NCBI GenBank assembly: GCA_015063895.1
Contig: SVTG01000018.1
Location: 1-37,090 of the forward strand
Source of the DNA: Oscillospiraceae bacterium
GTDB lineage: Bacteria > Bacillota > Clostridia > Oscillospirales > CAG-272
Direction of reading: 5' to 3'
DNA: 37,090 nt
Position numbers and translations under genes: made by a program. The notes beneath the pieces are model-generated. The model was not told where the DNA came from. It worked only from the letters and a program-made list of their open reading frames with translations, and searched no databases. Shown one piece after another: positions 1 to 37,090 of this stretch (position 1 is the first letter of the stretch; each line of letters begins with the position of its first letter).

Positions 1-190
1 GTATCAAGTCAGCAAGAACGTCTTTTGATTCGGGATGTTCGTTACCGTCATAGCTGCCGGTCAATTCTACGGAATCATCCATAAGAATAACGGCGGCAAA
101 CGGGTAGAATTCGCGATACTTTTTCATATGATCTTCTGCAAACGGGAGTAATTTATCTAACAATACTTCACATTGTTCCTTGGGGGTCAT
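1..190 (-). CDS. hypothetical protein, N-terminal part only (truncated by window edge)
   Basis: An open frame on the minus strand begins at an ATG (188-190) and runs off the left edge, giving the first 63 residues. It starts MTPKEQCEVLLDKLL and contains a 'KYREFYPFAAVI' stretch followed by an acidic 'LTGSYDGNEHPES' segment. A good ribosome binding site (AGGAGG at about 200-206) lies 9 bases upstream, and a TTGAAA-N17-TATAAT promoter precedes it, so this is a real gene start. The family is not recognised. The visible part has no signal peptide or membrane segment and looks like a small soluble cytoplasmic protein. No function is proposed. Confidence 0.75.
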   Translation of the reverse strand, partial: MTPKEQCEVLLDKLLPFAEDHMKKYREFYPFAAVILMDDSVELTGSYDGNEHPESKDVLADLI

Positions 191-217
191 AGTAGTTATC
201 CTCCTTGTTTTTTATTT

Positions 218-246
218 ATTATACCACAATTTTGTAAACATTTCAA
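218..246 (-). promoter_or_regulatory. sigma-A-type promoter for the truncated left-end gene
   Basis: Minus strand: -35 TTGAAA (241-246), 17-base spacer, -10 TATAAT (218-223). It lies 28 bases upstream of the start codon. Confidence 0.7.
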
Positions 247-254
247 CCGGTTCG

Positions 255-480
255 CTGGTTCGAATCTGTCCAAAATGACCTTGCATCTATGGCTTTGTAA
301 ATAAATTTTGAATGTGTAGGGGCGACCATTGGTCGCCCGCGGGCGTTCAATGAACGCCCCTACAGTTGTGGCGGTTCGAATCTGTCCACAGTTTTGGTGC
401 TGTAGGGAATCTATATCAAAAAATGCATTCCGCCGGTTCGAATCTGTCTACAGCGCAGAAATGCCCGAAATGCATCTATA
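255..480 (+). repeat. three degenerate direct repeats carrying a tRNA T-arm-like core
   Basis: The string GGTTCGAATCTGTC occurs at 257-270, 373-386 and 435-448. It matches a tRNA T-arm (GTTCGAATC with flanking stem bases). In copy 2 the flanks can form a five-pair T-stem if G-U pairs are allowed. Each core is followed, after 20-40 bases, by a related ATCTAT motif (TGCATCTAT after copies 1 and 3, GAATCTATA after copy 2), so the repeat unit is longer than the core. No D-arm, anticodon arm or acceptor stem can be assembled around any copy, so these are not tRNA genes. Confidence 0.65.
315..364. repeat. compound inverted repeat: outer stem enclosing two hairpins
   Basis: An outer 10-bp perfect stem (TGTAGGGGCG at 315-324, CGCCCCTACA at 355-364) encloses two perfect 8-bp hairpins: GGGCGACC/GGTCGCCC (320-338, ATT loop) and GGGCGTTC/GAACGCCC (341-359, AAT loop). 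The outer and inner stems share bases, so the element can be one long cruciform or two adjacent hairpins. The layout resembles BIME/REP-type bacterial intergenic repeats. No transposase is nearby. Confidence 0.8.
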
Positions 481-540
481 AAATTTCGAAAAACTTCAGA
501 GTCGAAAAAAGCGGAGAAATCTCTCGAAAGCAGCAGGGTA

Positions 541-662
541 TTCGCGCATTGCGCGAAGATCTGCACGCCCTGCGCCTTGCAAGCGAGCTTGCAGATCTTC
601 GGGCGGCAGATGCGAACCTACTCTCGCGCAATGCACGAGTTTACCTCGTGCATTGCGCGAGA
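541..662. repeat. nested GC-rich inverted-repeat tract
   Basis: Three hairpins lie in a row. TTCGCGC/GCGCGAA is at 541-557 (ATT loop). An 11-bp stem GAAGATCTGCA/TGCAGATCTTC joins 555-565 to 590-600. An 18-bp perfect stem joins 622-639 to 645-662 around a TTTAC loop. The 11-mer GCATTGCGCGA occurs at 546-556 and again at 650-660, so the hairpins are related by duplication. Short reading frames across this tract read through palindromes and are not credible genes. Confidence 0.8.
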
Positions 663-677
663 TAGAGAGAAGCCGCA

Positions 678-737
678 CCATCCCAGCCAAATAAGAAGGG
701 CACCCATTTGGGTGCCCTTCTTATTTGGCTGGGATGG
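678..737. repeat. 29-bp perfect inverted repeat containing the tRNA-Gln 3' end and its terminator
   Basis: Bases 678-706 are the exact reverse complement of 709-737. The right arm includes the 3' acceptor strand, discriminator and CCA of the tRNA-Gln gene plus one T-stem base. The centre (about 695-720) forms the likely tRNA terminator on the minus strand, a GC-rich stem followed by TTATTT. The palindrome is about twice as long as a terminator needs. Confidence 0.85.
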
Positions 738-800
738 CAGGATTCGAACCTACGAATACCAGAGTCAAAGTCTGGTGCCTTACCGCTTGGCGACATCCCA
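726..800 (-). tRNA. tRNA-Gln (anticodon TTG)
   Basis: Read on the minus strand, the 5' acceptor TGGGATG (800-794) pairs with CATCCCA (736-730), followed by discriminator G and an encoded CCA (728-726). The D-arm (GCCAAGCGGTAAGGC), an anticodon arm with loop CTTTGAC and a T-arm with GGTTCGAATCC are all in place. The anticodon TTG is at 766-768, giving glutamine. The gene has its own near-consensus promoter. Its 3' end is embedded in the palindrome at 678-737. Confidence 0.96.
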
Positions 801-820
801 ATATTTTGAATACGCCATAT

Positions 821-849
821 ATTATAGCATTTGCGGCAAGGACTGTCAA
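821..849 (-). promoter_or_regulatory. consensus sigma-A promoter of tRNA-Gln
   Basis: Minus strand: TTGACA (844-849), 17-base spacer, TATAAT (821-826), both hexamers perfect. The -10 lies about 20 bases upstream of the mature tRNA 5' end. Confidence 0.88.
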
Positions 850-885
850 GAGCAAATTGAGAGTTTTTGGTTTATTTTTGTGGGA

Positions 886-1338
886 TCAAACCACGAAAAA
901 TTTGCACAGCCAATAAATCACACCGTAGAGCGTTCCGGCGGCAGTACCGTAAAGGAGCACAGGCCCTGCTACCGTAAAGATTTTTGCACCGACGCCCAGC
1001 ACAAACCCTTCTGCGCGCGCGTCAATGGCGGGAGAGGCCACGGCGTTGGCAAAGCCTGTAATCGGTACAAGTGTGCCACCGCCCGCAAGCTTGGCAATGT
1101 GGTCAAAAACGCCAAGGGCGGTGAGTGTGGCTGAGCACAGCACCAGTATAATGGCTGTCATGACGCCTGCATCGTCCCTTGAAAAGTGGCAAAGCCCCGT
1201 AAAGATCTGATTCAGCCCCTCGGCAAACAGGCAAATACCGCCCCCCACCAAAAAGGCCCACAGGCAGTTCTTGCCCAGCGGCGAGCGCGGCGCACGCGCT
1301 TCTACGTAGCGTGCGTAGCTTTCTTTGTCCATGTTCAT
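886..1338 (-). CDS. spoVAC: stage V sporulation protein AC (SpoVAC)
   Basis: This 150-residue integral membrane protein matches SpoVAC, part of the SpoVA channel that moves Ca-dipicolinic acid into the forespore and releases it at germination. Family hallmarks are the early 'NCLWAFLVGGGICLFAEG' helix, a central hydrophobic helix ending 'ALGVFDHIAKLAGGGTLVPITGF', and a C-terminal 'GFVLGVGAKIFTVAGPV' segment followed by a last helix. The ATG at 1336-1338 was chosen because GGAGGCG sits five bases upstream; a longer frame starting at 1413 has no such site and would overlap the promoter region. Unusually, neither spoVAD nor spoVAE flanks it: a divergent unknown gene lies upstream and a tRNA downstream. 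It is therefore a lone copy, possibly a paralogue. Family assignment is firm; the role of a solitary copy is inference. Confidence 0.92.
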   Translation of the reverse strand: MNMDKESYARYVEARAPRSPLGKNCLWAFLVGGGICLFAEGLNQIFTGLCHFSRDDAGVMTAIILVLCSATLTALGVFDHIAKLAGGGTLVPITGFANAVASPAIDARAEGFVLGVGAKIFTVAGPVLLYGTAAGTLYGVIYWLCKFFVV

Positions 1339-1362
1339 AAAATCGCCTCCTTTGTTTTGATT

Positions 1363-1391
1363 TAGTGTGCCCACGGGGGCATAAAATATCC
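1363..1391 (-). promoter_or_regulatory. candidate sigma-G (forespore) promoter of spoVAC
   Basis: Minus strand: -35-like GGATA (1387-1391), 17-base spacer, -10-like CACACTA (1363-1369). This fits the B. subtilis sigma-G pattern (GNATR, 17-18, CATNHTA) with one mismatch. It is 24 bases upstream of the spoVAC start, and sigma-G control is expected for spoVA genes. Confidence 0.5.
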
Positions 1392-1418
1392 CATTTGGCA
1401 GAATTTTGTGCAAAAGTC

Positions 1419-1447
1419 TTTACATTTTTGGCGTAGTTTGCTATACT
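1419..1447 (+). promoter_or_regulatory. sigma-A-type promoter for the 116-aa gene
   Basis: TTTACA (1419-1424), 17-base spacer, TATACT (1442-1447), 36 bases upstream of the start codon. Confidence 0.7.
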
Positions 1448-1483
1448 ATATAAGGAGAATGACCTGAAAGGAAGGTAATACCT

Positions 1484-1834
1484 ATGTCTCGTTTTAATCG
1501 CTTTTGTGCAAAAGCACGCCGTGCCGCTGAAAGAGTGGCCGATAAGGCTGAGGAGCTGGTGGACAGCGCCGCTCGCTCGGTAAAGATCAAATCCCTTGAA
1601 ATGCGTATTGACGAAAAATACGAGGACCTTGGCAGAGTGATCTATCGCGATCTTCATACCGACGAGGTACTGGAGGAGGAAAAGCTTGAATTGATTGCCG
1701 CCATTGATGCACTTTACGATGAGCTAGCTCTGTTAAAGGGCGAGGGGGCTACCGATGAGGAGGCGCCTCACGAGGATATGGCGACCGCAGCGGAAAAAGA
1801 CAGCGACGAAGAAACGCCGGTTGACGCTGAATAA
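1484..1834 (+). CDS. small helical protein with acidic tail, unknown function
   Basis: This 116-residue protein has three parts: a basic amphipathic N-terminus (about 1-40, rich in Arg/Lys/Ala), a heptad-like coiled-coil region (about 35-87, with 'LEMRIDEKYEDLGRVIY' and 'ALYDELALLK'), and a strongly acidic low-complexity tail (about 88-116). There is no signal peptide or membrane segment. It has its own promoter, a GGAAGG ribosome binding site and a strong terminator, so it is a monocistronic gene. The shape resembles small clostridial proteins of unknown role with an amphipathic N-terminus and a coiled coil, but I do not recognise a named family. It is divergent from spoVAC and convergent with coat-protein genes, so a sporulation or envelope link is possible but unproven. 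Confidence 0.8.
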   Translation: MSRFNRFCAKARRAAERVADKAEELVDSAARSVKIKSLEMRIDEKYEDLGRVIYRDLHTDEVLEEEKLELIAAIDALYDELALLKGEGATDEEAPHEDMATAAEKDSDEETPVDAE

Positions 1835-1838
1835 GCCC

Positions 1839-1866
1839 AAAGGGCCGCGCCGTGGCGCGGCCCTTT
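1839..1866. terminator. bidirectional rho-independent terminator
   Basis: A 13-bp perfect stem (1839-1851 with 1854-1866), very GC-rich with AAA/TTT flanks, lies between the convergent 116-aa gene and the coat-protein gene. Confidence 0.85.
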
Positions 1867-1867
1867 C

Positions 1868-2137
1868 TCAGTTGCCGATGCTTGCTTCAAATTTAGCCTT
1901 AGTCTGATTGACCTTGGTATCCTCGGCTTTGGTGACGGGATACCAGCCCTTTTGCTGCATCTCGTGAAATACCGTTTGCTGCATCCGGTGTGTGTCGTCA
2001 AGCAGGGAGCTGAGGCACCTGACTACCTCAGGCGTGGCAGATTCTACTAAAAATGCATTGTAGTTACTCGCCAGAAATTTTTCTGCGCTGAGCAGATCGG
2101 TGATCTGTTCCTTTTCTGTAAATCCTTGATTTTGCAT
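1868..2137 (-). CDS. spore coat protein, CotF family
   Basis: This 89-residue protein fits the CotF family (ferritin-like helical hairpin). After MQNQGFTEKEQITDLLSAEK come the helices typical of coat F, 'KFLASNYNAFLVESATPEVVRCLSSLLDDTHRMQQTVFHEMQQKGWY', ending with the characteristic aromatic 'GWYPVTKAE'. The ATG at 2135-2137 has GGAGGG eight bases upstream; longer frames lack a site. It is the second gene of a two-gene minus-strand unit, 14 bases downstream of another CotF-like gene. Family members are packaged in the spore coat or expressed during sporulation; a direct role here is inferred. Confidence 0.85.
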   Translation of the reverse strand: MQNQGFTEKEQITDLLSAEKFLASNYNAFLVESATPEVVRCLSSLLDDTHRMQQTVFHEMQQKGWYPVTKAEDTKVNQTKAKFEASIGN

Positions 2138-2151
2138 ACCGTCTGCCCTCC

Positions 2152-2337
2152 TTATTTCAAATTTCCAAAAAGCTCTACAAAGTGCTGCTGATGCTGCTGT
2201 GCTAATTGGGTGTAGCAGCTTGATAACACCTTGTCGTTGGTTGCGTTCGCCATATACAGGCATTTTTGCTGTAGGGTCTGCTCCATGGTGAGCAGGTCGC
2301 CGATGGCGGATAATTCCTTCTCGGTAATTTGTGCCAT
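2152..2337 (-). CDS. small CotF-like coat protein (first helix pair)
   Basis: This 61-residue protein, MAQITEKELSAIGDLLTMEQ, continues 'LQQKCLYMANATNDKVLSSCYTQLAQQHQQHF'. The pattern resembles the N-terminal half of CotF/ferritin-like coat proteins, where one helix ends in a Cys/Tyr-containing turn and the next is His/Gln rich. The ATG at 2335-2337 has AAGGAG upstream. The gene leads a two-gene unit with the CotF-family gene at 1868-2137. Both proteins are short and may work as partners, each supplying part of a helical bundle. That pairing is inference from the context and the split look of the fold. Confidence 0.78.
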   Translation of the reverse strand: MAQITEKELSAIGDLLTMEQTLQQKCLYMANATNDKVLSSCYTQLAQQHQQHFVELFGNLK

Positions 2338-2417
2338 GTTAGTTCTCCTTTGCACGTTTGATGGTGTGCATAGTGTTTGCGTGGCACCCAAAAATTATAC
2401 AACAAGTGAGGTTTATT

Positions 2418-3293
2418 TTGAAAAAGTTGACAAAAGCGCCCCGTTGGCGTCTGATTTTGGCGCAGGTGAAGAAGGATAAAAAGGCATATACGGTGTTTGC
2501 CGTGCTGTCGCTATTGATATTGGCTGTTATCGTGCGCAACGCTCTGCTTGGGCGGTGGGAAAACGTCTTTACGGGCGTACTCGCCTCGCTTTTGCTGTGG
2601 ATACCGCCTGTGGTGGAGCGTCGCTTACACGTGGATCTGCCCACCACCCTTGAAATTCTTGCATACCTGTTTGTCTTTTCAGCAGAGATCCTTGGCGAAA
2701 TCGGTAATTTCTACGTGTATTTCCGTTTTTGGGATACGATGTTACATACCCTCAATGGGTTTATGTTTGCGGCCTTCGGCTTTTGCCTGGTAGACATTTT
2801 TAATAATACAAAGCGCTTTCGCTTTCAGCTGTCGCCTGTGTTCCTGGCCATCGTTGCCTTTTGCTTTTCAATGACGATCGGTGTCTTGTGGGAATTTTTT
2901 GAGTTTGGCGCCGATATGCTGCTGCATACCGATATGCAAAAGGATACGTTTGTTACGGCTATGCACAGTGTGTCACTACCTAACGATTTGGGACAGAAGG
3001 TGACGCACGTTACGGATATTATCAGCACCACGGTCGTTACGGAAAGCGGCGAGGTCATTGTGATGAACGGATATCTTGATATCGGCATTGCGGATACCGT
3101 GAAAGACCTATTTGTTAATTTTATCGGTGCCGTTGTTTTCAGCACCATTGGTTATTTTTACGTGAAGCATCGCGGCAAGGGCAGGCTCGCAGGACAATTT
3201 ATTCCGGTTTTTGTAGGGGATGACGGCACCGATGCCGAGCATGTATTAAAAAATGAGGAAGAAAGGACACAAGCATGCGAGAACAATTCATAA
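2418..3293 (+). CDS. multi-pass membrane protein, YjdF/DUF2238-like, unknown function
   Basis: This 291-residue protein has about six hydrophobic segments: roughly 25-45, 50-65, 80-100, 110-135, 150-175 and 250-270. Conserved-looking polar motifs lie at membrane edges, notably 'FWDTMLHTLNGFMFAAFG' and 'GVLWEFFEFGADMLLHTDMQKD', which resemble the DxxxH...G and WEFxEFxxD motifs of the DUF2238/YjdF group. A soluble insertion between the last two helices contains 'HVTDIISTTVV'. I chose TTG at 2418, which has GTGAGG six bases upstream; the in-frame ATG at 2358 has no binding site and overlaps the leader of the divergent coat operon. The 3' end overlaps the next gene by 19 bases, indicating co-translation. 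Function unknown. Confidence 0.82.
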   Translation: MKKLTKAPRWRLILAQVKKDKKAYTVFAVLSLLILAVIVRNALLGRWENVFTGVLASLLLWIPPVVERRLHVDLPTTLEILAYLFVFSAEILGEIGNFYVYFRFWDTMLHTLNGFMFAAFGFCLVDIFNNTKRFRFQLSPVFLAIVAFCFSMTIGVLWEFFEFGADMLLHTDMQKDTFVTAMHSVSLPNDLGQKVTHVTDIISTTVVTESGEVIVMNGYLDIGIADTVKDLFVNFIGAVVFSTIGYFYVKHRGKGRLAGQFIPVFVGDDGTDAEHVLKNEEERTQACENNS

Positions 3294-4222
3294 GCAACCT
3301 TGCCATGCCGATCGGCGGGTTGGTGCGAGGCAGTGAGGCCGTGCACGATGATAATCTTTACTGGCTTGATGAGAGTGGCACCGTGCTTGCCGCGCGTGCC
3401 AAAAGAAGCGTGCCCGCGATCGGTGAAAACTTTTTCGCGGCGCTGCAAACGGCAATAGCTGAGCGCCGCGCCCTATACAGAACCTTGGAGTGCGGTAAGC
3501 AGGGGCTTTATCTGATGCAATGCGGCCCTGTTCCGGTGCTTGTTTTACGCTACCCGTATGCGGCAAACCGTACGTTTTTGGCATTGATCCCGAATGAACC
3601 GCTATTTACGCACCTGCGCACCCCGGCTGCTTATTTTACGGACGTTGCGCTGATGCGTGAGGTTGAGCTTTCCCCGATCAGCGCATCGCGCGAAATGCCC
3701 TTTTGTGAGCAGATCTATCAGGCATTGACTTCATGGCTCTTGCCGTATTTTCGGCTTTGTGCCAAGGAGGGGTTGCGCTGCGAAAAGCCGGCTCAGTTGA
3801 TGCAGTGGCTGATGTTTCGCACCGCCCGTGTTGCCAATGCCGTGGGGGTTGACGTGCAATATGATTTTGGCGGTATCGGATTTGCCGAGATCGGTGAGAT
3901 CTTGTATGAGACCTTATTTGTCAATATCCTGTCACTCGTGCTGGCAGCACAGCGCACGGCCGCAGCCGATACACCGCTTTATCTTGGCGTGATCAGGGAG
4001 GGTGTTGCCGCACCGCGCTTGTATGCACGTATGCAGCTAACGGCGCCCACGGTGCCAACTGAGATCGAGGTGGCTTGCCGCTCGCTTGCTGTGCGTGGAA
4101 TACCGCATCGCGTGTGGCTGGACGGTGCACGCGAGGGGCTGCTGCATGTCGAGCTCGGTTTTTGTGCTGCGCCGCTTTCAAAGCAGGGGATGCGCAATCC
4201 TTTTGGTGTGTTCAAGCCCTGA
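3275..4222 (+). CDS. uncharacterised soluble protein translationally coupled to a membrane protein
   Basis: This 315-residue protein (MREQFISNLAMPIGGLVRGSEAV...) has no obvious signal peptide and no transmembrane helices. It overlaps the upstream membrane-protein gene by 19 bases, with an AAAGGA-type ribosome binding site inside that gene. The N-terminal part (about 1-115) alternates short strands, like a sensor or ligand-binding fold, with 'LYWLDESGTVLAARAK' and 'QCGPVPVLVLRYPY'. The middle is helical ('EQIYQALTSWLLPYFRLC'), and the C-terminal part is a mixed alpha/beta region. I do not recognise the family. The coupling suggests it acts with the membrane partner. No terminator is obvious before the next promoter. 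Confidence 0.8.
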   Translation: MREQFISNLAMPIGGLVRGSEAVHDDNLYWLDESGTVLAARAKRSVPAIGENFFAALQTAIAERRALYRTLECGKQGLYLMQCGPVPVLVLRYPYAANRTFLALIPNEPLFTHLRTPAAYFTDVALMREVELSPISASREMPFCEQIYQALTSWLLPYFRLCAKEGLRCEKPAQLMQWLMFRTARVANAVGVDVQYDFGGIGFAEIGEILYETLFVNILSLVLAAQRTAAADTPLYLGVIREGVAAPRLYARMQLTAPTVPTEIEVACRSLAVRGIPHRVWLDGAREGLLHVELGFCAAPLSKQGMRNPFGVFKP

Positions 4223-4326
4223 GGCGATGATAGAATTGTTTCGCTTTTTAGCAGTATTGCGTATTTTTCGGCTTTGTATCGCTGTGCTATAATGATAACA
4301 GATCATGAGGAAGGGAAGTGCAGTTG

Positions 4327-5064
4327 ATGCGTTTTGAAAATCAGGTGGCTTTGATAACGGGCGCCTCGGTCGGCATTGGCAGAGCCGCCGCCTTGCAGCT
4401 TGCCAAGGACGGTGCCAAGCTTGTTTTGTTGGATATTGCATTTGAAAAATTAGAGGACGTGGCGCGCGAGGTGGGAGCCTATACCGATACGGTGCTGATC
4501 TATCGTTGCGATATCAGTGACGAGGCACGTGTGCACGCTGTCGTGCAAGATGCTTTGGCGCAGCTGGGGCAGATCGATATTCTTGTCAATAATGCGGCAC
4601 TGTGGCGCTGTCGGTCGCTTTTTGTTGAAACGTCCACCGATGAATGGAGAAGATTTTTTGACGTGAACGTCATGGGTACCGTGTACGTGACGCAGGCAGT
4701 ATTACCTGCTATGATCGAGCATAAATATGGCAGAGTGATCAACGTGGCCTCTGTGGCGGGTGTATACGGCAATCCGAAAATGGCGCACTACTCTGCTACA
4801 AAGGGGGCAGTTATTTCCTTTACCAAGTCATTGGCAAAGGAGGTGGCGGAGCACGGTATCACCGTGAATGCCGTGTCACCCGGCAGTGTGTCGCCCGCCT
4901 CGGAGCCTGATATCGATCATACACAGCCAAGTGAGCTTTCCTATATGGGGCGCACAGGCTCTGACAGAGAAAACGGTGACCTGATCGCCTTCCTTGCTTC
5001 GAAGGAGGCCGCCTACATTTCGGGGCAGAATATCCAAATAGACGGGTGCAGAAAAAAGCTTTAA
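4327..5064 (+). CDS. short-chain dehydrogenase/reductase (SDR), FabG-like
   Basis: This 245-residue classical SDR carries the nucleotide-binding motif 'TGASVGIGRAAA' near the N-terminus, 'CDIS' for the adenine pocket, 'NNAA', a catalytic Ser in 'INVASVAGVYG', and the YxxxK pair in 'YSATKGAVISF'. It ends with the usual 'YISGQNIQIDGC' strand. It oxidises or reduces a hydroxyl/keto substrate with NAD(P)H. It is not in a fatty-acid operon, so a FabG role is not assumed. ATG 4327 was preferred to GTG 4318 because the AAGGGA site then has normal spacing. A TATAAT hexamer at 4288-4293 marks the likely promoter, with no convincing -35. It converges with an ornithine-cyclodeaminase-family gene across a shared terminator. 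Confidence 0.9.
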   Translation: MRFENQVALITGASVGIGRAAALQLAKDGAKLVLLDIAFEKLEDVAREVGAYTDTVLIYRCDISDEARVHAVVQDALAQLGQIDILVNNAALWRCRSLFVETSTDEWRRFFDVNVMGTVYVTQAVLPAMIEHKYGRVINVASVAGVYGNPKMAHYSATKGAVISFTKSLAKEVAEHGITVNAVSPGSVSPASEPDIDHTQPSELSYMGRTGSDRENGDLIAFLASKEAAYISGQNIQIDGCRKKL

Positions 5065-5065
5065 T

Positions 5066-5100
5066 AAAAAAAGCAGAGCCGTACGGCTCTGCTTTTTTTA
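5066..5100. terminator. bidirectional rho-independent terminator
   Basis: A perfect palindrome (GCAGAGCC-GTAC-GGCTCTGC core) with A- and T-runs on both sides serves the convergent SDR and OCD-family genes. Confidence 0.92.
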
Positions 5101-5106
5101 TTGGAA

Positions 5107-6123
5107 TCAGCGGATAATATCGGTTTCCTCCATCAGTGTGAGCATCGTACCGATGCCCTGCTTTTCGGCCTTCTCGAGGATCATCTGGCCGAGTGCCACG
5201 TCGGAAAGGGCAATGCCGTGCGAGGAGGTGATAACAAACTCCTCTTCGCTGGCGCGGCCGCACTTCTTGCCGTTGATGATGTCGCCGAGGATCAGCAGGT
5301 CTTCGTCCTTGGGCAGACCGTCGGTGTACTTGCCGTCGGCCAGATACTGCTTGACAAGATTGACGTCGTCGCAAACAAAGCGATCGGCCCAGTTGTAGGT
5401 CTTGCCCTCCCAAGCGGTGCTCTCAAGCGGGATACCAAGCATGCCCTTGTGCAGCATCTCGGTAAAGATGATGGGCTTGTCGGAGCGCTGGGTAGCGGTG
5501 ATCAGGATCTGGGAATTGTCGATGGCCTTCTGACGCTCCTCGTCGTTGCGGATCGGAATAAATTCAACGTCGGGCATCAGGGGCTGCATCTTTTTCAGAT
5601 AAGCATCAATAGCGGCATCGTAGAGGTCGCCGATGTAGATACGCTTCAATTCGGGGATCACGATCTTCATCAAGCGGGCATTGGAGCGCCCCTGCTCACC
5701 GGCACCGATAATGGTGATTGCCTCGGTATTCTTTACCTTGCAGTATTTTGCGGTAACGGCAGCCACGGCTGCGGTGCGGATCGCGGTGATCCAGCGTGCG
5801 TCCATGACAGCGGTCACACCACCGGTCTCACAGTCGTTCATTACCATCAGGCCCCAGGTTACGGGCAGACCCTTGGTGCGGTTGTTGGGATAGCCTGCGA
5901 TCCACTTCATGCCCTGTGCCTCGTGCTCGCCGCCAATGTATGCGGGCATAGCGTTGATATAGGTCTGGGGGCGAGAATTTACGTGAATCTTAACAGGAAG
6001 CTGGCAGGTGCCCTTAGAGAACTCGGACATCACGTTTTCAACGGCGTTGATCACGTCCTCGTAGGGAATGTTGAGTGCGAGAATATCCTCTTGAGAAATG
6101 TAGCGGAATTGAACCTTTGCCAT
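5107..6123 (-). CDS. ornithine cyclodeaminase / mu-crystallin family protein
   Basis: This 338-residue protein matches the OCD/mu-crystallin family: an N-terminal alpha/beta dimerisation part with 'LPVKIHVNSRPQTYINAMPAYIGG', then a Rossmann domain with 'ITIIGAGEQGRSNARL', and 'ATQRSDKPII' further on. Family members deaminate ornithine to proline, dehydrogenate alanine, or reduce cyclic ketimines; the substrate cannot be read from sequence. The ATG at 6121-6123 has AAAGGAG nine bases upstream; a longer frame to 6159 has no such site. It is monocistronic with a TTGACT-N17-TATAAT promoter and lies divergent to an amino acid ABC transporter, which suggests amino acid catabolism, but no shared operator was identified. 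Confidence 0.9.
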   Translation of the reverse strand: MAKVQFRYISQEDILALNIPYEDVINAVENVMSEFSKGTCQLPVKIHVNSRPQTYINAMPAYIGGEHEAQGMKWIAGYPNNRTKGLPVTWGLMVMNDCETGGVTAVMDARWITAIRTAAVAAVTAKYCKVKNTEAITIIGAGEQGRSNARLMKIVIPELKRIYIGDLYDAAIDAYLKKMQPLMPDVEFIPIRNDEERQKAIDNSQILITATQRSDKPIIFTEMLHKGMLGIPLESTAWEGKTYNWADRFVCDDVNLVKQYLADGKYTDGLPKDEDLLILGDIINGKKCGRASEEEFVITSSHGIALSDVALGQMILEKAEKQGIGTMLTLMEETDIIR

Positions 6124-6174
6124 GTTGATGGGCTCCTTTAATTTCAAATATTCGGCCACAGGCCGTACATTTTT

Positions 6175-6203
6175 ATTATAGAGGCTTTAGGCATAAAAGT
6201 CAA
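6175..6203 (-). promoter_or_regulatory. sigma-A promoter of the OCD-family gene
   Basis: Minus strand: TTGACT (6198-6203), 17-base spacer, TATAAT (6175-6180). From here to the divergent promoter at 6346 the only other feature seen is a GC-rich near-palindrome around 6297-6314. Confidence 0.82.
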
Positions 6204-6345
6204 GTAATGAAACGGAAAATGAAATTTTTTCGCTAAAAAGCTTCAATTTTTCAAATGTATCGGTAAATTCTTTGTGCGATTTGCGGCTTTAAGATGCGCG
6301 CGTGCATGCGCGTACAGCTTTGAACGTAAAAAATTAAAAAAGGGG

Positions 6346-6374
6346 TTGACAAATACGCACAAAAGTGGTATGAT
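6346..6374 (+). promoter_or_regulatory. sigma-A promoter of the amino acid ABC transporter operon
   Basis: TTGACA (6346-6351), 17-base spacer, TATGAT (6369-6374), followed by a repeat-containing leader. Confidence 0.88.
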
Positions 6375-6380
6375 AGGTGT

Positions 6381-6406
6381 GCTTTATCGTGGTAAAGTGG
6401 TAAAGC
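6381..6406 (+). promoter_or_regulatory. candidate operator: tandem GTGGTAAA repeats inside a GCTTTA/TAAAGC dyad
   Basis: Two abutting perfect 8-bp repeats (6389-6396 and 6397-6404) sit within an inverted repeat GCTTTA (6381-6386)/TAAAGC (6401-6406), right at the expected transcription start of the ABC operon. The position suits a repressor or a leader hairpin. The binding protein is unknown. Confidence 0.45.
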
Positions 6407-6430
6407 AATAAAACAACAGGAGATTTTACT

Positions 6431-7282
6431 ATGAAAAAAATTTTGGCACTTGCCCTGGCAGTACTGATGGTAGCAACGATGTGTGTTGCTTTTGCTTCCT
6501 GCGGCAAGAACAGCGATTGGAAGAAGATCGAGAAGAACGGCAAGTTCGTTTGCGGCATTACCATTTATGCTCCGATGAACTACTATGATGCAAACGGTGA
6601 CCTTGTAGAGGATACCGACGGCACGCTTATTGGCTTTGATACCGAGCTTGCAAAGCTCGTAGCACAGAAGCTGGGTGTTGAGGTTGAATTCCAGGTTATT
6701 GACTGGGGCAACAAGTATACCGAGCTTCAGGGCGGCGCGATTGACTGCATCTGGAACGGCTTTACCTCCAACTCCAAGGATGCTGACGGTATTGAGCGCT
6801 CCGAGAAGGTTGATTTTACTTACGCATACCTTGATAACAAGCAGTGTGTTATCGTAAAGACCGACCGCCTTGGCGAGTTTACGTCTGCTGCTGCTCTTTC
6901 GGGCAAGAAGGCAGGCGCTGAAAGCGGTAGTGCAGGTGAGTCCTACGCGCTTAGCGCAGGCGCTACGATCGACGCTGCAAAGTCCTCTCAGCTGGCTGTA
7001 TTTACCGACCTGAAGTCTAGCGCCGTTGACTTCATCGTGGTTGACCGTCTGCTGGCAGACGCAGTTGTCGGCAAGAACGACTACGCTGATCTCTCTATTG
7101 TAACCGCCATTGACATTGATCCCGAGGTTTATTCGATCGGCTGCCGCAAGGGTAGTGATTTTGATGAAAAGATCAACGAGGCACTTGTTGAGCTGCTCAA
7201 CGAGGGTAAGGTAGAGGAGCTTGCTACGAAGTACAACGTGCGCATCACCGACTCCTTCATGGCAAAAAAGACTGCAAAATAA
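6431..7282 (+). CDS. amino acid ABC transporter substrate-binding lipoprotein (family 3)
   Basis: This 283-residue solute receptor has a lipoprotein signal peptide (MKKILALALAVLMVATM, lipobox-like 'AFASC', Cys at about 24), so it is probably anchored to the outer face of the membrane. The mature part follows the SBP_bac_3 pattern: 'FVCGITIYAPMNYYDANG', then 'IGFDTELAKLVAQKLGVEVEFQVIDW', 'GGAIDCIWNGFT', and the hinge region 'DFIVVDRLLADAVV'. This family binds polar amino acids; the exact ligand is not determinable here. It opens a three-gene operon with permease and ATPase. An AGGAG site lies eight bases before the ATG. The promoter and repeat-bearing leader upstream suggest regulation. Confidence 0.94.
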   Translation: MKKILALALAVLMVATMCVAFASCGKNSDWKKIEKNGKFVCGITIYAPMNYYDANGDLVEDTDGTLIGFDTELAKLVAQKLGVEVEFQVIDWGNKYTELQGGAIDCIWNGFTSNSKDADGIERSEKVDFTYAYLDNKQCVIVKTDRLGEFTSAAALSGKKAGAESGSAGESYALSAGATIDAAKSSQLAVFTDLKSSAVDFIVVDRLLADAVVGKNDYADLSIVTAIDIDPEVYSIGCRKGSDFDEKINEALVELLNEGKVEELATKYNVRITDSFMAKKTAK

Positions 7283-7291
7283 GAGGGCGTA

Positions 7292-7939
7292 ATGGCTTTA
7301 TTCTTTGAAGTAACGTTAAGTCTTCTCAAAGGATTTGGAACAACCTGTTCTATTTTTGGGCTAACACTTGTGTTAGCCCTTCCTTTGGGTTTGCTCATTT
7401 CTTTCGGCACAATGTCGAAATTCCTCCCCGTTAAGGCGGTATTTAAGACGTTTGTGTGGATCATACGCGGTGTGCCGCTGATGCTACAGCTGTTCGTGGT
7501 CTTCTACGTGCCCGGCTTTGTGTTTGGTGTACCGATCGCAAGCCGCTTTGTCGCTACCGTCATTGCGTTTGTCATCAATTACGCTTGCTATTTTTCCGAG
7601 ATCTATCGTGCAGGCATTGAGGCGATCCCCGTGGGACAAACCGAGGCGGGCGAGGTGCTTGGTATGACAAAATGGCAGATCTTCAGAAAAGTTATTTTTA
7701 TGCAGGTCGTCAAGCGCATTATCCCTCCGATGGGAAATGAAATTATTACGCTGGTCAAGGATACCGCTCTTGCCCGTGTGATCGCAGTTACCGAAATCAT
7801 CTGGCGTGCCGAGCAATTTACCAGCCGTGCTTTGATCTGGCCGTTGTTCTATACCGCCGTATTCTATCTTGCTTTCGTGGGGGCGCTGACGCTTCTTTTC
7901 GGCCGTGCTGAGAAAAAGCTGGCGTATTATAAGGTGTAA
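7292..7939 (+). CDS. amino acid ABC transporter permease (HisM/GlnP type)
   Basis: This 215-residue inner-membrane permease has about five transmembrane helices. The ATPase-contacting EAA loop reads '[21 protein letters not shown]', and '[14 protein letters not shown]' follows, as in the HEQRo (His/Glu/Gln/Arg/opine) permease group. It starts nine bases after the binding protein gene with GAGGG as its binding site, and ends one base before the ATPase start. A single permease gene implies a homodimeric transmembrane pore. Confidence 0.94.
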
Positions 7940-7940
7940 T

Positions 7941-8732
7941 ATGAGTTTTCTTACAGTAAAAAATATTCGTAAAAGCTTTGGAAGCACCGAGGTGCTGCGC
8001 GGTATTGATTTCACCTTGGAAAAAGGTGAGGTCGTCAGCATTATCGGCTCCTCCGGTAGCGGCAAAACCACACTTTTGCGTTGCCTGAATTTCCTTGAAA
8101 TTGCCGACGTAGGTGAGATTTCGGTAGACGGCACGGTGATTTTTGAAGCAATCGGCACCAATGCTCTTAGTGATAACGATCTGCGCGAAAAGCGCGCGCG
8201 CTTTGGATTGGTATTTCAGTCCTTTAATCTGTTTCCGCAGTATACCGCGTTTGAAAATCTGACGCTTGCCCCTAAGCTGAAGCTTGAAGAAAAGGCAAGG
8301 CAGGAAAAGCTGACGGCTGCTGAAAAGAAGGCGGCGCTCGGTGAGATCACGGTGCGCGCCGAGCGTTTGCTGGAGCAGGTGGGGCTTTTGGAAAAGCGTG
8401 ATTTTTATCCCTGTCAGCTCTCTGGCGGTCAGCAACAACGTGTGGCGATCGCGCGTGCGCTGATGCTTTCTCCCGATATTCTGTGCTTTGATGAGCCGAC
8501 CTCGGCACTTGACCCGGAGCTTACAGGCGAGGTGCTACGTGTCATTCGCTCCTTGAAGGACAGTGAGCGCACTATGATCATCGTGACACATGAAATGGAA
8601 TTTGCTCGCAATGTGTCTGATAAGGTGATCTTTATGGCAGACGGTGTGATCGAGGAGGCGGGCACCCCCGAAGAGGTGTTCGGCAATCCGAAGAGCGAGA
8701 AAACCAAGGCGTTTTTATCGGTAACAAAATAA
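7941..8732 (+). CDS. amino acid ABC transporter ATP-binding protein (GlnQ type)
   Basis: This 263-residue nucleotide-binding subunit has Walker [10 protein letters not shown] at 36-44, a Q-loop in '[20 protein letters not shown]', the signature [15 protein letters not shown] from about 160, Walker B with catalytic Glu in '[12 protein letters not shown]' (D184, E185), and the H-loop 'VTHEM'. The ATG at 7941 lies one base after the permease stop; a longer frame would run back into the permease. There is an insertion of about 20 residues of Lys/Glu-rich helix between the Q-loop and signature ('[19 protein letters not shown]'), longer than in E. coli GlnQ. The operon ends at the terminator that follows. 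Confidence 0.95.
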
Positions 8733-8739
8733 AAGCAAG

Positions 8740-8774
8740 AATCCGCGTGCACAGATCGTGCACGCGGATTTTTT
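8740..8774 (+). terminator. rho-independent terminator of the ABC operon
   Basis: A 13-bp perfect stem (8740-8752 with 8758-8770, AGATC loop) is followed by a T-run. It also faces the recG 3' end. Confidence 0.92.
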
Positions 8775-8788
8775 ATGACGTATGGCGG

Positions 8789-10924
8789 TTAATTGATCAC
8801 GTCTGACGTCAACGTAAACATACGTTCAACGGTTTGACGCAGCGCGGGGTGATTTTGCAGTCCGGCGTCTTTGGCGAGCAGGTCGTTTGCGCAGCGCGTC
8901 GCGGCACTGAGCAGGCCCGTGTCGTCACAAAGGGTGGCAAGACGGAATTTTACACCTCCGCTTTGACGAATGGCCTCGCTGTCAGCACCCGATAAGAAGT
9001 CGCCGGGGCCGCGCAACGCAAGATCGCGCTCGGCAATGGCAAAGCCGTCGTAAGTGGTGCGCATGGCAAGCAGACGCTCGGCAGCAGGCGTGTTGCTTCC
9101 CACGGTATCGGATACTAACACGCAGTAGGATTTTCTGGTGCCGCGCCCTACGCGGCCGCGCAGCTGGTGGAGCTGCGACAAGCCGAAGCGCTCGGCGTTT
9201 TCCACGATCATCAGTGAGGCGTTGGGCACGTTCACGCCGACCTCAATGACGGTGGTAGAGACCAGCACCTGGATCTCGCCTGCGGCGAAGCGTGCCATCA
9301 CGGCATCCTTTTCCTTGCTTTTCATAGCGCCGTGCACAAAGGCGATCGAAAGGTGAGGCAGAGCCTCACGCAGTGTGTCGGTGTATTGGACGGCAGCCTT
9401 CATGGGCGGCTGTGTGTCGGGTAAGGGGGCATATTCGCCGATCTCGGAGAGCATCACCTCGTCGGGCGCTGCATCGCGCTCTTCAACGGCGGGGCAGACG
9501 ACGTAGACTTGACCGCCGTCATGGCAGGTCTTGTCAATAAAGGTTATCAGACGCTCACGGTAGCTTTCGTCAACGGCAAAGGTGTCAACGCGCTGGCGGC
9601 CTGCAGGCATTTCGTCAATGCGCGAGAGGTCAAGGTCGCCCCAAAGCGTCAATGCGAGCGAACGGGGAATGGGCGTGGCACTCATCACCAGCATGTGTGC
9701 GTGCTCGTTCTTTTCGGAGAGCTTGGCACGCTGCTTTACGCCGAAACGATGCTGTTCGTCGGTGACGATGAGCCCGGGGGCGGCAAATTCCACGCCCTCC
9801 GAGAGCAGCGCTTGCGTGCCGATGACGACGGGCAAGCGCTTGGCCGCATCTTCGCAGGCTAGGGCGGCGCGGATCCTGCGCTTTTCGGCGGCGGTGGTAG
9901 CACCGATCAGCAGCTCTGCCTTGATGCCAAGAGCGGCAAACAGGGGAGAAAGATCCTGGTAATGCTGACGTGCTAAAATTTCAGTGGGCGCCATGAGCGC
10001 TGCCTGTCTGCCGCTTTGCACGGCGATCAGCATTGCGGCTGCGGCGCAGATCGTTTTGCCGCAGCCAACGTCGCCAACCACCATGCGGCTCATGGCAACG
10101 GGGCGCGCCATATCGGCGCTGATCTCACCGATCACACGTTTTTGAGCGTTTGTCAGCTGATAAGGTAGCCGGGAGAGTAGAGGTGTGAGGTCGCTTTGCA
10201 GGCAGGGCGGTGCTCCTGCCTTTTCGGTCTGCTTTTTACTGAGTGAAAGCCCCAGAGTGAAGGTAAAGAACTCGTCAAAGATCAAACGGCGCTTAGCCTT
10301 GGCAAGCGACACGTAATCGCTGGGATTGTGAATATTGCGCAGGGCAAATCCCAGGGTCGCAAGGTGCTCCGCTTGTCGGATCTCCTCGGGCAACGGATCC
10401 TCAAGGAGTGAGGCTGCGCTCAAAACCGTGTTTACGTTGGCGCTCACCAGCTTGGGGGTAAGACCTTGCGAAAGGCGGTAGACGGGCAGGAGATCCGGTA
10501 GGGGCTGATCGTCAAGATAAGGCTCGCTTTCAGGCGACATCATAGCATAGCTGCGCCGCTTTTTTTGCACCTTTCCCCAAAAGCGGAAGGTGGAGCCGAG
10601 CACGAATCGGTTTTTTAAATATTCTTGATTAAAAAAGGTGATTTCGCAAACACCGCTTTCATCAAAGGCGCGAAACTTTAAAAGTGACATTCGACCGCGA
10701 ATGCGTGCGCTTTTCGGCTCGGTGCCGACGGTCAGCACAACCGCGGTGCGCGCGTTTTCGGGGGCGTCCTTCAGCAGATGCACGTCGCCGCGATTTTCAT
10801 AGGCGCGCGGAAAATGATACAGCAGGTCACCCAAGGTGTGCAGTCCCAGCTTGTCGTAGGCGGCAATCTTGGCGGGGCCCACCCCGTGCAACGTGCCGAT
10901 CTTATCGTGTAACGTAATGCTCAC
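8789..10924 (-). CDS. recG: ATP-dependent DNA helicase RecG
   Basis: This 711-residue protein remodels stalled replication forks and Holliday junctions. It has the N-terminal HhH-like 'IGTLHGVGPAKIAAYDKLGLHTLGDLLYHFPRAYENR' and an OB-fold wedge domain (about 55-150). The helicase core has Walker A 'GDVGCGKT' (Lys 290), the RecG-type DExH box 'DEQH' followed by 'RFGVKQRAKL' (from 389), motif III 'MSATPIPRSLALT', and the C-terminal motifs 'VSTTVIEVGVNVPNA' and 'QLRGRVGRG'. The GTG at 10924 was chosen because GGGAG lies eight bases upstream; the ATG at 10939 and TTG at 10942 have no binding site. It is monocistronic, with a TTGACA-N18-TATAAT promoter. Confidence 0.97.
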   Translation of the reverse strand: MSITLHDKIGTLHGVGPAKIAAYDKLGLHTLGDLLYHFPRAYENRGDVHLLKDAPENARTAVVLTVGTEPKSARIRGRMSLLKFRAFDESGVCEITFFNQEYLKNRFVLGSTFRFWGKVQKKRRSYAMMSPESEPYLDDQPLPDLLPVYRLSQGLTPKLVSANVNTVLSAASLLEDPLPEEIRQAEHLATLGFALRNIHNPSDYVSLAKAKRRLIFDEFFTFTLGLSLSKKQTEKAGAPPCLQSDLTPLLSRLPYQLTNAQKRVIGEISADMARPVAMSRMVVGDVGCGKTICAAAAMLIAVQSGRQAALMAPTEILARQHYQDLSPLFAALGIKAELLIGATTAAEKRRIRAALACEDAAKRLPVVIGTQALLSEGVEFAAPGLIVTDEQHRFGVKQRAKLSEKNEHAHMLVMSATPIPRSLALTLWGDLDLSRIDEMPAGRQRVDTFAVDESYRERLITFIDKTCHDGGQVYVVCPAVEERDAAPDEVMLSEIGEYAPLPDTQPPMKAAVQYTDTLREALPHLSIAFVHGAMKSKEKDAVMARFAAGEIQVLVSTTVIEVGVNVPNASLMIVENAERFGLSQLHQLRGRVGRGTRKSYCVLVSDTVGSNTPAAERLLAMRTTYDGFAIAERDLALRGPGDFLSGADSEAIRQSGGVKFRLATLCDDTGLLSAATRCANDLLAKDAGLQNHPALRQTVERMFTLTSDVIN

Positions 10925-10965
10925 CGCTTTCACTCCCATCAATACTGATTGAAATTATTAAGTAT

Positions 10966-10995
10966 ATTATAGCAAACGGCAAGAAGCGTTGTCAA
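10966..10995 (-). promoter_or_regulatory. sigma-A promoter of recG
   Basis: Minus strand: TTGACA (10990-10995), 18-base spacer, TATAAT (10966-10971). Confidence 0.82.
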
Positions 10996-11034
10996 GAAAG
11001 AGTGAAAAAAACACCGGCTTTCATGTGTTTTTAC

Positions 11035-11063
11035 TTGACAGCAGGTAAAATTTGCGTTATAAT
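11035..11063 (+). promoter_or_regulatory. consensus sigma-A promoter of the leucine-rich-repeat lipoprotein
   Basis: TTGACA (11035-11040), 17-base spacer, TATAAT (11058-11063), a perfect match to consensus. Confidence 0.9.
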
Positions 11064-11117
11064 ATTATCATCACACTATCATGCGGCTTTGTTGTCCGCT
11101 TGACAAAGGAGAAAGAT

Positions 11118-12020
11118 ATGAAGAAGTTTTTTGCCCTGCTGTTGGCGCTTTTGCTTGTCTGCTCGTTGGTGGCATGTAAAAAGGACGAAACCAACGACGA
11201 TGATGACTTTGACATGACCGTGGCCTCAAACGATAAATTCTTTGACACAGGCGGCGCGTATAACGATTGCTATCAGTATGAGATCATCAACGGTAACGAG
11301 GTTGCTATTATCGGCTTTAAATCAAGCTACACGCCTCACGAAATTACCGTGCCCGCTGAAATTGAAAAGTGCCCTGTTGTAAAGATCGAGGATGCGGCCT
11401 TTTATCAGTGCAGCCAGATCACGGTAGTGAACATTCCCGCAACTGTTACCGAGATCGGCGATATGGCGTTTGCCGGTTGTGTGCAAATGACCGCCGTTAA
11501 GTTTGCCGAGGGCGCTGATAATCTTACCGCGATCGGCGATTACGCCTTCTCCTCGTGCGCCAAGCTGAGCGCAATTTCGCTTCCTGCATCGCTGCTGACG
11601 CTTGGTGAGGGTGCATTCTTGCAGTGCGCTAAGCTGACGTCTATCGCACTGCCTGAGGTGGTGCGCGACGGTGAGACCGTTACCGCAGGTATCACCGCGA
11701 TCAAACCGATGACCTTCATGGGCTGCAAGGAGTTGGCAGCCGTTACGGGTGGCACGCAGATCACTGCGATCGGCGATTTTGCCTTCTGCGGTACCGCTCT
11801 GACCGCATATACCGTGCCCGCTACCGTTTCCTCGGTTGGTGCAAACGCTTTCGCGCTTTGCAACACGCTGGCGACCATGACCTTTGTAAATGCAACGGGC
11901 TGGAGCTATCAGGAGGATCCTGCCGATAAGACTCTGACCGGCGTTGACGTATCCGACGCAGCCATGATCGCGTATTTGCTGCGCACCGACTATGCAAGCT
12001 ACGTGCTTGTGCGTGCATAA
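11118..12020 (+). CDS. leucine-rich-repeat (BspA/LRR_5-like) lipoprotein
   Basis: This 300-residue exported lipoprotein has a signal peptide MKKFFALLLALLLVCSLVAC with Cys 20 in the LVAC lipobox. An acidic stretch 'DETNDDDDFDMT' follows, then a run of BspA-type leucine-rich repeats of about 23 residues (about 75-265) with signatures such as 'IEDAAFYQCSQITVVNIPATVTEIGDMAFAGC', 'IGDYAFSSCAKLSAISLPASLLTLGEGAFLQC' and 'IGDFAFCGTALTAYTVPATVSSVGANAFALC'. Such repeats act as cell-surface binding modules in gut Firmicutes and Bacteroidetes; the ligand is unknown. It is monocistronic, with a perfect promoter and an AAAGGAG site, suggesting strong expression. The domain call is firm; an adhesion role is inference. 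Confidence 0.92.
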   Translation: MKKFFALLLALLLVCSLVACKKDETNDDDDFDMTVASNDKFFDTGGAYNDCYQYEIINGNEVAIIGFKSSYTPHEITVPAEIEKCPVVKIEDAAFYQCSQITVVNIPATVTEIGDMAFAGCVQMTAVKFAEGADNLTAIGDYAFSSCAKLSAISLPASLLTLGEGAFLQCAKLTSIALPEVVRDGETVTAGITAIKPMTFMGCKELAAVTGGTQITAIGDFAFCGTALTAYTVPATVSSVGANAFALCNTLATMTFVNATGWSYQEDPADKTLTGVDVSDAAMIAYLLRTDYASYVLVRA

Positions 12021-12038
12021 GCAACAACAACGTATAAT

Positions 12039-12073
12039 AAGGACCGTGATTGAGTTACAGTCGCGGTCCTTTT
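12039..12073 (+). terminator. rho-independent terminator after the LRR lipoprotein
   Basis: Stem AAGGACCGTGA/TCGCGGTCCTT (12039-12049 with 12061-12071, one G-T pair), followed by TT. Confidence 0.75.
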
Positions 12074-12106
12074 GTTACTTTCAGCTTCATTATCTCCCCC
12101 CGTTCC

Positions 12107-12135
12107 TTGACTAAAATGGGTGCATATGGTATAAT
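12107..12135 (+). promoter_or_regulatory. sigma-A promoter of the DegV-family gene
   Basis: TTGACT (12107-12112), 17-base spacer, TATAAT (12130-12135). Confidence 0.85.
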
Positions 12136-12162
12136 ATTTAAAATGAATGGAGTGTGACATGT

Positions 12163-12993
12163 ATGAAATGCAAGATCGTTTCGGATAGCTCGTCGAATTT
12201 ACTGCACTTTTCCGGGGTGCCGTATGCGACGGTACCGTTAAAGATCATTACCAAGGAAAAGGAATACGTGGATGATGCTGCGCTTGACGTATCGTTGATG
12301 ATGCGTGAATTGCGTACGGTGAAGGGTCGCACGGGCACCTCTTGCCCGAACGTGCTCGAATGGAAAGAGGCCATGGGCGATGCCGAGGCTGTTTTTGCCG
12401 TGACGATCACGGGCAATCTGTCGGGCGCGTATGCTGCCGCCGTGCAGGCAGCCACAGAGCTTTTAGAGGAATATCCCGAAAAGAGGATTTGCGTGTTGAA
12501 CAGTCTGTCAACGGGACCTGAGATGCAGCTGATCATTGAAAAGCTGGCGGCACTGATCTTTGCGGGGCTTTCTTTTGACGAGATCGAAACGCAGATACGC
12601 GCGTACATGAAACGCACGCATTTGATTTTCTGTCTGCAATCGCTGACTAATCTCGCACGCAACGGGCGCGTAAATCCTGTGGTTGCCAAGGTGGCGGGCG
12701 TTTTGGGGATCCGTGTGGTAGGTGTGGCCTCTGCCGAGGGCACGCTTGAGCTGCTGCACAAGCCGCGCGGTGGAGTGAAGGCGCTTGATACTATTCTTGA
12801 CGTGATGGCAAAAAACGGTTACTGCGGCGGTGCTGTCCGTGTGGCGCATTGTCAGAATGAGGTGGCAGCCAACAGTCTGGCCGAGAGGATCAAGGCGCGC
12901 TTTGGTGCTGCGGATATTACCGTGGTGCCCACTACCGCACTTTGCAGCTTTTATGCCGAGGACGGCGGCTTGATGGTAGGCTATGAATCATAA
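12163..12993 (+). CDS. DegV family protein (fatty-acid-binding, FakB-like)
   Basis: This 276-residue DegV protein starts 'MKCKIVSDSSSNLLHF'. DegV landmarks are 'TGTSCPNVLEWKEAM' (ligand-contacting Ser), 'VFAVTITGNLSGAYAAAVQAA', 'VLNSLSTGPEMQLIIEKLA', and 'LIFCLQSLTNLARNGRVNPVVAKVAGVLGI'. Family members bind a fatty acid and, as FakB, present it to the FakA kinase for phospholipid synthesis. No fakA-like gene is in the window, so this may be one of several stand-alone copies typical of clostridia. The ATG at 12163 fits the GGAG site at 12149-12152, which is too close to the alternative GTG at 12154. It has its own promoter. Confidence 0.92.
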   Translation: MKCKIVSDSSSNLLHFSGVPYATVPLKIITKEKEYVDDAALDVSLMMRELRTVKGRTGTSCPNVLEWKEAMGDAEAVFAVTITGNLSGAYAAAVQAATELLEEYPEKRICVLNSLSTGPEMQLIIEKLAALIFAGLSFDEIETQIRAYMKRTHLIFCLQSLTNLARNGRVNPVVAKVAGVLGIRVVGVASAEGTLELLHKPRGGVKALDTILDVMAKNGYCGGAVRVAHCQNEVAANSLAERIKARFGAADITVVPTTALCSFYAEDGGLMVGYES

Positions 12994-12996
12994 ACG

Positions 12997-13031
12997 AATA
13001 TGGCTCTGCTTTGAACAAGCAGAGCCATATT
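12997..13031. terminator. 15-bp inverted repeat between convergent genes (possible terminator)
   Basis: A perfect 15-bp stem (12997-13011 with 13017-13031, TGAAC loop) separates the convergent DegV and DHHW genes and overlaps the stop codon of the latter. There is no T-run on either side, so termination would be non-canonical. Confidence 0.6.
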
Positions 13032-14136
13032 ACTTGGTCGTAAAGAACGCACTCTCCGATAGGGTCACGGCGCCTGCAAGGAAAAGCACCCTGTCGACCT
13101 CTCCCAGCAGCGAGGTCACGTCGCCGTGATAATAGCGTGGGTCTACGGCGACGATTTTGTAGTGCCGTGCCAGAAAGGGAATCAAGGCCGCGGCATAGCT
13201 GTCGCGCAGGAGTAAGAGTGTGGGACGGGTGTCTTCACTTGTCTGCTGCACGGTCAAAATTCCGTCGTTGCCTCCGAGAAAAACGGCATAACCGTCGCTC
13301 GTGTCAAGCTTTTGAAAATCGTAAAAGCCGACAAAATCGGCGGCTTTTCCGTCCTTGCAAAGACAATACGCTTCATCGCCCGAAAAGCGCCATAGCGTGA
13401 TGGTATCGGGTGCGACCTGCCCAAGCCCCGCTGCCCGTGCTCCGGTGCCAAAAAAAGTATGGCAGACGCTTACTTTTTCAAAGGCGTTTTCGGCATATGG
13501 GGTGTATCCGAGGAAGGGGGCAAGTGCGCAATAGGCGGCATACGCGCCCTGTGGCGTCCAGTGGTGATCGGTGCGGAACCAGCAGCGATCATCGGTGATG
13601 CTGCTTAGCGACAGAGGTGTCACTCCCCCGATATTCAATGCCGCACAAAGGTCTTTTGTGGGGGTGGCATGGTAAGAGGTAGGCAAAACAGCGCTTCTTG
13701 CTTCGGCGCGATAGGGCACGATGCTGACAAAGCAGGGCAGGCCCATTTCACGGGCGGCGTTGCTGAGTGTTGCGATCCCTGCGAGATTTCGCCTTGTCAG
13801 CTTTTCGTTGATCTGCGGCCGTGCGGCAAGGCTTTTATCTCTGCAAAGCATGACGCCCCCACTCTCCCGCTTGCCCAGTGCCAATTCAAATGCTGCGTGT
13901 ACGGCGCGCAGCCCCTCCCGTCCTGTCAGTCGCTCGGCGGTATAGCGCTCCCATGCGGCGGTGTAGTCGCCCTGCCAAAGACCTTGCCAGGAAAAGTCGG
14001 GACGTGCGGCCAGCATGCGATTTTCACTAGCCGAAAAACGGGGCGCAGGTAAAAAACAAAGACAAAGACCGCCCAGCGTCAGCACTGCGGCGATGACGAT
14101 GGGCAGCAGTATTTCGGATTGATTTGCTTTTTTCAT
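13030..14136 (-). CDS. DHHW-family protein (AlgX/AlgJ-like SGNH hydrolase fold), membrane-anchored
   Basis: This 368-residue protein has one N-terminal hydrophobic anchor (about 10-30, 'LLPIVIAAVLTLGGLCLCFLP') and an extracytoplasmic domain. The name-giving motif 'TDHHWTPQGAYAAY' holds Asp190-His191-His192-Trp193; a later 'LLLRDSYAAALIPFLARHY' block supplies the nucleophile-like Asp-Ser. 'SASENRMLAARPDFSW' after the anchor is typical of the family. Relatives of AlgJ/AlgX O-acetylate exopolysaccharides, and Firmicutes copies often neighbour MBOAT acyltransferases. No MBOAT is in this window, so the substrate is unknown. The start has AAGGCGG upstream. It is apparently monocistronic; no convincing promoter hexamers were found. 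Confidence 0.9.
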   Translation of the reverse strand: MKKANQSEILLPIVIAAVLTLGGLCLCFLPAPRFSASENRMLAARPDFSWQGLWQGDYTAAWERYTAERLTGREGLRAVHAAFELALGKRESGGVMLCRDKSLAARPQINEKLTRRNLAGIATLSNAAREMGLPCFVSIVPYRAEARSAVLPTSYHATPTKDLCAALNIGGVTPLSLSSITDDRCWFRTDHHWTPQGAYAAYCALAPFLGYTPYAENAFEKVSVCHTFFGTGARAAGLGQVAPDTITLWRFSGDEAYCLCKDGKAADFVGFYDFQKLDTSDGYAVFLGGNDGILTVQQTSEDTRPTLLLLRDSYAAALIPFLARHYKIVAVDPRYYHGDVTSLLGEVDRVLFLAGAVTLSESAFFTTK

Positions 14137-14258
14137 ATTTTCACCGCCTTTTTACCTTAGTTTTTGTGGATGGCTGCAAAATATGAAAGCAAAATCTCGC
14201 CAAATCGGATTCAGGAGAGCTTTTATGATAGGCTCTGAATTTTTATTTTCACGCCCTC

Positions 14259-14288
14259 TTGCAAAATGCCCCTATACTATGGTATAAT
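14259..14288 (+). promoter_or_regulatory. probable sigma-A promoter of prfB
   Basis: TTGCAA (14259-14264), 18-base spacer, TATAAT (14283-14288). It could also transcribe the two downstream genes. Confidence 0.6.
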
Positions 14289-14340
14289 ATAATATGATTA
14301 TTGCTTTTGTAAATGCCGCGTGGGCGGCGGGAGGTATTTT

Positions 14341-15447
14341 TTGATTATTGCACTTGAAAATGCCAGAAGGGAATTGATCGATTTTCGCGAAAAGCTTGTT
14401 GACCTGGGGCAGGCGCTGCGTGTGGAGGACCTTGCCGCACGTGTGGCTGAATTGGAGCAAAAGACCGCAGACCCCAGCTTCTGGTCCGACCCCAATTCAT
14501 CTAAGGTTTTGCAGGAGCTCAAGCAAAGCAAGGATACTATTGAAGAATATGAAGCACTTTGCGCGCGCCTTGAGGATGCTGTCGCACTGGCTGACATTGC
14601 GATTGAGGCTGAGGACGAGGATTCGGTGGCCGAGGTGGAGGCAGAGCTTGCCGCGATCGTCGCCGAGGAGGATAATCAGCGCATGGAGGTGCTGCTTTGC
14701 GGAGAATATGACCGCAGCAATGCCATCGTTTCCTTTCACCCGGGTGCGGGTGGTACCGAGGCACAGGACTGGGCGCAGATGCTTTACCGTATGATCACGC
14801 GTTGGGCCGAGCGCAAGGGCTTTAAATACAAGCTCGTGGATTGGCTTGACGGCGATATGGCGGGCTTGAAGAGTGCTACGATCATGGTAGAGGGCACCAA
14901 TGCCTACGGTTATCTGAAGAGCGAAAACGGCGTGCACCGCTTGGTGCGCGTGTCGCCCTTTGATGCGGCAGGTCGCCGTCAGACCTCGTTTGCTTCGATC
15001 GAGGTCATGCCTGAGTTTGACGACGTTGATGCTGTGGAGATCCGCGACGAGGATATTGAGGTTACGGCACATCGCTCCTCGGGTGCCGGTGGTCAGCATA
15101 TCAACAAGACTGACTCGGCCATTCGTATTCTGCACAAGCCTACGGGCATTGTGGTTGGTTGCCAGACCGAGCGCAGTCAGCTGCAGAATAAGGAAACCGC
15201 GATGAAGATGCTCAAAGCAAAGCTCATGGAGATCAAGCTGCGTGAGCGTCTGGATACCATTGAGGAAATTCAAGGTAACAAGGTCAACATTGAGTGGGGC
15301 TCGCAGATCCGTTCTTACGTATTTATGCCCTACACACTTGCCAAGGATACCAGAACAGGCTTTGAAAACGGCAATATCGGTGCCGTGATGGACGGCGATA
15401 TCGACGGCTTTATTAACGCTTATCTCAAAATGAACGCAGGGCAATAA
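14341..15447 (+). CDS. prfB: peptide chain release factor 2, single-frame
   Basis: This 368-residue class I release factor terminates translation at UGA and UAA. Codon recognition is given by the SPF tripeptide (205-207, 'VSPFDAAGRRQTSFAS'), which marks RF2 rather than RF1. The catalytic GGQ (250-252) lies in 'SSGAGGQHINKTDSAIRI'. The N-terminal helical region (about 1-110) is complete. I chose the TTG at 14341 because GGGAGG lies six bases upstream; the in-frame GTG at 14320 has no site. The whole gene reads in one frame: the internal UGA and +1 shift used for autoregulation in E. coli and B. subtilis is absent. Downstream lies a small membrane protein gene 19 bases away. Confidence 0.96.
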   Translation: MIIALENARRELIDFREKLVDLGQALRVEDLAARVAELEQKTADPSFWSDPNSSKVLQELKQSKDTIEEYEALCARLEDAVALADIAIEAEDEDSVAEVEAELAAIVAEEDNQRMEVLLCGEYDRSNAIVSFHPGAGGTEAQDWAQMLYRMITRWAERKGFKYKLVDWLDGDMAGLKSATIMVEGTNAYGYLKSENGVHRLVRVSPFDAAGRRQTSFASIEVMPEFDDVDAVEIRDEDIEVTAHRSSGAGGQHINKTDSAIRILHKPTGIVVGCQTERSQLQNKETAMKMLKAKLMEIKLRERLDTIEEIQGNKVNIEWGSQIRSYVFMPYTLAKDTRTGFENGNIGAVMDGDIDGFINAYLKMNAGQ

Positions 15448-15466
15448 GCGCCCGCAGGAGGTTTTG

Positions 15467-15769
15467 ATGAAACACAAAGGGGTACAACGCCCTGTAGGCT
15501 TTTGTGCCTGCTTCGCTGCTTTTATATTGGTGATTTATTTTGTGACGCTTGCACTTCGCCGCCGCAGCGTTGTGTCGGCATGGCTGGCTTTCATTACTGC
15601 CATAGGTACCTTGGGCGTGACCTGTGCACTGTTTTCGGAGCTGGTTGCACCCGATAGCGACGGTGTGCGTGCAGCTGAACACAAAGCTGAGGATACCAGC
15701 GAGCTTTTTGAAGACGAGGAGCTTGCTGTCGCTGTGCAGCGTATTGACGCTGAGCTTGGCATCAATTAA
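15467..15769 (+). CDS. small two-helix membrane protein, unknown function
   Basis: This 100-residue protein has two hydrophobic segments (about 10-29 'VGFCACFAAFILVIYFVTLA' and 37-57 'AWLAFITAIGTLGVTCALFS') separated by a basic turn 'LRRRS', and an acidic C-terminal tail 'EDTSELFEDEELAVAVQRI'. The ATG follows AGGAGG by five bases, an excellent site. It lies between prfB and a secreted transglutaminase-like gene, with 19 bases on either side, so the three are probably co-transcribed. The positive turn suggests both termini face outward. No family recognised. Confidence 0.8.
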   Translation: MKHKGVQRPVGFCACFAAFILVIYFVTLALRRRSVVSAWLAFITAIGTLGVTCALFSELVAPDSDGVRAAEHKAEDTSELFEDEELAVAVQRIDAELGIN

Positions 15770-15788
15770 GAAAGAGGGGGAGTTTTTT

Positions 15789-17186
15789 ATGAGAACGCTG
15801 TCGCGTGTGGTGTCAGCCGTGATGCTGATATTTGTGCTGTCTTCATTTTGTATGTGGCGCTATGAAAAGCTTTCTCTTTTGTCAGGGGCTGTTGATTATA
15901 TTAACAACGCTTTGCACCGTGTAGAGGATCTGGTGGCGCTGACAAAGCCCACTGACGGTGATGGCAATGGTGATGATGACGACTCCAATCTGCCCACAGC
16001 TCCCACTGACCCCAACAGCAATTTCGTTCCTTATCAGCCCTCTGCTCCTGTTGACGTTAACCTGCGCCAAGCGCTATACGATGGACTTGCAGCGCATCAA
16101 ACGATGATCGATCTCTCTGCACTCTCGCCGAGTAAAGAAGAGGTTTCTGCCACAATGGCGGCGATCATATATAGCTCTCCCGAGCTTTTCTACTTGCAAT
16201 CGGGGTATTCGCTTTCCACCACCGAAAGCGGCGTGCAGTCGGTGAGCCCGACGTACACGTGCAGCGCCGCCGAAGCTGCGGAGCAGCGTGCGACCTACGA
16301 GGCTGCTCTGGCGCAGATCGTGGCGGGCGCCCCTGCTACGGGCAGCGATTTTGATAAGCTGCTGTATCTGCATGATTATTTTGTTGAAAATTATACCTAC
16401 GATTATACGTATACCATTCGTGATGCCTATACCTTTTTTACACAGAAAACAGGTGTATGCCAGGCGTATATGCTGGCGCTGATCGCCGCAGCACGCGAAT
16501 TGGGCATTGAATCAAAGCCTGTGACCTCTGACGTGATGAAGCATGCGTGGAACCTGGTGTTGCTTGACGGGAGCTGGTATCATGTGGATCTGACGTGGGA
16601 CGACAGTGCTTCGTTACCGACCGCGACCTCGTATACCTACTTTTTGCAAAGTGACGCGGGACTTGTGGCGACCGACAGCACGCGTAAAGAGGCTGATCGT
16701 CACCGTGACTGGTCGGCAGAGGAGCAGGCAACAAGCACCAAATACGACGCAGCCCCCTTTCGCCATGCGATCACACCTATGATCAAGCAAGGAAACACAT
16801 ATTATTGCACAGCTAAGGCTCCTGACGGCTCGGGAAATACCGTGCGCGGTGTCGTGCTTTGGGGTACTGACGTGTTGAATATGACAACAATGGTGGAGAT
16901 CAAGGGCGGTTATTGGACGGCGGGCGGCAACCAATATTATGCTTCCTGTTATGCCGATCTTGCTGTGGTTGGTGAATATCTTTATTATCATTCGGGTAAT
17001 TCGGTGTGTCGCGTGCCCCTGTCGGGCGGTACTGCCCAGACTGTGAAGCTGCTTTCGCTGACGGGCACCAACTGTATTTACGGCTTTATGGGTGTGGTGG
17101 ACGGTGCACTTCAGCTGCTGATCGCCCCCGCCCCGAACGCTTTGCCCGAGCAATGCACGATCTATGCATATACGCTTGAAGGTTAA
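15789..17186 (+). CDS. membrane-anchored transglutaminase-like protein (cysteine protease fold)
   Basis: This 465-residue protein starts with a signal or anchor helix ('VVSAVMLIFVLSSFCMW'), then an acidic, Pro/Thr-rich linker (about 50-95, 'PTDGDGNGDDDDSNLP'), and a transglutaminase-like core with a complete catalytic triad: Cys224 in 'TGVCQAYMLAL', His252 in 'KHAWNLVLLDG', Asp267 in 'YHVDLTWDD'. The region before it (about 100-200) is helical; the C-terminal third (about 325-465) looks like beta-propeller or DUF5050-type repeats ('VVGEYLYYHSGNSVCRVPLSGG'). Family members act outside the cell as peptidases or amide-bond-modifying enzymes; the substrate is unknown. The ATG at 15789 follows a GAGGGGGAG site, and the frame continues upstream without support. 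A terminator follows. Confidence 0.9.
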   Translation: MRTLSRVVSAVMLIFVLSSFCMWRYEKLSLLSGAVDYINNALHRVEDLVALTKPTDGDGNGDDDDSNLPTAPTDPNSNFVPYQPSAPVDVNLRQALYDGLAAHQTMIDLSALSPSKEEVSATMAAIIYSSPELFYLQSGYSLSTTESGVQSVSPTYTCSAAEAAEQRATYEAALAQIVAGAPATGSDFDKLLYLHDYFVENYTYDYTYTIRDAYTFFTQKTGVCQAYMLALIAAARELGIESKPVTSDVMKHAWNLVLLDGSWYHVDLTWDDSASLPTATSYTYFLQSDAGLVATDSTRKEADRHRDWSAEEQATSTKYDAAPFRHAITPMIKQGNTYYCTAKAPDGSGNTVRGVVLWGTDVLNMTTMVEIKGGYWTAGGNQYYASCYADLAVVGEYLYYHSGNSVCRVPLSGGTAQTVKLLSLTGTNCIYGFMGVVDGALQLLIAPAPNALPEQCTIYAYTLEG

Positions 17187-17188
17187 AT

Positions 17189-17222
17189 AAAAAAAGAGCA
17201 AGCTCTGCTTGCTCTTTTTTTA
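17189..17222. terminator. bidirectional rho-independent terminator
   Basis: Stem GAGCAAG/CTTGCTC (17196-17202 with 17208-17214), extended by A- and T-runs, sits between convergent genes. Confidence 0.9.
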
Positions 17223-17228
17223 TTGCTA

Positions 17229-18617
17229 TTACGCAGTAGGCTGATAGACCTTGATGCTATCCTGCCAGGTGGCGCGTACAAGATCACGAGCTCGGTTGGC
17301 GGTAAGCGTGGGATCAAGATACATCAGCTGCGATAAAATATTACCCGTTGCGGTGCATTCTACGGGACCGGCACTCACGGGCTTGCCCGTATAAGTGGCG
17401 GTCAGGCGGTTCAGGTATTCGTCCTTACATCCGCCGCCAACGATGGAGATGCCTGTGATCGGTGTGCCGGAGATCTCCTCCAATTCGACAATGGTTTTGC
17501 GGTAGCTTTCAGCAAGGGAATGATAGACCGATGCCAGAAGGTCACCGAGCGGCAGATCGGGGCGGTCAAGCGCCTCACGCACAGCCGCGATCATGCTCTC
17601 GGGTGCGAGAAATGCCGTGCTGGTGGGGTCAATCTTCTCACAAAAGTCGCTGGCCATAGCCATTTCCATCATTTCGTCGTAGGTATATTTCTTGTGTAGC
17701 TCACGTCGAATGCTCTGGAACAGCCACATACCCATAATGTTTTTGAGAAAGCGGTAACGGTAGGCAATGCCGCCCTCGTTGGTAAGATTGGCGGCCCTTG
17801 CTGCCTCGGTGGTAACGGGGGCGGTCAGCTCCATACCGACAAGGCTCCACGTGCCCGAGGAGATAAAGGCGCTGCCATCGGTCAGCGGGCAGGCAGCGAC
17901 CGCGGCTGCCGTATCGTGAGAGGGGCAGAGCACTACGGTTGCCTGAAAGCCCACGCGTGTGGCGATCTCAGCGCTGAAGGCACCCACCGCTGTGGCGGGG
18001 GGACACAAGGGCGCAAACAAACGGCGCGGTAGGCCGAGGGCATCAATGATTTCAAAATCCCAGTCCTTTTCGGCGGCATTCAGCAGGTTAGAGGTGGAGG
18101 CAATGGTGTATTCGCGCTTCATCACACCCGTTAATTTATAGGAAAGATATTCGGGCATCATCAGGAGATTTTTTGCCCTTTCAAGACGCCCTGCTTTTTT
18201 GTCTGCCATGAGCTGATATAAGGTATTGTAGGTCTGTTTTTGAATACCCGTGTGGCGGTATAGCACCTCCTCGGGCACGGTAGAAAAGACCTCCTCGGGT
18301 ATTGTTGCGGTGCGGCTGTCACGGTAGGCGTAGCAGGGTAAGATCTCCTTGTTTTCACCGTCAAGCAAAACGTAGTCAACGCCCCACGTATCAATGGAGA
18401 CTGTATCGGGCGTTTTGCCGAGCGTGTGGCAAGCGGCAATGCCTGCGATCACGTGCTCCGTCAAGGCTCCAATATCCCACGTGAGGCTTCCGTTTTCTTG
18501 CTTCATACCGTTTTCAAAGCGATAGACCTCGGTGGTTTTCAGCTTTCCGTTTTCAAGCTCTCCTAACAGGTGGCGCCCGCTTGAGGCACCAATGTCAATG
18601 GCAAGACAGCTGGGCAT
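17229..18617 (-). CDS. RhaB-type sugar kinase (rhamnulokinase family), probably L-fuculokinase here
   Basis: This 462-residue FGGY carbohydrate kinase is closest by eye to RhaB: 'LAIDIGASSGRHLLGELENG', 'SIDTWGVDYVLLDG', 'YRDSRT', 'FISSGTWSLVGMEL', 'NEGGIAYRYRFLKNIMGMWLFQ' and 'GISIVGGGCKDEYLNRLTA'. RhaB phosphorylates L-rhamnulose. The gene sits 11 bases behind a fucA-like aldolase and downstream of an L-fucose isomerase, with no rhamnose isomerase nearby, so it probably phosphorylates L-fuculose, or both ketoses. That is inference from context. AAAGGAG upstream of the ATG supports the start. It is the last gene of the unit. Confidence 0.9.
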   Translation of the reverse strand: MPSCLAIDIGASSGRHLLGELENGKLKTTEVYRFENGMKQENGSLTWDIGALTEHVIAGIAACHTLGKTPDTVSIDTWGVDYVLLDGENKEILPCYAYRDSRTATIPEEVFSTVPEEVLYRHTGIQKQTYNTLYQLMADKKAGRLERAKNLLMMPEYLSYKLTGVMKREYTIASTSNLLNAAEKDWDFEIIDALGLPRRLFAPLCPPATAVGAFSAEIATRVGFQATVVLCPSHDTAAAVAACPLTDGSAFISSGTWSLVGMELTAPVTTEAARAANLTNEGGIAYRYRFLKNIMGMWLFQSIRRELHKKYTYDEMMEMAMASDFCEKIDPTSTAFLAPESMIAAVREALDRPDLPLGDLLASVYHSLAESYRKTIVELEEISGTPITGISIVGGGCKDEYLNRLTATYTGKPVSAGPVECTATGNILSQLMYLDPTLTANRARDLVRATWQDSIKVYQPTA

Positions 18618-18628
18618 AGTGTTCTCCT

Positions 18629-19312
18629 TTAATGATTGTAATGTTTATAGCCGGGGTGCTTGCCTGTGACGTGATAGTAGTTTTCGCGCAGGTCAAGCAG
18701 CTTGTCGATTTGCGGTCTTTGGATCTCCTTGGCACCGCCAAGCAGATGTGCTGTCAAGGAGATCTTAGCAAAGAGCTCCAGGGTCTCCATACGGTAATAT
18801 GCCGTGATCAGATCGGCGCCAACTGTCAGCGCGCCGTGATTTTGCAGCAGGAATACGTCGTGCTCGGGCAAATAGGGGGTGATGGCCTCAGGCACCTCAT
18901 CGGTGCTGGGGGTGCCGTAGGGGGTAAGAGGAATGGAGCCGATGGCAATGACGGTTTCGATCATCGAATATTCGTCAAGGCTTTTGCCTGCTACGGCATA
19001 GCCCGTTGCCGTCGGGGGGTGGGCGTGTACCACGGCGCCAACGTCGGGGCGCTCGCGGTAGCAGCGCAGGTGCATCTTGATCTCGCTTGAGGGCTTGTAG
19101 CTGCCCTCGGCCTCTATTACCTTGCCCTCACCGTCAATGATGACGAGCTTGTCGGGGGTGATGAAGCTTTTGCTGTATCCCGTCGGGGTGGCAAGGAAGT
19201 TGCCGTCGGGGAGCTTGACGGTCACGTTGCCGTCGTTTGCGGCAACCCAGCCAAGCTGCCACATTTTGTGACATACGTCACAAAGCTGTTCGCGAAGTTC
19301 CATATATTTCAT
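18629..19312 (-). CDS. fucA: class II aldolase, L-fuculose-1-phosphate aldolase type
   Basis: This 227-residue zinc aldolase should split L-fuculose 1-phosphate into dihydroxyacetone phosphate and L-lactaldehyde. Family features are 'AANDGNVTVK' (phosphate pocket), 'TPTGYSKSF', a zinc-binding 'VVHAHPPTATGYA', and a third His in 'LLQNHGALTVG'. It is FucA-sized; E. coli RhaD is about 45 residues longer. The ATG at 19310-19312 was preferred to the one at 19316-19318 because the GAAGGAG site is then eight bases away rather than two. Its own promoter and a dyad lie upstream, so it can be transcribed separately from the isomerase gene. The kinase follows 11 bases later. Confidence 0.88.
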   Translation of the reverse strand: MKYMELREQLCDVCHKMWQLGWVAANDGNVTVKLPDGNFLATPTGYSKSFITPDKLVIIDGEGKVIEAEGSYKPSSEIKMHLRCYRERPDVGAVVHAHPPTATGYAVAGKSLDEYSMIETVIAIGSIPLTPYGTPSTDEVPEAITPYLPEHDVFLLQNHGALTVGADLITAYYRMETLELFAKISLTAHLLGGAKEIQRPQIDKLLDLRENYYHVTGKHPGYKHYNH

Positions 19313-19335
19313 GATCATAACTCCTTCTTATTTGG

Positions 19336-19365
19336 ATTATAGCGCACGGATATGTGCGCGGTCAA
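19336..19365 (-). promoter_or_regulatory. internal promoter of the aldolase-kinase pair with operator-like dyad
   Basis: Minus strand: TTGACC (19360-19365), 18-base spacer, TATAAT (19336-19341). The spacer holds a perfect inverted repeat GCGCAC-N6-GTGCGC (19342-19359), filling the space between -35 and -10, where a repressor would block polymerase or a MerR-type activator could act. Confidence 0.7.
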
Positions 19366-19409
19366 GAACGTTTTTTAATCTCACATATCGCAATATTTAT
19401 GCTGTTGTG

Positions 19410-21206
19410 TTATTTTTTGAAAAGCGGGCCGAACGTGGCGCACGCACGGTAGTCGGCGGCCTCCTTATCCATGCCGAAGGCATTCCATGCGGCAGGACGG
19501 AAGATCTTATCCTCGTCTACGTTATGCATGCAGACGGGGATACGCAGCATCGAGCAGAGTGTGATGAGGTCGGCACCGATATGGCCGTAGGAGATGGCAC
19601 CGTGATTGGCGCCCCAGCAGTTCATCACGTCATAGGCGCTCTTGAAGGCACCCTTGCCCGTGATGCGCGGTGCAAACCATGTGCAGGGCCAGGTATAGTC
19701 GGTACGCTTCCAGAGTGCGTCGGTCACCTCGTCGGGCAGGGCAATGGTATAGCCCTCGGCGATCTGCAAAACGGGTCCCTGGCCCTTGACTAAATTCAAG
19801 CGTATCATCGTTGCGGGCATCTCGGCCTTGGTGATAAAGCGCGAGGAATAGCCGCCGCCGCGGAAATAGCCAAGATCTGCGTAGTTCCAGGTGGCATTTG
19901 CCATAATGGCCACCTGATCGGCCTGTGTGACCTCATACCAGGGCTTCATAACACCGTTGCCGTTTTCGTCCTTTGCGGCGCCGTTTGCGTCAAGGCAGCA
20001 CGCCCCCGAGTTGATCAGGTGAATAAAGCCGTCAGCCTGCTTGGCTTTTCCTTCAATTTCATACCCCGTTACGCGCTTAACTGCGTCACCACTCCAATAG
20101 GTGCGCACGTCTGCAAACATTTGTGCGCGCCCGGTCAGCAGCTTGCCAAAGAGCATGCCGATGCCGTTTAAGACGTCGTTTTCGGTGGCAAGGATATAGG
20201 GCTCACGAGCGCCGTTCCAGTCAAACGAGGTGTTCAGCATAGCCTCGGGAAAATCGCAGTTGGGATAAAAGTCGGTCCACTGGCGCTGACCCTGGAAGCC
20301 TGCAGCGATGGCGTTATGACCAACCATCTCCTCCTCGCAGCCTGTGGGCAGATTGTTGTTGCCGTTCATCAGATCCTTGATGATGACCATCATTTTTATA
20401 ACAAATTCCCAGTCGCTGTCCTTTTCGGCGCGCGTTTTCTGCAGCTCCTTGGGGTTCTTGTCAAAGCCCTCAATGCAGTATTTCTTGGCCCATGCAAGGG
20501 CTTTTTCATATTCTGCTCGGTCGTAAACGCCTTCGGTCATGCGGCGAATGATCTCCACCTCATCGACAGATTCCACGCGCATACCGAGGTAATCCTCAAT
20601 AAAATCGGTGCTGATGATCGAACCGCCAATGCCCATGCAGATCGAGCCGATCTGCAGATAGGATTTGCCGCGCATGGTAGCGGCGGCCACAGCGGCGCGA
20701 CCAAAACGGAGCAGCTTTTCCGCTACGTCTGCGGGGATCGTGGTATCATCGAGGTCTTGCACGTCATGGCCGTAAATGCCAAAGGCAGGCAGGCCCTTTT
20801 GCGCGTGGGTGGCAAGCACCGAGGCAAGATATACGGCACCCGGGCGCTCGGTTCCGTTAAAGCCCCATACGGCCTTGATGGTGTGCGGATCCATGTCCAT
20901 GGTTTCGGCGCCGTAGCACCAGCAGGGTGTGACGGTCACCGTGATATCTACACCCTCACGACGGAATTTATCGGCACAGGCGGCAGCTTCGCCCACGCGC
21001 CCGATGGTGGTGTCGGCAATCACGACCTTTACAGGCTCGCCGTTAGAGTATTTTAGGTTTTCGGTGAAAAGCTTTGCGGCGCTTTTGGCCATATTCATGG
21101 TTTGCTCTTCCAGTGATTCGCGCACCTTTAATACGCCGCGTCGACCGTCAATGGTGGGGCGAATGCCGATGACGGGATAATTGCCAATAAGTCTTGATTT
21201 TGCCAT
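19410..21206 (-). CDS. fucI: L-fucose isomerase
   Basis: This 598-residue protein interconverts L-fucose and L-fuculose using a divalent metal, normally Mn. It matches E. coli FucI in length and in long blocks: '[14 protein letters not shown]', '[18 protein letters not shown]', '[14 protein letters not shown]', '[11 protein letters not shown]', '[13 protein letters not shown]', '[11 protein letters not shown]' and '[13 protein letters not shown]'. Probable metal ligands are Glu321 ('DFPEAML') and Asp344 ('TEND'), plus a His in 'GANHGA'. AGGAGGAA precedes the ATG. It is first in the fucose unit, divergent from an AraC-type regulator. The enzyme may also accept D-arabinose, a known property of the family. 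Confidence 0.96.
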
Positions 21207-21227
21207 AATGTTCCTCCTGAATATGGA

Positions 21228-21239
21228 TATACCGGTATA
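21228..21239. promoter_or_regulatory. 12-bp perfect palindrome upstream of fucI (candidate operator)
   Basis: TATACCGGTATA lies just upstream of the fucI ribosome binding site, near the expected transcription start. No matching copy was noticed at the second promoter of the locus. Confidence 0.45.
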
Positions 21240-21256
21240 AATATAGTTCCCTACAC

Positions 21257-21287
21257 TTGAATTATAGTATATTTTGTGCTATAATTC
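21257..21287 (+). promoter_or_regulatory. araC-type gene promoter overlapping a 9-bp inverted repeat in the divergent fuc region
   Basis: Plus strand: TTGAAT (21257-21262), 17-base spacer, TATAAT (21280-21285). GAATTATAG (21259-21267) and CTATAATTC (21279-21287) form a perfect inverted repeat with an 11-base centre, so each arm contains a -10-like hexamer facing opposite ways. The minus-strand hexamer TATAAT (21261-21266) could drive fucI but has no good -35, which would suit activator dependence. Confidence 0.7.
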
Positions 21288-21342
21288 TTGTAGATTTATC
21301 ACAAAATTGTATAACGATATTCACTTTTTGGGGGGTGTTTGC

Positions 21343-22200
21343 ATGCGAAACAGTCATTTGAAGGAAGCGGAGCCTCACGGTGCCCCGGATTTTCCCGTAC
21401 AGTATTATTGGGTGGACAGCGAGCACCCACGTTACGAAATGGCACTGCACTGGCATCATGAATTTGAGATCATACGTGTGAAAAAGGGCACTCTCTTGCT
21501 TTTTCTTGATAACGAAAAATACGTGCTCGACGAGGGGGAGATTGCGTTTGTGGCTGCGGGTGTGCTGCACCGTGCGATACCGTACCGTGCGATATACGAA
21601 TGTGTGGTTATGGATCTGAATTTGCTTTGCCGCCACGGCTCCGGACGTGTGACCGGCTATTTGCTCCCCTTACTTGGCGAGGGGGTGTGCATTGCGCAGC
21701 GCGGCACGGGAGAGGATTGCTTGCGTGAGGCGGTGGGGGCCTTGATGGAGGCCTTGTCAGGTGAGGGCTCCTTTTTTGAGTTAAAGGTGCTTTCCGCTGC
21801 CACGGATATGGTGTACTGTCTGTATCGCGAGGGGCGGATCCGGTTACCTGAGAAAAATCTCCCCACGGGAAAAAGCCGTGCGACCATTGCGGCACTTGTG
21901 GCGTGGATCGAGAAAAACTATACCGAAAAATGCACCCTTTCCGATCTTTCGGCGGTGGCAAATATGGGTGAAAAATATCTGTGTCGCTTTTTCAGAGAAT
22001 ATACGGGCAGCACGCCCGTGGCGTATATCAACCGTTTGCGCGTGGAGCGCGCCTGCATGAAGCTTGGCAAAGGGGAGGAGAATATCACGGAGATCGCGTT
22101 TGCATGCGGCTTCAATGATACCAGCTATTTTTGCAAGATCTTTAAACGGTATAAGGGTATGTCGCCGCGCGCTTACCGTGCTGTGGCGCACGTTATTTAA
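21343..22200 (+). CDS. AraC-family transcriptional regulator of the fucose locus
   Basis: This 285-residue regulator has an N-terminal cupin-like sugar-sensing domain (about 25-95, 'ALHWHHEFEIIRVKKGTLLLFLDNEKYVLDEGEIAFV') and a C-terminal double helix-turn-helix (about 185-285). The two helices read 'CTLSDLSAVANMGEKYLCRFFREYTGSTPVAYI' and 'ENITEIAFACGFNDTSYFCKIFKRYKGMSPRAYR', both canonical. The ATG at 21343 follows a GGGGGTG site. It is divergent from fucI across a symmetric promoter region and so probably controls it, responding to L-fucose or a pathway intermediate; the ligand is inference. Confidence 0.93.
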   Translation: MRNSHLKEAEPHGAPDFPVQYYWVDSEHPRYEMALHWHHEFEIIRVKKGTLLLFLDNEKYVLDEGEIAFVAAGVLHRAIPYRAIYECVVMDLNLLCRHGSGRVTGYLLPLLGEGVCIAQRGTGEDCLREAVGALMEALSGEGSFFELKVLSAATDMVYCLYREGRIRLPEKNLPTGKSRATIAALVAWIEKNYTEKCTLSDLSAVANMGEKYLCRFFREYTGSTPVAYINRLRVERACMKLGKGEENITEIAFACGFNDTSYFCKIFKRYKGMSPRAYRAVAHVI

Positions 22201-22213
22201 AAAGCACGCAAAA

Positions 22214-22251
22214 AGAACGCGTTGTGCCGGGCACAACGCGTTCTGCATTTT
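22214..22251. terminator. bidirectional rho-independent terminator
   Basis: A 14-bp perfect stem (22214-22227 with 22231-22244, CGG loop) sits between the convergent AraC-type gene and tyrS, with T-rich sequence downstream on both strands. Confidence 0.85.
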
Positions 22252-22269
22252 TGATAGAGTGAAAGGCTG

Positions 22270-23487
22270 TTATTTGGCTACTGCACGGCGGTAGCTCTTC
22301 TTGCCGCGCTTTAGAAGCAGGCCGTTGGCCAGCTCTTCCTTGGTGTAGGCCTTGGTGAAGTCGGTCACCTTGTCGTTTTCTACCGTGACGCCTCCCTGCT
22401 GTACGTTGCGGCGCGCTTCGGATTTAGAGGCACACAGCTCACATTTTACAAGCAGAGTAAGGATGTCGATCTTGCCGTCGGTGAAATCGTCCTCGCCAAG
22501 CTCGGTCGTGGGTGCATCAGCGGCGGAGCCTGCACCAAACAGCGCTTTGGCAGCGGTCTCTGCCTTGGCAGCCTCCTCCTCGCCGTGTACGAGTTTGGTC
22601 AGCTCAAAGGCAAGAATTTCCTTGGCGCGGTTCAGCTGCTCGCCCTGCCAGGTATCCATCTTGTCGATCTCCTCCACAGGCAGGAAGGTCAGCATACGAA
22701 TGCACTTCAAAACGTCGGCATCGCCTACGTTGCGCCAGTACTGATAGAATTCGTAGGGCGTGGTCTTTTCGGGATCCAGCCAAACGGCACCGCTGGCGGT
22801 CTTGCCCATCTTCTTGCCCTCGGAGTTAAGAAGCAGGGTGATGGTCATCGCGTAAGCGTCCTTGCCGAGCTTTTTGCGGATCAGCTCCGTGCCGCCCAGC
22901 ATATTCGACCACTGGTCGTCGCCACCGAACTGCATGTTGCAGTTGTAGGTTTTGAAGAGGTGGTAGAAGTCGTAGGACTGCATGATCATATAGTTGAACT
23001 CCAGGAAGGAAAGACCCTTTTCCATACGCTGTTTGTAGCACTCGGCAGAGAGCATTTTGTTCACCGAGAAGCAAGCGCCGACGTCGCGTAGCACGTCGAT
23101 ATAGTTGAGGTCCATCAGCCAGTCGGCGTTGTTGACAAGAATGGCGTTATCAAAGTCAATAAAGCGCGACATCTGCTTTTTAAAGCAGGCTACGTTGTGG
23201 TCGATCGTCTCACGCGTCATCATTTTACGCATATCGGTGCGCCCCGAAGGGTCGCCGATCATGGCTGTGCCGCCACCGATCAGCACAACGGGCTTGTTGC
23301 CGGCCATTTGCAGGCGCTTCATCAGGCAAAGGGCCATAAAGTGTCCTACGTGCAGCGAATCGGCTGTCGGGTCAAAGCCAATGTAAAAGGTTGCTTTTCC
23401 CGTGTTGACCAGCTCGCGGATCTCTTCTTCATCGGTGACCTGCGCGATCAGGCCGCGTGCCACCAGTTCTTCGTAAATTTGCATCAT
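22270..23487 (-). CDS. tyrS: tyrosyl-tRNA synthetase
   Basis: This class I synthetase charges tRNA-Tyr. It has the N-terminal '[31 protein letters not shown]' block with HIGH as HVGH, a tyrosine-binding '[35 protein letters not shown]', the KMSKS loop as '[12 protein letters not shown]', and a C-terminal S4 RNA-binding domain ('[27 protein letters not shown]'). Two ATGs lie in a row (23487 and 23484); AGGAG suits either, and the second gives the N-terminus most like other TyrRS (405 or 404 residues). Longer frames run into the T-box leader and are not real. Expression is controlled by that leader. Confidence 0.97.
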
Positions 23488-23512
23488 GTATTCTCCTTTT
23501 TGTGTTGATAAA

Positions 23513-23770
23513 ATAAAAAACGCCCCTGCCAAAACGGCAAGAGGGCGAGTGATCGCGGTACCACCTCTGTTACCGCCACGTGTGGCGGCATCTCGTGCGG
23601 CACTGGGCCGCTTTTGCGTAACGGGCAATACCGTCGCAGCCTACCGGGACAAGGCCTTTCGGTGCGCAACTCGCGAATGTATTTCAGCGTCACCCACCCT
23701 CCGTTTTTCACCAACCAACGGTTCTCTGTGCGGCAGCATCACGCTTACTCTTTCGGTCACTGTCTTTACC
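23513..23770 (-). promoter_or_regulatory. T-box riboswitch, tyrosine specific (specifier UAC)
   Basis: Minus strand. The leader folds into stem I with the apical hairpin at about 23695-23745. A specifier bulge 'GAAATACATT' presents UAC (Tyr) at 23679-23681. The conserved T-box AGAGGTGGTACCGCG is at 23554-23568. The terminator stem (CGCCCTCTTGCC...GGCAGGGGCG) is followed by a T-run at about 23513-23546. Uncharged tRNA-Tyr would pair with UAC and the T-box bulge and favour the antiterminator, turning on tyrS. Confidence 0.93.
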
Positions 23771-23775
23771 GACAT

Positions 23776-23804
23776 AGTATAGCATGCTTTGAAAAATTTG
23801 TCAA
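23776..23804 (-). promoter_or_regulatory. sigma-A promoter of the tyrS T-box transcript
   Basis: Minus strand: TTGACA (23799-23804), 17-base spacer, TATACT (23776-23781). Confidence 0.88.
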
Positions 23805-23876
23805 GAGCAAAAAAGAAGATGCGAGATTTTTCGGCAATGCGGATCATCTTCAAAGAGTCAAAATTTTGTGTGGCTA

Positions 23877-23905
23877 TTGACTTTTGCTATATTTTGATAT
23901 AAAAT
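23877..23905 (+). promoter_or_regulatory. promoter of the RpiR-flavoprotein-cmk operon
   Basis: TTGACT (23877-23882), 17-base spacer, TAAAAT (23900-23905). The AT-rich stretch that follows (to 23930) has several GATAT repeats. Confidence 0.68.
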
Positions 23906-23958
23906 ATAATATTGATATACATTATTTTATGGCCCAAACGGGGGTGCAAAGGAGCATT

Positions 23959-24819
23959 ATGAAACAAAATCTTCTCCAACAAATGACAGCGCGCATGTCT
24001 GAGTTTTCTAAAGGGCAGCGCCTGATTGCACAGTATATCTTACAGCATTATGATCGCGCGGCGTTTTTGACCGCCTCCAAGCTTGGTGCCATTGTGGAGG
24101 TTTCCGAGTCAACGGTGGTGCGCTTTGCCAACGAGCTTGGCTTTGAGGGCTATCCCGAAATGCAGCGTGCCCTGCGTGAGCTGACACGCACCAACCTGAC
24201 CGCCGCGCAGCGTATGGCTGTGGCGGATAATTTGATGGATAAGGATACCGTGCTTGACAAGGTGCTTCTTGGCGACGCGGAAAAGATCCGCCATACGCTC
24301 GATACCGTTGACCGCGGGGCATTTCAAGCGGCCGTGGAGAAGATCGTATCTGCACGCAACATTTATATTCTCGGCGTGCGCTCGGCAGCCTCGCTTGCCG
24401 ATTTCCTGACCTTTAATTTCCGCATGATGTTTGATAACGTACGTCCTGTGGCAGGCACTACGGGTACGGAGATCTTTGAGCAGCTGCTTGATATCGGTCC
24501 CGAGGACGTGCTGATCGCGATCAGCTTTCCGCGTTATTCCAAGCGCACCGTGCGCGCCGTAGAATTTGCTCACCGTGCAGGTGCTGACGTTGTGGCACTG
24601 ACAGACAGCGCGACGTCGCCGCTGGCTACGGGCAGTGATCAGCTTTTGACCGCGCAAAGTGATATGGCTTCGTTCGTGGATTCTCTGGTGGCACCGCTCA
24701 GCATCATCAATGCTATGGTTGCTGCGGTTTCCATGTGCAAGCAAGACGAGGTGACGACGCGCTTACACCGTCTTGAAAATATCTGGGACGAGTACGATGT
24801 CTATGACAAAAACAACTGA
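23959..24819 (+). CDS. MurR/RpiR family transcriptional regulator
   Basis: This 286-residue regulator has an N-terminal RpiR helix-turn-helix (about 1-80: 'MSEFSKGQRLIAQYILQHYDRAAFLTASKLGAIVEVSESTVVRFANELGFEGYPEMQRAL') and a C-terminal SIS sugar-phosphate-binding domain (about 125-250: 'ARNIYILGVRSAASLADFLTFNF', 'DVLIAISFPRYSKRTVRAVEFAHRAGADVVALTD'). The ATG at 23959 follows AAAGGAG. The downstream flavoprotein gene starts inside its last codons. The ligand is probably a sugar phosphate. There is no sugar gene in this operon, so its targets may lie elsewhere. Confidence 0.93.
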   Translation: MKQNLLQQMTARMSEFSKGQRLIAQYILQHYDRAAFLTASKLGAIVEVSESTVVRFANELGFEGYPEMQRALRELTRTNLTAAQRMAVADNLMDKDTVLDKVLLGDAEKIRHTLDTVDRGAFQAAVEKIVSARNIYILGVRSAASLADFLTFNFRMMFDNVRPVAGTTGTEIFEQLLDIGPEDVLIAISFPRYSKRTVRAVEFAHRAGADVVALTDSATSPLATGSDQLLTAQSDMASFVDSLVAPLSIINAMVAAVSMCKQDEVTTRLHRLENIWDEYDVYDKNN

Positions 24820-26068
24820 TACCGCAGCTTTGCATATTGCCGTGGTGGGCGGCGGCGCCGCCGGCCTCATGGCGGCTATTCACGCCGCGCGTCTTGGTGC
24901 AGCGGTCACGCTTTTTGAAAAAAATGAGCGCCTTGGCTTTAAGCTTCGCATTACGGGCAAGGGGCGTTGTAACGTCACCAATCACTGCACGCGTGAGGAG
25001 TTTTTTGCGAGCGTAACGGGTAATGCGCGCTTTTTATATTCTGCGTGGGGACGCTTTTCCTCTGAGGATACCGAGGCTTTTTTTGAGGAGCTTGGTGTGC
25101 CGCTCAAGGTGGAGCGCGGCAATCGCGTGTTTCCCGTATCCGATAAGGCGGGGGACGTAGTGGAGTCGTTGGTGCGCGAATGCCGCCGTACGGGTGTGAG
25201 GATCCAGCACGCGACCGTGCGAGGCCTGATAGCAGAAAACGGGCACGTTACGGGAGTTACGACCGCACATGGGACACAAAGCTTTGATGCCGTTATCGTG
25301 GCAACGGGTGGCGCCTCGTATCCTAAGACCGGTTCAACAGGTGACGGTTATGCGTTTGCGCGCGCAATGGGGCACACGGTCGTGCCGCCTACGCCCTCAC
25401 TGGTGCCGTTGGTGGAGGAGGAGCGATTTTGCGCCACCGCACAGGGGCTTTCCTTGCGTAACGTCCGACTGAGTGTACGTGACACAAAGACGGGAAAGAG
25501 TGTGTTTGAGGATTTTGGAGAGCTGTTGTTTACGCATTACGGCCTCTCAGGCCCGCTGGTACTCTCTGCATCGGCACACCTCACGCCCATGGAGCGCGGA
25601 CGCTACGTGGCGTATATCGATCTGAAGCCTGCACTTGACGAAAAAACACTCGATACGCGCTTGCTTTCGGATTTTAAAAAATATCAAAACCGGGATTTTG
25701 CCAATGCCTTGTGCGACCTGTTGCCGCAAAAGCTGATAGCGCCCTTTGTGGCGTGCTCGGGAATTGATGCGCACAAAAAGGTCAATGCTATCACCAAGGA
25801 GGAGCGCGCGGGATTGCTTGCACTCCTGAAGGGGTTACCCATCGCGATACGCGGTACACGCCCGATCGATGAAGCGATCATTACCAAGGGGGGTGTTGCA
25901 CTCGGCGAGGTTTCGCCCAAAACGATGGAATCCAAATTGGTCAAGGGTCTGTATTTTGCAGGCGAGGTGCTTGACCTTGATGCATATACGGGTGGATTTA
26001 ATTTGCAAATTGCATTTTCAACAGCCGTACTGGCAGGTGAAAATGCTGCCCTTACCGTTGACGCTTGA
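24797..26068 (+). CDS. FAD/NAD(P)-dependent oxidoreductase, HI0933/BaiN-like family
   Basis: This 423-residue flavoprotein has a dinucleotide fold 'IAVVGGGAAGLMAAIHAARLGAAVTLFEKN' at the N-terminus and the family-specific 'LGFKLRITGKGRCNVTNHC' and 'VATGGASYPKTGSTGDGYAFARAMGH'. A C-terminal FAD-contacting stretch reads 'ITKGGVALGEVSPKTMESKLVKGLYFAGEVLDLDAYTGGFNLQIAFSTA'. Members are annotated as aminoacetone oxidases or BaiN; the true substrate is mostly unknown. ATG 24797 (or 24803) overlaps the end of the regulator gene, and cmk follows 13 bases after the stop. This flavoprotein-cmk order recurs in clostridia and implies a housekeeping role. Confidence 0.92.
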   Translation: MSMTKTTDTAALHIAVVGGGAAGLMAAIHAARLGAAVTLFEKNERLGFKLRITGKGRCNVTNHCTREEFFASVTGNARFLYSAWGRFSSEDTEAFFEELGVPLKVERGNRVFPVSDKAGDVVESLVRECRRTGVRIQHATVRGLIAENGHVTGVTTAHGTQSFDAVIVATGGASYPKTGSTGDGYAFARAMGHTVVPPTPSLVPLVEEERFCATAQGLSLRNVRLSVRDTKTGKSVFEDFGELLFTHYGLSGPLVLSASAHLTPMERGRYVAYIDLKPALDEKTLDTRLLSDFKKYQNRDFANALCDLLPQKLIAPFVACSGIDAHKKVNAITKEERAGLLALLKGLPIAIRGTRPIDEAIITKGGVALGEVSPKTMESKLVKGLYFAGEVLDLDAYTGGFNLQIAFSTAVLAGENAALTVDA

Positions 26069-26081
26069 AAGGAGAAACGAT

Positions 26082-26756
26082 ATGATTCAAATTGCTATTG
26101 ACGGCCCCAGCGGGGCAGGTAAAAGCAGTATTGCCAAGGCTGTGGCCGCACGTCTTGGGATCGTATACGTTGATACGGGTGCGCTTTATCGCACCATCGG
26201 TTATTACGTGCGTAGCAAGGGCTTTGCCCGTGATGATATAGCGGGCATTATTTCTTGTTTGCCTGACATTGCTATCGAGGTGCGCTATGAAAACGGCGCA
26301 CAGCACGTTTATCTGAACGGTGAGGATCTCGGCGATCGCATTCGTGAGCCCGAGATCTCCATGTACGCTTCTGCTGTATCCGCCGTGCCGGAGGTGCGCA
26401 CCTTCTTGCTGGATACGCAGCGTGATATTGCTGCCAAAAACAGCGTGATCATGGACGGGCGTGATATTGGTACGGTGATTTTGCCTAATGCCGACGTGAA
26501 AATTTTCATGACGGCCTCAAACGAAGCGCGTGCAGAGCGCCGCACCAAGGAGCTGCTTGCTAAGGGCATTGACGCTAAATACGAGGACGTGCTGCGCGAA
26601 ATGATCGAGCGCGATCACAATGACAGCACGCGTGCCGTAGCCCCTGCCGTGGCGGCACCCGACGCCTTGCTTTTGGACAATTCCGCCATGACGATCGAGG
26701 AAAACGTGGCGGCTGTACTGGCTATCATACAGGAAAAATGTGGGGGCGCGGTATGA
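26082..26756 (+). CDS. cmk: cytidylate kinase
   Basis: This 224-residue protein phosphorylates CMP and dCMP with ATP. It has the P-loop 'GPSGAGKSS' (8-16), '[13 protein letters not shown]' for the nucleotide pocket, '[25 protein letters not shown]' (as '[10 protein letters not shown]') and the lid region '[14 protein letters not shown]', ending '[13 protein letters not shown]' with the conserved DxxR. AAGGAG precedes the ATG. Its stop overlaps the next start (ATGA), so it is translationally coupled to plsC. It lies in the conserved cmk-plsC-ispH/rpsA block. Confidence 0.96.
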   Translation: [224 protein letters not shown]

Positions 26757-27373
26757 AAAGTGTTTTTTACGTCATTATCCGCACCTTACTGGTGATTCCT
26801 GCTAAGCTTTTGTTTCGCGTAAAGGTCGTCGGCCGCAAAAACGAGCCCAAAAGAGCCGAGGGACCGTATCTTGTGTGCGGTAACCATCAGACCGTGCTTG
26901 ATCCGGTTTTCCTTTGCGTTGCTTTACGGCGTCAGCAGCCGCATTTTATGGCAAAGGCTGAGTTGTTTCGCGTGCCTGTGCTGAAGCATCTTGTGCGTTG
27001 GCTGGGGGCTTATCCCGTGTCGCGCGGCAAGGGTGACGTGGGTGCGATCAAGCGCACGATCAAGCTGCTGGAAAACGGGTATAGCGTCGGTATGTTCCCG
27101 CAGGGCACGCGTTGTGCCGGCAAGGATCCGCGCGATTGCCGTGTGAAGACGGGCGCTGCGATGATCGCCGCACACGCAGGCGCGCAGATCCTGCCCGTGC
27201 ATATCAAAATGAAAAATTACACGTGGAAGTTCTTTCGCCGCGTAACGGTGGTGATCGGTGAGCCGATCCCTTTTGAAAGCTTTGCGTACGACAGCGAACA
27301 GCAGGGCGAATACGCCCGTATTTCCGAGGCGGTATACGCTGAGATCTGCCGCCTTGGTGACACTGTAAAATGA
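26753..27373 (+). CDS. plsC: 1-acyl-sn-glycerol-3-phosphate acyltransferase (PlsC family)
   Basis: This 206-residue lysophosphatidate acyltransferase adds the second acyl chain in phosphatidate synthesis at the membrane. It has an N-terminal hydrophobic segment (about 3-20), the HX4D catalytic motif in 'CGNHQTVLDPVF', motif II 'AKAELFRVPVL', motif III as 'MFPQGTR', and the final 'ILPVHIK' block. Motif III has Gln where FPEGTR is usual; such variants exist but the change is worth noting. Start and stop both overlap neighbours by ATGA (cmk upstream, ispH downstream). Confidence 0.92.
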   Translation: MKSVFYVIIRTLLVIPAKLLFRVKVVGRKNEPKRAEGPYLVCGNHQTVLDPVFLCVALRRQQPHFMAKAELFRVPVLKHLVRWLGAYPVSRGKGDVGAIKRTIKLLENGYSVGMFPQGTRCAGKDPRDCRVKTGAAMIAAHAGAQILPVHIKMKNYTWKFFRRVTVVIGEPIPFESFAYDSEQQGEYARISEAVYAEICRLGDTVK

Positions 27374-29406
27374 GCGAGGTTATTATTGCCAAAAACGCGG
27401 GCTTTTGCCCCGGGGTGCGCGCGGCTACGGAGCGCCTGCACGCGCGTATGGTGAACCGCGAGGCAAGCGAACGTATCGTGACCTTGGGGCATCTGATCCA
27501 TAATGAAGAATATAACGCAATGCTTGCAGCGAACGGCGTCGTGGCCGTCACTGCCGCCGAGCTGCCGCAGCTGGCGGCCGATGCGACCGCGGCGGCACCT
27601 GTGACGGTTTTTGTGCGCGCCCACGGCATCAACGTACAAACGCGCAAAATGCTGGAGGAGCTTTCCGCCGCCCACCCCGGCTTTTCGTTTGTAGACGGCA
27701 CTTGCCCGTTTGTGACGAAGATCCATCGCATCGCGGAAAAGTATTCTCAGGCCGGCGGCGAAGCCGATTACGTATTTATTGGTATTGGCAATTCCTCTCA
27801 TCCGGAGGTGGAAGGATTTATGAGCTGCTTTGGCGGTGAAAAATACGTTTTTGCCAACAGCAGCGAGCTTCAGGCGGCACTTGATGACGGTTTTCTTGGT
27901 AAAATTTCGTCAAAAACCCCCATTATGGTGGCACAAACGACACAAAATTTAACAGAATGGAAAAAATGTCAAAAACTTTTAAAAAAGGGCTGTACAAACG
28001 CGTTAATTTTTGATACAATATGTAATGTTACGGATTCCCGACAAACGGAGGCGGCCGAGCTTGCCGCAGTATGTGACGGTATGATCGTGATCGGTGGTAC
28101 GGAAAGCTCCAACACTGCAAAGCTTTTCGATATCTGCCAAGCGATCTGTCCCGACACACTGCGCGTCTGCGGCGCGTCACACCTGCCGTTGGTGAAAACG
28201 TTTTCATTAACCCATCGCAAAGTGGGTATTGTGGCGGGTGCATCGACCCCGCAGGAAATCATTGAGGAGGTATATAAAACAATGACTGAAGCAGAAAACT
28301 TTGCAAAACTTCTTGAAGAGACTGAAGTCAAAAATTTACATACAGGAGCAATCGTTACCGGTACCGTATCTCACGTGTCCGACACTGAACTGCAGCTGGA
28401 TCTCGGCGCAGGCGTGACCGGCTACATCAAAGCCGACCGCGTTAGCGATGATCCTGCCGTAAAGCTGACTGAGCAGTTCAAGGTGGGTGACTCCATCGAG
28501 GCTAAGGTGATTCGCGTAAGCGACATCGAGGGCGTGGCCGAGCTTGACAAGCGTCGCGTAGATTCCGGCAAGAACTGGGAAAAGGTCGTTGCCGCAAAAG
28601 AGGCAGGCGACGTGCTTGAGGCTACTGTGGCCGAGGTCGTAAAGGGCGGCGTGACCGTGTTCGTGTTCGGCAATCGCGTATTTATTCCCGCATCGCAGAC
28701 CGGTGTGGCAAAGGACGGCGATCTTTCTCCCCTGAAGGGCACCGACGTGAAATTCAAGGTGATCGAGACCAAGGACCAGGGCCATAAGGCGATCGGTTCT
28801 ATCCGCGTTGTGCTGCGTGAGGAGCGCCGTGCACAGGAGGAGGAGTTCTGGGGCGCTATCGAAGAGGGCAAGACCTATACGGGCGTTGTGAAGAGCATGA
28901 CCTCTTACGGTGCATTTGTTGACCTTGGTGGCGTTGACGGCATGGTTCACACCAGCGAGCTTTCCTGGAAGCACATCAAGAATCCCGCCGAGGTACTTGC
29001 TATCGGCGATACCGTTACCGTATTTGTAAAATCCTTTGACCGTGAGAAGAAGCGCATCTCCCTTGGCTACAAGACCGAGGAGACCAACCCCTGGTTCATC
29101 TTTACGAACAAGTGCCAGGTTGGCGACGTTGTGCCCGTTAAGATCGTGAGCATGATGCCCTTTGGCGCCTTTGCTGAGATCATTGACGGTGTTGACGGCC
29201 TTATCCACATTTCTCAGATCGCCATGACCCGCATTGGCAAGCCCGCTGACGTGCTTGAGATCGGTCAGTCTGTTGACGCTAAGATCATTGAGATCGATAG
29301 CGAGAAGCAGAAGGTAAGCCTTTCGATCCGCGCCCTGCTTGAGGAGGTAGCAGCTGCTGAGGCCGCTATGCCCGAGGAGGCAACCGAGGCTCCTGCTGAG
29401 GAATAA
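27370..29406 (+). CDS. ispH: IspH-S1 fusion: HMBPP reductase with C-terminal ribosomal S1 domains
   Basis: This 678-residue bifunctional-looking protein has IspH at residues 1 to about 290. It reduces HMBPP to IPP and DMAPP, the last step of the MEP isoprenoid pathway. All three 4Fe-4S cysteines are present: Cys13 ('AGFCPGV'), Cys112 ('DGTCPFV') and Cys218 ('DTICNVTDSRQ'), together with 'NSSHPEVEGF'. Four S1 RNA-binding repeats follow (about 325-398, 413-490, 500-572 and 586-660), the last two most canonical ('GVVKSMTSYGAFVDLGGVDGMVHTSEL', 'DGVDGLIHISQI'). An acidic tail ends the protein. This fusion is known in clostridia. The start overlaps plsC by ATGA. A strong terminator follows. Confidence 0.95.
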   Translation: MSEVIIAKNAGFCPGVRAATERLHARMVNREASERIVTLGHLIHNEEYNAMLAANGVVAVTAAELPQLAADATAAAPVTVFVRAHGINVQTRKMLEELSAAHPGFSFVDGTCPFVTKIHRIAEKYSQAGGEADYVFIGIGNSSHPEVEGFMSCFGGEKYVFANSSELQAALDDGFLGKISSKTPIMVAQTTQNLTEWKKCQKLLKKGCTNALIFDTICNVTDSRQTEAAELAAVCDGMIVIGGTESSNTAKLFDICQAICPDTLRVCGASHLPLVKTFSLTHRKVGIVAGASTPQEIIEEVYKTMTEAENFAKLLEETEVKNLHTGAIVTGTVSHVSDTELQLDLGAGVTGYIKADRVSDDPAVKLTEQFKVGDSIEAKVIRVSDIEGVAELDKRRVDSGKNWEKVVAAKEAGDVLEATVAEVVKGGVTVFVFGNRVFIPASQTGVAKDGDLSPLKGTDVKFKVIETKDQGHKAIGSIRVVLREERRAQEEEFWGAIEEGKTYTGVVKSMTSYGAFVDLGGVDGMVHTSELSWKHIKNPAEVLAIGDTVTVFVKSFDREKKRISLGYKTEETNPWFIFTNKCQVGDVVPVKIVSMMPFGAFAEIIDGVDGLIHISQIAMTRIGKPADVLEIGQSVDAKIIEIDSEKQKVSLSIRALLEEVAAAEAAMPEEATEAPAEE

Positions 29407-29410
29407 TTTT

Positions 29411-29450
29411 GCATAAAAAAACACGCGCACGCACGTGCGCGTGTTTTTTT
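29411..29450 (+). terminator. rho-independent terminator of the cmk-plsC-ispH operon
   Basis: Stem ACACGCGCAC/GTGCGCGTGT (29421-29430 with 29435-29444), flanked by long A- and T-runs. Confidence 0.93.
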
Positions 29451-29473
29451 ATATAAAAATGTAATAAATATCA

Positions 29474-29503
29474 TTGACAGGTGAATATGTTGTGTGCTAT
29501 AAT
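29474..29503 (+). promoter_or_regulatory. promoter of the mgsA-like gene
   Basis: TTGACA (29474-29479), 18-base spacer, TATAAT (29498-29503). Confidence 0.82.
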
Positions 29504-29566
29504 TACATAGAATAGGTTGTGTTTTGCAACAATGTAATGACCATCGACGGAAGGAAGGTGCGAAAC

Positions 29567-29995
29567 ATGGAAATTGCCATTATTGCGGCAGACATGAAGA
29601 AGGAATTGATGACACAGTTTTGCATTGCCTATTGCGGTGTTCTCAGTAAGCACAATTTGTGCGCCACCAGCATTACCGCGAAGTACATTTCTGAGGCAAC
29701 GGGCCTGACGATTGAAAAGCTGCTCACGGGTGAGCAAGGCGGCGAACAGCAGATCGCGACACGCATTGCCTATAACGAGATCGATATACTGCTGTATTTC
29801 CGCGACACGCGCCCTGAGGCTGCGTATGACGACGAAAAAACGCAGGAGCTGCTTCTTGCCTGCGACCGCTATAACATTCCTGTTGCAACCAATATTGCTA
29901 CCGCAGAGGCGCTGGTAACGGCGCTTGACCGTGGCGACCTTGATTGGCGCAATTTCATCAACCCGCGCAGCGAATATAACCGTCGCCGCAAATAA
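29567..29995 (+). CDS. methylglyoxal synthase homologue with altered active site
   Basis: This 142-residue protein has the MGS fold and length ('IEKLLTGEQGGEQQIATRIAYNEIDILLYFRD', 'CDRYNIPVATNIATAEALVTALDRGDLDWRNF'). MgsA converts dihydroxyacetone phosphate to methylglyoxal. Aligned without gaps to E. coli MgsA (numbering from memory), key residues differ: His19 is Ala8, catalytic Asp71 is Glu60, His98 is Tyr87, Asp101 is Glu90, and phosphate-loop Thr47 is Ile36. Asp20, Lys23 and Asp91 equivalents (Asp9, Lys12, Asp80) remain. Activity as a normal synthase is therefore doubtful; it may be a degenerate or repurposed paralogue binding another ligand. The ATG at 29567 follows AAGGAAGG. It has its own promoter; the thrS T-box starts right after its stop. 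Confidence 0.85.
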   Translation: MEIAIIAADMKKELMTQFCIAYCGVLSKHNLCATSITAKYISEATGLTIEKLLTGEQGGEQQIATRIAYNEIDILLYFRDTRPEAAYDDEKTQELLLACDRYNIPVATNIATAEALVTALDRGDLDWRNFINPRSEYNRRRK

Positions 29996-29999
29996 TATA

Positions 30000-30200
30000 T
30001 GTGTTTGGAACACGCCCTACAGTGAAAGCACCACAGAGAGAGAGCGCATGGCTGAAACGCTCTTGTGTTATGCTGTAACGGTACCGCCCAGACGCCCGCT
30101 TGGATAAAACTTTGAGTGAAACGCTCGGGTGGAACCGTGTGATGATCGCACCCCGAACCAGAGGCCCTTTTGGCGCCCTGTTCGGGGTGCTTTGCTTTTT
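30000..30200 (+). promoter_or_regulatory. T-box riboswitch, threonine type, upstream of thrS
   Basis: The leader shows the stem I apical hairpin (about 30032-30066, 'AGAGAGAGCGC...GAAACGCTCT'). A specifier region 'GTAACGGTACCG' offers a Thr codon either as ACC (30083-30085) or ACG (30078-30080). The T-box core GGGTGGAACCGTG (30127-30139) departs from the usual ...CCGCG. A terminator stem GCACCCCGAAC/GTTCGGGGTGC (30148-30158 with 30180-30190) is followed by TTTGCTTTTT. No promoter was found between mgsA's stop and the leader, so transcription may come from the mgsA promoter. Confidence 0.85.
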
Positions 30201-30223
30201 AAAATTTCTAAAGGAGAATAAAT

Positions 30224-32161
30224 ATGTTTAAGGTTGTATTTCCCGAAAAAGTTATGGAATTTGAAGCACCGCTTTCGGTGTTTGATGCTGCCCGTGCAGC
30301 CGAGCTCGTCAGCCGCGCGCACGTAGCTGCTGAGGTAAACGGCACCGTTGTCGGTATGACGCAGGTGCTTGATGCTGACGCTGAGGTCAAGCTACTGACC
30401 TGCGAGTCCGCCGCTGGCAAGCACGTGTTTAACCACAGCGCTGCCCACGTGCTGGCACAGGCCGTAAAACGCCTGTATCCTGCTACCAAGCTGACGATTG
30501 GCCCCGCCATTGAAAGCGGCTTTTACTATGATTTTGATAGCGAAATTCCGTTCACCGCAGAGGTTCTGGCAGCACTTGAGGGTGAAATGAAGAAGATCGT
30601 CAAGGAAAATTTGCTCATTGAGCGCTTTGAATTGCCCCGCGATGAGGCATTGGCACTGATGAGTGAAAAGGAGGAGCCCTACAAGGTACAGCTGATCAAC
30701 GAGCTGCCCGAGGATGCCGTGATCAGCTTTTACCGTCAAGGTGAGTTTGTTGATCTTTGCGCAGGCCCGCACATTTTCTCAACGGGTGCCGTAAAGGCCG
30801 TAAAGCTCACGCAATGCACGGGCGCATATTGGAAGGGTGACCAGAATAATAAGATGCTTCAGCGCGTATACGGCGTGGCGTTCCCCACTAAGGATGAGCT
30901 GAAGGCGCATCTTGAGGCATTGGAGGAGGCCAAAAAGCGCGACCACAACAAGATCGGCCGTGAGCTTGAGTATTTTACCACAGTTGATTCTATCGGCCAG
31001 GGCCTGCCGATCTTGCTCCCGAAGGGTGCACGCACGATTCAGATCCTGCAGCGCTGGATCGAGGACGAGGAGCAAAAGCGCGGTTACCTGCTGACCAAGA
31101 CGCCTCTGATGGCCAAACGCGACCTTTATCGCATTTCCGGTCACTGGGATCATTACCGTGACGGTATGTTTATTCTTGGTGATGCCGACGATGAAACAAA
31201 GGAATGCTTTGCATTGCGCCCCATGACCTGTCCCTTCCAGTATCAGGTTTTCTTAAATAAAAAGCGTTCTTACCGCGAGCTGCCGATGCGCCTTGGTGAG
31301 ACCTCTACGCTGTTCCGCAATGAGGAAAGCGGCGAGATGCACGGTCTGATCCGCGTACGTCAGTTTACGATCTCCGAGGGGCATCTTGTGCTCCGTCCCG
31401 AGCAGCTGGAGGAGGAGTTCCACGGCTGCCTTGAGCTTGCTAAGTACGTGCTTGATACCGTTGGTATGCTGGAAAACTGCTCCTTCCGCTTCTCGCAGTG
31501 GGATCCTGCCCGTGCGGGTATTAAATACGAGGGCACCGCTGAGCAGTGGGAGCACGCTCAGTCGGTCATGAAGGATATTCTTGATAAGCTTGGCGTGAAG
31601 TATGAGGTCGGTATTGACGAGGCTGCCTTCTACGGTCCTAAGCTGGATATTCAGTATAAGAACGTATTCGGCAAGGAGGATACCATCGTTACCATTCAGA
31701 TCGATATGCTGCTCGCTGAGAAGTTTGGCATGGAATACGTAGATAGCGACGGCCAGATGAAAACGCCCTATATCATTCACCGCACCTCGCTTGGCTGCTA
31801 CGAGCGCACGCTCGCTTATCTGATCGAGCGCTATGCGGGGGCTCTGCCTACCTGGATGTCGCCCGAGCAGGTGCGTATCCTGCCGATCGGAGACGAGCAT
31901 ATTGATTATGCGTATGAGGTAAAGAAGCAGCTGGCTGCCAAGGGGCTCCGCGTGGAGGTTGACGATCGCAATGAAACGATCGGCAAGAAGATCCGTAATA
32001 CCCAGCTTGAGAAGGTGCCTTATATGCTGGTTATTGGCGATAACGAAATGAATGCAGATACGGTTGCTGTGCGCTCCCGCCGTGACGGTGACAAGGGTGC
32101 GCAGAGTGTGGACGCCTTCCTTGCGGATATTTTAGTTGAGATCGCTGAAAAGAGAAGATAA
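30224..32161 (+). CDS. thrS: threonyl-tRNA synthetase
   Basis: This 645-residue class II synthetase has an N-terminal TGS domain (about 1-60), an editing-domain region with 'HSAAHVLAQAVKRLYP' and 'CAGPHIFSTGAVKAVKL' (about 65-220), and a catalytic core (about 240-535) with 'RPMTCPFQYQVF' (zinc Cys), motif 2 'LFRNEESGEMHGLIRVRQFTISEGHLV', and 'IHRTSLGCYERTLAYLIE' (motif 3). A C-terminal anticodon-binding domain holds 'VRILPIGDEHIDYAYEVKKQLAAKGLRVEVDDRNETIGKKIR'. AAAGGAG precedes the ATG. It is regulated by the T-box leader just upstream and followed by a strong terminator. Confidence 0.97.
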   Translation: MFKVVFPEKVMEFEAPLSVFDAARAAELVSRAHVAAEVNGTVVGMTQVLDADAEVKLLTCESAAGKHVFNHSAAHVLAQAVKRLYPATKLTIGPAIESGFYYDFDSEIPFTAEVLAALEGEMKKIVKENLLIERFELPRDEALALMSEKEEPYKVQLINELPEDAVISFYRQGEFVDLCAGPHIFSTGAVKAVKLTQCTGAYWKGDQNNKMLQRVYGVAFPTKDELKAHLEALEEAKKRDHNKIGRELEYFTTVDSIGQGLPILLPKGARTIQILQRWIEDEEQKRGYLLTKTPLMAKRDLYRISGHWDHYRDGMFILGDADDETKECFALRPMTCPFQYQVFLNKKRSYRELPMRLGETSTLFRNEESGEMHGLIRVRQFTISEGHLVLRPEQLEEEFHGCLELAKYVLDTVGMLENCSFRFSQWDPARAGIKYEGTAEQWEHAQSVMKDILDKLGVKYEVGIDEAAFYGPKLDIQYKNVFGKEDTIVTIQIDMLLAEKFGMEYVDSDGQMKTPYIIHRTSLGCYERTLAYLIERYAGALPTWMSPEQVRILPIGDEHIDYAYEVKKQLAAKGLRVEVDDRNETIGKKIRNTQLEKVPYMLVIGDNEMNADTVAVRSRRDGDKGAQSVDAFLADILVEIAEKRR

Positions 32162-32170
32162 GAAATATTT

Positions 32171-32202
32171 AAAAAAGCGGCTTGCAAAGCAAGCCGCTTT
32201 TT
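32171..32202 (+). terminator. rho-independent terminator of thrS
   Basis: Stem AAAGCGGCTTGC/GCAAGCCGCTTT (32174-32185 with 32189-32200), AAA loop, then TT. The AT-rich sequence up to the next terminator at 32291 holds nothing else recognisable. Confidence 0.9.
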
Positions 32203-32290
32203 CAATAAGACTGTGCGTTTTTGGAAAAACAAAATTTGATAAAATTCAAAATTGGAATTTTTATATTTAAAATTGAAATATTTGAAAAAG

Positions 32291-32332
32291 ATAAAAAGAA
32301 AACCGCGCCACTTTTAACATGGCGCGGTTTTC
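32291..32332 (-). terminator. rho-independent terminator of gpmI
   Basis: A 13-bp perfect stem (32298-32310 with 32320-32332) is followed on the minus strand by TTTTTAT. Confidence 0.9.
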
Positions 32333-32343
32333 TGTATTCCGGT

Positions 32344-34002
32344 TTATTTTACCGAAATGATGGAGGTATCCCACATATCGGGTGCTTCATAGCCCAGCAG
32401 GTTGACCATCGTGGCAGCCACGTTGGAAAGTCCGAACTGCCCCTCGTCAGCCTTTACGGTGTAGGCTTCCTTGGCGGGGGTGTTGTCGTAAATGATGCAG
32501 GGTACGCGATTGAGGGTGTGGCTGGTCTTGGCCTTGTAGGAGCCGTCCTTGCCAACCTTGGGTTGTCCCTTTTTGTCGGTTTCGTACATTTCATCGGCGT
32601 TACCGTGGTCAGCGGTCAGCAGTGCTACGCCGCCAAGGCGGTCGATCACGGGCAACAGACGCCCCAGCTGAAGGTCAAGTGCCTCCATGGAGCAACGGGT
32701 AGCGGCAAGACTGCCGGTGTGACCTACCATATCGCCGTTGGGGAAGTTGACGCGCAAATATTGGTATTTGCCGCTTTCAAGGCATTCGATCAGCTTGTCT
32801 GTGATCTCGGCGCACTTCATCCAGGGGCGCTGCTCAAAGGGCACCACGTCGGAGGGAACCTCAATGTAGGTTTCAAGCTCCTCACTGAATTTGCCGGATT
32901 TGTTACCGTTCCAGAAGTAGGTAACATGACCGTATTTCTGCGTTTCGGAAATCGCCAGCTGTGCGACACCCGCATCGGCCAGGTACTCGCTCATCGTATT
33001 GGTGATCTCGGGGGGAGATACCAGATATTTTTTCGGAATGTGGAGGTCGCCGTCATATTCCAGCATGCCGGCGTAAACCACGCGCGGTACGCGCACGCGG
33101 TCAAATTTGTCAAATTCGTTGCCGCCGTCGAAGGCCTTCGAAATTTCAATCGAGCGGTCACCGCGGAAGTTGTAGAAAATAACGCTATCGCCGTCGTTTA
33201 CGGTGCCAAGCGGCTTGCCGTCCTTGGCAATTACGAAGGGGGGCAGATCCTGGTCAATGACCTTGGATTCCTCACGGTAGGTCTTGACAGCCTCAGCAGC
33301 ACAGGAGAACTGACGCCCCTCGCCGAGGACATGGGTCTTCCAGCCAAGCTCTACCATTGCCCAGTTTGCCTCGTAACGGTCCATGGTGATCGTCATACGG
33401 CCACCGCCGCTGGCGATCGCTGCGTCAAAGCTTGCATCGTTGAGGTCGGCCAGAAAGGCTTCAAACGGATCGATATATTCAAGTGCGGAGGTCTCACCGA
33501 CGTCACGGCCGTCAATGAGGGTGTGAATGCGTACGGTCTTGATGCCCTCTGCCTTGGCTTGGCGCACCATAGCCTTGAGGTGGTCAATGTGTGAGTGTAC
33601 GTTGCCGTCGGAGAAAAGGCCGAGGAAGTGCAGCACACCACCGGAGGCTTTTACGTTTCCGATCAGCTCCTGCCAAGTGGCGGAAGCGAACATTTTGCCG
33701 CTCTCGATCGAGTTGGAAACCAGCTTGGCACCCTGTGCAAATACCTGACCGGCACCGAGGGCGTTGTGGCCAACCTCAGAGTTGCCCATATCGTCATCGG
33801 AGGGGAGGCCTACGGCGGTGCCGTGTGCCTTGAGGCTGACGGTCGGATATTTGCTCATCAGCATATCAAGAACGGGAGTGTAGGCGGTTTTTACCGCATT
33901 GCCCGGTGTATCGGGGGCAAGGCCAACGCCGTCCATTACAATGGTGACAACAGGGCCACTTACGCCTTGAAAGCCCTGCAGCTTATTTAACTTTTTGCTC
34001 AT
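32344..34002 (-). CDS. gpmI: 2,3-bisphosphoglycerate-independent phosphoglycerate mutase
   Basis: This 552-residue glycolytic enzyme interconverts 3- and 2-phosphoglycerate through a phosphoserine intermediate and two Mn ions. Metal and catalytic motifs are 'VTIVMDGVGLAPDT', 'DDDMGNSEVGHNALGAGQVF' (nucleophilic Ser), 'RIHTLIDGRDVGETSALEYI', 'MDRYEANWAMV', 'NFPNGDMVGHTGS', 'LLTADHGNADEM' and 'KTSHTLNRVPCI'. It is some 40 residues longer than E. coli GpmI, through several small insertions; such a longer subfamily occurs in anaerobes. The ATG at 34000-34002 has GGAGAT upstream. It lies 64 bases downstream of ackA on the same strand, so the two may be co-transcribed. Confidence 0.96.
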   Translation of the reverse strand: MSKKLNKLQGFQGVSGPVVTIVMDGVGLAPDTPGNAVKTAYTPVLDMLMSKYPTVSLKAHGTAVGLPSDDDMGNSEVGHNALGAGQVFAQGAKLVSNSIESGKMFASATWQELIGNVKASGGVLHFLGLFSDGNVHSHIDHLKAMVRQAKAEGIKTVRIHTLIDGRDVGETSALEYIDPFEAFLADLNDASFDAAIASGGGRMTITMDRYEANWAMVELGWKTHVLGEGRQFSCAAEAVKTYREESKVIDQDLPPFVIAKDGKPLGTVNDGDSVIFYNFRGDRSIEISKAFDGGNEFDKFDRVRVPRVVYAGMLEYDGDLHIPKKYLVSPPEITNTMSEYLADAGVAQLAISETQKYGHVTYFWNGNKSGKFSEELETYIEVPSDVVPFEQRPWMKCAEITDKLIECLESGKYQYLRVNFPNGDMVGHTGSLAATRCSMEALDLQLGRLLPVIDRLGGVALLTADHGNADEMYETDKKGQPKVGKDGSYKAKTSHTLNRVPCIIYDNTPAKEAYTVKADEGQFGLSNVAATMVNLLGYEAPDMWDTSIISVK

Positions 34003-34066
34003 ATTATCTCCTTTTGCAGGCTTGCCAAACGGCGCCACCTGTGCTATACTAAATAAGGTAAGTGAA

Positions 34067-35296
34067 TTATTTTGCAGCCTTCACCAAAGCCTCGGTATCG
34101 CGTGCAATCAGCAATTCCTCGTTGGTGGGAATGAGATATACCGCTACGCGAGAGGCGTCGGTAGAAAGCTTGACAATGTTGGGCTGACGCAGCATCTTGG
34201 CATTGAGCTCCTTGTTAAGCTCGATGCCGAAGTAGCTCATATCCTCGCAAACGATCTTGCGCAAACGGGGATTGTTTTCGCCGATACCTGCGGTAAATAC
34301 AATGGCGTCAAGGCCGTTCATTTCAGCGGCATAAGCGCCGATGAGCTTTTTGAGCTGAAGCTTGAGAATATTGATGGCAAGATCTGCCTGCTCGTAATGG
34401 GGGTTGGAGGGACCGTCAGCTACGGCCTTTTCAAGGTCGCGCGAGTCGGAGGAAAAACCGCCGGTCACGCCAAGGAAGCCCGATTTTTTGTTCATCAGGT
34501 CGCTGACCTCGGCAGGGGTCAGGTTCAGCTTTTCCATCATGAAGGGAACGATCGCAGGGTCAATATCGCCGCAACGGGTACCCATTTCTACGCCTGCAAG
34601 AGGGGTAAAGCCCATCGAGGTATCTACGACCTTGCCGTCCTTGATAGCCGAGATCGAGGAGCCGTTGCCAATGTGGCAGGTGACGATCTTGGTGCCCTCG
34701 GTACGGCCGAGGATCTTCAGCATCTCGCCTGCAACAAAGCGGTGGGAGGTGCCGTGTGCACCGTAGCGGCGTACGCCGTAGTCACGGTAAAGCTCGTAGG
34801 GCAGGGCATAGGTAAAGGCTTCGGGCTTCATGGTCTGATGGAAGGCGGTATCAAATACCAGCACCTGGGGCTTGTCGGGCATAACGGTAAGGCACCCTTC
34901 AATACCCTGAATGTGTGCGGGGGTGTGCAGGGGGGCAAAGTCATAGCACTGACGCAGCTTTGCCAGCACGTCGTCACTAAGCAGTACGGACTCAGAGAAG
35001 AAGGCACCGCCGTGCACGACACGGTGACCGACAGCCTCGATCTCGTCCATTGAGGAAATGCAGCCATAGGTGGCGTCAAGCAGCTTTTCTACGACGATGC
35101 TCATGGCCTGGGCATGATTTTTCATGGGGTGCTTTTCTTCAACCCTCAGGCCCTTGATCAGCTGCTTGTGATCAATGCCTGCACCGTCAGTACCGATGCG
35201 CTCGCAGATACCCTTTGCAAAGACCGTGTCGGTATTGGTGTCAAAAAGCTGATATTTCAGCGAACTCGAGCCCGCATTTACAACCAGTACGTTCAT
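34067..35296 (-). CDS. ackA: acetate kinase
   Basis: This 409-residue ASKHA-fold kinase makes ATP from acetyl phosphate, the energy-yielding step of acetate fermentation. It starts 'MNVLVVNAGSSSLKYQLFD' and has 'AVGHRVVHGG', 'VFDTAFHQTMKPEAFTYALPYEL', 'VTCHIGNGSSISAI', 'DTSMGFTPLAGVEMGTRCGDIDP' and 'DAIVFTAGIGENN'. The ATG at 35294-35296 has GGAGG upstream; a longer frame has no site. The usual partner pta is not in the window. It is divergent from tmcAL, a common clostridial neighbour, with its own TTGAAA-N17-TATACT promoter. Confidence 0.97.
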   Translation of the reverse strand: MNVLVVNAGSSSLKYQLFDTNTDTVFAKGICERIGTDGAGIDHKQLIKGLRVEEKHPMKNHAQAMSIVVEKLLDATYGCISSMDEIEAVGHRVVHGGAFFSESVLLSDDVLAKLRQCYDFAPLHTPAHIQGIEGCLTVMPDKPQVLVFDTAFHQTMKPEAFTYALPYELYRDYGVRRYGAHGTSHRFVAGEMLKILGRTEGTKIVTCHIGNGSSISAIKDGKVVDTSMGFTPLAGVEMGTRCGDIDPAIVPFMMEKLNLTPAEVSDLMNKKSGFLGVTGGFSSDSRDLEKAVADGPSNPHYEQADLAINILKLQLKKLIGAYAAEMNGLDAIVFTAGIGENNPRLRKIVCEDMSYFGIELNKELNAKMLRQPNIVKLSTDASRVAVYLIPTNEELLIARDTEALVKAAK

Positions 35297-35341
35297 AAGT
35301 ATAACCTCCGTAAATGTCAAAATATAAATATAACACTTTAT

Positions 35342-35370
35342 AGTATAACACATATAAGGATCATTTTCAA
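35342..35370 (-). promoter_or_regulatory. promoter of ackA
   Basis: Minus strand: TTGAAA (35365-35370), 17-base spacer, TATACT (35342-35347). Confidence 0.72.
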
Positions 35371-35409
35371 GATTTCTGATAAAAAAAGAAAATTTTTAAG
35401 GGAGCAAAT

Positions 35410-36567
35410 ATGAAACACGTTGGCATTATTTGTGAATTTAATCCCTTTCACGGGGGGCATCAGCATTTATTGCGTGCTGTGCGCGGTGCTGACACCGTTG
35501 TTTGTCTGATGAGCGGCAATTTCACACAACGCGGTGAGGCAGCTCTGCTGCCACCCACTGCACGTGCTGCCATGGCAGTTGAGGCCGCGGCAGATCTGGT
35601 GCTGGAGCTGCCGTTTCCCTTTGCGTCAGCATCGGCGCGTTACTTTGCAACGGCAGGCGTGCGTGCGTTGGGGGCGCTTGGTATTGATACGCTGGCCTTT
35701 GGCAGTGAGAGCGCAGACCTCGCGGCCTTGCAGAAATTAGCCGATGCTGCTCCCGACGGTGCTTATCGCGATAAGATGGCAAACGGGGCACAAAATATGG
35801 GAGATGCCGCGGCATATTTTGCGGCGCTTGGCGCAGAGATCTCCTCTAACGATATTCTCGGTGTAGAGTATTTGCGCGCCATAAAAAAGGAGGCACCGCA
35901 TTTAGCATCCTTTGTGCTTCACCGTGAGGGGGCACAATACCGCGAAACGGTATTGGAAAACGGGGGATATCCCAGTGCTACCGCTTTGCGCTTGGCGCTC
36001 GCACAGGGAATAGATATTACACCGCAGCTGCCGCGCGTAGTGCAGGAGGTGTTTTCTGCGGCAAGGGCTATGTACGGAGTTGCGAAAACCGCGGCGCTCG
36101 GCGCGCCTATGCTGGCGCTTTTACGCGCATACGGGGTAAAAAAAGAGCTCTTTGAGGGGATAGCCGAATGCAGCGGCGGACTTTGGCAGCGCTTGGTAAA
36201 GGCGGCACAGGTGGCAAGTGATTACGAATCTCTTTGTCAGGCTGCGGCTACTAAGCGCTACACGGATGGGCGTATTCGCCGTGCTTTGCTGTATATGCTA
36301 TCGGGTGTGAGGCAGAGTGATCTTGACGCCCACCCCGTTTACTTGCGGCTGCTGGCGGCAAACGCGCGCGGACGTGAGTTTTTAAATGAAACGGCACGCC
36401 GTCGCATCATTCCCGTTGTCACTAAGCAAGCCGATATTGCGGGTCTTGGTGGCAGCGCTGCACGGCAGCGTGAGCTGGCACAGGTCAGTGACGGTCTGTA
36501 TGCGCTGTGCTGTGAGGGGAATCTTTCGCCGCACGCGCTGCAAACCGCAAAGCCCTATTTGATTTAA
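35410..36567 (+). CDS. tmcAL: tRNA(Met) cytidine acetate ligase TmcAL (YlbM family)
   Basis: This 385-residue protein makes N4-acetylcytidine at the wobble position of elongator tRNA-Met, using acetate and ATP (family knowledge from B. subtilis TmcAL). The nucleotidyltransferase-like N-terminus carries 'GIICEFNPFHGGHQHLL' (HxGH), followed by 'VCLMSGNFTQRGEAALL' and 'DLVLELPFPFASASARYFATAGV'. Later come 'SNDILGVEYLRAI' and 'RREGAQYRETV'-type blocks and the helical C-terminal tRNA-binding part. A GGGAG site lies upstream of the ATG. Divergence from ackA places an acetate-using tRNA modifier beside the main acetate-producing enzyme. Confidence 0.93.
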   Translation: MKHVGIICEFNPFHGGHQHLLRAVRGADTVVCLMSGNFTQRGEAALLPPTARAAMAVEAAADLVLELPFPFASASARYFATAGVRALGALGIDTLAFGSESADLAALQKLADAAPDGAYRDKMANGAQNMGDAAAYFAALGAEISSNDILGVEYLRAIKKEAPHLASFVLHREGAQYRETVLENGGYPSATALRLALAQGIDITPQLPRVVQEVFSAARAMYGVAKTAALGAPMLALLRAYGVKKELFEGIAECSGGLWQRLVKAAQVASDYESLCQAAATKRYTDGRIRRALLYMLSGVRQSDLDAHPVYLRLLAANARGREFLNETARRRIIPVVTKQADIAGLGGSAARQRELAQVSDGLYALCCEGNLSPHALQTAKPYLI

Positions 36568-36588
36568 TTGCCATATTTTGTAAATCAC

Positions 36589-36617
36589 TTGACTTTTATC
36601 ACGCTCCGTGGTATACT
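36589..36617 (+). promoter_or_regulatory. sigma-A promoter of the 100-aa gene
   Basis: TTGACT (36589-36594), 17-base spacer, TATACT (36612-36617), 33 bases before the start. Confidence 0.83.
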
Positions 36618-36650
36618 AATACGTAGTAATTTTGGCTGGGAGGCTTTATA

Positions 36651-36953
36651 ATGGCAGATACGAGAAAAAAGGTTGAGGGTGAGTATTTGATGTATCAGGG
36701 TAAGCCCATGGTGCGTGAAAACGATACCATCATTTACGGCGACCTGAATAACGACCCCTGCGTGCTGTGCCTTGATATTATGAGCTATGAGGGTGAGGGC
36801 GATGCCCGTGTGCCCAACAAGGTGCTGATCCAGGTGGTAGATGCAAAGGACCCGAATAAAATCATTAAGCAGGGTGACAAGGCGAGCTTGCACGATGCCT
36901 TTACGTTGGGCATGACCTGGCTTGATCTTGAGCTGCGCAAAGCACAGGCATAA
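36651..36953 (+). CDS. small soluble protein of unknown function
   Basis: This 100-residue protein, MADTRKKVEGEYLMYQGKPM, continues with 'NDTIIYGDLNNDPCVLCLDIMSYEGEGDARVPNKVLIQVV' and a C-terminal helix 'SLHDAFTLGMTWLDLELRKAQ'. It is predicted to be a compact alpha/beta domain with no signal or membrane segment. A near-consensus promoter and a GGGAGG site seven bases from the ATG indicate strong, independent expression. I believe similar short proteins are widespread in clostridia, but I cannot name the family. No T-run terminator follows; instead a 10-bp hairpin at 36971-36996 and a hairpin array begin. Confidence 0.82.
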   Translation: MADTRKKVEGEYLMYQGKPMVRENDTIIYGDLNNDPCVLCLDIMSYEGEGDARVPNKVLIQVVDAKDPNKIIKQGDKASLHDAFTLGMTWLDLELRKAQA

Positions 36954-36970
36954 TAAAAAAGCGCCGTACA

Positions 36971-36996
36971 GCGTACCTGCCATAGAGCAGGTACGC
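36971..36996. repeat. 10-bp perfect hairpin after the 100-aa gene
   Basis: GCGTACCTGC (36971-36980) and GCAGGTACGC (36987-36996) flank a CATAGA loop. It lacks a T-run, so it is either a weak terminator or the left boundary of the hairpin array. Confidence 0.7.
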
Positions 36997-37002
36997 AACG
37001 AA

Positions 37003-37090
37003 ATTTGCCCTTGCGGGCAAGTGAAATCGCTTCGCGATGAAATATTTGCTTCGCAAATGTGAAATGTTCGCTACGCGAACGTGGGCAAAT
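37003..37090. repeat. hairpin array with constant TGAAAT spacer (incomplete at window end)
   Basis: Four short hairpins lie in tandem: TTGCCC/GGGCAA (37005-37020), ATCGC/GCGAT (37026-37038), ATTTGC/GCAAAT (37044-37058) and GTTCGC/GCGAAC (37066-37080). Three have 3-base TTC or TAC loops. They are separated by GTGAAAT, ATGAAAT and GTGAAAT. Stem sequences differ while spacer and loop stay constant. ATTTGCCC (37003-37010) is complementary to GGGCAAAT (37083-37090), so an outer stem could enclose the inner hairpins. The array may continue beyond the window. Confidence 0.85.

Follow-up and report, generated by a model that had tools for sequence, protein, structure and literature searches.

The gene at 29567..29995 of the window (the whole stretch of 37,090 nucleotides that was analysed) encodes a relative of methylglyoxal synthase (MgsA) that lacks most of the catalytic residues of that enzyme. 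This raises the question of whether the product can still make methylglyoxal and, if it cannot, what the gene is kept for. Our best reading, to which we assign a probability of roughly 0.6, is that a clostridial MgsA has turned pseudoenzyme and is kept as a binder of a phosphorylated metabolite. As judged from sequence comparisons, in a family of Clostridia represented here mostly by gut metagenomes the MgsA-like protein has probably been kept for binding and not for methylglyoxal synthesis. Literature searches, which were mostly at title level and had subscription journals largely outside their scope, found no description of this clade.

The gene, its neighbourhood and its promoter

The features of the locus outside the active site are as follows.

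29427..29444, + strand: terminator-like hairpin after ispH-rpsA and before the promoter (consensus scan only)
29474..29503, + strand: consensus promoter TTGACA-18-TATAAT, 12/12 match
29567..29995, + strand: gene of the putative MgsA-like pseudoenzyme, 142 aa, with a homologue in 19/21 genomes of the genus
29995..30158, + strand: possible T-box leader of the downstream thrS, outside the MgsA-like gene (Rfam T-box, 29 bits, E 7.9e-5)

The reading frame begins with an ATG at 29567. A purine-rich GGAAGGAAGGTG stretch lies just 5' of this codon, as similar stretches do at the other loci of the genus; an alternative in-frame GTG is found upstream, at 29519. Across genus loci L003 to L021 the GGAAGGAAGGTG-like ribosome-binding stretch varies slightly and lies no more than about 20 bases before the start codon. 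The 5' neighbours of the gene are cmk, a plsC-like acyltransferase gene and an ispH-rpsA fusion. The 3' neighbours are thrS and, on the opposite strand, a phosphoglycerate mutase gene of the gpmI type and an acetate kinase gene. We also observed that the fusion of IspH (LytB) with ribosomal protein S1, at 27370-29406, scores 592.9 against the NCBIfam equivalog that exists for such fusions, slightly under its cut-off of 624. The T-box match is weak (29 bits against a gathering score of 93); it begins where the MgsA-like gene ends, at its stop codon, and fills the gap to thrS. At the gathering threshold, Rfam gave no match in 29300-30400.

Since a terminator-like hairpin (29427-29444) and a 12/12 promoter (29474-29503) precede the MgsA-like gene, we suggest that it is a separate transcription unit. 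The scanned stretch contained one promoter-like site, which is no excess over shuffled sequences (mean 1.4). Among 19 loci of the genus the promoter matched at 12/12 positions in 17 and at 11/12 in two. When these loci were mono-shuffled, a 12/12 match arose in 0/380 and an 11/12 match in 2/380. The strong promoter that the initial annotation had described is thus kept throughout these loci.

We found that the gene is under strong purifying selection. The median dN/dS was 0.069 (range 0-0.136; Nei-Gojobori) for those 82 of the 171 pairs within the genus whose dS fell in the range 0.1-2, the remaining pairs being saturated (51) or outside that dS range (38). Two genomes of the genus encode an identical MgsA-like protein at a dS of 0.57. 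No stops were present within the matched stretch in the 19 genus genomes with the gene, and no frameshifts were seen in these genomes either.

Fold and family assignment

By sequence comparison and structure prediction, the window protein is clearly an MgsA homologue with the MGS fold. It scored 104.9 bits against the NCBIfam model for methylglyoxal synthase, PRK05234 (cut-off 84), 34.5 bits against Pfam MGS, and 105.3 bits against TIGR00160, under the cut-off of 146.9. Because the PRK05234 cut-off is passed, automatic annotation may label the gene methylglyoxal synthase, and a methylglyoxal bypass may be credited in error to these Clostridia in metabolic models.

The nearest solved structure by sequence is that of B. 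subtilis MgsA (6f2c, E 1.3e-28). An AlphaFold2 model made from an alignment of 20 sequences reached a mean pLDDT of 85.9 and a pTM of 0.81. When the predicted fold was compared with the PDB by Foldseek, MgsA came first (6f2c, E 3.6e-12) and carbamoyl-phosphate synthetases appeared from rank 27 (E 7e-5). The gene is a free-standing ORF and not part of a carbamoyl-phosphate synthetase chain. The only other PF02142 match in the window genome lies elsewhere (C7), within a 1063-aa open frame of CarB size.

Active-site residues of the window protein

With E. coli MgsA as the anchor, a MAFFT alignment pairs Ala8 of the window protein with His19, Ile36 with Thr47, Glu60 with Asp71, Asp80 with Asp91, Tyr87 with His98 and Glu90 with Asp101. 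Aligning the protein to the enzymes of B. subtilis and Thermus gave the same pairs. All of them but the pair at Asp91 had been listed as matched residues in the initial annotation, and all five are correct in the three alignments. The spacing had also been called exactly preserved; this holds through residue 90 (60, 80 and 87 against 71, 91 and 98), but relative to MgsA one residue, Lys91, is inserted directly after Glu90. We take Asp101 to have a catalytic role in MgsA. The codons of the active site are as follows.

29588..29590, + strand: Ala8 codon, at the position of His19 (alignment)
29600..29602, + strand: Lys12 codon, corresponding to the phosphate ligand Lys23 (role from PMC7843640), kept in 57/57 rows of the window's family and 20/20 rows of its genus
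29666..29677, + strand: Thr34-Ser35-Ile36-Thr37 codons, corresponding to the T45-G46-T47-T48 phosphate cradle; Thr45 and Thr48 retained, Ile in place of Thr47
29744..29746, + strand: Glu60 codon, at the position of the catalytic base Asp71 (alignment)
29825..29836, + strand: Tyr87 to Glu90 codons, at the positions of His98 to Asp101 (alignment)

According to a published account (PMC7843640), Asp71 of MgsA is the base, His19 stabilises O3, His98 aids proton transfer but is not critical, and Lys23, Ser65 and Thr45-Gly49 surround the phosphate. The same account describes as an active enzyme the MgsA of C. difficile, which has the same register as the window protein (H8, K12, T34-G38, S54, G55, D60, H87). 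Since C. difficile MgsA is active with His8, Lys12, Asp60 and His87, the ancestor of the window gene was probably catalytic. The alignment and these residue roles together indicate that the window protein would lack the chemistry and have a partial phosphate cradle, with Lys23, Thr45 and Thr48 and not Thr47. The alignments and the predicted fold bear out the earlier view that most catalytic residues of MgsA are lost though the core of the MGS fold is kept.

Catalytic sites drift and three phosphate-cradle sites are kept

We compared these sites, in E. coli numbering, among relatives at several distances. The rows of the window's family (f1; the other f-codes are likewise families of the order) number 57 and come from 55 genomes, two being counted twice, and the 20 genus rows come from 19 genomes, one being counted twice. 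Lys23, Thr45 and Thr48 are present in all 57 f1 rows, Asp91 in 42, His19 in 16 and Asp71 in 2. Site 19 holds D, H, S, G, A or E in these rows, and at site 71 E accounts for 28 rows, the others having A, T, V, G, D or further residues; no residue is common at either site 98 or site 101. Within the genus, site 19 is A in 16 rows, S in three and T in one, site 71 is E and Thr47 has become Ile in 20/20, and His98 has become Tyr in 14/20. The initial annotation had proposed to see whether the set of Ala, Glu and Tyr forms a conserved clade. We found that what is common is the loss, with no fixed replacement: even in the genus, Ala8 is found in 16/20 and Tyr87 in 14/20, and only Glu60 in 20/20. The substitutions are widespread and not confined to one sequence, with 55/57 f1 rows lacking Asp71.

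Asp occupies site 71 in 18/18 class-level relatives and 30/30 second MgsA copies of f1 genomes but in 0/20 genus rows, all of which have Glu, and thus the loss of Asp71 is not due to chance. The 18 class-level rows also keep His19 in 17, Asp101 in 15 and His98 in 12. Because His98 already varies in these relatives, which keep Asp71, its loss is weak evidence. The best 80 of 577 relatives, rows on named contigs that were picked by closeness to the window protein and overlap the other row sets, have His19 in 58, Asp71 in none (E in 72, K in 8), Lys23 in 78 and Thr45 and Thr48 in all 80; in two of these 80, Lys23 has become Met. These 80 are named Clostridia, Oscillospiraceae or Eubacteriales and nearly all are MAGs; where a host is given in the title, it is the gut of sheep, goat, deer, cattle, yak or horse.

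Other families of the order differ in what they have lost. Family f22 keeps His19 and His98 in 5/5 and Asp71 in 4/5, with Asp101 changed to Asn in four. In f7 only Asp71 is gone (A in 2/2), and f12 has E at site 71 and Y at site 98 (2/2). A different route of active-site change was observed in f13 (L236, L241, L246, L249), where Gly66 of the phosphate loop is His in 4/5 and Cys in 1/5.

When 141 sites were ranked by conservation over 73 distinct vertical f1 rows, site 71 came 119th, site 19 125th, site 101 136th and site 98 139th, and Lys23, Thr45, Thr48 and Gly70 were invariant. Parsimony on the tree described below, with gaps at 98 and 101 scored as lost, gave 15 changes at Asp71, 16 at Asp101, 10 at His98, 8 at His19 and 13 at Thr47, compared with 1 at Lys23, 2 each at Thr45 and Thr48, and 4 each at Asp20 and Asp91. 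Ninety sites reach a fixation of at least 90% among 20 near-canonical rows, and 52 of them still do so in f1. Another 26 are kept in fewer than 60% of f1 rows, and eight of these (19, 47, 49, 65, 71, 92, 99 and 100) lie in or beside active-site loops; this is a plain count without a significance test, and the set of 90 does not include sites 98 and 101. The f1 rows keep Thr47 in 21%, Ser65 in 44% and Gly49 in 51%. Cys23 (99%) and Glu50 (96%) are newly fixed in f1 at a level of at least 95%.

We also observed that Cys19 and Cys99 (29861-29863) of the window protein are invariant in 73 f1 rows. Cys19 to Cys23 (codons 29621-29635) place two cysteines four apart on helix 1, a possible redox- or electrophile-sensitive spot.

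Distribution and copy number

In the genus, 19/21 genomes carry the gene, with 73-100% identity. In f1, 186/196 genomes match PRK05234, and among the matches listed the scores are bimodal, with 76 matches of at least 173.7 bits in 73 genomes and the next match at 130.4 bits. The numbers of matches per genome imply that 69 genomes have both kinds, 4 the high-scoring kind only, 113 the low-scoring kind only and 10 neither; these counts were made by hand and the assemblies differ in completeness. By hand from the matches listed, we infer that about 182/196 f1 genomes carry the vertical, low-scoring MgsA-like gene. In the 113 genomes of the hand count it is the sole MgsA-type gene found.

A profile of the low-scoring kind (A1) had a match in 241/247 order genomes and 193/292 class genomes, and the class-level matches whose sequences were inspected are normal-looking clostridial MgsAs. 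A second MgsA of E. coli type (L022-L051 were examined) is present in 73/196 f1 genomes, about one third, three of which have two such copies. A search for a second, canonical mgsA in the window genome, as suggested in the initial annotation, found no other MgsA-type gene in this 93% complete assembly.

The gene descends from the minD-linked clostridial mgsA

A tree was built from 111 rows, 8 of them second copies, together with E. coli MgsA, using 138 columns after six active-site columns had been removed; 35/109 inner branches are unresolved, and it has long branches and unsettled bootstrap values. The second copies group with E. coli MgsA, beyond a 100/100 branch from the window gene. On the side of the window gene are the class-level clostridial MgsAs and other families of the order. 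Seventy order rows group at 98/97, and 53 rows, including all f1 rows and f19, f5 and f16, group at 99/97. Family f1 is not one branch, as f5 falls inside it, and f2, f6, f7, f12, f13, f15 and f17 fall outside the 70-row order clade.

We then compared the upstream neighbours. A MinD-family ATPase gene lies at most 600 bases upstream in 27/40 f1 loci, on the same strand and 22-124 bases away; these 40 loci were chosen from higher-scoring listed rows, which tilts the sample to more MgsA-like copies. Such a gene is also upstream in 20/28 mixed f1 and order loci (two of the eight misses hold at most 100 bases of upstream sequence) and in 46/54 other order and class loci, up to 416 bases away and including loci with an intact MgsA. 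It was found in 0/20 genus loci and 0/30 second-copy loci. The tree and the minD synteny identify the window gene as the ancestral mgsA of Clostridia, vertically inherited and orthologous to the minD-linked clostridial gene. The separate, paralogous MGS lineage considered earlier is replaced by this vertical descent. From the tree, the intact E. coli-type copy in about one third of f1 genomes was probably acquired later.

A MinD-like ATPase without MinC and MinE

A representative of the upstream ATPases scored 139.5 bits against the TIGR01968 MinD model, whose cut-off is 212.9. MinC and MinE were each found in 0/29 f1 and order genomes, including the window genome, and each in 3/5 class genomes. 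Examples of the divergent orphan MinD-family ATPase that persists in the order without MinC and MinE are at L057:4190-4996, L061:4304-5098 and L063:5865-6668.

With a MinD-like profile (E <= 1e-20) that recovered 2/2 positive controls, we found no match in the window genome or in any of 13 f1 genomes without the adjacent gene; several of the f1 and genus genomes searched are incomplete. One of these MinD-less loci, L075, has only 343 bases of upstream sequence; its whole genome is also without a MinD-like match. In the genus, 1/21 genomes (G016) encodes a MinD-like protein, a 217-aa open frame on a different contig from the MgsA-like gene. It seems that the order kept a MinD-like and MgsA-like remnant of a Min locus, and the window's genus only the MgsA-like half. 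Since only 1/21 genus genomes has the ATPase, the role of the MgsA-like protein in the genus would be independent of it, with another partner or with none.

The promoter scan in f1 covered the stretches ahead of the MgsA-like genes. Promoters that matched at 11/12 positions or better and lay no more than 160 bases away were present in 9/13 MinD-less and 1/27 MinD-adjacent f1 loci, a strong link by raw counts (Fisher p 2.3e-5). However, the rows are related, and a tree-based comparison that took kinship into account left only three independent pairs on supported branches, about two of which agree and none of which oppose, which is not significant. A tie across f1 between an own promoter and the loss of MinD is thus suggestive and not significant.

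What the MgsA-like protein may be kept for

Our data make it very probable that the window protein is not a working methylglyoxal synthase. Most catalytic residues of MgsA are lost, the gene is selected and has a conserved promoter, and the window genome yielded no further MgsA-type gene, so that the protein likely does something other than make methylglyoxal. To this extent the new MGS-fold function proposed in the initial annotation stands; that the Ala, Glu and Tyr set itself marks it is not supported. Whether the protein is in particular a regulator that binds a phospho-ligand we regard as an even call. The proton-transfer residues have been lost repeatedly, and the predicted fold and Lys23, Thr45 and Thr48 are retained. 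Dihydroxyacetone phosphate would no longer be turned into methylglyoxal at a useful rate. The protein would instead be kept for binding a phosphorylated metabolite or phosphate, with dihydroxyacetone phosphate as the first natural candidate, and may relay the ligand signal to another protein, by analogy with the MGS-type domain of carbamoyl-phosphate synthetase. In relatives, the partner could be the MinD-family ATPase encoded immediately upstream.

Catalytic drift, three invariant cradle residues and purifying selection would together point to a ligand-binding pseudoenzyme, not to decay and only poorly to a new enzyme. Against this reading, the phosphate cradle is itself altered (the keeping of Thr47, with 13 changes, of Ser65 and of Gly49 given above, and Lys23 to Met in two of the best 80 relatives), and the protein might serve a structural or protein-binding role alone, its phosphate site being a leftover. 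In addition, Glu60 is a conservative change that could remain a weak base in the genus (E in 20/20), the loss of His98 says little, and the MinD linkage is absent in the window's genus. A retuned enzyme with Glu60 as base, making methylglyoxal slowly or acting on a different phosphorylated substrate, would account for Glu at site 71 in 20/20 genus and 28/57 f1 rows, for Asp91 in 42/57 and for the retained Lys23, Thr45 and Thr48. We consider it unlikely, since a shared new reaction would need a catalytic set fixed across f1, and f1 also has A, T, V, G or others at site 71 and shows no common replacement at sites 19, 98 and 101. Loss of catalytic residues would also be expected of a decaying gene on its way out, and 10/196 f1 genomes have neither kind of MgsA, in part perhaps through incomplete assembly. 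We give decay next to no weight: it is rejected on a dN/dS of about 0.07, on the conservation of sites, with invariant non-catalytic positions, and on the conserved promoter, and the identical protein at dS 0.57 and the lack of stops in 19 genomes also speak against it. The earlier view that the gene is not decaying was right.

Two alternatives rest on a partner protein. The orphan MinD-like ATPase and the dead MgsA might form a metabolite-gated switch for positioning or division, as suggested by the same-strand MinD-like gene 22-124 bases upstream in 27/40 f1 loci and by the 0/29 counts for MinC and MinE. However, this adjacency is ancestral and also found at intact MgsA loci, and so is no proof of interaction, and the MinD-like gene was not found in 20/21 genus genomes and 13 f1 genomes in which the MgsA-like gene stays; such a switch appears a little less likely even than the retuned enzyme. 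Less likely again is that the dead protein is a scaffold that retains a docking surface for HPr or Crh. HPr-family matches were found in 23/23 genomes, but HPr is common and its presence therefore uninformative, and the match in the window genome is weak and partial (24 bits), possibly through incompleteness. According to one report (PMC10714963), Crh regulates MgsA in B. subtilis, and raised methylglyoxal levels have an effect on division.

A broader conjecture, about as doubtful as the retuned enzyme, is that the dead MgsA and the orphan ATPase are a Min remnant, kept by the order once MinC and MinE had gone, in which MgsA reads triose phosphate or phosphate and gates the ATPase, and that the sensor later outlived the ATPase with its own promoter. 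If true, glycolytic state would be linked to positioning or division, and in the window's lineage the sensor would serve another target. The pseudoenzyme reading would itself offer a clean case of repeated catalytic loss, in which some genomes carry an intact homologue beside the eroded one and so supply their own control. It would also raise the prospect that an orphan MinD-like ATPase is tied to a phospho-metabolite.

Comparison with known systems

The window gene is by the tree a direct orthologue of clostridial MgsA. With clostridial and B. subtilis MgsA (6f2c) its product shares fold, length, residue register and Lys23, Thr45 and Thr48, and the gene shares the ancestral minD neighbourhood. 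In contrast to these enzymes, the window protein lacks His19, Asp71, His98 and Asp101, has Ile for Thr47 and misses the TIGR00160 equivalog cut-off. The E. coli-type second copies of f1 have a homologous fold but stand on the opposite side of the tree, with a nearby MinD-like gene in 0/30. They keep His19, Asp71, His98, Asp101, Lys23, Thr45, Thr47 and Thr48 in 30/30, and Gly49 has become Ala in 30/30. The MGS-type domain of carbamoyl-phosphate synthetase binds a regulatory ligand and passes the signal on within one chain. This domain of CarB (PF02142; 1ce8, with the allosteric ligand IMP) has the MGS fold without MGS catalysis, as the window protein probably does, but it is part of a large enzyme, whereas the window protein is free-standing, 142 aa long and about 20% identical to it (Foldseek).
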